Assembly: GCF_020103725.1 (NCBI RefSeq)
Contig: NZ_JAHXBG010000005.1
Span: 186,001 to 250,000, forward strand
Direction of reading: 5' to 3'
Origin: Hyalangium gracile
Lineage (GTDB): Bacteria > Myxococcota > Myxococcia > Myxococcales > Myxococcaceae
DNA: 64,000 nucleotides
The notes under the pieces: model-generated
Databases searched by the model: none
Seen by the model: only the letters and a program-made list of their open reading frames with translations
What the model was told of the DNA's origin: nothing
Position numbers and translations under genes: made by a program
Shown here: piece by piece, positions 1 through 64,000 of the stretch
Position numbering within the stretch: the first letter of the stretch is position 1
How the letters are laid out: each line of letters begins with the position of its first letter

Positions 1-3000
1 CCCTCATATTTGAGCTTCGTCCAGCCTACGTTCGAGTCCGACCTCGCGTGGCTGTCTCCGAACCGCGTGAGCATCCATTTGCGCTGCCCCTCCTCGCGGG
101 GTCCCTTCACCGGTCGATTGAACTCGAACGTCCAGCCATCCGGCGTCTTGAGGATCACCTTGTCATCCGGCTGTGCACCGTCGGGCAGTTCCAGCGGTGC
201 GTCCACCGTCAGCGTGAAGGCATGCGTCTTGTCCGTCATGCCCGGCTGCATGCACGTGGCGTTTCCTTCAAGGGCCGGATTGGGGTCCTTCTCACACTTG
301 GGGAAGGCGAAGCCCTGGCCGCCGATCACCACGACGTAACGGCCGATCTTCTCCTCGAGCACCCAGCCATCGAAGTTGTGCGTCCAGCCCAGTCCCAGGT
401 GGGTCGGCTGGTTGTTCTGGTTGTTGTAGATGCGCTTGAAGGCGAACGCACCGTTGAGGAACGGCACCTCGAAGTCGATGTGCTCGAACCCGAGGTGGCC
501 ATCCGTCACATTGACACCCGCGACGACCTCCTGGCCCACGGCGCGTGCGTTGGCGCCATTGTACGAGCCCTCTGGTCTACCCAGGGCCATCACCAACCGC
601 TCGGTGTGGGGCTCCACGGGCTCAAGCACCAGGTAGACAGGCACGGAGGTGTTCCCGCTGCCCGGCATGCTGGCCAGATGTGCTGGCAGTTGCAGTTTGA
701 AGCGCCGCGCCCCCGTAGGAGTGGCGGCCTTGGATTGCAGCAACTTCTCCTTGACGATGCCGTTCTGCGTCTCCTCCACTTCATATCTGCCGTCAGGCTG
801 CAACCTCAGTGTCGCTTCCTTGAGAAGGTTCTGCGTCCCCGCGCACGCCTCGTTGAGGCACACCTTCACCAACCCTCTTGTCAGGTGAGCGGGCTCGACG
901 AAGAAGTTCGTCATCGCCGGCCGAGACACCGGTCGGCCAGGTTCGGGCTTGCCGTCCGACCGGTCTGCCTTCACCGCCGCCTCTGCGGTGTACTCCATTG
1001 ATGCCGTCAGCAGATCCCGCCGCGCTGCCAGGCCATAGAAATTGAAGCGGTAGAGGACGTTCTCCGCGTTCCCGCTCAGATACAGCTCGAGGTAGAGGAT
1101 GTCGCTCGCGCTGAGGACCTCACCGATGTACTCCCCGCCGCACGTCGCCGTGATGGACTGAGTGACCTCGTCAATCTTGAGCGGACAATCGATGCCGAAC
1201 TGGTCGCTGCCCAGCCGCACCCGGTAATCCCCGCTCAGCGTTCCCGCTCGCCCTGCCTCTGGCGCCAGCAGGCTCGCGAGGAATTCATAGGACAGGTCCC
1301 TCTCTTTTGCACCTGGCTCCGACTGCTCCCTCATGTCGCGCGATGAGCCATCTCCACGAGCCGTCACCTTCTGCGGCTCGAGCTTCAGGATGCGGAACTC
1401 GTGCTCGCGTGCCAGGTCGTACTGCTCCACGAGCGCCCCGTCGGCCCCGTAGCGCTTGAAGACGTTCTTCAAGTACAGGGCCTGGGCGGGCAGGCCCGCC
1501 GGGTACTCATCAGGGGGCGAGCTGGGTTCCTCGAAGTGTGGCGGCTTCGCCTCGTCCTCCGAGGGGCTCACGTAGCCATCGCCGTCCATGTCCCGCTCCA
1601 GCAACCGGTTACCCACCACATGGAGGTAGTAATTGGCGCTCACCAGGCTGTTGATCGTCTCGCGCTGGCCGTCTCCGTTGAGCCGGCGCAGGGAGGCCTG
1701 GACGTTCACCGTGTTCTGTCCCGGCGCCACCGGGAAGGTGGTCACCGCGGGCTGCTCCACCGCGCTGCCCGTCACGCGGATGATCTGGCCCGCGAGGGGA
1801 GGCACTCCTCTGGGCACATCCCCCAGTTGCTGGTCATCACGGAGGCAAGAGGCCCACTGCTGAGCCGTAGCCCCCGGCGGCAACTCGGAGCAGTACACCT
1901 CCAGCAACTCGCCGTCCTGACCGTCATCGTCCGTGATCGCTCCGGGACTGCACGAGCCGCCATCCGGCCGCAGACCCTTGTCGCAGACCTCTCCATGCCC
2001 GCCACCCGCCGTCCCTCCGTCCGAAGCTGGCACTCCGCCATCCGCCATGGAGTACGGCGCCCGGCGCACGCGCCAGTGGGTGACGACCTGCAGGTAGTCG
2101 TCTCGCGTGGTGCCCGCGCCGCCAGTGCGGATGAGGTGCCTCCTAGCGATCTGCGCCAGACCCTCGTCCTGGGCGCGCCGCTGCACCCGCACGTCGATCT
2201 CGGGCGGATAGAGATCCACATCCGCCGGAACGCCCAGTTCCTGCTGCGTGCAGTGCGAGATGCGGATCTTCTGGCCTCCCTCGTCGATCTCCAGCAGCCC
2301 CTCCGCGTCGTCCGGGCAGGTGCCGTCCGCCGTGCGAGAACTCCGGTTGATGGGAGGCACCATCACCGTCTTCATGCCCGCATAGCCCGTGGAGTGGTTC
2401 ACCGCGAACACCACCACCCGGTCCCCTGCGGACAGCCGCAGGAAGCCACTGCCGCCGGAGCCGCACTCGGCCTTGTAGAAGGATTCATCCTCGGGCGTCT
2501 TCGGTCCCTCCGCGGCGATCCGCTGGCACCGCTCGCGAGTGGCGCGGGCCACGGAATTCGCGGGCCCCAGCCGCACGCGCGAGTACATGCCCTGGGGACC
2601 TGTCGGTGGATTCGCGGGGTCCGCGCAGGTCTCCTCCAGTGGACGTGTCACCGCATAGCGGGCGATCGGCTGCTGCAGGTTGTCCTCGCGGAAGAAGTGC
2701 ACCTCCGTGGTGGACACATCCTGCGCGGAGATCGTGAGCAGTTCGCCCGTCTCCGGATTCCGTTCCGTCTGGGTCACGTCCTTGCAGATCACCGGTACTG
2801 TCGTGCCGTCCTTGTGCTTGAACGTGACGTTTCCGAGCAGCAGGCGCACGTCCACCACCACGTCCGCCTGCGTGGTCTGGTCGGGGTACATCCAGAAACT
2901 CTGCGAACACGTGGAGAACGCGCCGCGCACGCTGTCAAACCGGGTATTGCCCTCTTCATCCAGTCGCGGGACGAACCGAGGCCCGATCGGAATCTGCGCG

Positions 3001-6000
3001 CACGCGATACCCATGGTGTCCGGGGCAGGCACCAGAACCAACGCGTCGTACCTGCCCGTCTCCTTCGAGACGGCAGCGCTGTCGTTGGAGCTGGTGATGT
3101 TCACCGTCACTCCCGCGAAGCGCGCCGCGCCGTGCAGCGGATCCTCCTCGCCTTCCGAGCTGTCGGACTCCTTGATCAGCGTCAACTTCGCGCGCGTAGG
3201 AGTTCCCGAATCTGGGATGATCGGCTCCAGCTGGACCCTCAGCCGGATGGCGCGCGTGTCGAAGCGCGTCTTTCCAGTGAGGGTGAGCGTCGTGGTCCCG
3301 ACCGGCAGATCCACCTCGGTGACCAGGGTAGCTTCGTTAGCCCCCTGCACCAGCCACTGCTCATCAGCTCCCGGCGCCAAGTCGCTGCCATTGGGCCCCT
3401 TCGCCGACAGCGTGGCGATGACCGTCACCGCATTGTCCCCTGTCGGCGGAATTGGCTGATTGGGATGGTACTGCGCCTTGAACTCGATGAGCTGCGCGAA
3501 GGGCAGGTCTACCTCGCGTGTCTGCGAGAGTTCTCCGGAAGTTGGCAGCTTCAGGGTGAGCTGCGTCTCATCCTCGCGCGCGGCCCGCACCACGCCCTTC
3601 AGGTGCGCGATGCCCCCTGGGAAGCCGTCCATCGCGCTGTAGCCCGCCAGCACGCCTCCCAGGGTCTGGGCGAACGCGTTGCCGATCACCAGGCTCCCCA
3701 GCCGCTCCAAGATCGAGGGCAGCTGACGCACCGGCGCATCCAGCCTCAGGCCCAGCTCTCCCTCCGAGGTGCCCCCATCCTCGCTCTCCGACGTGCCTCC
3801 ATCTCCCCCCGGCGAGGTGCCCCCGTCTCCGCCGGAAGGGACTCCTCCCTGGGCGAGCGCCGCCTCGACCGCGGCCTGCTGCGCGGGGGAGAGCTCCATG
3901 TAGCCGAAGAACTCCAGCGACGTGGTGGTCACGGGCCCATCCGACACGATGGCCGTCTTGGCCTGATTCACCCGGCCAAAGCCCACGCGGCGCATCGACA
4001 GCCGGCTCTCGTCGAAGCCCAGCAACGCCACCATGCGCCCCGCATCCAGCTGTGTGCGGTTCGGCAGCGTGAGCTCCACCGGCTTCAGGAACCGGACCTG
4101 CTCGGGCCCCAGCTGCCACAGCGCCGTGGCCGACGCCCGGTCCTCGATGGGCACCGGGCGCAGATAGGGAGCAACCTCCGTTGCCGTGAGGAAGCCGGAC
4201 GTCGCACCGTCGGCGAAGATCACCCCGCCCGCCGGCACCGTCAGCTTCATGGGGCCATGGACACCCCCGAACGTCACCTCGCCGCCATTCGCTCCATCCA
4301 CCTGCTGCGCCGAGGCCCCCTCCACGGCAACCAGCACCAGCGCGCGCTCCTCCGTCTCCTCCTCGGCCGTGACGAAGAACTTCCGCCGCACCGTGGGCAG
4401 CGTCCGCCCATCCGACGTCGTTCCTCCCTCGTACCGCAGCACCACCTGGCTGCCACCCTGCACGCCCAGGATCGCCCAGTTGCCGTCGGCTCCCGTCCGA
4501 GCGGACAGCTCCTGTCCCTCCACCTGCACGCGGACTCCCGACAGCGGCTGGAGGCGTTCGTCCATCACCACGCCTCTCACCACGGTGAGCGGGCGACGGA
4601 CCGTGAACTCACTGGCGAACGGCGCCTCCATGCCCAGGCCCGTCTGCGCCTCCATGCCGTTGACCTTCACCTGCAGGCTCTCGCCAGTAGGCAACGAGCG
4701 GCTCGCCACGAAGGTGACGGTCTGGGCGCCCGGCGCCACCGAGTAGCCGCCCTCCAGCTTCCTGCCCTGGGCCCACACCTCGAAGTGGCTGGCCGCGGTG
4801 GCCGCCTCCACGGGCTTGTTGAAGGCCACGCTGATCAGCGCATCCGTCTCCACGCCCGTGGCGCCCGGCTCCGGATCCACGCCGGTGACCACCAACGGGT
4901 CCTGCGAAGCGTCGCGGTAGCGCACCGTCACGCTCGACGAACCCGTGATCCCCTGCGTGTTCCTCGCCGTCACCTTGATGGTGTTCTCGCCGTGCGAGAG
5001 CGACACCTGGGCGGTATAGACACCCTCTGAGACCTGCGTTGCCAACCCCGCGCCGATGCGCACCTCTTCCAGGTCCGTGGCGGGTGTCACCTCCACACGA
5101 ACGGGAATGATGGCCGCCTGCGCCTGCGAGCCCGGCAGCGGTTCGGTGATGGTGACGGTGGGCGCCACGCTCGAGATGAGCAGGTGCTGCACCACGCTAC
5201 GGCGGTTGCCAGCCAGATCCACCGCCTCCACGGTGATGGCGTTGTCACCCGCGCTCAGAGGCACCGGCACCGAGAAGCCGCCAGCGATCGCCACCACCGG
5301 CAGGCCCCGCACCCGGAGGCTCGCCAGGTTCACGTCCTCCACCGTGCCTTGCAGCAGGTACGGGCTCTCCGTCACCTGAGCCGGGTTGCTCGAGGGCGCG
5401 GTGATCCGCAGGCGCGGCTGCGTGCGATCCACGGTGATCGAACGCTGGGCCGTGGCGGTGCGCCCCAGCGCGTCCTTCACCTCGATGGACAGGGTGTGCT
5501 CTCCCTCGAGCAACGCCATGGAGGTGCTGAAGTAGCGCGAGGAGACTCCTGCCGGCAGCCCGTTCACCTTCACCTGGAGCGGCAGCTCGCCGTCCTCCAC
5601 TCGCCCCGTCACCGAGAAGCTCATCCCACCGAACACCGTCCCGTCCGCCGGCCCCTCCACCACCAGCACGGGCGGAGGTGCAGGCTCGGACGTTCCGGCA
5701 TCCTGGCCAGGCGCTCCGGCATCCTGGCCGGGCACTCCGGCGTCCCCGCCAGAGGCTCCGCCATCCGAGGAGGGAGGCGTTCCACCGTCAGGCTCGGTGC
5801 CGCCATCCCCTGCCCCACCCACGCGGGTCACCGTCACCGACTCCTCGTCGCTCAGGCCGTAGCCGTCCTCCACCCTCACCACCAGCGTCTTCTTCCCCGG
5901 TGGGAGCGCGACAGTCGTGGTGAAGGCTCCCTGGGCGTTCACGGCCACAGCCGCCCCGTCCACCGTGACCGCAGGTGTGTCCGTGGCATCGCCCAAGGCC

Positions 6001-8807
6001 ACCTCGCCACGCACCGTGACGAAGGCCTCCGTGGTCATGAAGCCATCCGGTGGGTCCTGCACGACGAGCGTGGGAGGAACGCTGTTGAACCGGACGGTGC
6101 GGGTGACGGTGGACGTGTTGCCCGCCGCATCGGTCGCCACGATCTGGAAGAGGTTGCTCCCAGGCTGCAGCGCGCGCTGGATGGAGAACGTGCCCCCCTC
6201 TGCAGGCACCACCGACGTGCCTCCAACCTTGAGCGTGAGCGCCGTCAGGTCGGTCACGGAGCCCTCCAGCGTGACCGGCGAGGTGCTCAGGAATGCCCCC
6301 TGCCCCGGCGACGTCACCACCAGCTCGGGCGGCGTTGTGTCCTTGATGACCTGGAGCGTTGCAGGCGTGGAGTTGCCAGCCCGGTCATACGCCACCACCT
6401 CGAAGGCGTTGCTCCCCTCGGCCAACTGGAGGGTGGCCCGGTACTTTCCATCCGCCCCGAGCACCATCTCGGCGCCGCCTACCTTCACATCACCGATCTG
6501 GTGGGCATCGCTGGCCACCACCACCAGCGAAACCTCGGAGTCCTGGGTGGCATGACCGCTCGTGGGAGACTCCACCGTGAGCGTCGGCGGCGTGGTGTCC
6601 ACCAGGAAGTGGACCGTCTGCGTCGCGATGTTCTGAGCTCCATCCGTCGCCGTCACCACCAGCGTGTGCTCGCCCTCCGCTGACACCGGTGTGCCCGTGG
6701 TAAACGACTCCCCATCCAGCTTCGCGGAGAGCGTGAACGGCCTCAGATCCGTGGCCGAGAACCCCACCACCACCGCGGCCCGGTACTTCCCGCCCTCCTC
6801 CACTCCCGTCACCTGAATGGCAGGTGGCGTGCGATCGATGGTGAAGTGCGCCACCGAGGTCGTCTTGTTGCCGGCCTTGTCCGTCGCCACCACTCGAAGG
6901 ACGTACGCCCCCTCGGTGGACACCGGTGTGCCCGTCGTGAACTGCTCTCCATTCAACGTGGCGCTGACTCCCTGCGGATTTGCATCCGTGGCGCCGAAGA
7001 CGGGTGTCACGTCCTGCTGGACTGTCTGATCAACGGGCACACCCGAGACCGAGACCACCGGTGGCGTGAAGTCCAGGGTGAAGGTCCGAATGTCCTCCGA
7101 CTTGATGCCAGCACGGTCGTAGGCCGTCGCTTGGAGCGAATGCACTCCCTCCGTGGTGACGATGTGGCCGCTGAAGATCCGGCCGTCATTCAAGGTAGCA
7201 ACGACGGGATCTTCGGCCATGGAGTCATCCGCGGAGCTGAACAGCAGGACCACCGCGGAGTTGTAGAAGGCACCGTCATTGGCTCCCGACACCGACACCC
7301 AGGGGGGAGTCCGATCGATGGCGAACCTCACCACCTTCCTGGCAACGTGGCCCTGCAGGTTCGTTGCCGTCACCACCAGGACGTGCCCTCCCTCCGCGGT
7401 CACCTGCGTTCCACTCGTGAAGGGGGCGCCGTCCAGCAGCGCCGTCACCGAGCCCACTCCTGGCTGGGCATTGCCGAAGACAGGAGTGACGGGTTCACTC
7501 GTGATCAGGCCATCACTCACCCCCGTCACCGTCAGCACAGGCGCACTCGGGTTCACGGTGAAGCGGGCCTCACGCGTGCTGATCAGTCCACCCCGATCCG
7601 TCCCGCTCACCTCCAGCGCGTAATCGCCCGCTGCGCTCACCACGGTCCCGTAGGCCACCGGAACGCCATTGAGCGTCGCGGACTGGGACACCAGGTGCCA
7701 ATCCGACAACCCCCACCTCAGGGTGACAGGGCCCTTGTGCCTCTCCGTGTCATTCACCACCATGTCGATGAGCGGCGCCTGGGTATCGAGCACCACCGGA
7801 TTGCAGAGACGCGCCACGTTGCCGCAGAAGTCCCGGGCAGTGGCGATGACGTCGTTCTCCCCCTCGAGCAGCGGCACGGACGCCGAGAAGGTTCCTCCGC
7901 TCATCGTGGCAGTCACACCCGAGACGGTCACCTCCGTGGCGTCCGTCCCCACCGTTCCCGATGCGGAGGTCGGAGAGCTGGTGAGATCATCTCCCTTCTT
8001 CGGGAACTCGAGCGTCAGCGAGGGCGGAAGCGTGTCCGCATCGAACACGGCCGCGCGGACGACGGAGCCAGCATTGCCTTGTGACGTCACCTCCAGCGTA
8101 TTCGTCGCCCCCAGCGCCACGACCGCCGCGAAGGCGAGCTTGCCCTCCGACGGCACGCCCTCCAGCAGGTTCACGCCGTTGTAGACGACTCGCGCATTGG
8201 CTCCCTGCCCGTACAGGTCCACGACCAGCACTCCCAGCGCGCCAGTGTCGGGAACCGGGAAGGTCCGCACCTCCGTCGAGGGCGTCGAGCCCGTCTGCGT
8301 CACGCTCACGTCCGCGAGCACGCACGGCAGCGTGTCCGCCGCCGCCACGGACACGCGCACCGATCCAGTGCCCGTGGCCGATACGTCCATCACGTTCTGC
8401 CCCGCCAGGGTGACCCGGCGCACCATCAGCGGCGTCCCCGAGGTGATCGTCCCCAAGGCCACACCGCCCAGCGTCACCGAGGCGGACTGCACCTCACCCT
8501 GGCCGTGCCCGTCTCCGTTCTGGATGACCACCACGGCGGCTTCGCCCGGCGAGGCCGCGAAGGACTTCTGCTGGCTGCCGCCGCCCACCAGCAGGGGCCC
8601 ACTGCGCCACTCCGGACTCGCCCGTGTTCCCTCGCCCTCGCAGGTGGGCAACAGGGAAAGGCGTCCCGGCTTCTTCGACTCGGCCGCGGCGGGTTTCTGC
8701 GCCTGAGCCGACGCCTGAGCCGGCGCCTCCTTCTCCTTGCTGCACCCCACGACCAGGGCCAGCACCAGCACCCGCCACAGCCAGGCGCCCCCAATCCCCC
8801 GGTTCAT
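1..8807 (-). CDS. Giant Ig-repeat / RHS-type lipoprotein, partial (C-terminus beyond left edge)
   Basis: This frame is open from ATG 8807 to the left edge (at least 2,935 codons, no stop found in the stretches I translated), so only the 3' end is missing. The N-terminus MNRGIGG...LALVVGC is a lipoprotein signal with lipid-acceptor Cys22. Next come bacterial Ig-like (glucodextranase-B/Big_9 style) repeats at about residues 270-1300, an SbsA/Big_5-like Ig domain at about 1300-1400, a carboxypeptidase-regulatory-like domain (about 1403-1490), a ZU5-like segment (about 1490-1640) and Asp-Gly linkers. The last visible part (about 2765-2935) has the RHS N-terminal signature FKRIYNNQ...LGLGWTHNFD, so YD/RHS repeats and possibly a C-terminal toxin should follow to the left. 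A GGGAGGAG Shine-Dalgarno precedes the ATG, which overlaps the stop of the upstream parvulin gene (ATGA), implying translational coupling. Role inferred: surface-displayed RHS protein, polymorphic-toxin or adhesin type. Confidence 0.85.
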   Translation of the reverse strand, partial: MNRGIGGAWLWRVLVLALVVGCSKEKEAPAQASAQAQKPAAAESKKPGRLSLLPTCEGEGTRASPEWRSGPLLVGGGSQQKSFAASPGEAAVVVIQNGDGHGQGEVQSASVTLGGVALGTITSGTPLMVRRVTLAGQNVMDVSATGTGSVRVSVAAADTLPCVLADVSVTQTGSTPSTEVRTFPVPDTGALGVLVVDLYGQGANARVVYNGVNLLEGVPSEGKLAFAAVVALGATNTLEVTSQGNAGSVVRAAVFDADTLPPSLTLEFPKKGDDLTSSPTSASGTVGTDATEVTVSGVTATMSGGTFSASVPLLEGENDVIATARDFCGNVARLCNPVVLDTQAPLIDMVVNDTERHKGPVTLRWGLSDWHLVSQSATLNGVPVAYGTVVSAAGDYALEVSGTDRGGLISTREARFTVNPSAPVLTVTGVSDGLITSEPVTPVFGNAQPGVGSVTALLDGAPFTSGTQVTAEGGHVLVVTATNLQGHVARKVVRFAIDRTPPWVSVSGANDGAFYNSAVVLLFSSADDSMAEDPVVATLNDGRIFSGHIVTTEGVHSLQATAYDRAGIKSEDIRTFTLDFTPPVVSVSGVPVDQTVQQDVTPVFGATDANPQGVSATLNGEQFTTGTPVSTEGAYVLRVVATDKAGNKTTSVAHFTIDRTPPAIQVTGVEEGGKYRAAVVVGFSATDLRPFTLSAKLDGESFTTGTPVSAEGEHTLVVTATDGAQNIATQTVHFLVDTTPPTLTVESPTSGHATQDSEVSLVVVASDAHQIGDVKVGGAEMVLGADGKYRATLQLAEGSNAFEVVAYDRAGNSTPATLQVIKDTTPPELVVTSPGQGAFLSTSPVTLEGSVTDLTALTLKVGGTSVVPAEGGTFSIQRALQPGSNLFQIVATDAAGNTSTVTRTVRFNSVPPTLVVQDPPDGFMTTEAFVTVRGEVALGDATDTPAVTVDGAAVAVNAQGAFTTTVALPPGKKTLVVRVEDGYGLSDEESVTVTRVGGAGDGGTEPDGGTPPSSDGGASGGDAGVPGQDAGAPGQDAGTSEPAPPPVLVVEGPADGTVFGGMSFSVTGRVEDGELPLQVKVNGLPAGVSSRYFSTSMALLEGEHTLSIEVKDALGRTATAQRSITVDRTQPRLRITAPSSNPAQVTESPYLLQGTVEDVNLASLRVRGLPVVAIAGGFSVPVPLSAGDNAITVEAVDLAGNRRSVVQHLLISSVAPTVTITEPLPGSQAQAAIIPVRVEVTPATDLEEVRIGAGLATQVSEGVYTAQVSLSHGENTIKVTARNTQGITGSSSVTVRYRDASQDPLVVTGVDPEPGATGVETDALISVAFNKPVEAATAASHFEVWAQGRKLEGGYSVAPGAQTVTFVASRSLPTGESLQVKVNGMEAQTGLGMEAPFASEFTVRRPLTVVRGVVMDERLQPLSGVRVQVEGQELSARTGADGNWAILGVQGGSQVVLRYEGGTTSDGRTLPTVRRKFFVTAEEETEERALVLVAVEGASAQQVDGANGGEVTFGGVHGPMKLTVPAGGVIFADGATSGFLTATEVAPYLRPVPIEDRASATALWQLGPEQVRFLKPVELTLPNRTQLDAGRMVALLGFDESRLSMRRVGFGRVNQAKTAIVSDGPVTTTSLEFFGYMELSPAQQAAVEAALAQGGVPSGGDGGTSPGGDGGTSESEDGGTSEGELGLRLDAPVRQLPSILERLGSLVIGNAFAQTLGGVLAGYSAMDGFPGGIAHLKGVVRAAREDETQLTLKLPTSGELSQTREVDLPFAQLIEFKAQYHPNQPIPPTGDNAVTVIATLSAKGPNGSDLAPGADEQWLVQGANEATLVTEVDLPVGTTTLTLTGKTRFDTRAIRLRVQLEPIIPDSGTPTRAKLTLIKESDSSEGEEDPLHGAARFAGVTVNITSSNDSAAVSKETGRYDALVLVPAPDTMGIACAQIPIGPRFVPRLDEEGNTRFDSVRGAFSTCSQSFWMYPDQTTQADVVVDVRLLLGNVTFKHKDGTTVPVICKDVTQTERNPETGELLTISAQDVSTTEVHFFREDNLQQPIARYAVTRPLEETCADPANPPTGPQGMYSRVRLGPANSVARATRERCQRIAAEGPKTPEDESFYKAECGSGGSGFLRLSAGDRVVVFAVNHSTGYAGMKTVMVPPINRSSRTADGTCPDDAEGLLEIDEGGQKIRISHCTQQELGVPADVDLYPPEIDVRVQRRAQDEGLAQIARRHLIRTGGAGTTRDDYLQVVTHWRVRRAPYSMADGGVPASDGGTAGGGHGEVCDKGLRPDGGSCSPGAITDDDGQDGELLEVYCSELPPGATAQQWASCLRDDQQLGDVPRGVPPLAGQIIRVTGSAVEQPAVTTFPVAPGQNTVNVQASLRRLNGDGQRETINSLVSANYYLHVVGNRLLERDMDGDGYVSPSEDEAKPPHFEEPSSPPDEYPAGLPAQALYLKNVFKRYGADGALVEQYDLAREHEFRILKLEPQKVTARGDGSSRDMREQSEPGAKERDLSYEFLASLLAPEAGRAGTLSGDYRVRLGSDQFGIDCPLKIDEVTQSITATCGGEYIGEVLSASDILYLELYLSGNAENVLYRFNFYGLAARRDLLTASMEYTAEAAVKADRSDGKPEPGRPVSRPAMTNFFVEPAHLTRGLVKVCLNEACAGTQNLLKEATLRLQPDGRYEVEETQNGIVKEKLLQSKAATPTGARRFKLQLPAHLASMPGSGNTSVPVYLVLEPVEPHTERLVMALGRPEGSYNGANARAVGQEVVAGVNVTDGHLGFEHIDFEVPFLNGAFAFKRIYNNQNNQPTHLGLGWTHNFDGWVLEEKIGRYVVVIGGQGFAFPKCEKDPNPALEGNATCMQPGMTDKTHAFTLTVDAPLELPDGAQPDDKVILKTPDGWTFEFNRPVKGPREEGQRKWMLTRFGDSHARSDSNVGWTKLKYE
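3766..3837 (-). repeat. 24-bp tandem repeat encoding a DGGTS-type linker
   Basis: Three copies of a 24-bp unit start at 3766, 3790 and 3814. They encode an eight-residue repeat with a DGGTS core, a flexible linker near residue 1670 of the RHS lipoprotein, after the ZU5-like segment. It is a different unit from the 21-bp repeat upstream in the same gene. Confidence 0.7.
5694..5770 (-). repeat. 21-bp tandem repeat encoding a Pro/Gly/Asp-Ala-Gly linker
   Basis: Within the RHS lipoprotein gene a 21-bp unit begins at 5694, 5715, 5736 and 5757 (about 3.7 copies). It encodes a seven-residue repeat of the PGQDAGA type, part of a longer Gly/Asp-rich linker (about residues 998-1046) between Ig-like blocks. 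In-frame repeat units of this kind can expand or contract without breaking the gene. Confidence 0.75.
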
Positions 8808-9661
8808 CGGGACTCCTCCCCGTCGGACTTCCGCTGCTCGGACAGACCGGACAGCCGCTCCGGATAGCGCTTCACCGAGATGTCCTCTCGCAACCGCTTC
8901 ATCAATGCCTCGGCGGCTTCATGCCGCGCCTGTGCCGCGAGCTGGCCGCGGACTTCTTCAAAGGAGGGCACCACCTTCTGGGGCGGCTCCAACGCGCGCG
9001 CCACGTGGAGCCCGAAGGCTGTCTCGAAAGGCTGGGACACCGTCCCCACCTTCAAGTCCGACACCGCCGAGAAGAAGCGCGGATCCACCTGCCCCTCCCG
9101 TATGGGGCCCAGATCTCCGCCTCGCGCCCCCGTGGCGGCATCCTCGGATGCCTGACGGGCCACGGCCGCGAAGTCCTCTCCGCTCACCACGCGCGCGTAG
9201 ATGTTGTTGATGCGCGCCTGCGCCTCCGTGCGCGCCCGTGCATCCGCATCCGGAGACAGGCGCACCACGATGTGGGCCACGTGCACCTGCGTGCGCGCCA
9301 GCGTCTCGCGCTGAGCCTCGTAGCGCTTCCGGAGCGCCTCGAAGGTGACGGGCTGGGACGCCTCCCTGTCGAGATAGGCGTTGGCCAGCACCTCGCGGCG
9401 CGCCGCCTCCACCCGCGCCGCCACCTGCGGATCCTTCAACAGCCCCGCCCGCCGCGCTCCCTCGGCCATCAGCGCTCGATCGACCAGCCCCTCCAAGGAC
9501 TGCTCGATCGGGCGCTCATCCGCTCGCGCCTGGACGTAGAGCGCCAGATCGGCGCGGGTCACGGTCGTATCGCCGACCTTGGCCACCACCTCCGGGGACT
9601 CACAGGCCACGAGCCCGATCGCCAGGATGCAGCCGATCCCCCACTCCATCCCGCGCCTCAC
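8804..9661 (-). CDS. PpiC/SurA-type peptidyl-prolyl isomerase lipoprotein (B)
   Basis: Protein of 285 residues with a lipoprotein signal (IGLVAC, Cys20), a SurA_N-like helical region (about 25-115) and a parvulin-type rotamase domain (about 120-215). It keeps both conserved parvulin histidines: the first in HVAHIVV and the second in FGLHVARAL. The GGDLG loop between them is also intact. Parvulins catalyse cis-trans isomerisation of peptidyl-prolyl bonds and act as periplasmic chaperones for exported proteins. The start is GTG 9661, with GGGAGG six bases upstream; it overlaps the stop of the 9,928-residue gene (GTGA), and its own stop overlaps the RHS lipoprotein start (ATGA). Being translated between two giant exported proteins suggests it folds one or both. 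An ATG at 9649 would remove part of the n-region and is less likely. Confidence 0.9.
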   Translation of the reverse strand: MRRGMEWGIGCILAIGLVACESPEVVAKVGDTTVTRADLALYVQARADERPIEQSLEGLVDRALMAEGARRAGLLKDPQVAARVEAARREVLANAYLDREASQPVTFEALRKRYEAQRETLARTQVHVAHIVVRLSPDADARARTEAQARINNIYARVVSGEDFAAVARQASEDAATGARGGDLGPIREGQVDPRFFSAVSDLKVGTVSQPFETAFGLHVARALEPPQKVVPSFEEVRGQLAAQARHEAAEALMKRLREDISVKRYPERLSGLSEQRKSDGEESR

Positions 9662-12600
9662 CGCCCACCTCCCGAGAACGAAGCCTCGTTCGAAGGACTC
9701 GTGAAGTTCGGCGCCTCAGGGGGACGCTTGCTTGCGTTTGAGTCCTTCTTCTCGGCGTCCATGCTGGGCTGCTCAGAGCACCGTGTCTCTGTGCCGACCT
9801 GCATACAGACCTGCGGGCTTACGCAGGCGAACCAGGGTCTCGCCGGATCGCACTTCGCGTTGTAGTCGAGCTCGCCCGTGACTTGCAGCGAAGCATCCTC
9901 GGTACCGCTGACCAGGACGTAGTAGGTCCCTTCTTCTGGGAAGAACTGCCAGATCCCAGCCGGGTATCGGATTCCACCTTCAAAGCCGACCGGCGAGCAG
10001 ACCTCCTCCGAGGAGTCCGAACACGAGCTTCTCACCGCGATATCCGCATAGGTGGCTTCCAAGTAGTAGGCCCCGGCTCCAGGAACGCGCAGGGCATAGA
10101 TACGGTCTCCCCTGCCCGAGACGGGCTCCCCGCACGTGAGGGTCTCGTCGGAAGACGCGCCGACCAACGACACGGCAACCGTCTCCGTGAGGAGTTCAGC
10201 GCGAGCCGCGCAGGTCTCGCCATTGCCACCGAGCTCGGAGTTTGCGCTCGCGCTCACGCAGATCGGGTCGTCCGGCCAGTCCGTGTAGCCGTCGTTGTCG
10301 TCATCCACGTTGTTGGCACAGGCAGGCGGCGTGGCCGGATCCGTCTCGTCGTCGTCAACGAGCGAGGTGCAGCCCGGATCCGCCGGGAAGTCCCACACGG
10401 AGTCCCCGTCTCCATTGTTCACGCCGTCACCACAAGCCGCGCGCCGACACCGATTGACGCCCGGCTCGGCCGGTGCGCAGAAGCTGTCCTTGCACACAAA
10501 GGCAGTGGAGGCCGGCTCGCACTTCGCCCCTGCGTCGAGCTCCGCCGACAGCAGGACCACATCACTGAAGGTCGGGGTGGAGGAAGCCCTACGAATGAGC
10601 AGGCGAGAGTCCGCCGACAACGGCCCGGTCGTCACGATTCTCGGTGTCGTCTGCCCGCCCTGGCAAAGCTGCAGTGTCCCGCATGTGTCCCACACCACCA
10701 CCGTCTCCTTGGTGGAGACCGTGAGCGACTTCACAGGGCCGTCGAAGGGCAGCGACAACCATGCCCCGTAGCCACCTCCGCCACCTCCGCCACAGGTGAC
10801 CGGCGGAGAGGTCAGCGCGTGCATCGGAATTCCCGCCTTGCCTGGCTCCAGCGGCAGCGGCTGCGCGCAGGTGGTTCCCGTTCCGGCTGGCAGTATCCGC
10901 GCATCCCGGAAGTCCATGCTGTTGACTCCAGCCTGGTCCACGGCCCTCAGGATCAGCCTGAGCGGACTTCCCGCGGAGGGGACAGTAAAGCTCGGAGAGT
11001 AGAAGAGAGTCCCATTGGGCGGCGGGTTGTACTGGTAGATGAGCGTCTCAGCGGATGCCCCATTGGGCTGGTACAGGAACTTTGCCCACGACACCGGAGC
11101 CCCCGCCGCTGACACCATGCCCGAGAGCACGATCGACTGCCCCGCGATCACGTAGTCCCCTGCGACGAGCGTTACCTGGGGTGACTCGTCCATCACGGTA
11201 TACGTCGTCACCGGCGTGCTCTTCGAACGTCCCAGCGGATCACTCACCACGAGCTGGAGCGTGAGCTGCACCCCAGGCTCTGGCAGCACCAGGCAGTGCT
11301 CCAGGGTGATGACGGAGGTGGTCACGTTGCTGACTTCCTGTGTCGCCGCGATCTCCCCATCGACCAGCAGTGACAGGGTGAACGGCCCCTGCGAATGCGA
11401 GTACTGGGAGCGGATACAATTCTGATACGGGAGGGCGTACAGCTTCGAGGGCAGGCCCGACGGCGGGTTCGGCAACTCCGGCAGTGCCCTATGGGTCAAC
11501 GTCAAGGACGCGGACGCCGTGCGGCCCACTCCATCGATGAGGTCCGCCCTGAGCGTCGCAGGTCCTGTCACGGCCCGGGCGGGGATGAGCACGTGGAACA
11601 CGGCGCTGGTAGCCCCCTTCTCCGGGAACAGCTCGCCCAGCACCTGGTCATCCAACCGCAGTGTCACACGCGCCGGAGCAATGGTGCTGGACTGCAAGTT
11701 CACCGTCACATTCCTGGCATCTCCCGAGAGCAACGTCGTGGTCTCAGTGATACCGGAGAACGAGATCGTGGGGTTGGCCGCCGCCGTTGGCGTCACCCGG
11801 ATCCGCACCGGCGAGGACAGCGCCGTCCCGCCCTGGGCGGTGCGTACTCTGAGCTGCAGCTTCAGCTCTCCACCCGGGGTGGCGCCCATGGGCACCTGAG
11901 GCACGGCTCTCAGCTCGCGATCGTCCACCTGACCGACCACCCGGTCGTCCACCAACAGCTCGGCCGCATCCAGATCCAGGCCCCCCGCGATACCTGCCAG
12001 CAGGAAGCTGTCACCCGCACGGACCTCCGTCCCATCCGCGGGCGCGGCAATCCGGATGGTCGGGAAGGCCGCCGTGCTCGGCAACGGGAAGCGGCGCAAG
12101 CCCCCGGTGGCATCCGCGATGACCACCTCGGAGCCGCGCACCAGGGCGTCCACCGCATTGCCTGCCGAGAAGCTGGCCACCAGCAGGGGTGCATCCGGGT
12201 TGCTCACATCGAAGAGCTGCACGCCATGGCTTCCCTCGCTCAGCACGGCCAGACGGCCCTGGAGCCGCATCCGCACCACGGCCCCTGCCGTCGCCACCGT
12301 CGCGCGCTCGGTCGCTCCCGCCTCGCCAAGGCTCCACGTCGTGAAGCTGTTCTGGCTGGGAGACAGAGAAGAGGCCGTCACCAGCAACTCGCTGTCCATC
12401 GCCAGCGCGTTCACGGGCGCGGACTGGAAGGTCGCCAGCCGCCGCGGAATGCCCGTGACATCCATGCCGAAGAGGCTCCACCCGCCCGCCCCATGCGCCA
12501 CCGCCGCGTGCGTCTCGTCGCCGGAGACGTCCACCGCTCCAGCGGACAGCAGCAAGGACGTCAGGTTGGCATTGTCCGGCACCGTGAGGCTGAAGAGCTT

Positions 12601-15600
12601 GCCGCCATCGATCGCCCACAACCGTCGCTGGGAGACGGCGAAGCGCGTGATCGTGGTGAGGCTCGAGAGCTCACCCAGGGAGGTGGTCAACAGAGAGAAG
12701 GAGCCATCGGCATCATCCAATCCGCGCAGCATCCTCGTGCCGGAGAGGAAGTACAGATGCCGGCCCACGAGCTCCGCCTGTCGGGCCTGAGCCGAACCGG
12801 TGGTGACCTGATGATGCAGCCGCGCCTCGGTGGGAACCGAAAGATCCAGATACTTGAAGTTCTTGTCCCCCGCGGCCACCAGGACGCCTCCGCGATACTC
12901 GGTGAGTGCATTGAGCGCCCCTGCAACGGCTGGCGTGTCCGTGGCTCCTTCCGGCGGCGGCAGTCCTCGCACCTCCACGCCCGCTGGGGTTGCGGCCAGC
13001 AACAGGCCCCCGGTGATGGCCAGGTCCTGGCCATCCAGGGCCTCCGACGCCACCCACGCCGCACGCGTGGGCTCGCTCACGTCCGCTACCCGCAGCCGCC
13101 CATCGGCGCACAGCACGTAGGCGAGCCCGCGAGCAACCCGCACCAGCCGTCCCGGAACCGTGAGGCTGGCGAGCGGCGCGGTGACGCCCGGTTGGTAGAT
13201 CTCCAGTGTGCTGTTCGTCACCAGGAACAGCCTGTCGCTGTCCCGCTCCACGGCCACGGTGACCTTGGGCGCGGGCACGTCGTGTGTCCACGTCGAGAGT
13301 GTCCCCACTCCCGGATCCTGCCGATACTGGTGCATGACGTCATTGCTCTGGAGCCACGTGACGCCATCCGCGTGAGCCGCCAGCAGGATGGAATTCGCCG
13401 TAGTGACCGACGCCGCCGTGGGATGCGCGGGCTCGGAGAGGTTGAGCTGCACGGGCGGGTCGACCTGAGTCGCGGCCGAGGCGTACACCTTGCCCGCGTG
13501 CGCGACCAGTCGCCCGAAGTCACCGTTCGCATGGCCCACGTACCTTGGCTGCGCGGGCACGGAGACATCGATGACATCCGCCCCCGTGGCCCCGTAGGCC
13601 AGCACCACGAGGTCCCCCGCCACGGCCATGGAGAGTGGCCGCTCGGAGCCCACATAGCTCCCCAGATGCGTGAGCGACGGCGTATCTCCGCGCGTGAGAG
13701 CGCCGATGGAGAAGCCTGTCGCGGTCCGGACAAACACCCGGTCCCCCTGCACGGCAAGCTGCTCCGCCCCCGCGAACTGGGCGGCAAATACCTGCCCCGC
13801 GGGTGACACCACCGGGCGAACCACCCGCCAGCTCGCCACCGTGGCCGTCGCGGTATTGCCTGCCCGGTCCCTCGCCGTAACCACCAGCTCGAGCTTCGTG
13901 CCCACCTCCGTGGAGAGAGGCACCGTGTATTGGAAGCGCGCTCCGCCTCTCGCCACCTCTTGAGTGCCGACCATCAGCTTCTGCTGGAGGAACGCCAGGC
14001 CGCTCGCGTCCGTCACCGTCGCGGTCGACACAAGCCACGAGCCCGCGGCGACGCGGCCCGCGGCCGGCTCCAGGGCAAAGAGGTTCGGGCCCGTCAGGAC
14101 GGGCGCGGTGCCATCATCCGCGAGGCTGATCGTCATGGACACGGGGGACGACTTGCGGCCCGCCTCGTCCACCGCCACGGCCTCCACGAGCACGCTGGAC
14201 GAGCCGCCGATCAGCGGCATCAGCAGCGTGGCCTGATACGGCGACGTCGAGACTCGCTGCTGCTCGACCTGATTCACGAAGAAGCGGATCTCGCGCACCG
14301 TCCCAGGGTTGGTCGTGGCGACCACATCCACCCTCGTGCCCTCCAGGATCGCGCCCGACTGCAGGGCCGCCAGCGTCAAGACCTCCGGGGCATCGGTCGT
14401 ATCGTCGAGCACCCTCAGCTGCGCCGTCTTCACCAGGCTCCGCCGGTTCTGCCCATCGATCGCCACCGCCGTGACGACGATGTCCCTGTCCTCGGTAGTG
14501 GCGGGAGCCTCGACCAGGCCAGCCCATGCGGGGCCGCTGAACCGGATGGGGGCTGCCCCGTCGACACTCACTTCGATGGAGGACACGAGCGTCGGGTTCA
14601 TCGCCTTCGGCCGGATCCAGAACTCCGTGCCCTCCAGGACCGGACTGGGAACCTCCAGTGAGAGCAGCTCCGGGAGTGGACTGTCGCCCTCGAGCGACAC
14701 CGTCTGCTGCGCCGTCCCGACGTTGCCCGCCAGGTCACGCACTCGCAACATCACCTGCGCGGAGCTCCCCGTCAGCGGCAGGTCCACCGACGTGGGCAAT
14801 GCGCCGTCGAGCACCTCCACGATGCGGCCATCCACCGACAGCTCGGAGGTATACGCATTGAGCGGATCTCCCCCGTCCGTCACGGTTGCCACCAGCGACA
14901 CCCGCGTCCCAGGGGCTGCCGCCGGCGGCAGCGACAGAGTCACCACCGGCGCGCCCGGCCCCCGCGCCAGCTTCAGGCGCGACAGCTCCTGCTCCTTCAC
15001 CGCCAGCACTGTCCCACCCGCGGCCACGGCTCTTCCCTTCACCTCCGGGAAGCGTCCAGCGATGCGAGGCTCCTCGCGAGCATCCAGCACCAGCAGCCCC
15101 TCATTGCTGCCCACCAACAACCAGGGGCCGAGCGCCCGTATGGAGACGGCCGTCGAAGGGAGCGCCTTGTTCCCCGCAGGGGTCAGCGCGTTGCTGCCCC
15201 GCGTGAAACAGCTCACGCTCGTTCCGGCGACGCAGACCCGATCCGCCCCGAGGGAAGTCACCACTCCCGCCCCCGTCACGGCCGTGGCGGGAAGCACCTT
15301 CGGGGCTGGCGGCACCGACAGGTCCACCGCCACCAGGCGTCCACCCGCGAGGGCGTAGAGCCAGTCCCCGTGCACGGAGAGAGAGGTCACCGCTCCGATG
15401 AACTGGCGCGACAGCAGCACGCCGTCCTGGTTGCGAACCTCGATGCCCTCGTCCGTGCCGATCACGACGCCGCCGCGGAACGAAGCCATCGCCGTCGGCT
15501 CGCGGCGCAGCGCCACTCGTCCCAGGGACGAGAGCTGCTCCGTGAGCAGTTCCAGCGCCCCTGCCCCGGCCACGCGCAGCGCGACCGCCACGCGATCTCC

Positions 15601-18600
15601 CACGAAGGAGATCGCGGCGGGGGCTCCCTCCTCGGCCAGCTCCTGCCTGGTCACCAGGGACGCATCGGCGCGCAAGCGAGCCTCCACCAAGGCACGCCCC
15701 CCACCGTCATCCCTCAGCACCAGCAACCGATCACCCTGAAGCGCCAGATCCACCACCCCAGCAGCGCCATCCAGCGGCTGACGCGTGGCGGGCCCCTCGG
15801 CGAACACCGCCAGCTGGCCGGACACCTGGTGTGCGACCGTACCGCCCAGGCTCGAGGCGTTCACGGACAGCCGCACCTCGGCGGCCTCCGGGCCTGTGGG
15901 CAGCACATAGCCCCCCGTCGAGGCCACCGCGACGGGCTGAGAACCCACGCGGAGCTCTTGCTTCACGGTTGCCCCGGTGCTGGCAGAGGCCTGAACCGCC
16001 AGGCTGGAGCCGCCAGCGAACACCGGGCCTTCGGGCACCGTCGCCACGGTGAGCGTCGGTGCCGAGGTGGAGCCGTTCGTGATCTTGAGCTGCCGCTGGG
16101 ACACGGAGCTGAACGCGCCGGACACGTCCTCCGCGACCGCGCGCAGCATCACATACCCGCCCTCGGGGCCCACCGCGGGCGCCGTGAAGGTGTGCTTCCA
16201 CTGCGGCTGTCTCAGTACCACTTCGTTGTCGCCGAGGAACACACTCACCTTCCGGATGCCCCTCACCGACACCACGTCCAGGGTCACGTCGATGGGCTTG
16301 CCTTCCTCGTAACTGGCACCAGAGTTCGGGGACACGATGCGTGCCACGGGCGGTGTCGCGGGCTCCACGATGAACGACAGGGGGGCCGACGTCTGCTCGT
16401 TGTTCCGCGCATCCGTGGCGCGCGCGGTCACGACCACCGTGCGCTCCGTCGTGACGGCTGGCGGGGTCCACTGCACCGTCCAGGGCGCCTGCGTCAGGGT
16501 GAACTCCTCGCCGTCGATCGTGACCACCACCGACCGCACCGGGTTGGTGTCCGTGGCCAGCACCCGCACCTCCACCGGCGCACCGGCGGGAACGCGGGCC
16601 CCCTGCACGGGAGCCAGGAGGGAGACCGCTGGCGGTGTGGCATCTGGCTTGATGGTGACCATCACAGGATGCTCGGCGCTGCCCGTCAGGCCGCCGCTGT
16701 CCGTGGCCAACGCGGTAAGCAGATGCACCTCGGGGGACGCGCCAACCTGCTTCATCCGCAGGGTGTGCTCCATCACGGAGGAAGCGGGCTGACTGGTGGC
16801 GCGCTTGATCGAAGCACCATCCAGCCGCAGTTCCACCAGGCTCAGCGTCGTCGTGTCCTGCGCGGCGATCCGCACGAACAGCTCCTCGCCCTCCTCCTTC
16901 TCGATCGCGGACTGTGCCGGCTGCTCGAAGGTCACCGTGGGCGGCAGGTTGTTCACCAGCTGCACCGACACCAGGATCTGTTCCCTGTTCCCCGCCGCAT
17001 CCTCGGCTACCGCCAGGAGCTCATGCGGGTTGTTGTTCACCGCCGTGGAGGGCCACTGGTGCGTGAAGACACCATTGCTGCCGTTCGCCAGGCTTCCGTC
17101 CACGTACAGCTCTCGCAGATGGATGCTGCCCGAGTCATCCGTCGCCTTCACCTCGAAGGTCCAGGGAACTTCCACGGTGAACTGCTGTCCCGTCTCGACC
17201 ACCGCGCCAGAGCTCCGCACCACCAGGCTCACCTGCGGCTTCGTGACGTCCACCGTGCGGAACGTCGCCCGTCCCGCGGTCCCGGTGATGGCATTGCCGA
17301 CCAGATCGGTGACGCCCTCCACGCTCAGCACGTAACGAGTGGTGGAGACCAGCAGGGTGCTGGGCACCAGGCTCAGGCTCAGGCCGTTGGGCGCCACCGT
17401 CACCATCGCTCCCACGTCCGTATTCGTAGCCTCGCGCTTCAGACGCGCCTGGGCGGCGCTCTCCACCTTGATGGGCTCGCTGAAGTGGACCGTGAACTGC
17501 GCATTGCGTGGCACGCTCTGGCCACCCACAACCGTCGGAGGATCCCATGCCACCACAGTGGGCGGCCGGGCATCCACGCGACTCACGTGATGATCCAACA
17601 CCACCGGGGCGGTACCCGCCTTCACCAGCATCACCGTCACGTCGCCCTGCGGGCCCGCGGGAACGTTGAAGCTCAGCGTACTGCTGCTCATCGCGCTCAC
17701 CGCGGCGGGAGCTCCGTCCACGTTGACCGTCATGCCATCCATGAAGCCGGTGCCCGTGAGGGTGACGGTGCCGCCCGACAAGTAGTCCACCTGCGTCGGC
17801 GAGATGTTCGTCACCGTGAGCGGTGCCACGTAGACGAACGCGCCCGGCACCTGCAGGGGCTGTCCCTGCCCGGAAATCAGCTTCACGGTGACGGGGCCGG
17901 CCGTGTCCGAAGCAGGGGTCCGCACGCGCACCAGCGAGGCGGCAGACGGCTCCACCAGTTCGGCCGCTCGAGTGCCAAAGCGCACCTCGGATACCGTCTC
18001 CAGGTTGTTGCCAGTGATGTCCACGAGCGTGCCGCCCGCGAGCCCGCCGTGGTCCGGCAGGAGGGTGGACACCGAGAGCTCCGAGACCACCTCGCCGCCT
18101 ACCACCGGGAAGCGCCACGGCCCCATCAGCGCGCCCCCGACGTAGGGCATGGGCGCAAGAGACACCTCGGCCTCGTAGCGCTCGTGCGGCGTCAGCGCCG
18201 ACTGCGGGGTGAAGGTCAGCGTGTAGCCTGACGTGTCCGCGGTCCCGAGCACCTCCTGCCCAGCCAGGTCTCGCAGGGTGAAGGTACTCCCCTGAGGCAG
18301 TTGCACCTCTCGGACCGGTCGCGTCACCGAGACCGTACCGTTGAGCGGCAGCACCCCACCCGGCAGTGGCACCGAGCGCACCGTCACGGGGTACGGCAGG
18401 TTGAATACCCGCGTCTGAGTCGTGCTGATCGACGCCGCGGCGCCACCCACCATCACCACCTGCTGGCTCGTAGAGGGAGGCACCGCCCACGTCCGCTCCA
18501 TGAACCCTGGCGTAGCAGTGGTGTCCACCAGCGACAGCCGGTTCCTGCCTCCCACCCAGGCCCAGGGGCCGGACAGCGCCACATCCTGGGCTTTGTTGTT

Positions 18601-21600
18601 CACATCGCTCGAGTCCCAGCTCCCCACCAATTGGGGACCGCAAGGGTCCGTCGCGTCCACCAGGCGAACCCCATGGTTGACGCCGAGCAGCAGCCGGTTG
18701 CCATCCGCGGCCATCGCGTACGCCGGCGCCGGCTGATTGTCCAACACTCCGATCTGATTGAGCGCAGCCTCATCGAGGCGGAACAGCTCCACGCGGGACC
18801 TCGTGCCGAGATCCACCAGGATGGCCAGCGCGCTCCCCACGCGCTGCATGGCGCGGATGGTGCCTGCCGACAGGTACGTGCGTGCCACCACCCGGAATTC
18901 GCCCGCCACCCGGCCCAGGATCGCCACCTCGCGGCTGTTGCTGAAGGCCACGTAGGCCGTGCCCGATGTGGCCACGATCGAGATCGGCGTCCCACCGGAC
19001 GACAGGATCGCGTGATCGATCTTCTGGGGCTCGCAGTCCACGCTCGCCCCCGTGACACAGCTCTCCAGATCGTAGCGCGCGACGATGCCCGAGGCCGCGA
19101 GGTACGCCACGTTGCCGCTCACCGCCATCGCCGTGGCCTGGAGCGGGACACCCTGAGCCAACGAGCCAAGCTCGTCTGGGCTGTCCGGCTGGGACATGTC
19201 CAGCGCGGTCAGCTTGCCACTCTTCGCCAGCAACAGGACGGAGCCCATCTTCGCGAATGCCTCGGCTCCCTGGCCAGGCACTCCCAGCTGCTCGAGCGTG
19301 AAGGTGAAGGTCCCCTCCCACTCGTCGATATGCGGCCCGTTCGACGTGGGCGTCGCGACGGCCACCGTCACCGGGCCGGTGACGTCCCTGGGCACCTTCA
19401 CCCGCAGCGCCCCAGAGGACAGCAGCTCCACGCTGGACGCGGGCCTGCCGCCGAATGTCACCAGCGTGTCTCCGAAGAAGCCCGCCCCCTGGAGGGTGAC
19501 GAACTCCTGGCTGTTGAAGGCCGCCGTGCTCGGTGTCACCTGGCTGACCACCGGCGCCGGCAGGTACCGGTAGGCGCCCAGCCGCAGGTCGGACAGGCCA
19601 CCCACGTTCACCACTTCGATCGCCGCGGGCCCCTCGACTCCCGGCGGCACCACGATGCTCAGGGTGCGACCGTCAGCCTCCACGGTCTGCACGGCCGCCT
19701 CGTTGCCTCCGACGAACACCCGGGCGTTGGGCAGGAAGTGCTCGCCGCGCACCGTCACCGTGTCACCGCCCTGGGTAAGGCCAAAGGCCGGAGTGACGCT
19801 CTCGAAGATCGGGCGCTCGACCGTCGAAGTAGAGGCGGTGGCGAAGTGAACATCCACATCCACCCCCAGCTTTCCTCCCTCCAGGTCCGCCAGGTTCTGA
19901 CCCACCCGGAGCCGGTAGCCCGTGGCCACGGTCAGCGGCGCGTAGGGCTCGAGCACCACATCCGCGCCATCCGGCGTCGACTCCGCACGGCGGGCCACGT
20001 TCACCGGAGCACTCGTCCCGTCATCCAGCGCCAGCGTCACCTCTCCGAGCGTGTTGCTGTCCGGAAGCGCCGAGACATGCACCCGTACCGTGGTGTCCAC
20101 GGGGACCTTGTCGTTGCTCGCGGGCGTGGTGCCAATCAGCTCGAGGTGATCCAGGCGCACCGAAGTCAGCGTGCCTGCCAGCTCCCCGCTCTTGTCCGAC
20201 TCCTGCTGGAGCGGCAGTTCCACCTGCCGATTGCCCACGTCCAGAAGCAGCGTGCCTACCAGGAGGTAGTTGTCCGCGAACACCAGCGTCCTGGCATCCC
20301 CTACCACCTGGGCGCTCTCGAGCGCGACCGCTTGCGTGTCCGGCGCGGGCAGCTCGAAGCGCTGCACCTTGCCACCTCCGGCGGCCACGTAGGCCACCCC
20401 CTCGCCCACCCACGTCTGCTCGGCGGACATCCAGCTGCTGTTCTGCGGATGCGTCAGGACCAGCTGACCGTCCAGCGACAGGCCCTCTTCCTCTGGATCC
20501 GACAGATCGATGATCGCGACCTGCTTCGCCGCGCCCAGCGAGGCATACGCGCGAGTCCCCTTCGACGTGAGGTGGCGAGCCGGGGCGATCACCGAGACCG
20601 AGCTCACCTCCGGGAGTGTTCCCTTCGTCGCGTCCAGCACGTGGACGCGAGGCGTCGTTGCGTGGAGGTCCGCCGCCAGCAGGTACTTGCCATGCAGCGC
20701 CAGCGCCCCCGCCCCGCCCGGCAGCGCCCGCTTGCTCATCAGCAGCGGCGAAGACGTCTCCCCCAGCCGGTACAGAGAGACGCCCTCTCCATCCGCGACG
20801 AACAGCAGGTTGTCCTTCACCACCACGTCGACCGCGGCGTTGGTGACGGAAAGCGACGGCTTCTCGCTCGGCGCCGCCGGGAGCGACACGTCCCAGATCT
20901 TCACTCCCGCCTTGCCCGCCGCCATGTAGAGCAGGTTGCCCGCCTTGGCGAGCCGCCGTGCACCGCCCTGCGCCGTGAAGGTGAGCGTCTTCTCCTCGCG
21001 GATCGTGGGCAGCTCGGAGAGCGACGCGATGAGCAGCCCGCCCTGGGAGGTGGCACGCGACGCACTGTAGACAGTGCCATCCTGGCCCACGATGGCCGTC
21101 TCCCCGCCCAGCGCCGCATACACCACCCCGTTGTCCACGATCGCGTGGGCCACGGGCAGCGTGGGCAGCCTGGCCACCGCGCCCGCGCCGTAGAGGAAGG
21201 CGTCCTCGCGGGTCACCACCTGGCCCGCCAGCTCCACCCTCACATCCACCAACCCCGGGCCGTGCGGAGGAATCTTCGCCACCGCATCCTCCGTGGAAGT
21301 CACGCGGACCTCGAAGGAAGCGGTCTGGTCGAAGAACACCTTCATCCCGGGCATGAAGCCCTTGCCCTTGAGGGTGAGGTACCCACCGCCCTGCTGCGGC
21401 GACTGGGTAGGAGACAGCGTCAGCAGGTTCAATGGATCGCGGTAGAAGAACCCGCCCACGCGCTGGTCGGACAGCCCGGAGGGCGTGTCGATCACCTCCA
21501 CCAGCGCGGGCCCGGCGGCCGAGAGCAGGGACGGAGGCACCGTCACCTGCAGGGCCGTGCACGACGGCTGCTGATTCGGGCACGTCCGAGACTCCACGGT

Positions 21601-24600
21601 CGCGGCCTGGCCGCCCACCTTCACCGTCGTCTCCTGCCGGAAGCCCGCGCCCTGGATCTCGACCGCGGTGCTCGCGGTCGCCAGTCCAGAGGCAGGCACG
21701 ATGCTGGTGATCTTCGGCTGCTCCGCGTTCGTGCCAGGCGCGACGAAGAAGATGGCCTCCACGGGCGCGACGAGGGTCCGGGTATCGAACCCCTCCACGC
21801 CTTGGGTGATCTTCACCCGCACCTGCTGCCCTGGCGGCAGGCCACCCGTGGGCTGGAAGATGGCCGTGGAGCCGCGGACGGCGAACACCACGTCATACTC
21901 GCCCGCCACCGCATGCCAGGTCTGCCCATCGAAGGTGCTGACCTGGAAGGTCTCCGCCTTCACCGACTCCTTCTTCACCGGCAGGGTGAAGCGTGCCTGG
22001 ATGATCGTATTGCTGTGCGCGAGGCTGCCCGGCTTCGGGTCGAGCTCCACGACCACCAGGTCCGTCGGGGGCACCTCGATGACCGTGGCGCTCCCCGAGG
22101 TGGCGGCCAGCAACGCGCCGCCCACGAAGGTCAGGCCCGCGGCGGGAGCCCCCAGGTCCGTCGACAGCACCAGCTGGGGCTGGGCCTCGTTGCTCAGATC
22201 GTACACATACAGCTTGTTCCCCACCGTCACGTAGGCTCGACCGCCACGCACCAGCAGGCGGCTCGCCACGAGCTTCTCGTAGGGCTGGAAGCCCGACTGG
22301 ATGCTGATGCGGCCCCGAAGCGCGAGCGCCGGGTCCTCGCGGTCATAGATGGAGAGGGACAGGCCATCTCCCGTGTTCTCCGTCACCCGAGAGGTGAGCG
22401 CGTAGAAGCGCGTCGGCCCGAGGTCCAGCGCCAGCGCGTCCGTGTCCGCGTCCAGCGGCCAGGCCTGCGCCGGTGCCACCCGCGGGCCTACGATGCTGAA
22501 GCGCCGGATGGCTCCCGGTCCGCCCGTCGACTCCGTCACGCTGACATAGGCGTCCTGGCCCTCCACTCGCACACCCGTGGCCAGACCCGACGTGGACGCC
22601 CGGCCCGCCTCGAAAGGAGTCGCGCTGTTGGACACATCCACCACCGCCAGGCCTTGCGCGTCGATGGCCAGGAACGCCAGCGAGCCGGAGACATCCAGTC
22701 CGCGCACGGGCGTCTCGGTGCGCATGCCGCCCAGGCGAATGGGCCGCTCCTCGATCTTCACATCGAAGATCTCCAGGCCTGTGTAGCCGGTGTTGGAGAC
22801 ACCCACGTAGAGCGTGTCCCCCTGCAAACGGAGCTCCGACGCGACCCTCGGCGGGAAGCCCGGCAGATCCATCGTGGTGCCCACGGGCATGTCGTACGCA
22901 AACACGCCCACCTGCACCGCGGGCTCCCCCGGCCGCACCAGCTCCACCGGAGCCAGCATGGCCTGCGCCACTGCCGGCGTCGTGAAGCGCAGTGACGACA
23001 GATCGCGGATGTCCACATCGAGGGCGTTCGCGTTGCCAATCCGGACCTGCGTCCCCGGCGCCAGCACGCGCTTTCCAGGCACCGTCAACGACACCCGCGT
23101 GCCCCCGCTCACGGGCCCATGGTCCGGCGAGATGGAGACATTCGCGCCTACCAGCGGGTCCAGGTAGAGGAGAGCCGCCGGCAACACGCCCCGAGGCCCA
23201 CCCTGGTTCTCCACCTCGAGATCGGCGGGCCCCGCTTGAGCCGCCGCCGGCACGGTGACGCTCATGCTCGTGTCGGTGTCAGGCGCGGCGGCCAGCTGGA
23301 AGGCGGCCTCCACTCCCCCCACGCGTACATGCGAGGTGCCCGTGAAGCCCTTGCCCGTCACGGTGATGACCGCACCGCCAGCCCGGGAGACCATGGACTG
23401 CGAGACGGCCTGCGGCTCCGGGACGCGACTGCCCGCCGCCGCCGTCTCGAACTCGAGCTCGAACGGAATGAGGAGCGCTCCGCCCCGCTGATCCGTCACG
23501 GTCGTGCTCACCACCAGGCGATAGGCCGTGCCGGGCACGAGCGGGTCATCGGGGCGGACCACCAGCTGCGAGTCGGAGATCTCGAGCTCCACGTCCACCG
23601 CCGTGTCACCCGGCCCCAGCAGCTGCACGCTGGTGTCCGTGAAGCTCGGCGCGTGCAGGGGACGGTTGAAGCGCACCGCCAGCTCCACGTTCTCGGGAGG
23701 CACCAGCGACTCGCGCGCGGGGCTGTAGCCCGTCACGTACAGGAACGGCACGGACAGCTCGGTCACCCGATCGCGGCCGGCCAGCAGCAACCGATCCTTC
23801 ACCGCCACCATGTCCCAGGCGCGCTCCGGGTTGCCACCGCTGACGCGCTTCGGGTCTCGAGGATCCGACACGTCCACCAGCACCACGCCGCCATCGGCCG
23901 CGGCCACGAAGAGCATGTCGCCGAGCAGGCGCAGCCGCTGCGGGTGGCCCGGCACGTTGGAGAGCGTCGTGTCGAAGGGGATCGACAACGAGTCGAGCTT
24001 CTTCGGATCGGACGGGTTGGACACATCCACGAAGAGCAGGCCGAACTCCGCGGCCGCCACGATGGCCACGCCCCGCACCACCACCACGTCCGTGAGGGTG
24101 TAGGGATAGGAGATCTCCCCCTCGACCATGGCTCCGGGGCTGGCCGAGCTGTAGATGATCAGCTTGCCCGAGGGCGTGGCCCCCTTGGCGACATGGGCCT
24201 GATCTCCCTGCGCATGGCCGGTGAGCGAGCTCTGCGGAGGTGGCGGCAGGGCGCGCGGGTCCCCCGTCTGCGGAGGACAGAAGTAGATACCCTCGTGCGC
24301 GCCCGTCACCACGAAGGCACGACCATCCGCCAGAGCGGCACCGAAGACATCGGTACCGCTCATCAGCTCGCCAATGCGAACCGGATCCTGCGGGACGCGC
24401 GTGTCGAACAGGGCGATGGTGCCAGCGGTGCCATAGGCGGGCAGGCTTCCGCCCTGGCACTGCGCCGCCGGCTCCTTGGAGAGCGTCGTCCCGAGCAGCC
24501 AGGCCCCGGTCTGCGTGGGCACCACGCGCGTGGCCAGCATGCCCCCTCCCGCTCCAAACGAGGCCTGGCCCAGCACCTCGGTCGGAGGGCTGGAGGGATT

Positions 24601-27600
24601 CAGAAGGACGAGGCCGCTCTCGCCGCTGGCCAGGTAGATCCGACCGTCCCTCATGGCCACGTCGAGCGAGTCCGGCATGACCTCGATGTCCGGCAGTTCC
24701 GTGGGCGGCAGCATGCCGAGCCGGACCGCGAAGAAGCGGTCCACCAGCTCATCCTCCGGATTCACCATCCAGCTCACGGAGGTGCGCGGCTCACCCGGCT
24801 TGGTCGCGTCGTACGAGACGGTGCGGTAGGACACCGGGATCGTGCCCTGCTGGGTGTAGTAGCCCCCCCGGTAAGTCTTGGTGAACTTGTTGCCGTTGCC
24901 GCTGGCACCAGCCGCCGAGAACACCTGCAGCGGGCTGGACGGATTGGCCACCAGCGCGCGAGGCGCCGTCGCGACCGTCCGCTCCTCACCCAGGAACGGC
25001 AGGCCGTAACCCACCTCGCTCGGAGCGGTGCCTCGCGAGATGCCGTCCGGCGAGACCACGGTCACATCGGCCGCGCCGAACGAGCCCGGCGGAGCCACCG
25101 CCACCAGCTCGTTGAAGGACTTCACCCGCACGTTCGTGGCGGGCAGGCCTCGCACCAGCACGCGCGTGGACCCCAGCGCATCGGCCCACTCGGGAAGGAA
25201 GCCGTCACCGGTGACGGTGATCACGCTGCCGCCGCGCGGGTTGAGGAAGCGCGGCGTGGCGCTGCTGGCGTACAGCGGCGCCACGTACAGGTAGCCACCC
25301 GGCTGGCGCGCGGACAGCCCCGACGGCTGGATGATCTCCACGTCCGCCAGGCCCACCTCTCCTTCAGGCGTCAGCACCGTCAGCCGCGTGGGCGAGAACG
25401 CCAACACCGGCGCAAGCGCTCCACCGATCCGCACCTCCACACCCTGCTCGAAGCGGCTGCCCAGCACCTCGACGATGCTGTCCCCCGCGATGGAGCCCAC
25501 GCGCGGCACCACCTGGGAGATCGTCGGCCGTACGCCCGGAAGCGCCGCTGTCCGGAACGAGAGCGAGAACGGCGCGATGAGCTCGCCCTTGCCATCAAAC
25601 GTCTCGAGCGCTGTGGAGAGCGAGACCGTGAGCTTCTCGCCAGCGGGCAACGGCTGCGAAGGCTCGAAGACGATCGTGCTCGTCGGAGTGCTGGGGCTGC
25701 CCGCCTCCAGGGTCCCCGGCACGGCGACGCCCGCCTCCGTGGTGATGGAGAAGGCCGCCTGGGCCGTCGCCGCGTTGATGATCGTCGACAGGAAGATCGT
25801 GACGTCCGGCAGATCCAGCGGAACCAGCTCGCCCTCGGCCACGTTCGTCCGGATGACGGAGAGCTCCGAAGGATCTCCGAAGTCCAGCGACCAGCCACGC
25901 ACGTTTCCTCGATCCCGCATGCTCAGCAGCCGCCCGTCGCCGAACGCCACCGCGCGCGTCTCCCCCACCTGGGTGCCGGTGACGTGGTACAGCAGCGTCG
26001 GGTTGAGCAGATCGCTCAGGTCCACCACCGCCACGCCTGCCGCACCCGCGGCCACATAGGCCAGCTTCCCGGCCAGGCGCACATCCCAGGCGAAGCCCTT
26101 CACATCCACGGAGGCAATCCGCTCAGGCTGGGGTTCGGACACGTCCACCAGCACCAACCCCTCGGCGCCCGCGGCCACCACGGCCACGTTGTCGAGCAGG
26201 CGGATGCGCTGCGCGGCGATGGCCTCCGGCAACACGCTCGTCTGGGTCGGCGCATGCTCCACCGACCAGACCTGGAGCGCGCCCGAGCCCACGCGGAAGT
26301 CGTTGCCTCGCGTCCCCGTGCCAAGCACGGCGCGAGCGTCCGACACGGCCACGGTCTGCGCCCCCGGACTCACCGCCGCGGCGTGCACCGGGAACGGCTC
26401 CACCGAGACGTCGAAGGAGCGCAGCCCGCTGGCCGCCGCCGCCGCGAGCAGTCGGTGCCCGCGTACATCCACGCCATACACTCCGTTCGAGCCCGCCGGG
26501 ACGGCCTGCACCTGCGGATTGAGCGCCAGGATCCTCTCCGGATGCGCCAGATCCACATTCACCTTCGCCACCGCGCCCGCCGTTGCGTTTCCGTCCTCGT
26601 CCCGCCGGGAGACGAGGCCCACGTACATGGCGCCTTCCTCGCTGGGCGGGAGGGTGATGGAGGTGGCCTCACCCGGCAGCATCAGGCGCGCGATGATCCG
26701 GTCATCGGTGCCGTCCTTGTTCACGTCCACCAGCCGGAGCCGGTCCTCGTCGGAAATGGCGGGACTGCCTTCTATGAAGCGATGGAGACCGGAGAGGCTC
26801 ACCACCTCCAGCGTCGAGCCGCCGACCACGTAGGCCACGTCGCCCCACACCACCGCATCGCGCAGCGCATGCCCCAGCGTCACGGACGAGTCCGAGGGCT
26901 GGTCGAACGTGAAGCCATCCGCCAGCGTGGCCGACAGGCCCGGCTGCGACGGGTAGCTGACCGTCACGTCCACCGTCCCCCGGACTCCGGGAGGAGTAGT
27001 GGCCTGGATGAGCCCCAGCCCGAGCACCCGCGCCTGCAGCGCGTCCTTGTCACCGAACTTCACATTCACGTCGCCGTCGGGCACGAAGCCCGCGCCCGAG
27101 ATGAGCACCGATGTGCCGCCCGTGCTGGGCCCTCGCGACGGAGTCACCTCATCGATGCGGATCGGATCCACATAGAGGTATGCGCCCACGCGGTCGACGC
27201 GCACGCCTCCCTTGCCAATGACTGTAACGGTGGCCGGGCCACCCTGAGCCGACGCCGGAACCCTCACGGTGGCGCTCATGCCACCCAGGCCTGTGGAGAG
27301 CACCTGAGCCGGGACGTTGTTGAAGCGCACCTCCATCATGCCGTCCAGGAAGCCGGTTCCCTCCAGGACGATGTCATTGCCACCCGCCGAGGGCCCCTGA
27401 CTCGGGAGCAGCCGGGAGAGGGTCACGGGGACCGACATGGCGTCGGTGGCCGTGGTGAACTCCGCCAGGAAGGCCCCCTGCATGGACACCGAATCCGCCT
27501 CGGCGCGCAGCCCCTGGATTCGAACCTGGTAGGCCGTGTTCGGGGTCAGCGCCCCCGTCGGCGTGAGCGTGAGCTTGTAGGAGGTGGGGGTCGGACACTC

Positions 27601-30600
27601 GGTCGTGCACGCGGCGAACGACCAGGTGTAGGGCACCTCCACGCCCACCGCGCTGCCGTTCAGCGGCACCAGCTTCACGTTGGCAGCCTTGATGTCTTCG
27701 GTCTTGATGGCCCTGCTCAAGAAGATCTGGATGGGCTGGCCCACCAGGACTCCCTCGGCCCCATCCGCGGGGACACTGGCCGTCACCACCGGGAAGGGCA
27801 GCCCCACCACGGAGAGGGCGTGTCTCACCACGGGCCCGTTCGCCTGCGACACGGTCTCCTTGATGGCCGCCACCACCACATCCCCGCCCACGGCCACATC
27901 GGACAGCCGGGTGGCCGGGTACAGGTCCACGGCATCCACGGAGAGCGGCCGAGCCGGATCCGAGTTGACCAGCACCTGCACCAGCGCCGAGCTCGTATAG
28001 CCCGCCACCGCGCCGAGCTGCGGCGCCGCGGCCCCGACCGAGAACTTCATTCCATTCACCAGCGGAGTCACCGCCGCCGGCAGGTGGGGACGCGTCGCGG
28101 GCGAGATCGACAGCGTGCGCAGGGCGTTGTTGGACACCGACAAGCCCCGGCGGGCATACAGCGCCACATCCTCCGCGCTCGAGGCGAGCTCACCCACCAC
28201 CCGCAGATCCGGCAACGCCAGGTCGACCACCAGCAGCCTGCGCTCGAGCCCCAGCTCCGCCAGGAGCACCGCGTAGCGGCCAGACACCTGCACATCGAGG
28301 ATGGAGGGCTGCTTCTCCACTCCATTGAAACGGAAGTCCTTTACCGCGCCGAGCAGCATCGGGCGATCCGGATCCTGCAGCGAGAAGCGCACCACGCCGC
28401 CCTGCCCCGCCGCCATCAGCGCCAGGTCTCCCGCCACCGCCAGGCCCTTGGCCTGCCCCACACCGGGCACCGTCGCGACGATGGCGGGCTGGGCCGGGAC
28501 CGTGTTGATGACCATCAGCGACGGCACGCCCTCGCCCAGCATGTCGATGAACGGCAGGTCCGGGCCGTTCACCGCCACATAGGCCCGCGTCCCCTGGAGC
28601 ACGAGGGCCACGGGATTGTACGGAGGCGGCAGATCCACGCCGCCCACCACATGGGCCTGCGTCGGGTCGCTCACGTCCACCTTGGACAGCGCGCCGCGTG
28701 TGCTCCTCGTCTCGAGCTCGGTGATGTCCCTCGCGGACGTCGCCACCACCGCTGGCGACAGCACCCACGCCTTGTCACCCGAGAGTGCCACCTTCACGGG
28801 CAGCATCATGGGCAGCCGCTGGAGAGGACGGTCCGGGCCATCCACCGACGGCACGTGGCGGGTCACCACGGACGAGACCGACAGATCCGAGTACAGGTAC
28901 GCCCCCGGCGCCACCACGCGCCGCTCGTCCGGGTTCTGCACGGCGATGTCCACGGGCCCCAGGGTGCCCTCGGGCATCGTCACCTGGAGCCGGCCCGGAG
29001 ACAGCACTCGCACCTGATTCGCGGCCAGCTCCTGGGTGCCTACCGTCACCTTGGCGCCGCGCTGGAAGCCTCCGCCGAGCAGCTCCACCGTGTTGCCGCC
29101 CGCGACCGGGCCGGTGGCCGGCACCACGAAGTTCAGCTCCAGCACCTTCAGGAACAGGAAGCCGCCGTACAGCGTGCCGTCGAGGCCATCCGGGTTGACC
29201 ACCGTGACCGTGGCGGCACCCTCGACCTGCGCAGGAGTGCGCGTCTGGAGGGTCAGCCCATCGGTGGCAACGGTCACTCCACCCACCGCCTCCTTGTCGG
29301 AGAAGTAGACCCGCGCGCCCGTCTTGAAGCCGGATCCGGACACCGTCACCAGGGTTCCGCCATCCAGCGGACCCGAGGAAGGGCTCACGCTGGACACGAC
29401 CGGCGGCTTCGCGTTCACCCGGCGCGTGCTGAACCGGGAGACGAAGGGCTCGTCCAGCTCGTTGCCGGTGGTGGCGGAGGCCAGCGTGGACTCCACCCTG
29501 AGGAAGTAGTCGGTCGCGACCGCCAGCGGGCCGGTCGGCGTGACGCGAAGGATGCGGCCGTCGATCGTCACATTGACGGCGACCGGAGGCCCGATCACCG
29601 GGTCCCCCGAGCGCAGCACCACCGCCCCGGGCAGGCTGGCCGCCGACGGCGCTTCGGACAGCTCCACCTCGATGCGCAGGCGATCAGCCACGTCCGGCTC
29701 CGCGGGATCGACAGGCACCTGGCGAGCGCCATCCACCGGATTCACGGACGCGACCACGAACTGCTGCAGCGCGTAGTGGGCCAGCTGGTTGCCGACCATC
29801 GTCACCGCGCCGCCCACCGAGGGCACCACGTCCGCCCCACCCCTGCGCACCGCCGACTCCGAGAGGTACGGCAGGTTGGCGCGGACCAGCGTGAGCGCCT
29901 TGCCATCCGGGTCGATGCGGGACACGGACATCATGCCCTTCACGCCCTGGTTGTCCGCATTGACGAGCTGGGCGGTCGCCAGCGCCAGGTTGCCCGAGAC
30001 GCCCACCGAGCCCAGCCCCGTCCTGGCCAGCAGATCCTGCCGGGCGGGCGCATGCGACAGCAGCGACACCAGCCGGGGCTCCTCGGGCCGCGACAGATCC
30101 ACCACCGCGAGCTCCGCTCCAGACTCGCTGCACGCCACGAGGGCTCGCTGCCCCACCGCCGAGACGGCGTTGGCCCCGCCAGGAAGCGCCACGAAGCCCA
30201 GCAGCTTCAGCTGAGGATGCGTCAGGTCGCGCACCTGCAAGCCGGCCGGGCCCGCCGCCACGAGCAGCAGGTCTCCCGAGATGAAGACGTCCCGCGCATC
30301 ATCCACGGCCACGGTCAGCACGCGCTGCGGCGCCGTCGGGGCGCCAAAGTCCACCACCACCACTCCCGCGGAGCCGTTGGCCACGAACGCCACGCGATCC
30401 TTCGCGGCCACGCCCAGCACGTCATTGCCGGGCACGTCCACGCTGCCGAGCCGCATGCGCGTCTCGACGTCCACCACGGAGAGCATCGGGGGCGCGTACG
30501 TCCCACCGCTCTGGCCGCGGGACGCCGTCGCCACCAGGGCGTACGGACCGGAGATGGTGGTGGCGCCAGGGGGCCCATCGAGCGGCACCAGGCCCAGCCC

Positions 30601-33600
30601 GAGGATCGGGTTGTTCCCCTCGGCCACCTGGGCAAAAGCGAGCGCGCTGCCGGTCGAGGAGGTCTGCTCATCGAGGCCCGAGCCTCCCACCACCACGCGG
30701 CCATTGGAGCCCGAGGCCACGGGCCCCAGCACGGCCGACCCCGCGAACGGGGTGAGGGTGGCCCTGGGGCGCAGGCCGATCTCCACGTCGACCATCCCCG
30801 ACTCCGTCCGGTTGTCGGACGCATCCACCGCCGCGGAGTAGAGGCGGATCTTCTGCCCCGCCAGGCCGCCGGGTACGAGCCAGGGCTCGGGGCTGTCATA
30901 CAGGTACCGGCCGGAGGCGTTGGGAGGTCCGGCCCGAGGAGCCGAGGTGCTCCCCAGCTTCTCGCCGGCCACCCAGAACTCGACGCTCTTCATCGAGGAG
31001 TTGTCCCGCGCCGCGGCGGTCAGGACGAGCTGCGCACCCTCCGTGACGACGTCGGCCTGCGGTGGATTCACCTGCTCCACCTCGGGTGCCACCGTGTCGC
31101 GGACGGTGCCCACCACCACCTCCGCGGAAGACTTCTCGTGGCCCGCCGTATCGACCGCCACGGCCTTCAGCGTCAGGGTCCGGTTGCCACTGGCCACGGG
31201 CGCGACGAAGGTGCCGACGTACACATTGGGCTTGCCCGGAATGCCCGCTGGCTGGTTGGCCACGCCCACACGCTTGCCGTCCACCAGGAAGATGACCTGG
31301 CGGATGCCGCCATCCGGATCGGTGGCCTCCGCTTGAATACGAACCGTCTGCCCGGCGAAGACGCTCGAGCCGGAGGCAGGCGCCTGGATCGCCACCGCCG
31401 GCTCCTGGTCCTTCACCACCAGTATCTGCCGGGGCTCGGACCAGGCCTCGTGGCCAGCGAGGTCCACGGCCTTCAGGCGTGCCGTCAGCGGCACCGGCGG
31501 CTCGCTCGCCGACGGTGCCACGAAGTGGAAGTCATAGGGCAGCACATAGCGGCGGCCCACCTCGGGCAGTGACGCGCCCTGCCCCACGTGCAGCGAGACG
31601 TGGGCAATGCCCACCGTGTCCTCGGCCTTCGCCTGGAAGGTGTGCGTGAGCCCCTCCACCATCTGGACCGGCGCCTTCTCCCAGCTCACCTGGGGCGGAT
31701 GGTCCTCCTGCACCGTGACGGTGACGGGGACCGCCAGCTTCTTCAGCGCGGAGGTGTCGGTGGCCTCGGCGTTGAACGTGAGCTGGGTCCCCACCTCGGC
31801 ATCCGCGGGTACCCGATAGGTGAAGCGGTAGGGAGGCGCGGGCATGGTCGCCAGCGGCTGCGTCCTTCCCGCCAGGGAGAACACCACGCTCACCACGCCC
31901 ACGTTGTCATCCGCGAGCGCCTCGATCTCCAGGGTCTGTCCTCGGATGATCCCCGAGCCATTCCTCGGAGAGAGGAAGCTCACCGTGGGCTGCTGCGTAT
32001 CGGCCACCACCGGAATCGTCAGCAGGGGGGCGACGGACTTCTGCTGATTCGAGTCGACCGCTTCGGCGCGGAAGGTGAGCGTCCGGCCCGCCGAGCCGTA
32101 GGGCAGCGGCACGCGGAAGGAGTACGGCCGGGTGGTGCCCGTGAAGCGCAGCGGCCCGTTTACCCCGCCCTCGACGAGCACCTCCACCGAGGAGATGCTC
32201 ACGTCGTCCTGCGCGGCCACCACGAGGCCGAAGTCACGCCCCTCCGTCAGCGTGGGACCGCGAGGCTGGGCAATCGCCACGGTGGGAGGAGTGTCCTCCA
32301 CCACCTGCAGCGTCACCAACTGGCTGTTCCCGACGTGCCCTTCTTCTTGGATGTAGGAGTCCCTCCCCACGGCCTTCAGCGTCATCGATGAGGCACCCGA
32401 CGGCACGGGCACCCGGAAGACGAAGGGCGGCCGCTCCAGCCTGAGCGTCTGCACGACCGAGCCCGCGGTGGCGGTGAGCACCACCGAGTCCATGCCCACG
32501 TCATCGGTGGCGGACACCTGCACCGTCACGGTGCTGCCCTCCACGACGGACTGGCCGTTGCGCGGGGAGACGATGGACACCTGGGGTCTGGTGTCGCACG
32601 TCACGTGGAGGAGCTGGGTGGACCGCAGCTCATCCGGGACCGCGTTGTCGTTCACGTCCCAGGCTCGGGCCTGGACGAAGTGCTCCACGTACCCACTGGT
32701 GGGACACCCCCCCTGCATGAGCGGCGCCACCAGCTCGTGGCGCACCAGCGGTGCGTAGACGCCGAACGAGGCCCCCGGGTTGGCGTTCACCGGCGGGAAG
32801 CCGCCCGCCGAGTGCACCGGCACGAGCGTCGCCGGCGTGGGGCCCGCGAGGATCTGTACGTTCCTGACGAAGACATCGTCGTGCGCCAGCACCTCCACCA
32901 CGAAGGGAGTCCCCTCCACCACGGTCTGCGCGAAGCCGGGCCGCAGCACCTGGGCCACCGGGGGAGTGGTGTCCTCGACCACCACGACCGCCCGCTCGTC
33001 CGTGGACTGATGGCCTTCCACGTCCGTGGCCAGCACCCGGACGTTGAGCGTGACCGGGGACTGGTTCGGCCCCATCGCCACCATGCCCGGTGGCAGGCTC
33101 ACCATCCCGCCATAGCTCTTGAGCCGCGTCACATCGTGGAACGTCGGATCCTCGATCTGCTGGGCCGCCGCCTGGAGGTCCTCGTCCGCGGCGATGGGCA
33201 GCCCATCGGACCCGAGCCGATCAGAGAGCACCTCGATCCGCCGGGCCTGGGGCTCCATCACCTTCAGCGCCGGCTGGCCGTTGATGAAGAACTCCAGCTG
33301 CTTCACCTGGGTGTCGTCCCCGGCGACGGCCTGGAGGAAGAACTGGATGCTGCCCTCGGTGATGGTGGCGCCATCGGCCGTGGGCACGGCGATGGCCACC
33401 GCGGGCGCGCTGGGCCGGCGCCCCTCCACCACCAGCCGCGTCGTGCTCGTCTTGCCGTGCGAGTCGCTGGCGGTGATGGTCAGCACGGACGGCGCTCCAT
33501 CTCGGCTGACGGGCGGAGTGAACTTCAGGTGGGCCGAGACGCTCGCCGAGGCGGGCGGCGGCGAGTTCGGAGGGGGATAGACGATCAGATCGCCCAACCT

Positions 33601-36600
33601 GGCCTCGATGGAGGCCACCCTCACGTCATCCTTCACCTCGAAGTCCAGCCGCGCCTCGGTGCCCTGGAGCAGCCGGACGAAGCCACTCTCCAGCTCGGCC
33701 TCGGAGATGCGCTCCACGGTCGATTCGAGCTTCACCAGACGCACGGTGGGCGCCCCATCCGGACGCACATCCACGAAGACGGGGTTGGACAGGGAGGCGT
33801 TGCCCGCCCTGTCCCGCGCCAACACCGACAGCGACACGGGCGCGCCGTTGGAGGGAGTCCGCAGCACCACCTTGCGCTGCTCCGTGGTGCCGGGCCGCAC
33901 GAACGTCTCACGCGGCGAGCCATCCACGAGCAGCTCCGCCGACTCCACCTCGACGTTGTCCTGGAAGGACAGCGTCACCGGCACCTCCGCATCCGCCACC
34001 ACCGAGCTGCCGTTGAGCGGCTGCTTCACCGCCGCCACGGGGGGCTGGGTGTCCGCGCGCACGCCGACCTGGATCGACGCGACCGAGCGCTGGGCCTCAC
34101 CCGTGCTGACGGTCTCGCGCGCGAAGGCGCTCAGCTCCGCCGCCCGGGGCGCCCAGCCCATGGGGGGCCGCAGGTCCACCTGAGCGCGCAGCGGACGTCC
34201 GGGCGACGAGTGCTGGGTGTCCAGCCGGGCCACCGTGAGCCACTCACCCGCCGCCCTGGCACGCACCTGCACGCCGGACGTGTCGTACACGATCCCCGTG
34301 CGCGAGACGGCCAGCGCCCCCGTCGAGGACTCGGGCAGCAGCTCCACGTCGATCTCGTCCACCACCATGTAGGCGGCTGGGAACGACAGCTCCAGCGTGT
34401 CGTGTGAGCCGCCGATCAGCTCCTCGCGGCGCCCGCCAGGGTTGTCCGCCAGGAAGGCCACCACATCCGGGTGGTTCTCGCGCTCCGCGTTGATGCGATA
34501 GCGATACGTGATGCGCGCCTTCGCGCTCTGGCTGGACGGCAAGCCGCCCACCTCGAGCGTCACATGGCCGGGCTGACCGCCCAGCTCATTGGAGGTGTGG
34601 GGAAGCACCTTGAGGGCCCCCTGCTGCACCTCCACCTGGAACGCCTGCGCCGCGCCAAAGCTCCACAGCACGGACGAGGCCGGGCTACCCGCCGCTGCGT
34701 CCGGCGCAGCCACTCCGAAGGCGTCCGGACTTCCCTCGGCCAGGCTGACAGCCCGGGTCGTCAGCGCGATCAGGCCGGAGGCGATCCTCACGTCGTCCTT
34801 CAGCTCGGCCTGGACGGGCTCGCGCCGCTCCTCGGTGAGCGAGGCGCCCGCGGAGGGACGCAGCAGGCTCACCACGGGTTGGGCGTCCGGCACCAGCTGC
34901 CGGGTCAGGCTCGTCTCGGTGATCTTGTTCGTGGAGTCCACCGCCTTGGCGGTGAAGGAGAGGCTCCGAGAGCCGCTGGGGAGTGACGGGAGCGGGATGG
35001 TGAGCTTCTGGCTGAAGGCCTTGCCCGGCGTGAAGGTCAACGTCTGCTCCACGCCATCCACCTTGACGTTCAGGGAGCTCACCTGCGTGTCATCGCTGGC
35101 GGAGACGGTGAGCTCCACCGTGGAGCCCGCGACGCACGTGAGCGCGTCCGGCGTGCCCGACAGCGACAGGGAGACGTGAGGCGGGGTGCGATCCACCGCC
35201 GGCATCACCTTGATGGTCACCACATGGGTGTCGAAGTAGTTGCCAGCGGGATCGTAGGCCCGCGCCATCAGCTTGTACTGCCTGTCCAGCGTGAACCCCT
35301 GCAGGCTCACGGTCCCGGCGAAGGTACCAACGTACTCACGACCGGTGACGAGGGTGTCCGAGCCATCGGCATCCGGCGTGCTGATCTCCTCGAAGCGCTC
35401 GGAGCTGACGCGAAGGGGATCCTCGCCATTCGGCCGGTAGTCTTCATAGCCCGTGTCGGGATTCAGCGCGCTGCGCAGCAACGCGACGCGCGTCACGCGC
35501 ACGTCGTCGCGCACATCCACGCGGAAGCCCAGCGATCCCCCCTGCGCCACCTCCATCACTTCCGAGCTGCGCGGCGGCGTCACCATCACGGCCGAGGGCT
35601 GCTGGGTGTCGGGCGCCACGCTCAGGCGCACCTCGCGCACCGTCTCGTTGCCTCCCGTATCGCGCACGGCGACGCCGACCTTGTCCTCCTGCCCCAGGTG
35701 GACGATGGGCGCGCGAACCACGACCCACTGCGCCGAAGTCACGTCCTTCACGGTGGCGGGCGGCCACTGGCCCTGAAGCGCTCCTCCGGACCTCCCCACC
35801 CACCCCACCACCCCGTCGTCATCTCCCATGGAGACCGACAGGCGCACATCCTCGCCCTCCTTATAAGGACTGCCCGGCGGAGGAGAGAGCAGCGTGACGG
35901 TGGGCGGCAGATCCGGCACCGCGAGCACCCTCTGTGTCCGCTCCGTCGTCAGTCCGGAGGTGTCCTCGACCACGGCGCGCAGCTCCGGCTCGGGAACACC
36001 CGACGGCACCACGGCCCGGAAGCGATAGATCTTGTAGAGCCCGTCCCCCGTGGCTCCCCCCACCTGCTCGGCGGGCGTGCCATTCATGAACAGCTCGACC
36101 GAGTCGACCGCCACGTCGTCCGACGCGGCGACGTCCACCATGATCGTGCGGCCCACGAAGACGCGAGCGCCCGCACCGGGAGAGCGGAAGGCGACGAGTG
36201 GCGGCTTCTCGTCCGCGTGAATCGCCAGGGGCACGGTCCACTCGGCCGTCTTTCCACCGCTGTCGGTGGCCACCGCCTTGAGCATGGCCGTCCGTGGAGT
36301 GCAGGGGCTGGAGAAGTCCTCGCAGGAGAGGAGATGCTCGAAGCGGAATGGCGGCACGGTGCGCGAGCCCTTGCTCTGGCCATCCAGGAAGATCTCCACC
36401 TTGGTCACAGCCACGTCGTCACGGGCATCGACGAGCACCTCCAGCTTCGTGCCGATCGTCGCGACCGTGTTCGCCTGGGGACGCTTGATCTCCCCGGTGG
36501 GGGCCACATCCGCGACGGCCTTGATGCGCACCTCGGGCGAGAACCCCACGTTGTCGGAGCTGTCATAGGCCCGAGCGCGAATGCGGTGCTCCGCCCCGCT

Positions 36601-39444
36601 CTGCAGCTTCACCGCCGGGAGCACGTAGTGGGTGACGAACGAGCCCGGGGTGTTGCCATTGGGTGGCGGCGCCGTGTCCTCGAAGACCTTCACCTCGTCG
36701 AAGAAGATCTCCACGCGCGCCACTTCCACGTCGTCCAACCCGCCCACGCCAATCAGCAGATCCTCGGTCTTGACCACCTCCACGTTGTCGAGCGGTGTGA
36801 TGAGGGCCAGGGAAGGCGGCGCCACATCCCGGGAGACGGACACGGAGGCCGACACCTTCTTCTCATGACCCGAGGAATCACGGGCCACCGCCTCGACGAG
36901 GAGCGTCTGCCCCGCGGCCGAGGAGGGGACGATGTACTGAGCCTGATACGGCGGCACACTGGACAGGCCCACCGCCGTGCCGTTGACGAACCACGACACC
37001 TGCACGGGATCCGACGAGTCATCCGTCGCGGTCGCGGAGAGCGGCATGCGCGAGCCGGCGATGATCGTGGTGCTGTTGATGGGGTTGAGGATGGTGATCT
37101 GCGGAGGCGCATCCTCCTTGACGGTGGCCATGAAGGACGCGCGCCGCTCGTTGCCGCCCACGTCGATGGCCTGCACCTCCACCCTCACCTGCTTCCCCAG
37201 GCTGCTGGCGGGAGGCACCCACCTGAACAGGAAGTCCTGGGAGCCCGCGGCGGTGCCGTCCAGGCCTCCCTTCGCCAGGCGGGTGCTGGCGACGACGGCG
37301 CCATCCACCAGCAGATTCACATCCACGCCAAAGGCCAGCGCATCGTCTCCGAGCGTGCCCGACACCACGAGCGGGACGCCCACCGCGGCGTCCGCCTGGG
37401 GCCCCACCGGACGACTCAGCGTCAGCAGGGGTGGAGAGTCCGCGGCGATGCGAACCACCAGGGCCTCCACCGGCACCAGGGCGCCGGCTCCATCCACCGC
37501 CGCCGCGCGGATGACGGCGGACGTGCCAGCCGCCGACCTCGGCGGAATGAAGCTCACCTCCCAGAGGGGGACGACCACGGGCACCAGGCCCTCCGCCGTC
37601 TCTCGCATCCTCACCTCGGAGCGAGGCGTCTCCGACGCGCCCAGCGGCGCGTCATCCACCGAGAAGCGGACGATCTGGAAGTCCTCCGGCTTCAGCAGAC
37701 CGCTGCGCCAGTTGCCGCTCGTCACGCGCAGCGTATGCGGGAGCCCCGCCACGAGGACCTGGCCCGCCAGCGGCGACTCGTACACCACCTTGCGCGAGCT
37801 GGGAGGGGGCACTCCCACCACCTTCACCTGCAGCTCCGGCATGGCCGTCACCATCACGCCAGCCGTGTCCTTCACTCGCGCCCCGATCTTCAGGGTGCTG
37901 CCCCCATGAGGAGGAGCCTTCACCTGCAGCACGTAGGGCGGCTCGGTGTCCACGACGGTGGGCACGTTATTGACCAGGAATTCCACCTGCGTCACGCCCA
38001 CGTCGTCCGAGGCGATCGCCTTCACCTCGAGGCTGCCGCCCGCGACCACGGTGGAGGGCGCATTCAGTCGGATCTCGGGCGGGCCATCCTTCGCCTCCAC
38101 CGGCACGCTGACGGACATGTTCAGCGCCGGGATGCTGGCGATGATGCTGTCCACGCCAGGCCGCAGCGACGTCACCTTGCCGTCCGGCGAGACGCGCAGC
38201 GGGCTGAGCGCGCCATCTTCCGTGGACCACACCGTGCCGACGACGGCGGGCGTCAGATCCACCACTCGCGACGGTCCGCCGCCGGCGAGCACACCCTTCA
38301 GGGACAGCTGGACCGTGCCTCCCACGCGCTCGATCCTGGGAGAACCCGGCTCGATGTAGAGCGACTGGATCACCGCATTGGAGTCCACCACCACGGGCAC
38401 CTTCTTCGTCCGCCCCGCGTAGCTGACCTCCACTTCCGTCTCGCCATTGGCGCGCGCGACCACCAGGCCGTCATGCGTCACCGTGGCGAACGCCTCGTTC
38501 AGCGACTTGTAGGTCGCGCCGTGCGAGCCACCGCTCACGTCCACCTCGCCCGCGACGGCGAAGATGGCCTTCACCTGCAGGCGCTCGCGCTGACCGAACC
38601 CCTTGGACAGCAGCAGCGGCGAAGGGCTGATGCTCAGATCCAGCACCGGATCGAAGGCCGTGGAGTCGGTGAACTCCACCGTCGAGGTGTGCACCGCGCG
38701 ACCGAACGGATCCTCCAGCGCCACGTCCACCACGACCACGCCGTCTGGCGGGATGGTCTCGGTGCGCACCGGAACGGAGAAGCTCACCTTGCCCGCTGTG
38801 TCCAGGCGGGGGTGCGCCACCAGCCGGCGCCCCATGGCGAAGGAATGGGCCTCCGCCTCGTCCAGATCGCCCTTCACCGTCCGCAGCAGCTGCGCGGAGG
38901 CGCCCATCACCGTCAGCTCCGCCTTCGCCACGCGATCCGCGCCGCCCTGATAGGACACCTCGACGATCAGCTGCTTCGTGTCCGTCGAGGCCTTCACGCT
39001 CACCGCGTCCGCCGCGAAGCCGGGCGGAGGCGAGCGCACATCGAAGGTGATCTGCCGGAGGGGAGCCTCCGGATCCTCGTCGGCGACCACCGGCGCGGCC
39101 CGCACCTCCAGCTTGCCGTCGGCGGGCAGCCCCGCTGTGAACGGCACCAGCAGGTGGAAGGCAATGGCGCCGGCCTGATCCCTCGACACGATGACCCGGT
39201 TCAGCTCCGCGAAGGTGCCGGTCGAGGCGGAGGTTCCCTTGACGCTCACCGCCACCTGGGAGGCGGCCCCCTCCACCTCGAAGCCCAGCTCCACCGCGCG
39301 CGCGCCGGGCTGCATCGGCTGCAGGGGGAAGATGGCCACCACGGACGACGCAGGCTGCTGCGCCATCGCGGCGCCTGGGACCGCGCAGACAAGCGCCAGC
39401 ACGACACCCAGCGCCCACAGGCGCGATGCGGATCGTCGCTGCAT
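9658..39444 (-). CDS. Giant secreted Ig/TIG/propeller repeat protein, 9,928 residues
   Basis: The start is ATG 39444, preceded by GGGAGAGGGG; the frame is open 57 bases further upstream, but only this start gives a clean signal peptide (MQRRSASRLW..., AMA cleavage after Ala28). Order of domains: a novel N-terminal part; two BIG2-like domains (about 270-455); some 25 Ig-like domains of 85-100 residues (about 460-2890) with the recurring form PPxV...PxxGxxV...DDxxVxxVE...PPY...DxxGN; seven super-modules of LVIVD-like propeller + SbsA-type Ig + two IPT/TIG (about 2890-7285); another SbsA Ig, Ig-like domains, propeller, Ig, propeller and Ig (about 7285-9450); and a Cys-rich tail (about 9490-9928) with Asp/Asn-rich CGDGVNNGDGD-type motifs. 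No anchor or recognised secretion signal is seen at the C-terminus. Likely a cell-surface or secreted adhesin or scaffold; exact role unknown. The parvulin-like lipoprotein genes on both sides suggest chaperone-assisted folding. Confidence 0.9.
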   Translation of the reverse strand: MQRRSASRLWALGVVLALVCAVPGAAMAQQPASSVVAIFPLQPMQPGARAVELGFEVEGAASQVAVSVKGTSASTGTFAELNRVIVSRDQAGAIAFHLLVPFTAGLPADGKLEVRAAPVVADEDPEAPLRQITFDVRSPPPGFAADAVSVKASTDTKQLIVEVSYQGGADRVAKAELTVMGASAQLLRTVKGDLDEAEAHSFAMGRRLVAHPRLDTAGKVSFSVPVRTETIPPDGVVVVDVALEDPFGRAVHTSTVEFTDSTAFDPVLDLSISPSPLLLSKGFGQRERLQVKAIFAVAGEVDVSGGSHGATYKSLNEAFATVTHDGLVVARANGETEVEVSYAGRTKKVPVVVDSNAVIQSLYIEPGSPRIERVGGTVQLSLKGVLAGGGPSRVVDLTPAVVGTVWSTEDGALSPLRVSPDGKVTSLRPGVDSIIASIPALNMSVSVPVEAKDGPPEIRLNAPSTVVAGGSLEVKAIASDDVGVTQVEFLVNNVPTVVDTEPPYVLQVKAPPHGGSTLKIGARVKDTAGVMVTAMPELQVKVVGVPPPSSRKVVYESPLAGQVLVAGLPHTLRVTSGNWRSGLLKPEDFQIVRFSVDDAPLGASETPRSEVRMRETAEGLVPVVVPLWEVSFIPPRSAAGTSAVIRAAAVDGAGALVPVEALVVRIAADSPPLLTLSRPVGPQADAAVGVPLVVSGTLGDDALAFGVDVNLLVDGAVVASTRLAKGGLDGTAAGSQDFLFRWVPPASSLGKQVRVEVQAIDVGGNERRASFMATVKEDAPPQITILNPINSTTIIAGSRMPLSATATDDSSDPVQVSWFVNGTAVGLSSVPPYQAQYIVPSSAAGQTLLVEAVARDSSGHEKKVSASVSVSRDVAPPSLALITPLDNVEVVKTEDLLIGVGGLDDVEVARVEIFFDEVKVFEDTAPPPNGNTPGSFVTHYVLPAVKLQSGAEHRIRARAYDSSDNVGFSPEVRIKAVADVAPTGEIKRPQANTVATIGTKLEVLVDARDDVAVTKVEIFLDGQSKGSRTVPPFRFEHLLSCEDFSSPCTPRTAMLKAVATDSGGKTAEWTVPLAIHADEKPPLVAFRSPGAGARVFVGRTIMVDVAASDDVAVDSVELFMNGTPAEQVGGATGDGLYKIYRFRAVVPSGVPEPELRAVVEDTSGLTTERTQRVLAVPDLPPTVTLLSPPPGSPYKEGEDVRLSVSMGDDDGVVGWVGRSGGALQGQWPPATVKDVTSAQWVVVRAPIVHLGQEDKVGVAVRDTGGNETVREVRLSVAPDTQQPSAVMVTPPRSSEVMEVAQGGSLGFRVDVRDDVRVTRVALLRSALNPDTGYEDYRPNGEDPLRVSSERFEEISTPDADGSDTLVTGREYVGTFAGTVSLQGFTLDRQYKLMARAYDPAGNYFDTHVVTIKVMPAVDRTPPHVSLSLSGTPDALTCVAGSTVELTVSASDDTQVSSLNVKVDGVEQTLTFTPGKAFSQKLTIPLPSLPSGSRSLSFTAKAVDSTNKITETSLTRQLVPDAQPVVSLLRPSAGASLTEERREPVQAELKDDVRIASGLIALTTRAVSLAEGSPDAFGVAAPDAAAGSPASSVLWSFGAAQAFQVEVQQGALKVLPHTSNELGGQPGHVTLEVGGLPSSQSAKARITYRYRINAERENHPDVVAFLADNPGGRREELIGGSHDTLELSFPAAYMVVDEIDVELLPESSTGALAVSRTGIVYDTSGVQVRARAAGEWLTVARLDTQHSSPGRPLRAQVDLRPPMGWAPRAAELSAFARETVSTGEAQRSVASIQVGVRADTQPPVAAVKQPLNGSSVVADAEVPVTLSFQDNVEVESAELLVDGSPRETFVRPGTTEQRKVVLRTPSNGAPVSLSVLARDRAGNASLSNPVFVDVRPDGAPTVRLVKLESTVERISEAELESGFVRLLQGTEARLDFEVKDDVRVASIEARLGDLIVYPPPNSPPPASASVSAHLKFTPPVSRDGAPSVLTITASDSHGKTSTTRLVVEGRRPSAPAVAIAVPTADGATITEGSIQFFLQAVAGDDTQVKQLEFFINGQPALKVMEPQARRIEVLSDRLGSDGLPIAADEDLQAAAQQIEDPTFHDVTRLKSYGGMVSLPPGMVAMGPNQSPVTLNVRVLATDVEGHQSTDERAVVVVEDTTPPVAQVLRPGFAQTVVEGTPFVVEVLAHDDVFVRNVQILAGPTPATLVPVHSAGGFPPVNANPGASFGVYAPLVRHELVAPLMQGGCPTSGYVEHFVQARAWDVNDNAVPDELRSTQLLHVTCDTRPQVSIVSPRNGQSVVEGSTVTVQVSATDDVGMDSVVLTATAGSVVQTLRLERPPFVFRVPVPSGASSMTLKAVGRDSYIQEEGHVGNSQLVTLQVVEDTPPTVAIAQPRGPTLTEGRDFGLVVAAQDDVSISSVEVLVEGGVNGPLRFTGTTRPYSFRVPLPYGSAGRTLTFRAEAVDSNQQKSVAPLLTIPVVADTQQPTVSFLSPRNGSGIIRGQTLEIEALADDNVGVVSVVFSLAGRTQPLATMPAPPYRFTYRVPADAEVGTQLTFNAEATDTSALKKLAVPVTVTVQEDHPPQVSWEKAPVQMVEGLTHTFQAKAEDTVGIAHVSLHVGQGASLPEVGRRYVLPYDFHFVAPSASEPPVPLTARLKAVDLAGHEAWSEPRQILVVKDQEPAVAIQAPASGSSVFAGQTVRIQAEATDPDGGIRQVIFLVDGKRVGVANQPAGIPGKPNVYVGTFVAPVASGNRTLTLKAVAVDTAGHEKSSAEVVVGTVRDTVAPEVEQVNPPQADVVTEGAQLVLTAAARDNSSMKSVEFWVAGEKLGSTSAPRAGPPNASGRYLYDSPEPWLVPGGLAGQKIRLYSAAVDASDNRTESGMVDVEIGLRPRATLTPFAGSAVLGPVASGSNGRVVVGGSGLDEQTSSTGSALAFAQVAEGNNPILGLGLVPLDGPPGATTISGPYALVATASRGQSGGTYAPPMLSVVDVETRMRLGSVDVPGNDVLGVAAKDRVAFVANGSAGVVVVDFGAPTAPQRVLTVAVDDARDVFISGDLLLVAAGPAGLQVRDLTHPQLKLLGFVALPGGANAVSAVGQRALVACSESGAELAVVDLSRPEEPRLVSLLSHAPARQDLLARTGLGSVGVSGNLALATAQLVNADNQGVKGMMSVSRIDPDGKALTLVRANLPYLSESAVRRGGADVVPSVGGAVTMVGNQLAHYALQQFVVASVNPVDGARQVPVDPAEPDVADRLRIEVELSEAPSAASLPGAVVLRSGDPVIGPPVAVNVTIDGRILRVTPTGPLAVATDYFLRVESTLASATTGNELDEPFVSRFSTRRVNAKPPVVSSVSPSSGPLDGGTLVTVSGSGFKTGARVYFSDKEAVGGVTVATDGLTLQTRTPAQVEGAATVTVVNPDGLDGTLYGGFLFLKVLELNFVVPATGPVAGGNTVELLGGGFQRGAKVTVGTQELAANQVRVLSPGRLQVTMPEGTLGPVDIAVQNPDERRVVAPGAYLYSDLSVSSVVTRHVPSVDGPDRPLQRLPMMLPVKVALSGDKAWVLSPAVVATSARDITELETRSTRGALSKVDVSDPTQAHVVGGVDLPPPYNPVALVLQGTRAYVAVNGPDLPFIDMLGEGVPSLMVINTVPAQPAIVATVPGVGQAKGLAVAGDLALMAAGQGGVVRFSLQDPDRPMLLGAVKDFRFNGVEKQPSILDVQVSGRYAVLLAELGLERRLLVVDLALPDLRVVGELASSAEDVALYARRGLSVSNNALRTLSISPATRPHLPAAVTPLVNGMKFSVGAAAPQLGAVAGYTSSALVQVLVNSDPARPLSVDAVDLYPATRLSDVAVGGDVVVAAIKETVSQANGPVVRHALSVVGLPFPVVTASVPADGAEGVLVGQPIQIFLSRAIKTEDIKAANVKLVPLNGSAVGVEVPYTWSFAACTTECPTPTSYKLTLTPTGALTPNTAYQVRIQGLRAEADSVSMQGAFLAEFTTATDAMSVPVTLSRLLPSQGPSAGGNDIVLEGTGFLDGMMEVRFNNVPAQVLSTGLGGMSATVRVPASAQGGPATVTVIGKGGVRVDRVGAYLYVDPIRIDEVTPSRGPSTGGTSVLISGAGFVPDGDVNVKFGDKDALQARVLGLGLIQATTPPGVRGTVDVTVSYPSQPGLSATLADGFTFDQPSDSSVTLGHALRDAVVWGDVAYVVGGSTLEVVSLSGLHRFIEGSPAISDEDRLRLVDVNKDGTDDRIIARLMLPGEATSITLPPSEEGAMYVGLVSRRDEDGNATAGAVAKVNVDLAHPERILALNPQVQAVPAGSNGVYGVDVRGHRLLAAAAASGLRSFDVSVEPFPVHAAAVSPGAQTVAVSDARAVLGTGTRGNDFRVGSGALQVWSVEHAPTQTSVLPEAIAAQRIRLLDNVAVVAAGAEGLVLVDVSEPQPERIASVDVKGFAWDVRLAGKLAYVAAGAAGVAVVDLSDLLNPTLLYHVTGTQVGETRAVAFGDGRLLSMRDRGNVRGWSLDFGDPSELSVIRTNVAEGELVPLDLPDVTIFLSTIINAATAQAAFSITTEAGVAVPGTLEAGSPSTPTSTIVFEPSQPLPAGEKLTVSLSTALETFDGKGELIAPFSLSFRTAALPGVRPTISQVVPRVGSIAGDSIVEVLGSRFEQGVEVRIGGALAPVLAFSPTRLTVLTPEGEVGLADVEIIQPSGLSARQPGGYLYVAPLYASSATPRFLNPRGGSVITVTGDGFLPEWADALGSTRVLVRGLPATNVRVKSFNELVAVAPPGSFGAADVTVVSPDGISRGTAPSEVGYGLPFLGEERTVATAPRALVANPSSPLQVFSAAGASGNGNKFTKTYRGGYYTQQGTIPVSYRTVSYDATKPGEPRTSVSWMVNPEDELVDRFFAVRLGMLPPTELPDIEVMPDSLDVAMRDGRIYLASGESGLVLLNPSSPPTEVLGQASFGAGGGMLATRVVPTQTGAWLLGTTLSKEPAAQCQGGSLPAYGTAGTIALFDTRVPQDPVRIGELMSGTDVFGAALADGRAFVVTGAHEGIYFCPPQTGDPRALPPPPQSSLTGHAQGDQAHVAKGATPSGKLIIYSSASPGAMVEGEISYPYTLTDVVVVRGVAIVAAAEFGLLFVDVSNPSDPKKLDSLSIPFDTTLSNVPGHPQRLRLLGDMLFVAAADGGVVLVDVSDPRDPKRVSGGNPERAWDMVAVKDRLLLAGRDRVTELSVPFLYVTGYSPARESLVPPENVELAVRFNRPLHAPSFTDTSVQLLGPGDTAVDVELEISDSQLVVRPDDPLVPGTAYRLVVSTTVTDQRGGALLIPFELEFETAAAGSRVPEPQAVSQSMVSRAGGAVITVTGKGFTGTSHVRVGGVEAAFQLAAAPDTDTSMSVTVPAAAQAGPADLEVENQGGPRGVLPAALLYLDPLVGANVSISPDHGPVSGGTRVSLTVPGKRVLAPGTQVRIGNANALDVDIRDLSSLRFTTPAVAQAMLAPVELVRPGEPAVQVGVFAYDMPVGTTMDLPGFPPRVASELRLQGDTLYVGVSNTGYTGLEIFDVKIEERPIRLGGMRTETPVRGLDVSGSLAFLAIDAQGLAVVDVSNSATPFEAGRASTSGLATGVRVEGQDAYVSVTESTGGPGAIRRFSIVGPRVAPAQAWPLDADTDALALDLGPTRFYALTSRVTENTGDGLSLSIYDREDPALALRGRISIQSGFQPYEKLVASRLLVRGGRAYVTVGNKLYVYDLSNEAQPQLVLSTDLGAPAAGLTFVGGALLAATSGSATVIEVPPTDLVVVELDPKPGSLAHSNTIIQARFTLPVKKESVKAETFQVSTFDGQTWHAVAGEYDVVFAVRGSTAIFQPTGGLPPGQQVRVKITQGVEGFDTRTLVAPVEAIFFVAPGTNAEQPKITSIVPASGLATASTAVEIQGAGFRQETTVKVGGQAATVESRTCPNQQPSCTALQVTVPPSLLSAAGPALVEVIDTPSGLSDQRVGGFFYRDPLNLLTLSPTQSPQQGGGYLTLKGKGFMPGMKVFFDQTASFEVRVTSTEDAVAKIPPHGPGLVDVRVELAGQVVTREDAFLYGAGAVARLPTLPVAHAIVDNGVVYAALGGETAIVGQDGTVYSASRATSQGGLLIASLSELPTIREEKTLTFTAQGGARRLAKAGNLLYMAAGKAGVKIWDVSLPAAPSEKPSLSVTNAAVDVVVKDNLLFVADGEGVSLYRLGETSSPLLMSKRALPGGAGALALHGKYLLAADLHATTPRVHVLDATKGTLPEVSSVSVIAPARHLTSKGTRAYASLGAAKQVAIIDLSDPEEEGLSLDGQLVLTHPQNSSWMSAEQTWVGEGVAYVAAGGGKVQRFELPAPDTQAVALESAQVVGDARTLVFADNYLLVGTLLLDVGNRQVELPLQQESDKSGELAGTLTSVRLDHLELIGTTPASNDKVPVDTTVRVHVSALPDSNTLGEVTLALDDGTSAPVNVARRAESTPDGADVVLEPYAPLTVATGYRLRVGQNLADLEGGKLGVDVDVHFATASTSTVERPIFESVTPAFGLTQGGDTVTVRGEHFLPNARVFVGGNEAAVQTVEADGRTLSIVVPPGVEGPAAIEVVNVGGLSDLRLGAYRYLPAPVVSQVTPSTAAFNSQEFVTLQGAGFFGDTLVTFGGRPASSVELLSSGALRVKVPRDVTGPVTVAVATPTSNGPHIDEWEGTFTFTLEQLGVPGQGAEAFAKMGSVLLLAKSGKLTALDMSQPDSPDELGSLAQGVPLQATAMAVSGNVAYLAASGIVARYDLESCVTGASVDCEPQKIDHAILSSGGTPISIVATSGTAYVAFSNSREVAILGRVAGEFRVVARTYLSAGTIRAMQRVGSALAILVDLGTRSRVELFRLDEAALNQIGVLDNQPAPAYAMAADGNRLLLGVNHGVRLVDATDPCGPQLVGSWDSSDVNNKAQDVALSGPWAWVGGRNRLSLVDTTATPGFMERTWAVPPSTSQQVVMVGGAAASISTTQTRVFNLPYPVTVRSVPLPGGVLPLNGTVSVTRPVREVQLPQGSTFTLRDLAGQEVLGTADTSGYTLTFTPQSALTPHERYEAEVSLAPMPYVGGALMGPWRFPVVGGEVVSELSVSTLLPDHGGLAGGTLVDITGNNLETVSEVRFGTRAAELVEPSAASLVRVRTPASDTAGPVTVKLISGQGQPLQVPGAFVYVAPLTVTNISPTQVDYLSGGTVTLTGTGFMDGMTVNVDGAPAAVSAMSSSTLSFNVPAGPQGDVTVMLVKAGTAPVVLDHHVSRVDARPPTVVAWDPPTVVGGQSVPRNAQFTVHFSEPIKVESAAQARLKREATNTDVGAMVTVAPNGLSLSLVPSTLLVSTTRYVLSVEGVTDLVGNAITGTAGRATFRTVDVTKPQVSLVVRSSGAVVETGQQFTVEVPWTFEVKATDDSGSIHLRELYVDGSLANGSNGVFTHQWPSTAVNNNPHELLAVAEDAAGNREQILVSVQLVNNLPPTVTFEQPAQSAIEKEEGEELFVRIAAQDTTTLSLVELRLDGASIKRATSQPASSVMEHTLRMKQVGASPEVHLLTALATDSGGLTGSAEHPVMVTIKPDATPPAVSLLAPVQGARVPAGAPVEVRVLATDTNPVRSVVVTIDGEEFTLTQAPWTVQWTPPAVTTERTVVVTARATDARNNEQTSAPLSFIVEPATPPVARIVSPNSGASYEEGKPIDVTLDVVSVRGIRKVSVFLGDNEVVLRQPQWKHTFTAPAVGPEGGYVMLRAVAEDVSGAFSSVSQRQLKITNGSTSAPTLTVATVPEGPVFAGGSSLAVQASASTGATVKQELRVGSQPVAVASTGGYVLPTGPEAAEVRLSVNASSLGGTVAHQVSGQLAVFAEGPATRQPLDGAAGVVDLALQGDRLLVLRDDGGGRALVEARLRADASLVTRQELAEEGAPAAISFVGDRVAVALRVAGAGALELLTEQLSSLGRVALRREPTAMASFRGGVVIGTDEGIEVRNQDGVLLSRQFIGAVTSLSVHGDWLYALAGGRLVAVDLSVPPAPKVLPATAVTGAGVVTSLGADRVCVAGTSVSCFTRGSNALTPAGNKALPSTAVSIRALGPWLLVGSNEGLLVLDAREEPRIAGRFPEVKGRAVAAGGTVLAVKEQELSRLKLARGPGAPVVTLSLPPAAAPGTRVSLVATVTDGGDPLNAYTSELSVDGRIVEVLDGALPTSVDLPLTGSSAQVMLRVRDLAGNVGTAQQTVSLEGDSPLPELLSLEVPSPVLEGTEFWIRPKAMNPTLVSSIEVSVDGAAPIRFSGPAWAGLVEAPATTEDRDIVVTAVAIDGQNRRSLVKTAQLRVLDDTTDAPEVLTLAALQSGAILEGTRVDVVATTNPGTVREIRFFVNQVEQQRVSTSPYQATLLMPLIGGSSSVLVEAVAVDEAGRKSSPVSMTISLADDGTAPVLTGPNLFALEPAAGRVAAGSWLVSTATVTDASGLAFLQQKLMVGTQEVARGGARFQYTVPLSTEVGTKLELVVTARDRAGNTATATVASWRVVRPVVSPAGQVFAAQFAGAEQLAVQGDRVFVRTATGFSIGALTRGDTPSLTHLGSYVGSERPLSMAVAGDLVVLAYGATGADVIDVSVPAQPRYVGHANGDFGRLVAHAGKVYASAATQVDPPVQLNLSEPAHPTAASVTTANSILLAAHADGVTWLQSNDVMHQYRQDPGVGTLSTWTHDVPAPKVTVAVERDSDRLFLVTNSTLEIYQPGVTAPLASLTVPGRLVRVARGLAYVLCADGRLRVADVSEPTRAAWVASEALDGQDLAITGGLLLAATPAGVEVRGLPPPEGATDTPAVAGALNALTEYRGGVLVAAGDKNFKYLDLSVPTEARLHHQVTTGSAQARQAELVGRHLYFLSGTRMLRGLDDADGSFSLLTTSLGELSSLTTITRFAVSQRRLWAIDGGKLFSLTVPDNANLTSLLLSAGAVDVSGDETHAAVAHGAGGWSLFGMDVTGIPRRLATFQSAPVNALAMDSELLVTASSLSPSQNSFTTWSLGEAGATERATVATAGAVVRMRLQGRLAVLSEGSHGVQLFDVSNPDAPLLVASFSAGNAVDALVRGSEVVIADATGGLRRFPLPSTAAFPTIRIAAPADGTEVRAGDSFLLAGIAGGLDLDAAELLVDDRVVGQVDDRELRAVPQVPMGATPGGELKLQLRVRTAQGGTALSSPVRIRVTPTAAANPTISFSGITETTTLLSGDARNVTVNLQSSTIAPARVTLRLDDQVLGELFPEKGATSAVFHVLIPARAVTGPATLRADLIDGVGRTASASLTLTHRALPELPNPPSGLPSKLYALPYQNCIRSQYSHSQGPFTLSLLVDGEIAATQEVSNVTTSVITLEHCLVLPEPGVQLTLQLVVSDPLGRSKSTPVTTYTVMDESPQVTLVAGDYVIAGQSIVLSGMVSAAGAPVSWAKFLYQPNGASAETLIYQYNPPPNGTLFYSPSFTVPSAGSPLRLILRAVDQAGVNSMDFRDARILPAGTGTTCAQPLPLEPGKAGIPMHALTSPPVTCGGGGGGGYGAWLSLPFDGPVKSLTVSTKETVVVWDTCGTLQLCQGGQTTPRIVTTGPLSADSRLLIRRASSTPTFSDVVLLSAELDAGAKCEPASTAFVCKDSFCAPAEPGVNRCRRAACGDGVNNGDGDSVWDFPADPGCTSLVDDDETDPATPPACANNVDDDNDGYTDWPDDPICVSASANSELGGNGETCAARAELLTETVAVSLVGASSDETLTCGEPVSGRGDRIYALRVPGAGAYYLEATYADIAVRSSCSDSSEEVCSPVGFEGGIRYPAGIWQFFPEEGTYYVLVSGTEDASLQVTGELDYNAKCDPARPWFACVSPQVCMQVGTETRCSEQPSMDAEKKDSNASKRPPEAPNFTSPSNEASFSGGGR
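17590..30780 (-). repeat. Seven tandem ~1.9-kb coding super-modules inside the giant gene
   Basis: Within the 9,928-residue gene the same domain order recurs seven times: propeller blades with VVDVSDP-like motifs, an SbsA/Big_5 Ig (xPxxGxxxVPxD...FS), then two IPT/TIG domains (PxxGxxxGGTxVxxxGxGF). Approximate module limits, read right to left: 30780-28890, 28890-26905, 26905-24990, 24990-22870, 22870-21180, 21180-19310 and 19310-17590. The modules are similar in architecture but clearly diverged in sequence, so they are old duplications, not assembly artefacts. Confidence 0.7.
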
Positions 39445-39469
39445 TGTGTTCCCCTCTCCCTTCGCCGCG

Positions 39470-40369
39470 TCAGGGACGCGCCGACACCTCGACTTGCACA
39501 TCCGCCGCGCTTCGGAGCTGCGATCTCAGCGCGTCAAAGACCTTGCGCTGGCGCACCGGGCCCAGCCGCCCCTCGACATCCGACCGCACTTCCTCGAAAG
39601 AAGGCGTCCGTGCCTCCTTCCGCTCGATCAGCTGGAGCACGGCATACCCCTCCGCCGTCTCCACCACCGGGGAGATCTGCCCGGGCTTGAGCAGCGCGAA
39701 CGCCGCGTCTTCCAGGCGCCGGTCCTTCAGCTCTCCCCGCGCGAACAGGCCCAGCTCCCCGTTCTTCGCCCGCTCGGGCCCGTCCCCCAGCGCCTGGACC
39801 TTGGCCAGGGGCTCGGTGCGCAGCCGCCGCGCGAACTCCTCCGCCCGCGCACGCGCCCGGGTGCGCTCCGCGGCAGTGCCACCCGCCGGCACCGCGGCCA
39901 GCACCCGCCCCAGACGCACGCGCTCCGGCTGCGCGAAGTCCGCCTTGTGCGAGTCGTACCAGGCCCGAAGCTCCGCCTCCGACGCCCGCCCGGCCGCGCG
40001 CTCCTCCTCGGCCAGCAGCGCCTGGACGATCAGCCGCTCCTCGAGCTCCCGCACCTGGCGGGCAATCTCGGGCCGCTGGGCAATCCCCCGGCGCCGGGCC
40101 TCCTCCACCATCAATCGCTTGTCGACCATGGACAGCAGGAACTCGCGCTGGCCTACCGTGCTCTCGAACTGCTCGCGCAGCGTGGGGGGCAGCCGCAACG
40201 CCTCGCGCTGCATCTCCTCGCGGGTGATGGTGCCGCCCCTGAAGCGTGCCACGACACCCTGCACGCCAGGCTCGGGGCTCGCGGGGGGCGTCGGCTCTGG
40301 AGAAGGCTTGCCTCCACAGGCCCAGAGCCAGACCGCCGCCACCCACGCAATGCCTATCAAGCGATGCAC
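39470..40369 (-). CDS. PpiC/SurA-type lipoprotein (A), first gene of the giant-protein operon
   Basis: About 299 residues from GTG 40369 (M-HRLIGIAWVAAVWLWAC, lipid-acceptor Cys18), with AGGA nine bases upstream. An in-frame ATG at 40408 would add 13 residues before the signal and has no clear ribosome site. A SurA_N-like helical region (about 30-125) is followed by a parvulin-like domain (about 150-260). The two conserved parvulin histidines are both replaced: the first falls in VRLGRVL (Arg), the second in EGYAVLQL (Ala). It is therefore more likely a chaperone than an active isomerase. It ends 25 bp before the start of the giant gene and is probably co-transcribed with it, acting on the outer face of the inner membrane or the periplasmic face of the outer membrane. 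Confidence 0.88.
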   Translation of the reverse strand: MHRLIGIAWVAAVWLWACGGKPSPEPTPPASPEPGVQGVVARFRGGTITREEMQREALRLPPTLREQFESTVGQREFLLSMVDKRLMVEEARRRGIAQRPEIARQVRELEERLIVQALLAEEERAAGRASEAELRAWYDSHKADFAQPERVRLGRVLAAVPAGGTAAERTRARARAEEFARRLRTEPLAKVQALGDGPERAKNGELGLFARGELKDRRLEDAAFALLKPGQISPVVETAEGYAVLQLIERKEARTPSFEEVRSDVEGRLGPVRQRKVFDALRSQLRSAADVQVEVSARP

Positions 40370-40464
40370 GAAGAGAGTCCTAGGATCATGAGGTGGCCCC
40401 CGCGCCATCGCTCGAGCGCCCAGATCTACCCGAAGCCGTTCCAGGAGTGAACAGTTGCCACGCC

Positions 40465-40492
40465 TTGAATCCGGGCTTCCTTCTGGTAGGGT
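40465..40492 (+). promoter_or_regulatory. Candidate sigma-70-like promoter for parvulin gene C
   Basis: TTGAAT (40465-40470), a 16-base spacer and TAGGGT (40487-40492) lie about 65 bases before ATG 40558. They sit in the gap that divides the divergent parvulin genes A and C. The match is reasonable for a GC-rich genome, but I saw no second line of evidence. A promoter for the minus-strand giant operon should also lie in this gap; I could not pick one with confidence. Confidence 0.4.
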
Positions 40493-40557
40493 CCGCGCCG
40501 CCCGACGCCGCGCCCTCAGGGCTGTGGCCTTGGGACTCGCCGCTGGAACCCCTCTCC

Positions 40558-41520
40558 ATGACCCCTCAGAAAGCCATTCTTGCCGTTGCCGTCGCCCTGC
40601 TCCTCTGCTCCGCCTGCAAGGGCTCAGGGGGTGGCTCTGAAGGCGCGGTGGGAAAGAGTGAACCCGTGGTGGCCCAGGTAGGAGACGAGACCATCACGGC
40701 CCGCGAGTTCCAGGCAAAGTTGGAGGAGCAACCACCTCTCATCCGCTCGCGCTTCACTTCTCTGGAGGCCAAGAAGGAGTTCCTTGACAACCTCATCCGC
40801 TTCGAAGTGCTGGTCCAGGAGGCGCGGCGACAGGGATTGGACAAGGATGCCGAGATCAAGGACGCCCTGGAGAAGCTGATGGTGCAGAAGCTCATCCAGA
40901 AGCACTCGGAGAGTGCGTCCACCCAGCCCCTGACGGATGAGGAGCTGCGCAAGTACTATCAAGAGCACCAGTCCGAGTTCGTGCGCCCCGAGAAGGTGCG
41001 TGTGAGCCAGGTGTTCCTGGCCTCGGCCGCGAGTGATCCCAAGCGGGACGTGGTGAAGGCGGAGGCGGACAAGCTGCTGGCCAACGTGCGCCGCGAGGAG
41101 GCGGGCCCGGTGAAGGTGGCCTTCGCTGAGCTGGCGCGCTCGCGCTCGGACGACGTGGAGTCGCGGGCGGCGGCGGGGGATCTGGGCCTCCAGACACGAG
41201 AGGAGCTGACCACGAAGTGGGGGCAGGCCGTCGCGGACGCGGCCTTCGGGCTGAAGTCCCTGGGAGACATGAACCTGGTGGTCTCCGAGCGCGGGGTGCA
41301 CCTGCTGAAGCTCACCGGCCGCCAGCCGGACCTGGAGCAGACGCTCGAGCAGGTGAAGCCGCGCCTGGAGAGCCGCCTGCTGCTGGAGAAGCGCGCGCGC
41401 GCCGTGGACGATCTGCTCGCCACGCTCAAAGGCAAGACGAAGATCGAGATCGACAGCCAGACCCTGGGCGGCGTCTCCGTCCAGGCCGACGGTGTCGGCT
41501 CCAGCCAGCCTGCGCCCTGA
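40558..41520 (+). CDS. PpiC/SurA-type lipoprotein (C), divergent from the giant operon
   Basis: Protein of 320 residues. The frame is open upstream to 40393, but ATG 40558 gives a proper lipoprotein signal (MTPQKAILAVAVALLLCSAC, Cys20). After it come a SurA_N-like region (about 35-130) and a parvulin-like domain (about 150-260). The first conserved histidine is replaced (VRVSQVFL), while the second is kept (RGVHLLKL), so isomerase activity is doubtful. It is transcribed away from the operon that carries parvulins A and B and sits next to a small lipoprotein gene. A 42-bp piece of it (41075-41116) is found again at 45573-45614, showing that this region was once duplicated. Confidence 0.87.
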   Translation: MTPQKAILAVAVALLLCSACKGSGGGSEGAVGKSEPVVAQVGDETITAREFQAKLEEQPPLIRSRFTSLEAKKEFLDNLIRFEVLVQEARRQGLDKDAEIKDALEKLMVQKLIQKHSESASTQPLTDEELRKYYQEHQSEFVRPEKVRVSQVFLASAASDPKRDVVKAEADKLLANVRREEAGPVKVAFAELARSRSDDVESRAAAGDLGLQTREELTTKWGQAVADAAFGLKSLGDMNLVVSERGVHLLKLTGRQPDLEQTLEQVKPRLESRLLLEKRARAVDDLLATLKGKTKIEIDSQTLGGVSVQADGVGSSQPAP

Positions 41521-41543
41521 GCCATTCCCGCCATCTCCACGCC

Positions 41544-41557
41544 GGGAGACAACTCCC
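41544..41557 (+). terminator. Weak hairpin after parvulin gene C
   Basis: GGGAG (41544-41548), loop ACAA, CTCCC (41553-41557), with a loose T-containing stretch about 17 bases on (GTCTTTCT). The stem is short and no T-run follows directly, so this is at best a weak or factor-assisted terminator. Confidence 0.2.
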
Positions 41558-41653
41558 TGGGTCCTTCACCCCGTCTTTCTAGGATTAAAGACTATCCTTG
41601 TTTCGGGGCGATAATGGGCCGGAGTCCGCCCCCTGAGCGCGAGAGTGACGGAC

Positions 41654-42112
41654 ATGATCCTGGAACGGATGGCAGGCGCGGCACGAAGGAGCCGGACGGT
41701 GGTGGCGCTCGCCGCGGCCGCGGGAATCTGGGGCCTGGCGGTGACGGGAGGCTGTGGCACGGCGAGCGTGGAGCAGGACGACTTCCATGAGGAGGCTGCG
41801 AGGCAGCACGCGCACCTCTTGGCCACGCCAGCGGAACCTGCCGTAGGGGACGCGGGCCCCGCGCCCGACGCAGGGACAGTCCCGGACGCAGGGACAGTGC
41901 CCTATGGAGGCGAATGCCGAGCGGACTCGGACTGCGACCCCGCCGTCGCCAAGGCCGTCTGCGCCGACGATGCGGAGATGTACTGCAAGTTCCGCAGGAT
42001 GAAGGATGGCGGGCTGCCTCCCACGGGCACCTGTGCGTGCCGGCTGATCGAAATCGCGGATGCGGGGCAGACCCCCATGGATGCGGGACGCGTCGCCGAC
42101 CCCACGGAGTGA
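41654..42112 (+). CDS. Small Asp-Ala-Gly-linker protein, probable lipoprotein
   Basis: About 152 residues from ATG 41654 (an in-frame GTG at 41645 is possible; neither has a strong ribosome site). It has an Arg-rich n-region, a hydrophobic stretch and a possible lipobox (VTGGC, not fully canonical). A linker with repeated DAG motifs (GDAGPAPDAG...) leads to a small domain with six cysteines after the signal (around ECRADSDCDP, AVC, YCK and TCAC) and a tail with DAG motifs again. The spaced cysteines suggest disulfides in the periplasm or outside the cell. No family recognised. It follows parvulin gene C by 133 bp. Its last 143 bp are repeated, 5 mismatches apart, at 45623-45765. Confidence 0.7.
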   Translation: MILERMAGAARRSRTVVALAAAAGIWGLAVTGGCGTASVEQDDFHEEAARQHAHLLATPAEPAVGDAGPAPDAGTVPDAGTVPYGGECRADSDCDPAVAKAVCADDAEMYCKFRRMKDGGLPPTGTCACRLIEIADAGQTPMDAGRVADPTE

Positions 42113-42120
42113 GTCCCCTC
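41978..42120 (+). repeat. Left copy of a 143-bp direct repeat flanking the island
   Basis: Positions 41978-42120 (the 3' end of the small lipoprotein gene and the bases just after its stop) match 45623-45765 with 5 differences in 143 bases and no gaps. After the repeat the two flanks diverge. The pair encloses the immunity-like island. Confidence 0.9.
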
Positions 42121-42121
42121 T

Positions 42122-42270
42122 CCAGCCTCTTCGAAGAGGATCTGCACGCCAAGCGAGTGCTGTCGCTGGCCACGATCCCAGTGTGGAGCCTGTGCTCACT
42201 CTGGGTGCCGTACGTGCTGGGACAGCGCAGCGAAGCCCTGGTGGCGCTGGACTGGACGGACATGGACGGC
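42122..42270 (+). pseudogene. IS4-type transposase remnant, internally deleted
   Basis: The plus-strand translation reads SSLFEEDLHAKRVLSLA, then VWSLCSLWVPYVLGQRSE, then ALVALDWTDMDG. From memory of the family, these correspond to two separate stretches of the N-terminal half of IS4-family transposases (the DLHAKRVLSLA start and the WVPxVLG...VALDWTD segment that holds the first catalytic Asp). About 40 residues between them are missing, and nothing recognisable follows. No inverted repeats were found. It starts directly at the end of the left direct repeat, so a transposition event probably took part in forming the island edge. Confidence 0.6.
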
Positions 42271-42346
42271 CCGCGCCCTTTTGGTGTGCCTGAGCGATTT
42301 CATGCACCACCGCCATGGACATCAACACGCCTCGGGGCAGGCCCAT

Positions 42347-42724
42347 TCACCCAGACTCCAAGTCTTCCCCCCAATATCTTTTCGACGACACTTTGTTTCC
42401 AAATCGCACAAAGTAGTAAGGCTCGCCACGATTGAAATGCCAGAAGACATCAACCACAACGCCATGTTTCTCATCCGCTCCACGCGTGGCAACAGACTGG
42501 CCAATACGAAATCGGGGCGCAGGCTTCGGCATAAACCGTTGAGGATCGACACGGAATACCTTCTCGCCATACTCCAAAACACAGTATTGCCCATCGACTC
42601 CCGCAACGCGGAGCAATTTGCCATACGGGATCAACCTGTCCAACGCGTCAAAATCATCAGGATGAACCAGTCTCTGGTCGCGACTAGACCAAGCATAAAT
42701 GCCCCACTCACCTGGGGACACCAT
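42347..42724 (-). CDS. Small hypothetical protein, immunity-like (DUF6960-like N-terminal part)
   Basis: Protein of 125 residues from ATG 42724, chosen because GGAGG lies six bases upstream; in-frame ATGs at 42736 and 42826 lack this. The N-terminal half (WGIYAWSS...RLVHPDDFDALDRLIPYG) reminds me of the small uncharacterised DUF6960-type family, and the C-terminal half (GVVVDVFWHFNRGEPYYFV) looks like an SH3/Tudor-like strand-rich domain. Both assignments are from memory and uncertain. Base composition is lower in GC than the flanking genes. It is the last of five small minus-strand genes in the island and could be an immunity protein. Confidence 0.6.
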   Translation of the reverse strand: MVSPGEWGIYAWSSRDQRLVHPDDFDALDRLIPYGKLLRVAGVDGQYCVLEYGEKVFRVDPQRFMPKPAPRFRIGQSVATRGADEKHGVVVDVFWHFNRGEPYYFVRFGNKVSSKRYWGEDLESG

Positions 42725-42865
42725 GCCCACCTCCATCTCTCGGAGTTTCACCACGGCCCCCACTGAACGGCAGGTCGCCACATTCAACCACGCGCTCGCT
42801 TCAATCAGATAGAGCGACTTGACCACGTGTCTGTCTCGCGCAGCAGCGGGTGGACCGGTTCGCCG

Positions 42866-43040
42866 AGTCTACATGGCCACACTCCAGGGGCACCACCGTC
42901 TGGAACCGCAGGCCCTACAGCGCGCGGTAGCCCAGCGCCAGGGGGCATGCTGCTCTTCGAGAACGGCGCCCCGCGCCTGCCGGTGATCATCGGCCTCTAC
43001 CAGGCGGAGAGCGTCACCCCACGCTGCGCTGTCGTCGTCC
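42866..43040 (+). pseudogene. Frameshifted DUF6484-like fragment
   Basis: One plus frame reads RVYMATLQGHH...PQALQRAVAQRQGA up to about 42944; the adjacent frame then reads GMLLFENGAPRLPVIIGLYQ up to about 43004. Joined, these resemble the single short DUF6484 domain (…LLLFExGDPxxPxIxGLLQ), which in myxobacteria and other proteobacteria is found in proteins encoded beside type VI secretion effectors (family knowledge from memory). A one-base slip in the CAGGGGGC run would explain the shift. The rest of the parent gene is absent. This stretch fills most of the gap between two island genes. Confidence 0.5.
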
Positions 43041-43109
43041 ATCAGAGTCGTCAGCATCTTCACGAGGAGTTCAATCATGACTCCTGAGTACGGCGACCCT
43101 GCCCTCGAC

Positions 43110-43451
43110 TCACTTCAAACCGAGATCAATGAAGGCATCACGACTGTAGTAGTGGCTCAATGCCTCTACCAACTCCCCATCACTGACACTGGGCTTCTGT
43201 AGACGCGCATTCTCAACGACATCAAGGACATCAGAGGCAGGCAAGATCTCAATCAGGCCGTTTGCCTTGGCAAACTCCGGAAGTTCATTTGAGTAGATGT
43301 CACACTCGAGGATGCACCCCTCGCTATCCGCCGTCCAAGGCGGTCCACCGCGCATGTAGAGCGAATGCTCTCTTGTAAGCTCCTCGATCTCCTGCAACAG
43401 TTTTCCCAGTCTCACTAATCGCTCCGTGTTTTGTGTCGTCCTCCTCCCCAT
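43110..43451 (-). CDS. Small hypothetical protein, DUF7716-like, possible immunity protein
   Basis: Protein of 113 residues. Its C-terminal two thirds (PPWTADSEGCILEC...LPEFAKANGL...DVVENARLQKP...LVEALSHYYSRDAFIDL) match my memory of the small DUF7716-type family, whose members often sit in toxin/immunity loci. The start at ATG 43451 is uncertain: a strong AGGAAGGAGG lies just ahead of an out-of-frame ATG six bases before, and only GGAG at two bases precedes ATG 43451. No membrane segment or signal peptide, so cytosolic. The gene lies in the lower-GC island and is oriented with its neighbours. Confidence 0.6.
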   Translation of the reverse strand: MGRRTTQNTERLVRLGKLLQEIEELTREHSLYMRGGPPWTADSEGCILECDIYSNELPEFAKANGLIEILPASDVLDVVENARLQKPSVSDGELVEALSHYYSRDAFIDLGLK

Positions 43452-43603
43452 CGCTCCATGCCTCCTTCCTGATCAGGATGAAGTGTGTGCTGCACGGGTC
43501 CCGGTGACCTGTGATGCGACCGCGGAACGAGCTACATGACCCCCAACTCTGCATGCAGCGACCTTCACCGACAACCTGAGTAGGACCGGTGGCTTGCCTT
43601 CTG
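43452..43603. other. Spacer with a possible Cys-containing coding remnant
   Basis: This gap between two island genes holds no convincing gene. One minus frame reads RCMQSWGSCSSF...PCSTHFILI, a Cys-rich stretch that could be the tail of a lost gene, but I cannot link it to a family. The 3' part carries the ribosome-binding sequence for the downstream gene. Confidence 0.3.
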
Positions 43604-44281
43604 TTAGCCACTCCCAGTCTTTCGACACGCAATCAGCACTCGAGGTTTTCCCTCGTCGGCGAAGCCAAACCGAGCATCATGAACCACTTCCACCACCCCG
43701 GTGGAGGGAAACACCATGTCATCTTGCTTCATTGGGTGCTCGGGAAGCCATCTCGATGGGAATTGTACTGCGCTTTGGTACCGCTCGGGCATTTGCCTCA
43801 ACTGCTCGTTCTCCCGCAGAACAGTCTCCTCAGGAAGCACTTCCCTGCCATCAATGGACACCCTGAACCGGCCACGCCGGAACGCGACGAGACTCATATC
43901 GCCACATAGGGCAAGCCCCGCTAACGAGACCCCGCCGAAGGTTCCACCCGCGCGCCCCGTCTTCGCCCCATAGTGATCGTTGGAGATCGCCACCTTCAAG
44001 CGATCGAGCACCCCCAGCAGGTCGCCCCCGTGCCCGCTCCATTCCACATGCGCGAGCATCTCCACCAGACTCCGCGCGAGCCCCAGTTGGCCTCGATGGG
44101 GAGCATCCACCACAAAGGCCCAGACAATCCGCGCTCCTCCCATGTAAACGCCATCGACAACATCGAACACTTGCGGCGAGTCTTGCTCGGGGAACTGCAC
44201 TGCTCGCCGAAACATCCACGCATAAGACCAGGCCACGTGCCACCTCGCATAATTGGAACTAGAAGCCCGGCGGTACCTCAT
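43604..44281 (-). CDS. Hypothetical protein with weak PP2C-like pattern
   Basis: Protein of 225 residues from ATG 44281 (GAAGAG just upstream; an internal ATG at 44215 is possible). No firm family. Segments FDVVDGVYMGG, a middle AISNDHYGAK...GGTFGG, and SLAGLALCGDMSLVAFRRGRFRV follow one another in the order of PP2C phosphatase motifs (VDG...GG, GGT, SLxxxGDxxxV...RxGR), but the usual metal-binding GDSR is altered. If related, it is a degenerate, probably inactive member. It is soluble and sits in the island with the PH-like and SUKH-3 genes. Treat the PP2C link as a guess. Confidence 0.5.
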   Translation of the reverse strand: MRYRRASSSNYARWHVAWSYAWMFRRAVQFPEQDSPQVFDVVDGVYMGGARIVWAFVVDAPHRGQLGLARSLVEMLAHVEWSGHGGDLLGVLDRLKVAISNDHYGAKTGRAGGTFGGVSLAGLALCGDMSLVAFRRGRFRVSIDGREVLPEETVLRENEQLRQMPERYQSAVQFPSRWLPEHPMKQDDMVFPSTGVVEVVHDARFGFADEGKPRVLIACRKTGSG

Positions 44282-44381
44282 CGCTCTTCAACTCACGAAA
44301 GAGCATACTCGGATTCCCATCCAACAACGAACTCGCAAACACATCAGCAATAGACTTCAAAACAAAGGATCTCCTCTTGAT

Positions 44382-44837
44382 TCAGTCCGCGCGGAAGTTG
44401 CATACAGACTTGAGCACATTCCAAACGCCCATGAAGGCAGGCCCTGGCTCAAGTACGACTTCCACAGATTCACCGCCATGACTCACAATGGTGAGTCGAC
44501 TCAAGGCCAGCTTTCCTCGCGGATCCAAAACGAGATCCGCGCTCGCACGCCCCCAATCAACCGTTGCATCTGCGACCTCGCCCCAGGGGAGACTCCGGAC
44601 ATATCCGTCCTCGCTGGTTACGACCCGATCCGTAGTGATCAGAATCCACCGAGTCTCGTCTTGGAAACATGCCAGAACTGGAAGCTCTCCTGGTGCAAGC
44701 TGGGCAATCTGCAGCATATGCTGGCGCGCGGCCGCTGGAAATCTCTCAAACGCGCGAGTCCATCGGCCCTCGTGCCCGGACCGTTCAAAGATTCGCAATA
44801 GCCGGCTGGCCTTGCCCGTCTTGCTAAGCCCTGTCAT
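44382..44837 (-). CDS. Hypothetical protein with bacterial PH-like (YokE-like) domain
   Basis: Protein of 151 residues from ATG 44837 (AAGGAG eight bases upstream; longer in-frame start at 44882 lacks one). The central part, GELPVLACFQDETRWILITTDRVV...YVRSLPWGEVADATVDW, has the strand order and key residues (W-x-LTT-x-R, LPWxEI) of small bacterial PH-like domains. It is followed by two further strands and an end helix (FMGVWNVLKSVC). Such domains occur as immunity proteins and as membrane- or protein-binding modules. It precedes the 225-residue gene by 100 bp in the same orientation. Function not established. Confidence 0.6.
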   Translation of the reverse strand: MTGLSKTGKASRLLRIFERSGHEGRWTRAFERFPAAARQHMLQIAQLAPGELPVLACFQDETRWILITTDRVVTSEDGYVRSLPWGEVADATVDWGRASADLVLDPRGKLALSRLTIVSHGGESVEVVLEPGPAFMGVWNVLKSVCNFRAD

Positions 44838-44991
44838 GGCACAAACTCCTTCACCAATTCGACCGTGTCCGAGTTGATTCACCTGAACTCAGGCCCGTAG
44901 CGTCGAGCGTGGGTCGTCCATGTTTCCCCAGTTGGCCACGTGGATGACTCCCATGGACTCAATTGCGGCACCCGATCAATGGAGGAGGCAG

Positions 44992-45468
44992 CTAATATCC
45001 AGACGGGATCTCATCGTTGTTCAACTCGCGAATAGATGCGCCCGGATTCTCATTCAACAAAGAGAACGTAAACATATCATCCATGGACTTCATCACATAA
45101 ATGACGGTCCACCCCTCATGAAGCGACACCCACCGCCCATCCTCAGCCACCAAATATATCATGCCACCGGATTGCCCAATCGGGCACAACCGCCCTGGAA
45201 ACAGGGCCTTGAGATAGGGCAGTTCATCATCCTCGAACGCCCGTGCGGCGGATGTCCCATCCATACGCATCGGACGTCCGGTGACACCCCGAAGCACAAG
45301 CCCGTCAAATGACTGAAGCATCTCGAGAGCAACTGGGTGAATCGCGAACCCTTGCTTCTCGATCCTTGCCTTTGTGTCTGTGACGTCTACTCGTCGCGCG
45401 GAAGACCAACCCGACTCGCGCAGAATCGAGAGCACCCTGGAAGACACTTGTATGCGAGAATCAGCCAT
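44992..45468 (-). CDS. SUKH-3 family immunity protein
   Basis: Protein of 158 residues from ATG 45468 (GAGGG seven bases upstream; an in-frame ATG at 45525 is less likely). The N-terminal VLSILRESGWSSARRVDVT, the following G-x-x-x-HPxxxEMLQSFDGL and the late FSLLNENPGASIRELN region fit the SUKH-3 group of the SMI1/KNR4-like superfamily, which neutralises contact-dependent and polymorphic toxins by direct binding. It is the first gene of the minus-strand island. No cognate toxin gene lies next to it, so it may act against toxins from other strains or from the RHS locus elsewhere. Confidence 0.8.
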   Translation of the reverse strand: MADSRIQVSSRVLSILRESGWSSARRVDVTDTKARIEKQGFAIHPVALEMLQSFDGLVLRGVTGRPMRMDGTSAARAFEDDELPYLKALFPGRLCPIGQSGGMIYLVAEDGRWVSLHEGWTVIYVMKSMDDMFTFSLLNENPGASIRELNNDEIPSGY

Positions 45469-45571
45469 CACCAACCCTCGGAGATACAAAGAGGACGTCT
45501 TCATTTGTCCCATATTCCAAGGCACACCCTATGAGATTGTAGACGTATGACGCAACTCAAGGTTCATCTTC

Positions 45572-45757
45572 ATGCTGGCCAACGTACGCAGCGAGGAGGC
45601 GGGCCCGGTGAAGGAGCTGACCATGTCCTGCAAGTTCCGCAGGATGAAGGATGGCGGGCTGCCTCCCACGGGCACCTGTGCGTGCCGGCTGATCGAAACC
45701 GCGGATGCGGGGCAGACCCCTATGGATGCGGGACGCGTCGCCGAACCCACCGAGTGA
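45572..45757 (+). pseudogene. Chimeric remnant: parvulin-C fragment fused to lipoprotein 3' end
   Basis: An open frame of 61 codons begins with MLANVRSEEAGPVK, a copy of residues in parvulin C (41075-41116 aligns with 45573-45614). It jumps within a few bases to the C-terminal half of the small lipoprotein (SCKFRRMKDGG... to the stop), 5 mismatches from 41978-42120. About 860 bp of the source sequence are missing at the junction. There is no signal peptide, so the product would not be exported. This is a deleted second copy of the parvulin/lipoprotein pair and marks the right edge of the island. Confidence 0.85.
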
Positions 45758-45765
45758 GTCCCCTC
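45623..45765 (+). repeat. Right copy of the 143-bp direct repeat flanking the island
   Basis: Matches 41978-42120 with 5 differences and no gaps, an offset of 3,645 bp. It is directly followed by the alpha/beta hydrolase region, whereas the left copy is followed by the transposase remnant. Confidence 0.9.
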
Positions 45766-45787
45766 CCCGCCTCTCGGCCCTGGTACC

Positions 45788-45810
45788 CTCCCAGTCCCCG
45801 TCCCTGGGAG
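45788..45810 (+). promoter_or_regulatory. Stem-loop over the ribosome site of the hydrolase gene
   Basis: CTCCCAG (45788-45794) pairs with CTGGGAG (45804-45810) across a nine-base loop. The right arm contains the GGGAG Shine-Dalgarno of ATG 45816, so a folded leader could limit translation. It may be chance in such GC-rich DNA. Confidence 0.35.
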
Positions 45811-45815
45811 ACTGA

Positions 45816-46790
45816 ATGCACCTGGCTCTCGGCGTCCTCGCCGGCATCGTCATCCTCTTCCTCGCCTTACGACAGTGGCTGCTGCACCGGGAGAGCAGCC
45901 CTCCCGGGCGCGAGCCCTTCGACGGGGACGTCTACCGGGTGGGCAAGGCGGCGATCGCCGAGCGCCGCTGCGAGCACCCTCGCGCCACGGTCATCTGCAT
46001 GCACGGCTTCGTGGCCGACATGCGCTACTTCACGCACTACTACCGCGACCCCGATCTCCAGCTCATCCTGCTGACGAGCTGCGACTACCACGTGCCCATC
46101 ACCGAGCCGCGGTACAGGTCCGCCCCCTGGGCAAAGGAGCCGACCGCGCCGGAAGGCTCCATCGCCTATGACGCCGCCGTGCTGGTGCAGGCGCTGGAGC
46201 ACCTGCCCAGGACGAGGAACATCCGCGTCCACGGTCACTCACGCGGTGGAGCCGTCATCCTGGAGGCCGCGTCGATGCGGCCCGACCTGTTCGAGCAGGT
46301 GGAGGTGGTACTGGAAGCTCCGGTGCTCCCGCAGGCTCGTCCCTATGTGAAGACGACGGCCGTCGAGCTCTGGCTCATGGCGTTCGTCGTCCCCATGTGG
46401 CGCAGGGAGCCCATCTCCCGGCGCAACCGGGGCGCCTGGGGCCCGCTGGACAACGAGCGGAAGCGCGAGCTCATCATGGCCTTCCCGTTCAACCCCAAGC
46501 GCGTCGCCACCATGGTGTCCAACCTCCGAGAGCTCGAGGAGTGGATGCGGAAGCGCGACGCGTCGCTCTACCAGCACATCCCGCGTGGGACGGTGCTGGT
46601 CCCGGGAAAGGACCGGGTGTTGGACATGCACTCCATGCTGGAGAGCGCCCAGCGGGCGGGACCTGGGCTGAGCGTGGTGAAGCTGGACGGCTGCAGCCAC
46701 TTTCCCCTGTGGGACCGTCCAGACGCCCTGCCCGCACTGGCTGGAGCCCCCAGCGCCCAGGAAGGCGGGTTCACAGCCCGAACCGGGTGA
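45816..46790 (+). CDS. Membrane-anchored alpha/beta hydrolase
   Basis: Protein of 324 residues with one N-terminal hydrophobic segment (about 3-20), then an alpha/beta-hydrolase fold: oxyanion-hole region CMHGF (61-65), nucleophile elbow GHSRG with Ser142, probable acid Asp266 in GKDR, and catalytic His295 in CSHF. This triad fits esterases and lipase-like enzymes; the substrate cannot be read from the sequence. GGGAG lies before ATG 45816. It ends directly against the convergent EF-hand gene with no gap, so the two share a terminator region or none. Confidence 0.8.
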   Translation: MHLALGVLAGIVILFLALRQWLLHRESSPPGREPFDGDVYRVGKAAIAERRCEHPRATVICMHGFVADMRYFTHYYRDPDLQLILLTSCDYHVPITEPRYRSAPWAKEPTAPEGSIAYDAAVLVQALEHLPRTRNIRVHGHSRGGAVILEAASMRPDLFEQVEVVLEAPVLPQARPYVKTTAVELWLMAFVVPMWRREPISRRNRGAWGPLDNERKRELIMAFPFNPKRVATMVSNLRELEEWMRKRDASLYQHIPRGTVLVPGKDRVLDMHSMLESAQRAGPGLSVVKLDGCSHFPLWDRPDALPALAGAPSAQEGGFTARTG

Positions 46791-47252
46791 TCAGCGCGGG
46801 CTCATCATGAACGCGACGAACTCCTCGTAGGAGAGCTGGCCGTCGCCATCGCTGTCCCCCCGCCGCAGGCTGGCCTCGGCCTCCTGTCGGCTCATCTTCT
46901 CCCCGAGCCTCTCCATGACCTGGAGAAGCTCGTCGATCGACACGAGGCCATCGCGGTTCCTGTCGAAGGCCTCGAAGGCCTCGCGCATCTCCCCCTCCGC
47001 TCCCGTGGAGCTCATCCTTCGGCGGATGAAGGCGAGGAACTCCGAGAAGTCGATCGTCTCGTTGCCGTCGGCGTCGGCCTTGACCAGGAGGCCCTTGAGT
47101 TCCGCCTCGGTCGGCTCCTCGCCCAGACGCTCCAGCGCCTGTCGGAGTTCCTGGAGGGTGATGCGCCCATCGCCGTTCCCGTCGTGCTCGGAGAACGCCT
47201 CTCGGAGCTCGGAGACCTGATCGTCTGTCAGCTCTTCCATCGATGGCGCCAT
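46791..47252 (-). CDS. Calmodulin-like protein with four EF-hands
   Basis: Protein of 153 residues without a signal peptide, hence cytosolic. Four complete 12-residue calcium loops run D24-E35, D60-E71, D97-E108 and D133-E144, each with Asp at position 1 and Glu at 12. Loop 2 (DADGNETIDFSE) is almost the eukaryotic calmodulin loop, with Glu in place of the usual Gly at position 6. The start (ELTDDQVSELREAF), the pairing into two lobes with a charged linker (about 76-88) and the FVAFMM end also follow calmodulin. AAAGGA lies five bases before ATG 47252. Likely a calcium sensor; partner unknown. It diverges from the tetR gene across 252 bp. Confidence 0.88.
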   Translation of the reverse strand: MAPSMEELTDDQVSELREAFSEHDGNGDGRITLQELRQALERLGEEPTEAELKGLLVKADADGNETIDFSEFLAFIRRRMSSTGAEGEMREAFEAFDRNRDGLVSIDELLQVMERLGEKMSRQEAEASLRRGDSDGDGQLSYEEFVAFMMSPR

Positions 47253-47467
47253 GTCGTCCTTTCTGGCCAGGAGGACAAGATAGGTGAGTCAGCAGGCGTA
47301 CGCAGCCAGCCCTCACGGCCACGGTCACGTGCAAACAAGCCAGGCCACGTCCCAGGGATTGCAGGAGAAGGCCCCGGCACATGTACCCAAGCCCCGGCCA
47401 GGCAGACGCTCGAGCGGGCATCAGGCCCTCTGGTGGGAGGGGGATCCCGCCTGGAGGAAAAGGAGGC

Positions 47468-47504
47468 TTGCGCTGACTGACTGACCCATTTACTATTCTG
47501 GTCA
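47468..47504 (+). promoter_or_regulatory. tetR promoter and overlapping operator; leaderless start
   Basis: TTGCGC (47468-47473), a 17-base spacer and TACTAT (47491-47496) form a good -35/-10 pair. Transcription would begin within a base or two of ATG 47505, and there is no Shine-Dalgarno, so the mRNA is probably leaderless. A perfect inverted repeat TGACC-N13-GGTCA (47482-47504) covers the -10 and touches the ATG, as expected of an autorepressed TetR-family gene. Confidence 0.6.
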
Positions 47505-48104
47505 ATGAGTTCCGACCCTCGCTCAGCCATTCTCAACGCCGCCGGTGAGGTCTTCGCCCGCTTCGGCTTCAAGAAGGCCTCCATGGAGGACATTGCGCGC
47601 CGCGCAGGCGTCGGCAAGGGCAGCATCTACCTCCACTTCGAGAGCAAGGATGAGCTGTTCGAGGCATGCCTCCGGCTCTCCCAGGCGCAGGCGATTGCGG
47701 AGCTCGAGACGGTCGTGCGTCGGGCCACGACACCTGAAGACCAGGTCCGGGCGTTCATCCAGTGCAAGCTGGAGCAGACCTCGCGCATGGCGCACGGGCA
47801 GCGTCTCCAGGTCGAGACCATCTTCGAGATGGGTACGCAGGCCTTGCGCCTCATGCCCGAGCTCCAGGAGAAGGAGACGGCGCTTCTTGCGCGCATCCTC
47901 ACCGAAGGCAATGCGCAGGGAGTGTTTGCTGTCGCAGCCCCCCACCCGGTGGCCATGGGACTGGTGGAGACACTCGCGGCGTTCAGCGTCAAGCTGCTGA
48001 CGCTGGGTTCCAGTGCCCCGTTCAGGGAAGCGCTGGACGCGTACTTCGACGTCTTCATCCGCGGTCTTGTGCCTCCTCGCGGATCGCCCTCCCACAAGAG
48101 CTGA
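47505..48104 (+). CDS. TetR/AcrR-family transcriptional repressor
   Basis: Protein of 199 residues. The N-terminal helix-turn-helix is typical (ILNAAGEVFARFGFKKAS...IARRAGVGKGSIYLHF, about 9-48), followed by a helical ligand-binding domain. Such repressors release DNA when a drug or lipid-like ligand binds and often control the efflux operon beside them. Here an RND remnant and a TolC-like gene follow. The operator over its own promoter (TGACC-N13-GGTCA) and a related half-site before the RND remnant (48152-48174) support autoregulation and control of the lost pump. Confidence 0.9.
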   Translation: MSSDPRSAILNAAGEVFARFGFKKASMEDIARRAGVGKGSIYLHFESKDELFEACLRLSQAQAIAELETVVRRATTPEDQVRAFIQCKLEQTSRMAHGQRLQVETIFEMGTQALRLMPELQEKETALLARILTEGNAQGVFAVAAPHPVAMGLVETLAAFSVKLLTLGSSAPFREALDAYFDVFIRGLVPPRGSPSHKS

Positions 48105-48151
48105 CACACCTGTCGTGGCGCGCGGGGATGAGGCTTTCGTGCGCCCTGGAC

Positions 48152-48174
48152 TGACCAGAAAACCATTCCAGTCA
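48152..48174 (+). promoter_or_regulatory. Second TetR-like operator before the RND remnant
   Basis: TGACCAGAAAACC...CAGTCA spans 23 bp, the same length as the tetR operator, and its left half TGACCAGAA is identical to nine bases of the inverted tetR operator. The right half is TGAC-like but imperfect. It lies where the promoter of the old efflux operon would be expected. Confidence 0.45.
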
Positions 48175-48198
48175 CCGGGTCTCATTTCCTCTCGACTC

Positions 48199-48447
48199 AT
48201 GACGACCATCGCCATGGTGGCCGGCATGGTGCCGGTGGCGCTCGCCCGCGGTGATGGCGCCGAGACGCGTGTGCCCATGGCGCTGGTCATCATCGGCGGC
48301 CTGATCACCTCCACGGTGCTGACGCTGGTGGTGGTGCCGGTGGTGTACTCGCTGCTGGACGGCCTCGCCTCGCGCAAGCGCCACGCCGAGGCCCCGCGGC
48401 CCACCGAGGCCCAGCCGGATCCGAGCCCCGTGCCGGGCGCCGTCTAG
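48199..48447 (+). pseudogene. C-terminal remnant of an RND efflux pump (AcrB/HAE1-type)
   Basis: Only 82 codons remain: MTTIAMVAGMVPVALARGDG...LVIIGGLITSTVLTLVVVPVVYSLLD, the last two membrane helices of RND transporters, followed by a Pro-rich tail. A complete pump has over 1,000 residues, and the membrane-fusion gene that normally precedes it is also gone. The break lies about 25 bp after the second TetR-like operator, so a large deletion removed everything between the operon promoter and this point. Confidence 0.8.
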
Positions 48448-48559
48448 CCGTCCTCATCCCCGGGGGGCACGCGCACTCCGAACCGCGCCCGGCGCGCCGC
48501 ATCCACACGCCGGGCGCTCCGCTCCCCTCTCCTTTCCCACGCTTCAGGACTTCCCCATC

Positions 48560-49426
48560 ATGAACACCCTCTCACTCATCGCTGGGCTGCTCCTCTCGCA
48601 GGCCCCGGCCCAGCTCCCCCCGCCGCCTCCCGTGGACGCGCCCGTTAAGGTCGCGGTGCTGCGCGCCACGCTCGACCGCGCGCGCGCCGAGCAGGAGTTC
48701 GTGCGCAGCCGGAACGCGTACGACAACGCCAGGAGTGCACTCGCGGCGCTCCTGGCCCGCCCCGTGGACTTCGACGTGCAGACACCCGCGGAACAGCAGG
48801 CAGCGGTGCGGACGGCCGCGGAGGACGCCGCTGGCGCCGAGGCGCACGCCCTGGAGGCACGGCTCGACGTGGCCGCCGCGCGCGTGGGTGTGGACGTCGC
48901 CAGCGGGCAGCGCCGCGCAGTGGCCTCGCGCTACCTGCCGAACCTCGCCGTCACGGGCACCTACAACCTGAGCAACGCGGGCGGCTTCACCGGCCAGAAC
49001 AGCAACTGGAGCGTGGGGCTGGGCCTGTCGTGGGCCATCTTCGATGGCGGCCTGCGCGAGGCGCAGCTGCGAGAGGCCTCCGGACGCATCGCCGAGGCCA
49101 ACGCCACGCTGCGCGTATCCGAGGAGAAGGCTCGCGACGAGGTGCGCCGCGCCCGCAACGATCTGGCGACGACGGAGAAGAACCTGGCTACGGCCCAGGA
49201 GCAGGTGGCGGTGGCGCGCGAGTCCGCGCAGCAGGTGAAGCGCAGCTTCGAGCTGGGCGCCGCGACCTACCTGGAGGTGTCGGACACCAACTCGGCCCTC
49301 GCGCAGGCGGAGCTGGCGGCCGTCGCCGAGTCGCTCAACGTGCGCCTGGCCCGGCTCGAGCTGGCGCGCGCGGTGGGCGACTTCGCCCCCGCCCCGGCCG
49401 CCCCCGCGACAGAAGCGGCTCGCTAA
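48560..49426 (+). CDS. TolC-like outer-membrane efflux protein, internally shortened
   Basis: Protein of 288 residues, against roughly 420-480 for intact TolC family members. A short signal peptide (MNTLSLIAGLLLSQAPAQ) runs straight into a helix that normally lies at the end of the first TolC half (VLRATLDRARAEQEF...ALAALLARP, about 30-68). After it come the central strand region (YLPNLAVTGTYNL...LSWAIFDGG, about 123-165) and the complete second half of coiled-coil helices. About 150 residues, the first long helices and first barrel strands, are missing. With the truncated pump gene just upstream, it is probably non-functional, though the frame is intact. Confidence 0.75.
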   Translation: MNTLSLIAGLLLSQAPAQLPPPPPVDAPVKVAVLRATLDRARAEQEFVRSRNAYDNARSALAALLARPVDFDVQTPAEQQAAVRTAAEDAAGAEAHALEARLDVAAARVGVDVASGQRRAVASRYLPNLAVTGTYNLSNAGGFTGQNSNWSVGLGLSWAIFDGGLREAQLREASGRIAEANATLRVSEEKARDEVRRARNDLATTEKNLATAQEQVAVARESAQQVKRSFELGAATYLEVSDTNSALAQAELAAVAESLNVRLARLELARAVGDFAPAPAAPATEAAR

Positions 49427-49459
49427 TGCGGCTGGCGCCTGTATATGAGGAGCCTTGGT

Positions 49460-51748
49460 ATGAAGAGACAGGAGCGACATGGTCGTGAGCGTCACCGGAC
49501 CGCGCTTGCCGCGCTCCTGCTCGTCACGGGTGCAGCCCAGGCCGGTGCCGCCGGGCCATCGACACCCGAGACGGCTCCCCGTGCATCCACCCACGCCCTC
49601 ACCGTCGGCGGTGGAGTGTCGCTGGGCGCCTACGAGGCGGGCTTCCTCGCGTACGCCACCGCCGCCGTCCGCGCGCACGGCGTGGAGCACGTGGGTCTGC
49701 TGACGGGCACCTCGGCCGGCAGCCTCAACGTGCTGCTGGCCGTGCTCGCCGCGTGCGGCGAGGCGGCGCCCGGGCTCACCCAGTCGATCTTCTGGGAGAC
49801 GTGGATTCCCGTCGGCTTCGACCGCCTCTTCATCCCCGAGGACGTGACGCCCCTGGGCGTCTTCTCTCGCGGCTGGCTCGAGGCCCAGGCGCGCCGCATC
49901 GAGGAGGCGTGGAGCCGCGGCCTCGCCCCGACCTGTGACGTGGTGCTGGGGGTGTCGGCCACCCGCGTGGAGCCGCGCCTCGTGCACGCGGCGGGCGGGC
50001 GGCTGGCGCTGCCACGCATCGAGGAGAAGTTCGCCCTGCGCATCCAGGGCCGCGGGTGGGGACAGCCACCGCGCGTGACGAACTACACGGCCCCCGGCAG
50101 CTCGCGCCGCGAGCCGATGCTCGTCACCGACGAGCGAGGAGAGGTGGCCTTCTCGCAGGTGCGCGACCTCATCTTCGCGTCCATGGCCTTCCCGGTGGCC
50201 TTCGCACCCCAGCCGCTCGCCACGTGCGAGGCAGGCGCGACCGCCCGCCCCGGAGTGTGCCTGGCCACCGAGGCCTACTCGGCGGACTACGTCGACGGCG
50301 GCATCTTCGACAACACGCCCCTGAGACTGGCCGTGGGCCTGGCGCGCGACGGGCTGGCGCCTGGAGCGGACGGCGGCCCCCCGCGCTGGCGCGACGTGCC
50401 CGAGCCTGGCGCTCGGCGCTCTCCAACGGACGTCGCCTTCACCTTCGTGGACCCCTTCGCCACCGAGTACCCATCCGCGCCCGGCCTCCAGCTCCCCAGC
50501 GAGGCGGCTCCCCTGCCGCAGCTGCTCGGAGGGGTGGCGTCGGCCTTCGTGAACACGGCGCGCGCCAAGGAGCTCGCCCTCCTCCTGGAGGAGGAGCCGG
50601 AGATCGCCCAGCACATGGTGCAGCAGCGCCGGCACTTCCCCGCCGCGAGCGATCCCCTGACCGCCTTCTTCGGCTTCTTCGAGACGAGCTTTCGCAGCTT
50701 CGACTTCTACCTGGGCATGTACGACGCGCGGCGCTGGCTGCAGGAGTCGGACGCGGCGGGGCTCTGGCGCTTCGAGGTGCCCTCGGAGACGGGCACGGGA
50801 TGGGAGCCCTTCGCGTGCATGCGCGCGGTGTACGACGGCCTGCCGGGAGCCGAGGCGACCTGCGCGGGAGAAGGACTGGCGGACTTCCGCGTGCTGCTCC
50901 AGGTGTCGCTCGATCGGCTCTACGCCGCGTGCAGCGCCGCCGTGACCACGCCCGGCCCGCGAGACTGGAGCAACGCGCACTGCGAGCGTGCGGCATCGGG
51001 CGAGTCGCCGCCACGGGTGCCGGGACTCGCGCCAGAGCCATGGCCGGACTGGCGGCGGGAAGCGCACGAGACGGAGCACGCGCACATGACGCGGCTGCTG
51101 GGCGCCTATGGCTTCCACTTCCGCGACCTCGGCACGCCCCCCGGGCGCGGAGACCTGGCGCTCATGCGCATCCGGCAGGCCCTGGGGAGCGCCGTGCAGC
51201 GGCTCGCCGAGGCGCAGCCCAGAGAGAGCGCCGGTGCGGTGCAGTTCGCCGGCAAGCTCATCGCCGACAGCGTGGCCTACGCACCTCCGCGAACCGTGCT
51301 GCACCTGGCGATGGGGCCCACCCTCACCGAGCTGGGCTCGAGCATCGGCAGCGATGCATCGGCGATTCCCCCGGGGCTTCGGCTCACCGGCGCCCTCGGC
51401 CTGCGCGGGCTGCAGCGGGTGTTCTCCTCGGGCGGTGGCGAGCCCTTCGCCGTGGCCGCGGTCGCGGGTCCCGAGCTCCGCCCACTGGCGCTCCAGAGTC
51501 CGCTCGCGCAGGCGCTCTTCGCGCTGCGAGGCGGCTGGCAGTTCAGCACGCGGGGCTCCGCGAGCGAGCAGGACTGCGCCTCCGAGGGAGTGAGCTCGTG
51601 CTCACGGCCGGTAGCCCAGGGGCTCGTCGGAGTGACGCTCCTGGCGAGCCTCCGCGTGCAGCTCATCGGTGAGTGGTATCCGCCTTTCGCGGGACACCGG
51701 GGGCTGTGGGCCATCGCTCCGGGCATCGGCGTGGAGCTCAGTCCCTGA
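49460..51748 (+). CDS. Patatin-like phospholipase, exported
   Basis: Protein of 762 residues from ATG 49460, chosen over ATG 49445 because GAGGAG lies seven bases upstream. A signal peptide (about 1-30, Ala-rich h-region) is followed by the patatin domain: glycine-rich oxyanion loop GGGVSLGAYEAG (50-61), nucleophile in GTSAG with Ser85, and catalytic Asp279 in the DGG motif. The Ser-Asp dyad predicts lipid acyl hydrolase activity. The C-terminal ~120 residues have alternating strand-like pattern (ALFALRGGWQF..., VGVTLLASLRVQLIGEW) and could be a small outer-membrane beta-barrel or surface domain; this is inference. The gene follows the TolC-like gene by 33 bp but need not belong to it. Confidence 0.87.
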   Translation: MKRQERHGRERHRTALAALLLVTGAAQAGAAGPSTPETAPRASTHALTVGGGVSLGAYEAGFLAYATAAVRAHGVEHVGLLTGTSAGSLNVLLAVLAACGEAAPGLTQSIFWETWIPVGFDRLFIPEDVTPLGVFSRGWLEAQARRIEEAWSRGLAPTCDVVLGVSATRVEPRLVHAAGGRLALPRIEEKFALRIQGRGWGQPPRVTNYTAPGSSRREPMLVTDERGEVAFSQVRDLIFASMAFPVAFAPQPLATCEAGATARPGVCLATEAYSADYVDGGIFDNTPLRLAVGLARDGLAPGADGGPPRWRDVPEPGARRSPTDVAFTFVDPFATEYPSAPGLQLPSEAAPLPQLLGGVASAFVNTARAKELALLLEEEPEIAQHMVQQRRHFPAASDPLTAFFGFFETSFRSFDFYLGMYDARRWLQESDAAGLWRFEVPSETGTGWEPFACMRAVYDGLPGAEATCAGEGLADFRVLLQVSLDRLYAACSAAVTTPGPRDWSNAHCERAASGESPPRVPGLAPEPWPDWRREAHETEHAHMTRLLGAYGFHFRDLGTPPGRGDLALMRIRQALGSAVQRLAEAQPRESAGAVQFAGKLIADSVAYAPPRTVLHLAMGPTLTELGSSIGSDASAIPPGLRLTGALGLRGLQRVFSSGGGEPFAVAAVAGPELRPLALQSPLAQALFALRGGWQFSTRGSASEQDCASEGVSSCSRPVAQGLVGVTLLASLRVQLIGEWYPPFAGHRGLWAIAPGIGVELSP

Positions 51749-51815
51749 ACCGTGGGACGAGGAGGGTGTGACGAACCTCGCCCTCCCCTCTGTACAGGCG
51801 TGAGAAGATGGCGGC

Positions 51816-54800
51816 ATGACGGACACGCAGCCATCGCCACCGCGTGATGGGACACCCGGCAAGAGAACCTGGCGGACATGGGTCAAGTGGTCGCTCCGTA
51901 TCGGCCTCGGGCTGATCGCGGTCGTCACCATCGCGGCGGGCATCGCTGCTGGGATCGTCTGGATGCGGCTCCAGGCGGTCATGAAGCCATCCGACTTCCG
52001 ACCGGAGCAGCCGCTCTCCGCGTTCGTCGATGAGGCGCCCCCACAACGAGCCTCACCGCCACCTGCGGCACCGTTCGAGTGGAGCGCCATCGACACGCCG
52101 CCGCGAACCGCGATGCCGTGGACCCGGTGGTGGTGGCCCGGTGGCGATGTCGAGGCCCAGGAGCTGCGGCGCGAGCTCGAGGAGCTGCGCGCGGCCGGCT
52201 TTGGCGGAGCCGAGGTGCAGCCGTTCGCGATGAACACCAGCGGCGTGGTGAAGGACGACACCAGCGCGCGGGAGCGCGTCTTCTCCGTCGATACGCCACG
52301 CTACTTCGCCCTGCTCCGCGGGATGCTGGAGGATGCCGACAAGCTCGGTCTCCAGATCGATCTGTCCCACTACAGCGGGTGGCCGGCGGGCAGCCCCGTG
52401 GTGACTCCCGCCGAAGGACTCCAGACCCTGGCCTGGAGCGAGCATTCCTTCAGCGGGGGGCGGCGCGTGGATCTGGAGATCCCGCGGCCCACTCCCGGAC
52501 TGAACACCTACGCCTCCGCGATGCTCGGCATGTTCCTGTTCGAGGGGGACTTCGCGGACTTCGACGCGGCCAGCGCGCGGCTGATGAGCGTCGTGGTGGC
52601 GCGGCCGCTCGGAGGAGGCCACAGCCGCTTCTCGCTCAGCGACACGCTCCGGCTGGATCCCGCCAGCGTCCAGGTGGTCGACGGTCAGGTGCGCGATGGC
52701 CGGCTGTCCTGGGATGCCCCCGAGGGCGACTGGGTCCTCGTGGCCTCGTGGCTGCTGCCGACCGGGGAGCAGCCGTCCCTGGCTGCCTTGAACCCTCCGG
52801 GGTACGTGCTCGACCTGCTGCGCGGTGACATGACTCTCGCGCACTACAACTACGCCTTCGGCGCGCGCACCGGGCTGCCGCCGTACTACGGAAAGTCGCT
52901 GCGCGGCATCTTCAACGACAGCTACGAGTACAAGATCGACCGCCTCGGCTCGATCGACATCCTGGACGAGTTCCAGCGCCGGCGCGGCTACGACCTTCGC
53001 CCGTACCTTCCCGCGATCTATGTCGACGGGGCGGACAACTGGCCCATGAACGAGTTTCTGCCGCCCCGCGCGCCGAGCTTCACCCTGAGCGACCTCGACC
53101 CCCGCGTCCGCTACGACTACCAGCTCACGCTCTCGGACCTGGTCATCGAGCGCTTCGGCGATCCATCGCGCGAGTGGGCGGAGGCGCGCGGCCTGCTCTC
53201 GCGGCAGCAGAGCTACGGGCTGGACCTCGACATCCTCCGCGCCCAGGGAAGCAACCACATCCCCGAAACCGAGCAGCTCTACGCGGGTGGCACTCGCGAG
53301 TTCTTCCGCATGGCGTCGTCCGCGGCGCTGCTCTACGGCCGCCAGCTGGTGAGCTCTGAGTCCTTCGTCTGGGCGGGACTGGACTACGCCGTCGATCCCT
53401 CCATGCTCAAGGCGGCGGCCGACCAGCTGCTGGTGTCTGGCGTGAACCACATCATCTACCACGGGTTCCCATACGACTGGCGCAGAGAGGAGCGCGAGGC
53501 CCTGTTCGGGGAGGCGGGGTGGAACCCATGGTCGTCGCCTTCGAACCCCTTCGCGCTCTTCTCCGGGAACTACTCACCTCGTGCTTCGCTGTGGGAGGAC
53601 ATCCCGGCACTCAACGCGTACATCGGGCGCGCACAGCACCTGCTGAGGCAGGGGCAGCCGGTGGCGGACGTGCTCATCTACTACCCGTTCCTCGGGTACC
53701 GCTCGCTGGGGTACGGACAAAGCGAGGCGCACCTCCCACTCATCGGCGGCACCTTCCCCTTGAGCAACCCAGCGGGGTTCGCCCCGGACCCGGGCCCGAG
53801 CAGCGAGACGGTGGACGAGCGCATCCAGTGGCTGCGGCGCGTCCGGCCGCTCCTCGATGAGCTGGACCGTCGAGGGCTGACCTGGAGCTGGGTGAACGGG
53901 GACGCGCTCCACAGCCGCCTGCTGCCCGGGGGACAGATCCAGGGGGGCGCGACCTACGGCGCCATCGTCTTCCCGGAAGTCGAGGCAGTGGCGCCGGAGG
54001 ATCTCGCGGCAGCGCGTACGCTCCAGAGCGGAGGCGTGCCGGTGTTCATTCTTGGCCCCCCGCCCCGCCGGCAGCCGGGACGCCACCAAGCAGCGGAGGG
54101 GGACGCACGCGTCCAGAGCCTGGCGAGAGACATCCTGGCCGGGCAGCCGGCGCTGACCAGCCCTGGCGCGCTCGCGGATGCGCTCGCGGCCCGGCCGGGT
54201 CCGTCACTCCGCTTTGCGTCCGCGAGTCCGCTCTGGCGGCAGGGCCGTCGCCTCGAGGGCGGGGGCCACATCGACTTCCTCGTCAATCCGACCTCGGAGC
54301 CCCAGTCCGTGGTTCTCCAGGCAAGCGAAGGGAACACGGCCTGGTGGTTCGATGCAGCTACCGGTGGCGCCACTCCGGTGGCGACGGACAGCCAGGGAGG
54401 GCTGCGGCTCGCGTTGCAGCCGTATGAGTCGCGGTTCCTCATCCGTGGTATCCCCATGCCACAGCGCCTCGCTCGCCCCGAGGTGAGTGCCCACCTCGGC
54501 TCGCGAATACTCAATACGTGGGCCTTGCCGCAGTGGTCGCTCTCGGTCGGGCAACAGAGCCGGAGCTCCGGACTCATCGACTGGCGTCAGGACGAGGCGC
54601 TGCGTCACGAGAGCCAGGCGGGAGTGTACCGCGCGACCTTCGATGCTCCGGCCCTGTCCGAGGGCTCGCGCTACATGCTGGACGTCGGGCCTGTTCCTGG
54701 AATGGCTGCCGTCCGGGTCAACGGGGTGGCTGTGGGCCGCGTCAGCCTCCCACCCTGGCGCATCGACATCACCAGCGCGCTCCGGGCGGGGAGCAACGCG

Positions 54801-54947
54801 CTCGAGATCGAGTATCGGCCCTCGTCCCGCAACGCGATGATCAAGCGTGCGATCGATGGCGACCCGCGCATGCAGCACTTCCTCGAGCGCAAGGACGGCC
54901 TGGTCCCCGCAGGCCTCCGCGGTCCCATCCGCATCGTCGAGATGTGA
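51816..54947 (+). CDS. GH106-type alpha-L-rhamnosidase, membrane-anchored
   Basis: Protein of 1,043 residues. A short cytosolic N-terminus and one transmembrane helix (about 27-50) are followed by a large glycosidase. The start of the catalytic part, PWTRWWWPGGDVEAQELRRELEELRAAG, and the later LSHYSGWPAG and HIIYHGFPYD segments are characteristic of family GH106, which removes alpha-L-rhamnose from polysaccharides. The C-terminus (about 890-1040) is a jelly-roll domain (YRATFDAP...VRVNGVAVG...NALEIEY). I could not place the catalytic glutamates with certainty. It would act on the outer side of the inner membrane. Its position beside a polysaccharide cluster suggests trimming of a rhamnose-containing glycan, an inference. 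Confidence 0.8.
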   Translation: MTDTQPSPPRDGTPGKRTWRTWVKWSLRIGLGLIAVVTIAAGIAAGIVWMRLQAVMKPSDFRPEQPLSAFVDEAPPQRASPPPAAPFEWSAIDTPPRTAMPWTRWWWPGGDVEAQELRRELEELRAAGFGGAEVQPFAMNTSGVVKDDTSARERVFSVDTPRYFALLRGMLEDADKLGLQIDLSHYSGWPAGSPVVTPAEGLQTLAWSEHSFSGGRRVDLEIPRPTPGLNTYASAMLGMFLFEGDFADFDAASARLMSVVVARPLGGGHSRFSLSDTLRLDPASVQVVDGQVRDGRLSWDAPEGDWVLVASWLLPTGEQPSLAALNPPGYVLDLLRGDMTLAHYNYAFGARTGLPPYYGKSLRGIFNDSYEYKIDRLGSIDILDEFQRRRGYDLRPYLPAIYVDGADNWPMNEFLPPRAPSFTLSDLDPRVRYDYQLTLSDLVIERFGDPSREWAEARGLLSRQQSYGLDLDILRAQGSNHIPETEQLYAGGTREFFRMASSAALLYGRQLVSSESFVWAGLDYAVDPSMLKAAADQLLVSGVNHIIYHGFPYDWRREEREALFGEAGWNPWSSPSNPFALFSGNYSPRASLWEDIPALNAYIGRAQHLLRQGQPVADVLIYYPFLGYRSLGYGQSEAHLPLIGGTFPLSNPAGFAPDPGPSSETVDERIQWLRRVRPLLDELDRRGLTWSWVNGDALHSRLLPGGQIQGGATYGAIVFPEVEAVAPEDLAAARTLQSGGVPVFILGPPPRRQPGRHQAAEGDARVQSLARDILAGQPALTSPGALADALAARPGPSLRFASASPLWRQGRRLEGGGHIDFLVNPTSEPQSVVLQASEGNTAWWFDAATGGATPVATDSQGGLRLALQPYESRFLIRGIPMPQRLARPEVSAHLGSRILNTWALPQWSLSVGQQSRSSGLIDWRQDEALRHESQAGVYRATFDAPALSEGSRYMLDVGPVPGMAAVRVNGVAVGRVSLPPWRIDITSALRAGSNALEIEYRPSSRNAMIKRAIDGDPRMQHFLERKDGLVPAGLRGPIRIVEM

Positions 54948-54965
54948 GGACTGAGCCGTCCACAG

Positions 54966-56030
54966 TCAGACCGGCGGCCTCGGCCTGGCCGCCGGACACA
55001 GCTCCTCGGCCAGCGCCTCCAGCACCTGGGCACCGGCTCGGTCCGTGAAGCGCTCCTGGGCGAAGCGAAACGCCTCGATGGCCAGCCGACGTCGGGTGTC
55101 GGGCTCATCGAGGATTGACCGCAGCGTCCGCCGCCACACCTCCACGTCTCCCATCTCGACGAACCAGCCGTTCTTCCCGTGGCGGATGTAGTCCTCGGTG
55201 CCAATGCACCGGGTGGCGACCACCGGGACGCCCAGGGACATGGCCTGGATCAACGTCATCTGCCCGCTCGCCGTCTCCCGGTTGTTGACGGGAATGGCGA
55301 CGAGCTCCGCCTCCGCGATGACGCGCAGGTAGTCCTCCTGAGGGATGCTGGTCAGCACCTTGACGTTGGGAGGAACCGGGCCGCCCGGTCGGCCATGCGG
55401 ATGCACCACGACCACAAGCTGGACAGGCAGCCCCTCCACCGCGCGGAACAGGGTGCCGTAATCGCGGCCCGAGGAGCCGAGCGCGGCGATGTAGCGCGGC
55501 GCCAGCCCGAAGCGCTCACGCGCCCCGCGGAAGTCCTCCACCTTCAGCTCCGCCCCCGTCAGGTACGTGAAGTGGAAGCGGGACTCCGGCAAGGCAAAGG
55601 TGCGTGCGTAGGCCGAGCGCTCGTGCTTCGTATAGACGATGAACCGCTCCACCCATCGGTAGGCGAGCCGCGACAGCCACTTGCGAAGCCCGTGGTACTC
55701 GTGGCCGCAGTTGAAGTACCAAACGACATGCGGGGTGAGTACCAGGCTCAGCAGATTCACGAGCCCCTGGGTGAAGCCCCCCTGCGGGAAGGCCGTGACG
55801 ATCAAGTCCTGAGGATGGCGAGCCAGATACCAGCGGGCCTTCAGCGCCAGCCGGAACAGCTGCCACCATTTCTTCCCGTCCGTCCGCTTCCGCGTCGAGT
55901 CGACGAGATCCTCCAGCCCCACGTAGGAGCACTCGAAGCGCTCCGGTGGAAGGAACTCGCCCAGCCACCGGCGATCCGGGCGGAGGAACCACGCGACGAA
56001 CAACACCCGCAGCTTCCTGGAGGACTTCAT
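54966..56030 (-). CDS. Glycosyltransferase, GT4-like (group 1)
   Basis: Protein of 354 residues with the two Rossmann-like halves of GT-B enzymes (MKSSRKLRVLFVAWF... and YIAALGSSGRDY...). The usual EX7E nucleotide-sugar motif is altered: ETASGQMTLIQAM has Gln where the second Glu is expected. The rest of the donor-binding half (GVPVVATRCIGTEDYIRHGKNG) is normal. ATG 56030 overlaps the stop of the deacetylase gene (ATGA). It is the last gene of a three-gene minus block and ends 19 bp from the convergent rhamnosidase gene. Sugar and acceptor unknown. Confidence 0.85.
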   Translation of the reverse strand: MKSSRKLRVLFVAWFLRPDRRWLGEFLPPERFECSYVGLEDLVDSTRKRTDGKKWWQLFRLALKARWYLARHPQDLIVTAFPQGGFTQGLVNLLSLVLTPHVVWYFNCGHEYHGLRKWLSRLAYRWVERFIVYTKHERSAYARTFALPESRFHFTYLTGAELKVEDFRGARERFGLAPRYIAALGSSGRDYGTLFRAVEGLPVQLVVVVHPHGRPGGPVPPNVKVLTSIPQEDYLRVIAEAELVAIPVNNRETASGQMTLIQAMSLGVPVVATRCIGTEDYIRHGKNGWFVEMGDVEVWRRTLRSILDEPDTRRRLAIEAFRFAQERFTDRAGAQVLEALAEELCPAARPRPPV

Positions 56031-56869
56031 CCGCGCGCTGTGCCCCGGAAGTCGACGCGGCGGTAGTACTCATACTCTTGAAAGAAACAGGCGAGGAACT
56101 CTCCCTGGTCGACATCGCCCAGGGTCGGCCAGCATGGAGCTCCATTCCTGCGTCGCATCTGGGAGACATGACGCTCCAGGGCGGCGCGCTTCTGAGCCAC
56201 CACATCCTGGATGGCGACGGAGGTCCGAAGCTCCCGCAGGAACCTCACGCCGCACACCGTCGCGCGGCATCCCGCGAGCACGGCCCTCGCCTTTCCCCAG
56301 GAACTGCCCTCCCCTGCCACGGGCCAATGCCGCCAGCTCCACACGGGATACTCCAGGAGCGTCGCCGCCAGCCCTAACCGGGCGATGGACTCGTAGACGA
56401 TCGAGTGGGTCGCGACATGATCGGAATGTTCGCCCCGAGCATATGGAAGAAACACCTGCTGGGGGCGGTGCTGCTCCAGCAGCCTGCTCACCCGAGTGAC
56501 GGCTTCCGCGCGCCACAGGCTCAGCTCCGCGTCTGGGAAATCCAACCAGGAGCTCCGCGCTGGCGCCAGTCCCAGGGCTTCCACGGCCTCGAGAGCCTCT
56601 CTCCGCCGCATCAGCCTCAGCTCGGAACGCGAGATCAGGTGCGCATGCGAAGCCGCTCCGTCCGTCATGAAGACGATCCGCACGTCAGCGCCTGAGCGTC
56701 GCTTCTGGAGGATGGTCCCCCCACATCCCAGGGTCTCATCATCCGGATGTGGCGCGAAGACCATCGCCGAGCGCCGGAGCTCACCATCGTCCAGGGGCGT
56801 CGCCAGGCGAGCCATGGCCAACCGCTGAAGACTTCGAGAGACACTCCGCAGGTGCTCCTGTCTCCTCAT
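56027..56869 (-). CDS. PIG-L/LmbE-family N-deacetylase
   Basis: Protein of 280 residues from ATG 56869, which overlaps the previous gene's stop (ATGA) and has AGAGGAAG upstream; the frame is open further back to 57028 but that part is antisense-like. Zinc motifs are clear: PHPDDE (40-45) and EHSDH around residue 145. LmbE/PIG-L proteins remove the acetyl group from N-acetylglucosamine-containing lipids or conjugates. In this cluster it may expose an amino sugar in a surface glycan. It is co-translated with the glycosyltransferases on both sides. Confidence 0.88.
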   Translation of the reverse strand: MRRQEHLRSVSRSLQRLAMARLATPLDDGELRRSAMVFAPHPDDETLGCGGTILQKRRSGADVRIVFMTDGAASHAHLISRSELRLMRRREALEAVEALGLAPARSSWLDFPDAELSLWRAEAVTRVSRLLEQHRPQQVFLPYARGEHSDHVATHSIVYESIARLGLAATLLEYPVWSWRHWPVAGEGSSWGKARAVLAGCRATVCGVRFLRELRTSVAIQDVVAQKRAALERHVSQMRRRNGAPCWPTLGDVDQGEFLACFFQEYEYYRRVDFRGTARG

Positions 56870-58119
56870 CCCGTCTTCCTCTGCTCGAGAACGGCCTGAT
56901 AGATGCCGTGAAGGGAGCGGGCGACTGCCTCCCAGGAGAAGCGCTGGCGCACGAGCGCGGAACCCGCCCGCGCGGCGGCCTCCAGCCGAGCAGGGCTGGA
57001 CAGGCACTGGCGCAGCGCCGCGGCCCACGCTTCAACATCCAGGGTGGACACCTGGAGCCCGTCCTCTCCGATGGCCTCCGCGAGGTCCGCCAGCCCGGAG
57101 CGGTTCGCGACCATCACGGGACGAGCCGCTGCCCAGGCCTCCAGGACGCTCAGCCCGAACGCCTCGTGCAGCGAGGGCACCATGACGAGCTTCGCCAGCG
57201 CGAGCAGGTCCGGGACCTCCTCATCCGGGTCCAGGTTTCCGAGCACGTGCACCCGTGACGCCAGGCCACACTCCGAGATCTCCTTCTCGACAGCGACTCG
57301 GTAGGAAGGGTCCACCACCGCTCCGGCCAGCACCAGGTGATGGTCCGAGGGCGCACCGCTGGCAAAGGCCCGCACTGCCAGGAGCTGGTTCTTTTGAGGA
57401 TGGAGCCGTCCGATGACAGCAACCATCGGCAGTCCGGCCCACCGTGGCCAGCGCCGGCGAGCACGATCGCCGCACCCGGACTGGAAACGCTCGACATTGA
57501 CACCTTGTTCGAGCCGGACCACGCGATGACCGATGAGGCCGGCCAGCGCCACGCGCTCCTCCTCGTTGAAGACAATCACCCGAGAGGCGTCCTGGAGCAC
57601 GCGCCGAGCCCCCAGCAGCGCTCCAAAGGGACGGCCGAGATCGACGAGCCCCGAGAGACGCTGCGTCATCTCCGCCTCCAGCCACGCACGCCTCGCGAGC
57701 AGTGGCCCGTGGACCGAGATGACATAGGGCCGCCCCGTGAAGCGCATGGCGGTCCGCACGGCGCCACCGATACGCCCCGCCGTGTGGAGATGTGCCAGGG
57801 CGATGCCGCGATCGCGCGCGAGGCGGAGCGGCTCATCGAGCGTCACCAGATTACCCGCGGTGGAGCGCAGGGCTCGCCGCTTGCTCGCGGATCCGAGAAA
57901 AGGGTTGAAGCTCCCGTACCGGACCAGCGGGACACAGGGGTCCAGCGAGCGATCGGGTGCCTGGGGCCCGCGGGGGGCATGCACCTCGCACCCCCAGCCC
58001 ATCCGCGCCAGCTGCCGCGTCACCTCGACGACATGCGTCTCGGTGCCTCCCCACTCCCCGGGATCGTACTTGCGCAGCACGTGAACGACGCGCCGCCCGT
58101 TCCCCGCTGTCGTGACCAT
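56866..58119 (-). CDS. Glycosyltransferase, GT4 family
   Basis: Protein of 417 residues from ATG 58119 (TTGGGG nearby); longer in-frame starts run antisense to the flippase gene and are rejected. N-terminal half begins VVHVLRKYDPGEWGGTETHVVEVTR, a classic GT4 opening with the GGTE acceptor loop. The second half carries VAVIGRLHPQKN and an intact EX7E motif (EAFGLSVLE). It is the first gene of the minus block and starts 132 bp from the divergent flippase gene, so that gap should hold both promoters. I saw no clear promoter there. Confidence 0.88.
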   Translation of the reverse strand: MVTTAGNGRRVVHVLRKYDPGEWGGTETHVVEVTRQLARMGWGCEVHAPRGPQAPDRSLDPCVPLVRYGSFNPFLGSASKRRALRSTAGNLVTLDEPLRLARDRGIALAHLHTAGRIGGAVRTAMRFTGRPYVISVHGPLLARRAWLEAEMTQRLSGLVDLGRPFGALLGARRVLQDASRVIVFNEEERVALAGLIGHRVVRLEQGVNVERFQSGCGDRARRRWPRWAGLPMVAVIGRLHPQKNQLLAVRAFASGAPSDHHLVLAGAVVDPSYRVAVEKEISECGLASRVHVLGNLDPDEEVPDLLALAKLVMVPSLHEAFGLSVLEAWAAARPVMVANRSGLADLAEAIGEDGLQVSTLDVEAWAAALRQCLSSPARLEAAARAGSALVRQRFSWEAVARSLHGIYQAVLEQRKTG

Positions 58120-58251
58120 GTCCCCAAGACAGGCAATTCCCAGACCAGCCAACAGCCCTCGCTCTGGCGAGCGCTCCTCATGGAGGGACCCGGCCCATCT
58201 CAGCCTGAGACACGCGAGACGCTCCGAGGGACGCCACCCGAGGAGATGCCC

Positions 58252-59775
58252 ATGGGAGGAGCGGCATGTGCTCTGCACATGCCTTCCGTGACGATGGCAC
58301 GCAACAGCTCCCCCCTGGGGATGACGGCCGACTTCCTCTCCGTGTGCGCGAGGCATGTAGCCCAGACCGTGGCGGGCCTGCTCACGGTCTCGCTGGTGGT
58401 GCGCGCGCTGGGCCCCGAGGGACTGGGGGCCTGGGCCTTGCTCGGAACGACGAGCTTCCTCGTGGGGCTGTCCGACCTGGGACTCAGCGTGGCGGTGCTT
58501 CGCGCCGCGGCCCGGCCGGACGCCGCCGCTACCTACAGGCTCGTTCGCCTGACGATGGGCGTAGTCCTCATCGTGTGTCCCTGCTTGAGCCTGGGCGCCT
58601 ATCTCCTGCTGCTCCGCCTGCCGTCCGAGTTGGGAATGCTCCAGGCGGAGCTCTCCCATGCAGCGCTCCCAGCCTTTGCGGCGGGGTTGATTGGCTCGCT
58701 CGGAGCACCGCTTCGCTCCCTCCTCTTGATGCGAGGAGCCTTCACCTCGCTGGCCTGGTCCCGGGCGGCAGCCTCTGCGACGCAGGTCACGCTGACCGCG
58801 GGAGGACTGGCCATGTACCCCTCCCTGCTCGTGCCAGCACTGGGCCTGCTCGCCAGCGCCAGCATCGAGGCGCTGGTCCTCACGAGGGCCGTGAGGCACT
58901 CCGCCCCAGGCCTCGAGCTTCGCCCTTGCTGGCCCAAGGAGCCGGCCGAGCTCCGTGACGCCCTTCGCCAGGGCACGGCAGCCCTCGCCATCAACGTCGG
59001 GGTTGCAGCGGCCATCCGCGCGGACGTCTTCATTCTCTCGGCCTACCTGCCCCTGAGCGCCGTAGGCGCATACCAGGTCGCCTCCCGCTCCATCGACCAG
59101 ATCTTCTCCCTGGCGAAGCAGGCCAGCGGGTGGCTCCTTCATCGCCTGGGAGATCCGGATGGGCGCCCAGGTGCACTGCGGCTCGGCACTGCTGTTCTGG
59201 GAGGGCTGACCACCAGCGGTGTCGTGACGTTGGCACTGGATGGTTCAGCGATCCTGGAGGCGTGGGTGGGCCCGCTCGCGCAGGATCGCGTCGTCCAGGT
59301 GGCTGTGGCACTGCTGGGAACGGCCGCGATCATCGCCGCGGCCGAGGAGATCGCGTCCGCCACCCTGACGGTGAGCAGCGCCAGCACCTGGGACGTCGCA
59401 CGCCCCATGCTCCTGGGGCACTCCTTGAAGATCGCTGTGTCTCTCATCGGGGCGAGGTACCTCGGCGTCTGGGGGGTGGCGGGAGGCACGGTCTGCGGCA
59501 ATGTGCTGATCGCCCTGCTCATCTGGAGCAAGGCCCGCGCACTGGTGGGCTGGCGCGCCGAGGAGCTGGCCTGGACCCTGGCGCCCATCGGAGCGGCCGG
59601 ACTGGTCTCGCTGAGCGTGGGCTGGGCGCTGGCTCCGCTAGCCATGAGGACAGCCCTGGCCAGCGCGCTCATCTGCGGCGGGGTCACGCTCCTGGGGACC
59701 GCCGCGGCGCTCCTCTCCTGGTGGCTGCACAGCCCCCCTCGCAAGGAAGGCACCACGTGCACATCCTCCTCCTGA
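58252..59775 (+). CDS. Wzx-like polysaccharide flippase
   Basis: About 507 residues from ATG 58252 (GAGGAG six bases upstream; ATG 58279 and 58294 are in-frame alternatives). The protein is almost wholly made of hydrophobic helices, about twelve to fourteen, with the N-terminal ALGPEGLGAWALLGT pattern of the MATE/Wzx (polysaccharide_synt) group. These move lipid-linked oligosaccharides across the inner membrane. It leads the plus-strand block and overlaps the next glycosyltransferase by 19 bp. Confidence 0.82.
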   Translation: MGGAACALHMPSVTMARNSSPLGMTADFLSVCARHVAQTVAGLLTVSLVVRALGPEGLGAWALLGTTSFLVGLSDLGLSVAVLRAAARPDAAATYRLVRLTMGVVLIVCPCLSLGAYLLLLRLPSELGMLQAELSHAALPAFAAGLIGSLGAPLRSLLLMRGAFTSLAWSRAAASATQVTLTAGGLAMYPSLLVPALGLLASASIEALVLTRAVRHSAPGLELRPCWPKEPAELRDALRQGTAALAINVGVAAAIRADVFILSAYLPLSAVGAYQVASRSIDQIFSLAKQASGWLLHRLGDPDGRPGALRLGTAVLGGLTTSGVVTLALDGSAILEAWVGPLAQDRVVQVAVALLGTAAIIAAAEEIASATLTVSSASTWDVARPMLLGHSLKIAVSLIGARYLGVWGVAGGTVCGNVLIALLIWSKARALVGWRAEELAWTLAPIGAAGLVSLSVGWALAPLAMRTALASALICGGVTLLGTAAALLSWWLHSPPRKEGTTCTSSS

Positions 59776-60950
59776 GCAACCTCTACCCTCCCGACATCCT
59801 CGGCGGCTACGAGCTCCTCGCCCGGGATGTGGCGGAGGTGCTGACGCACCGAGGACACACCGTCGAGGTCCTCACGACAGGCTCCCGGACCAGCGAGGCC
59901 TCGGTGATACGGACCTTGCGCCTGGCACGTCCCTTCGGGCGTCCCGCGGGCCGCGATCGACTCCGCCATTTCTGGGCGGGCCTGCGCAACCGGGCCGCGA
60001 CGCGAGCGTACCTGCGAACCCACGCGAAGCCGCAGGTCGCCCTCGTCATGAGCCTGCGCCGGCTGGGACTCGCCCCGCTTCGGGTGCTGCAGCAAGCAGG
60101 CATCCCCTTCGTGCTGACGGTGAACGACGACTGGCCCGTTGCCTACGCGGCGGGCCTGAGCCCTCGGGGACACACCAGGTTCGGACAGTGGCTGGATGAG
60201 GTGCTGGTACCCGCGCGAACCTGGAGTGGGCTCGTGGTCAACAGGGTCCTCTATCTCTCGGAGGCGGTCCGCCGCGAGGTACGCAATGCCGGCGCCCCGC
60301 TGGCCTCCGGAGTGGTCCAATCGCAGGGAGTAGATCTCTCGCTGTTCACCCCGCGAGCCTTTCGTCCCATGCGCGCGAAGCTCCGGCTGCTCTGCGTCGG
60401 CCGTCTCCACCCGAGCAAGGCCCCGGAGGTTGCCCTCGAGACCCTGGCCGCGCTGAAACAGCGAGGTGTTCCCGCGACACTGACCTTCGTGGGCGAGGCC
60501 GGCGAGCCCGGCTTCCAGATCCATCTCCAGCGACGGACACAGGAGCTGGGCCTGGAGCCTCTCGTCACCTGGGCAGGAAAACATCCCCGCGAGCAGCTCC
60601 CTGCCCTGTATCACGAAGCCGATGCGCTCCTGTTCCTCTCGCGGCTCGAGCACGAGGGGCAAGGCCTCACCTATCTCGAGGCCATGGCCTGTGGGCTCCC
60701 CGTAGTGGCCTGGCCCAGCGGTGGAGCCCGCGAGTTCCTCGAGCGGCACGACGCCGCGCGCCTGGTCCCCGCCTGTTCGGGCGAGGCCTTCGCGGATGCG
60801 CTCACCGCCCTGCGCGGCGATCCTGCGGCCCAGGAGGCGATCGTCCAGCGAGCCCTCGAAGTCGTGAGAGCCCATGCCAGCCTGGATGCCTACGTCCGAT
60901 GCCTGGAAGGCCAGCTGCGCCATGCCGCGCGCGGGAGCACCGGGCCCTGA
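59757..60950 (+). CDS. Glycosyltransferase, GT4 family
   Basis: Protein of 397 residues starting at GTG 59757 (GTG-CAC-ATC, giving MHILLLSNLYPP), with AAGGAAGG upstream; it overlaps the flippase end by 19 bp. The opening SNLYPPDILGGYE is typical of GT4 glycan enzymes. The donor half has LLCVGRLHPSKAPE and an intact EX7E motif (EGQGLTYLE). It converges on the GT2 gene, 46 bp away, with no clear terminator between. Confidence 0.88.
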   Translation: MHILLLSNLYPPDILGGYELLARDVAEVLTHRGHTVEVLTTGSRTSEASVIRTLRLARPFGRPAGRDRLRHFWAGLRNRAATRAYLRTHAKPQVALVMSLRRLGLAPLRVLQQAGIPFVLTVNDDWPVAYAAGLSPRGHTRFGQWLDEVLVPARTWSGLVVNRVLYLSEAVRREVRNAGAPLASGVVQSQGVDLSLFTPRAFRPMRAKLRLLCVGRLHPSKAPEVALETLAALKQRGVPATLTFVGEAGEPGFQIHLQRRTQELGLEPLVTWAGKHPREQLPALYHEADALLFLSRLEHEGQGLTYLEAMACGLPVVAWPSGGAREFLERHDAARLVPACSGEAFADALTALRGDPAAQEAIVQRALEVVRAHASLDAYVRCLEGQLRHAARGSTGP

Positions 60951-60996
60951 GCACCAGGCCCCCATACCCGCGCACGCCCAGGCGTCGCTGAACCGC

Positions 60997-61905
60997 TCAT
61001 CCCCGGTCGAGGACCACGCGCTGGCCGATGCTGCTGTCCTTGCTTCCGGTCCTCTTCCTTCGCTCCCCGAGCGAGTGTCCCCGCAAGTAGGCCCAGTGGT
61101 ACACCCACCGTCGGGGCAGCGAGAGCATGAGCCCCAGGAGATCCCCCGCCACCAGGTGGGCTCCGGCGTCGCGCGCCCAGGACCTGCACACGCGGCGAAG
61201 GAACGTCGGGATCGACACGGTGTCCCGCAGGATGAACGCGTCCGCCTCGCCTTCGATGAAGCGTCGCCCGTAGAGCTGCCGGAGCGTGTAGTTGTGCGAG
61301 TGCATGACCAACGCCTCCGGCACATAGCGCGCGACAACATCGTTCTGCCGCGCCCAGTGGCCCCACTCCGTGTCCTCTGAGCCCCAGGCATCCTCATAGA
61401 AGGGATGCCGCTCCCAGGCCGCCCGCTTCATCGCCGCGAAGGGCAGCGAGTACACCATCCACGACGGGGGGACGCCCTGGGAGGGAAAGGCCTGCGCGTA
61501 ATCACGCCGTACCCAGGTATGAGCCTCCGGACGCGGGAGCTGCCGGGCAAAGGTCGCATCCGCCTTGCCTGTCTCGAGAGGCGCCAGGAGGAGTTCCAGG
61601 GCATTGGGCGCCAGCGGCACCACGTCGGAGTTCTGGAACACCAGGATGTCTCCCCGGGCTTGCTGGATGGCCTTGTTGAGGACGGCCCCCGGGAAATACT
61701 CCGTGGCCGCGATCTGGATCACCCGGCAGGGGAACCGCCGGGCGATGTCGAGCGTGCTATCCGTCGAGCCCGAGTCCACCAGGAGCAGCTCGAAGTCCCT
61801 GCGGTGTTGCGAGAAGAGGCCCGAGAGCGCCTGTCCGATGACCCAGGCGGAGTTCTTCGAGCGCATGATGACCGAGACGCTTCCACTCGTGACTCTTCGA
61901 CTCAT
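60997..61905 (-). CDS. Glycosyltransferase, GT2 family
   Basis: Protein of 302 residues with the GT-A fold of family 2: SVIMRSKNSAWVIGQAL start, LLLVDSGSTDST nucleotide-binding segment, an NSD (DxD-like) in FQNSDVVP, and the late EDTEWGHW acidic motif. Rhamnosyl- and other sugar transferases of polysaccharide loci look like this, but the donor sugar cannot be named. ATG 61905 overlaps the preceding gene's stop (ATGA). Last gene of the second minus block. Confidence 0.87.
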   Translation of the reverse strand: MSRRVTSGSVSVIMRSKNSAWVIGQALSGLFSQHRRDFELLLVDSGSTDSTLDIARRFPCRVIQIAATEYFPGAVLNKAIQQARGDILVFQNSDVVPLAPNALELLLAPLETGKADATFARQLPRPEAHTWVRRDYAQAFPSQGVPPSWMVYSLPFAAMKRAAWERHPFYEDAWGSEDTEWGHWARQNDVVARYVPEALVMHSHNYTLRQLYGRRFIEGEADAFILRDTVSIPTFLRRVCRSWARDAGAHLVAGDLLGLMLSLPRRWVYHWAYLRGHSLGERRKRTGSKDSSIGQRVVLDRG

Positions 61906-63110
61906 CGTCCGCGAGCCTCCAGGTCGAGCCCGAGCCTGCGCGCCACGAGCATGAAGTTCGGGTCGCTGCTGGCTCCCCAGTACCGCAGATAGGCGCGCCG
62001 CAGCTCGGAGGCGCTCCCCCCCGCGCTCAGCGCGTGTCGTGTCAGCTCCCGATCACGCTCCCCGCCCACCCCATAGGCAACACAGGGGAACATCGTGGCC
62101 AGCAACCCTCGATTCCCCCCGAGCTGGAGCCCCAGCTGCTCGCGCCACCCCAACCTCTGAAGCCTGGAGGACCTGAAGCGCACCGCGTTGCGCACCTTCC
62201 TGAGCCACACCCGTGCTCGCAGGCCACCATCCATCAGCGCGGAGCGGAGCCCTCGCTCGAAGTAGCCGTCCCATTGAAGCCCCGGGGTAGCCATCCGGAT
62301 CGCTTCACAGGCCAGATGGACTTCCGACAGCTGCCTTCGCACCTCCTCCAGCCACGAGACCAGATCGCGCCCTCCCAGGGCGTCGTAGTCCGGCTCGAAG
62401 CGGAAGGCGCTGGCCTCCTCGTAGAGCTGGCGGAAGCCCGCCGACACGTCACGCAGCTCCGCCACCCGACGCCGCTTCTCGACGTAGCTCCAGTGATACC
62501 TGCCACGAAAGAACAGCAGGGTATCGCCATAGCCGATGATCGCCTTGGCCGCATGCCGGACGAGCGCGCGCCTCCGAGCGTCGTCCGCCCCGCCCTGCTC
62601 CAACAAGGCCTCGTTGATGATGAGCAGCGTCCCGCGGTTGACCAGCAGATCCCTCACATCGCCAGGAACGATGGCGTCTTGCGAGAAGTGGGTGAGCGAG
62701 GGAAGGAAGGAGGCGTCCCCAAGCACCGTCTTGTGGCCGTACCGCATGTCGTACCACATGACCAGGCAGGGAGCCCGGCGGAGGGCACGAGCCGTGACGA
62801 TGCCCAGGTCGAGCCCCACCGCGTGCTGCTGGCGCAACGGCTCGAGCGAGCGATCCAGCAGCTCCTTGAGCCCGGGACGTATCGTCCTGTCGGTCACCAG
62901 CAGGAAGTCGAGGTTGTTGTGAGGCCTCTCGCTTCCTCCGCTCCGGTCGACTCCGCCCTCACCGCGTCCGTAGCCTCCGATGAGGGCCAGCGCTCGCAGC
63001 TCATCAGGCCGGACGTGTCCACCAATGACCCCGGCGGCCTGCCTGACAATCCCAGCGATCAGTGCCTCCACGGCTGCGGAGCCCCGTAGGGTGAAGCGTC
63101 CCTCCATCAT
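61902..63110 (-). CDS. Nucleotidyltransferase-fold-like protein in the glycan cluster
   Basis: Protein of 402 residues, no signal or membrane helix. The N-terminal region has LIGGYGRGEGG (about 43-53) followed by NNLDFLLVTD (about 65-74), the Gly-rich loop and acidic pair pattern of the Pol-beta-like nucleotidyltransferase fold. Here the first metal-binding Asp appears to be Asn. The rest, mostly helical, is unlike anything I can name. The gene lies between, and overlaps by four bases with, GT2 and GT4 genes, so it most likely serves the same glycan. A regulatory or sugar-nucleotide role is possible; no activity is claimed. Confidence 0.6.
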   Translation of the reverse strand: MMEGRFTLRGSAAVEALIAGIVRQAAGVIGGHVRPDELRALALIGGYGRGEGGVDRSGGSERPHNNLDFLLVTDRTIRPGLKELLDRSLEPLRQQHAVGLDLGIVTARALRRAPCLVMWYDMRYGHKTVLGDASFLPSLTHFSQDAIVPGDVRDLLVNRGTLLIINEALLEQGGADDARRRALVRHAAKAIIGYGDTLLFFRGRYHWSYVEKRRRVAELRDVSAGFRQLYEEASAFRFEPDYDALGGRDLVSWLEEVRRQLSEVHLACEAIRMATPGLQWDGYFERGLRSALMDGGLRARVWLRKVRNAVRFRSSRLQRLGWREQLGLQLGGNRGLLATMFPCVAYGVGGERDRELTRHALSAGGSASELRRAYLRYWGASSDPNFMLVARRLGLDLEARGR

Positions 63111-64000
63111 CCGGCCAACCTGCCGACGCCCGCGGCAGCCTCCAGGACAGCCAGCAAGCGATCCGCATGGTGTTCGGGGCGAAAGCGCTCCTCGAAGGTC
63201 CGCAAGGCGTTCTGGCTCATCTGGCTCCGGAGAGTGGGATCGCCCAGCAGGTGGTCGATGGCCGTGGCGAGCGCGGCAGGCTCATTGGGCGGCACGCAGA
63301 GCCCCGTCCTGCCATGCGACAGCCACTCTTCAATCCCGCCCAGGGCACTGGCGATGACCGGAGTGCCATGAGCCATGGCCTCGATCCCGACGAGGCCGGA
63401 GGTCTCCGGAGCCCGGGTGGGGAAGACCAGACACGAGGCCTGCTGGTAGTACGCGGAGAGCGCCTCGGGCTCCAGCCACCCGACGAAGGACACTTGCGCG
63501 GCCAGCCCCAGCGCCTGTACCAGGGCCCGCAGCTTCACCTCCTGCCTCCCCTGCCCCACCACGATCAGCCGACACGGGCGGGCGGTCCTCGGGAGCGCAT
63601 GGAGCAGCACATCGAGCCCCTTGCCCGTGGTGAGCTGCCCGATGAAGAGCAGGAGATCCTCCTGACGCTGCCCATGGGCGCCGAGCCTGGGCGGGGCACT
63701 CGCGTAGAGCGGAATGACATGGATGCGAGAGCGCTCGAAGCCGTGAGCAACGACATGGTTGGCCATGTACCGCGAGCCCACGATGAAGGCCGCATGGTGG
63801 CGGGCCTGATCCTGCTCGGCGCGGAGCCCTCGGAGGGAGGCGAGCTGCACTCCCGGCCACGTCTCGGAGCGGCGAACGAAACCGAGGCACGGATAGCAGG
63901 CCGCGCCGATGGTCCGGCAGCATGGAGTCTTGGAGATCGCCGTGTACTTGTGCTCGCGCAGGCAGAACAGCCGGTGATCATGGAAGAAGCGGATGACCGG
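63107..64000 (-). CDS. Glycosyltransferase, GT4 family, partial (5' end beyond right edge)
   Basis: About 297 codons are visible, open to the right edge in the same frame; a GTG at 63850 is internal, not the start. The upstream part reads FFHDHRLFC...AISKTPCC...CYPCLGF, a Cys-rich segment found in some GT4 enzymes. The donor half has LLLFIGQLTTGKG and an intact EX7E motif (ETSGLVGIE). The stop overlaps the next gene's ATG (ATGA), so it heads or is inside the second minus block. Confidence 0.88.
   Translation of the reverse strand, partial: PVIRFFHDHRLFCLREHKYTAISKTPCCRTIGAACYPCLGFVRRSETWPGVQLASLRGLRAEQDQARHHAAFIVGSRYMANHVVAHGFERSRIHVIPLYASAPPRLGAHGQRQEDLLLFIGQLTTGKGLDVLLHALPRTARPCRLIVVGQGRQEVKLRALVQALGLAAQVSFVGWLEPEALSAYYQQASCLVFPTRAPETSGLVGIEAMAHGTPVIASALGGIEEWLSHGRTGLCVPPNEPAALATAIDHLLGDPTLRSQMSQNALRTFEERFRPEHHADRLLAVLEAAAGVGRLAG

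Follow-up and report, generated by a model that had tools for sequence, protein, structure and literature searches.

A gene for a calmodulin-like protein of eukaryotic type in the myxobacterium Hyalangium gracile

The window, a 64,000-nucleotide stretch of Hyalangium gracile DNA, contains an open reading frame for a calmodulin-like protein, P0001, that begins with an ATG at 47252 and whose stop codon ends at 46791. The position, length and strand given in the first-pass annotation were exact (Table 1). All 11 Pfam matches of P0001 are to EF-hand or EF-hand-related models and describe four EF-hands in two pairs: EF-hand_1 matches four stretches and EF-hand_7 two (E 1.7e-34), with P0001 just above the cut-offs of the AIF-1 and SPARC_Ca_bdg models. 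The protein has neither cysteine nor tryptophan, carries a net charge of -19 and contains no hydrophobic segment (top 19-residue Kyte–Doolittle hydropathy 0.23); from its sequence it looks soluble. A scan of positions 46700–47600 found no sigma-70-like promoter sites. Membership of the XopAW family of effectors (NCBIfam NF041410) was considered and rejected, with a score of 65.2 bits against a curated cut-off of 120. Judged by its sequence, the gene is real, intact and unusual for a myxobacterium, in that its product is of the eukaryotic calmodulin type.

Table 1. The calmodulin-like gene of the window, its sequence features and the adjoining genes.
Feature	Position	Strand	Remarks
CDS, calmodulin-like protein P0001, 153 aa	46791..47252	(-)	ORF list and Pfam; ortholog 81% identical in L004
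Ribosome-binding site AGAAAGGA	47257..47264	(-)	separated from the ATG by 4 nt; same sequence in the L004 ortholog
EF-hand loop 1 DGNGDGRITLQE	47148..47183	(-)	residues 24-35
EF-hand loop 2 DADGNETIDFSE	47040..47075	(-)	residues 60-71
EF-hand loop 3 DRNRDGLVSIDE	46929..46964	(-)	residues 97-108
EF-hand loop 4 DSDGDGQLSYEE	46821..46856	(-)	residues 133-144
Alpha/beta hydrolase, 324 aa	45816..46790	(+)	convergent neighbour; at E 1e-20 in 1 of 7 genus genomes
TetR regulator	47505..48104	(+)	divergent neighbour, beside efflux genes; ortholog (77%) in G006
blastn match to the 12.5-kb locus L004	46785..47270	(-)	sole match of the window; 86.6% over 486 bp

Because none of the other six genomes of the genus has the neighbouring hydrolase gene at E 1e-20, it is not a conserved partner. 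Nothing in the locus of genome G006 that holds the TetR ortholog matches the calmodulin gene. Comparison of that locus (L048) with the window shows that about 4.06 kb is absent from the window at 48195/48196: G006 has an apparently whole TetR gene, adaptor gene and RND pump gene, whereas in the window the adaptor and pump genes are nearly all gone and only the pump's end is kept (a PF00873 match). The outer-membrane gene of G006 seems about 330 bp shorter than its counterpart in the window. Beyond the broken efflux genes, genes for a patatin-like phospholipase and a GH106 rhamnosidase-like protein occupy 49445–54947. On the other side, the region 41978–45768 is low in GC (about 0.59) and carries DUF6960, DUF7716 and SUKH-3 immunity-type open reading frames between direct repeats of 146 bp that are 96% identical and lie 3,645 bp apart from start to start, as if the segment had been inserted or duplicated.

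A second, diverged copy of the calmodulin-like gene lies in locus L004 of genome G002, which is the Myxococcaceae MAG Zod_Metabat.575 (100% over 3,459 bp). It is flanked by a macB-like gene on one side and by a hypothetical gene close to larB on the other; larB, larC, macAB and tolC are, like the adaptor and pump of L048, names assigned by reading the translations. What the two loci have in common is the coding sequence, 18 nt upstream of it that include AGAAAGGA and about 6 nt downstream. No conserved operon, partner or shared neighbour gene was seen between the window and L004, and the 60 or more short scattered tblastx matches between them are ascribed to high GC. An outer-membrane efflux gene lies near both copies (a PF02321 match in the window, a TolC-like open reading frame in L004), the efflux genes at the two sites being of different types. 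In the six other genomes of the genus, G000 included, the calmodulin gene finds no match within the 10 kb beside larB.

The synonymous divergence between the two copies (dS 0.30) is close to that of the larB-like gene of the same genomes, our one control gene (0.24), and dN/dS is 0.33 as compared with about 0.11 for larB. These values fit a gene that is old in the lineage and under purifying selection weaker than that on larB. Because dS is near that of larB, dN/dS is 0.33 and the sites differ, a single acquisition before the two lineages split, followed by relocation and maintained by purifying selection, would fit the data. The gene may instead have passed between the two lineages around the time of their split, or have been gained twice from near relatives.

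Full-length copies are rare. Six exact 8-residue patterns, which more distant relatives would escape, were run against 84,980 species genomes; they matched 81 stretches and revealed one relative, the 81% identical protein of Zod_Metabat.575; the chromosomes of other phyla were covered by this exact-pattern scan only. At E 1e-8, matches occurred in 3 of 96 genomes of the family and 4 of 195 of the phylum, where up to 19 candidates were scored per phylum genome. With the same number scored, full-length copies were confined to G000 and G002, that is two of the seven genus genomes and two of the 195 phylum genomes, and the remaining matches reached 38–40 bits. Relaxing the threshold to E 1e-3 gave EF-hand matches in 18 of 59 relatives, those outside G000 and G002 being weaker and partial. 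P0001 had no match at 1e-5 among 72,556 plasmids or among phages, and no viral contig was found. When plant calmodulin was the query, 13 of the 72,556 plasmid records matched, at no more than 32% identity and 57 bits. We also considered derivation from the other EF-hand match of the same genome (C26), which finds no support: the two align at 27% identity over 66 residues (25.7 bits).

The GC3 of the gene is 0.89, and that of five nearby genes 0.83–0.92, which again fits a gene long resident in this lineage. Contamination by eukaryotic DNA is disfavoured because GC3 is host-like, the flanking genes are bacterial and a diverged copy is present in a second genome.

The side-chain ligand positions are canonical in all four loops, which together with the Pfam matches bears out the four canonical EF-hands of the first-pass annotation. 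Its further statement that one loop is almost that of eukaryotic calmodulin is right to the extent that loop 2 has 10 of the 12 residues of the plant and animal loop DADGNGTIDFPE, but glutamate replaces glycine at position 6. The charged linker described there is likewise partly present: RMSSTGAEGE is less charged than KMKDTDSEEE of calmodulin and contains two glycines. The spacing of the hands, 36, 37 and 36 residues, is that of calmodulin. P0001 aligns without gaps over 146 residues with Arabidopsis CaM7 (PDB 4aqr; 51% identity, 155 bits), which was the best calmodulin other than fusions among the PDB matches listed. The search of PDB sequences gave 561 distinct matches, and the 60 listed comprise calmodulins, calmodulin fusions or sensors and one calmodulin-related protein. 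Both copies keep 28 of the 36 columns that are invariant among six calmodulins, troponin C and centrin.

The sequence supports the two lobes proposed earlier, as does a moderately confident AlphaFold2 model (two sequences; pLDDT 73, pTM 0.45), in which eight helices and four short strands follow in the expected order. Calmodulins, calmodulin sensors and a calmodulin-like protein make up the first 36 of the 50 Foldseek matches listed. The TM-scores over the whole length are 0.34–0.47 for the 50 matches listed, and the whole-length rmsd is poor because the lobes are placed differently, an arrangement on which the model is no guide. Single lobes superpose on those of calmodulin at about 2.2–2.4 Å with Z about 12, values that unrelated helical proteins can also reach.

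With units of 27 residues, the same-numbered hand of plant or animal calmodulin scored best in 16 of 16 comparisons for P0001 and its ortholog. The exception came with 29-residue units, where EF1 of P0001 favours EF3 of Chlamydomonas calmodulin, 63 to 61; EF1 and EF3 score 68 against each other within P0001, and 68–73 within plant, algal and animal calmodulins. The gapless four-hand score of P0001 against Arabidopsis calmodulin is 339. The native order of the hands ranks first among all 24 permutations, the runner-up scoring 286. Four-hand sequences assembled at random from 40 EF-hand units of related bacteria score 97 ± 30 (maximum 203 in 20,000), the assembly of the best bacterial unit for each hand 219, and versions of P0001 with shuffled helices and intact loops 109 ± 19 (maximum 182 in 5,000). 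On the same scale troponin C (362) and yeast calmodulin (354) score higher than P0001, centrin the same (339) and a CDPK lower (253). The scores for hand order and assembly and the invariant columns kept therefore identify P0001 as a full-length homolog of the calmodulin, troponin C and centrin group. With four hands in two pairs at calmodulin spacing, colinear and in congruent order, its sequence is that of a member of this superfamily, and the convergence that the first-pass annotation had allowed for is strongly disfavoured by the permutation, random-assembly and helix-shuffle controls.

In the best trees of three panels, P0001 and its ortholog group with two plant calmodulins, with support of 80/99, 88/99 and 97/99. 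The first of these trees included calsymin-like rows and omitted bact_L007 and bact_L029, the other two were built with all calsymin-like rows left out, and the last also lacked calcineurin B. The plant grouping is carried by just these two, nearly identical, plant calmodulins, and Chlamydomonas calmodulin falls outside it. Calmodulins plus the P0001 pair form a group with support of 70/82, in which the branch to the pair is long, at about 1 change per column. Because the panel lacked plant CMLs and bacterial proteins of other phyla and held few protist proteins, the donor cannot be named.

The AU test rejected a grouping of the pair with troponin C (p 0.035). It did not reject groupings with yeast calmodulin (p 0.127), centrin (p 0.153) or CDPK (p 0.070). 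Monophyly of the eukaryotic calmodulins without P0001 gave p 0.057, and of calmodulin and troponin C without P0001 p 0.182. The phylogeny that the first-pass annotation had proposed as a check does not place the pair with calsymin-like proteins in the best tree, but neither is that placement rejected (p 0.173).

Residues peculiar to calmodulin are kept by P0001 about as often as by troponin C and centrin, and less often than by yeast calmodulin. P0001 keeps 5 of 18; the corresponding counts are 6 of 26 for centrin, 9 of 30 for troponin C and 9 of 18 for yeast calmodulin. These counts use two of the three CDPK rows, and that for P0001 becomes 3 of 16 with all three. When CDPK and calcineurin B alone serve as outgroups, the number kept is 18 of 53 for P0001 and rises through centrin (20) and troponin C (23) to 31 in yeast calmodulin. 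P0001 is 49–51% identical to the calmodulins of plants, algae and animals, a range like those of centrin (50–57%) and troponin C (49–54%). Since P0001 is as distant from calmodulin as centrin and troponin C are, ‘calmodulin-like of eukaryotic type’ is a safer description than ‘a calmodulin’, and, given the AU values and the few calmodulin-only residues, the sequence alone is no proof that a calmodulin was captured.

The gene transfer from a eukaryote suggested by the first-pass annotation is thus the best-supported origin, by the best trees, the two carriers among 195 genomes and the absence of close matches on the plasmids searched, but it is unproven, given the AU values of 0.136–0.263 and the rates at which calmodulin-only residues are kept. 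We favour capture because of the best trees and the patchy distribution, and consider it reasonably probable that P0001 goes back to a eukaryotic donor and serves the cell as a soluble sensor of calcium, a role for which calcium binding, clients and signalling are predictions.

The strongest competitor, which we regard as unlikely, is that P0001 belongs to an uncommon bacterial lineage that lies outside the eukaryotic calmodulin, troponin C and centrin group, near the bacterial stock that gave calmodulin to eukaryotes. Such a position is compatible with the AU test, whether the pair is placed with calcineurin B outside all other eukaryotic proteins used (p 0.136) or the calmodulin, troponin C and centrin group is made to exclude P0001 (p 0.193; when calcineurin B is left out, 0.263), and with an identity to calmodulins similar to that of centrin and troponin C. 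A published comparative study infers a bacterial origin for calmodulin, with its closest versions in actinobacteria, cyanobacteria, proteobacteria and verrucomicrobia (PMC7016017). Against it, the best tree in all three panels puts P0001 beside plant calmodulin, full-length copies are as scarce in the phylum as described above, and plasmid-borne matches to plant calmodulin are distant. A bolder version, in which the eukaryotic group as a whole has its bacterial sister in P0001, the survivor of a pre-eukaryotic, two-lobe sensor with four hands, is likewise not rejected by the AU tests but seems to us less likely again.

If the gene was captured, an ancestor of a small myxobacterial lineage would have taken up a eukaryotic gene for calmodulin or a calmodulin-like protein. 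The gene, now intron-free, would have adopted host codon use and a bacterial ribosome-binding site, and purifying selection would have kept it while its chromosomal position shifted. A rise in cytosolic calcium would load the four EF-hands and open each lobe, and the pockets thus exposed would grip helices of client proteins, so that P0001 would work as a calcium sensor relay. Lobe opening and the gripping of clients are predicted by analogy with the established behaviour of EF-hand sensors with two lobes.

The positions that form the target pockets of calmodulin are partly conserved: F16, F68, F89, F92, F141, M109 and M145 (calmodulin numbering) are kept, and F12L, F19H, M36L, M51L, M124S and A128G are changed in both copies. 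Such remodelling of the pockets, with His for F19, Ser for M124 and Leu or Phe for several Met, makes it probable that P0001 serves proteins of the bacterium itself rather than the clients of eukaryotic calmodulin, and the presence of the same changes in both copies suggests that these different clients are settled. With 150 candidates scored per genome, no IQ-motif client was found in either carrier (from 207 candidates in G000 and 159 in G002), and three of the five non-carriers had one match each. The true calcium signalling in the cytosol suggested by the first-pass annotation goes further than these results, and the lack of a neighbour gene common to both loci, allow. The Na/Ca exchanger domain PF01699 is present in both carriers and in G006 and absent from G001, G003, G004 and G005, a contrast with too few genomes behind it to carry meaning.

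That P0001 is a calcium buffer, or an exported protein such as a calmodulin mimic aimed at eukaryotic prey, rather than a sensor of the cell's own calcium, we hold decidedly unlikely. Myxobacteria are soil predators (PMC10574481), outer-membrane efflux channels can serve export, and such a gene lies near both copies; the carriers also gave no IQ match among the candidates scored. Yet P0001 lacks a hydrophobic stretch resembling a signal peptide, its calmodulin pocket residues are partly altered and nothing positive speaks for export. The remaining idea, that an ordinary bacterial calsymin-like or two-hand EF-hand protein converged on calmodulin, is very improbable: five-hand and two-hand EF-hand proteins do exist in the bacterial family and the AU test finds a clade shared with calsymin-like proteins not significantly worse, but the excised hand regions of other myxobacterial EF-hand proteins score 39–56 bits against P0001 where Arabidopsis calmodulin scores 155, random and best-pick assemblies of bacterial hands fall well short of the four-hand score of P0001, and the spacing in five-hand proteins is 35, unlike that of P0001 and calmodulin.

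Several bacterial proteins have been called calmodulin-like, among them calsymin, calerythrin, the Cab proteins of Streptomyces and fused or few-hand types (PMC7016017, PMC10574481, PMC13171946). Among the titles and abstract openings of the literature found, none dealt with a myxobacterial calmodulin or with a bacterial one gained by transfer; the word calmodulin occurs once in a paper on myxobacterial PilY1 (PMC13190605). The present gene runs the full length of the eukaryotic protein and is colinear with it, and two genomes have it intact and under selection. Whether a relay of this kind can be plugged into a bacterial cell, and which clients it takes on, can be asked here in a tractable system, and the gene also provides a point at which ideas on how calmodulin arose can be tested.

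The calsymin-like proteins of related myxobacteria (L008, L009, L023, L024, L026 and L027), so called after Rhizobium calsymin, share canonical EF-hand loops with P0001. They differ in having five hands in open frames of 301–547 aa, rather than four in 153 aa, and score 39–51 bits against it; in all six the last four hands are spaced at 35 residues and the first gap is 48. Calerythrin from Saccharopolyspora (PDB 1nya) is, like P0001, a small bacterial EF-hand protein, but the two give only short, separate matches, the best being 36 bits over 50 residues. Eukaryotic calmodulin, as represented by CaM7, shares with P0001 its length, four canonical hands, two lobes and gapless colinearity. P0001 departs from it by H19, S124, L36 and L51, by the glutamate in loop 2, by the glycine-bearing linker, by its long branch and by the few calmodulin-only residues that it keeps. 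Plant CMLs, too, have four hands and no other domains, and their divergence from calmodulin is presumably of the same order as that of P0001.
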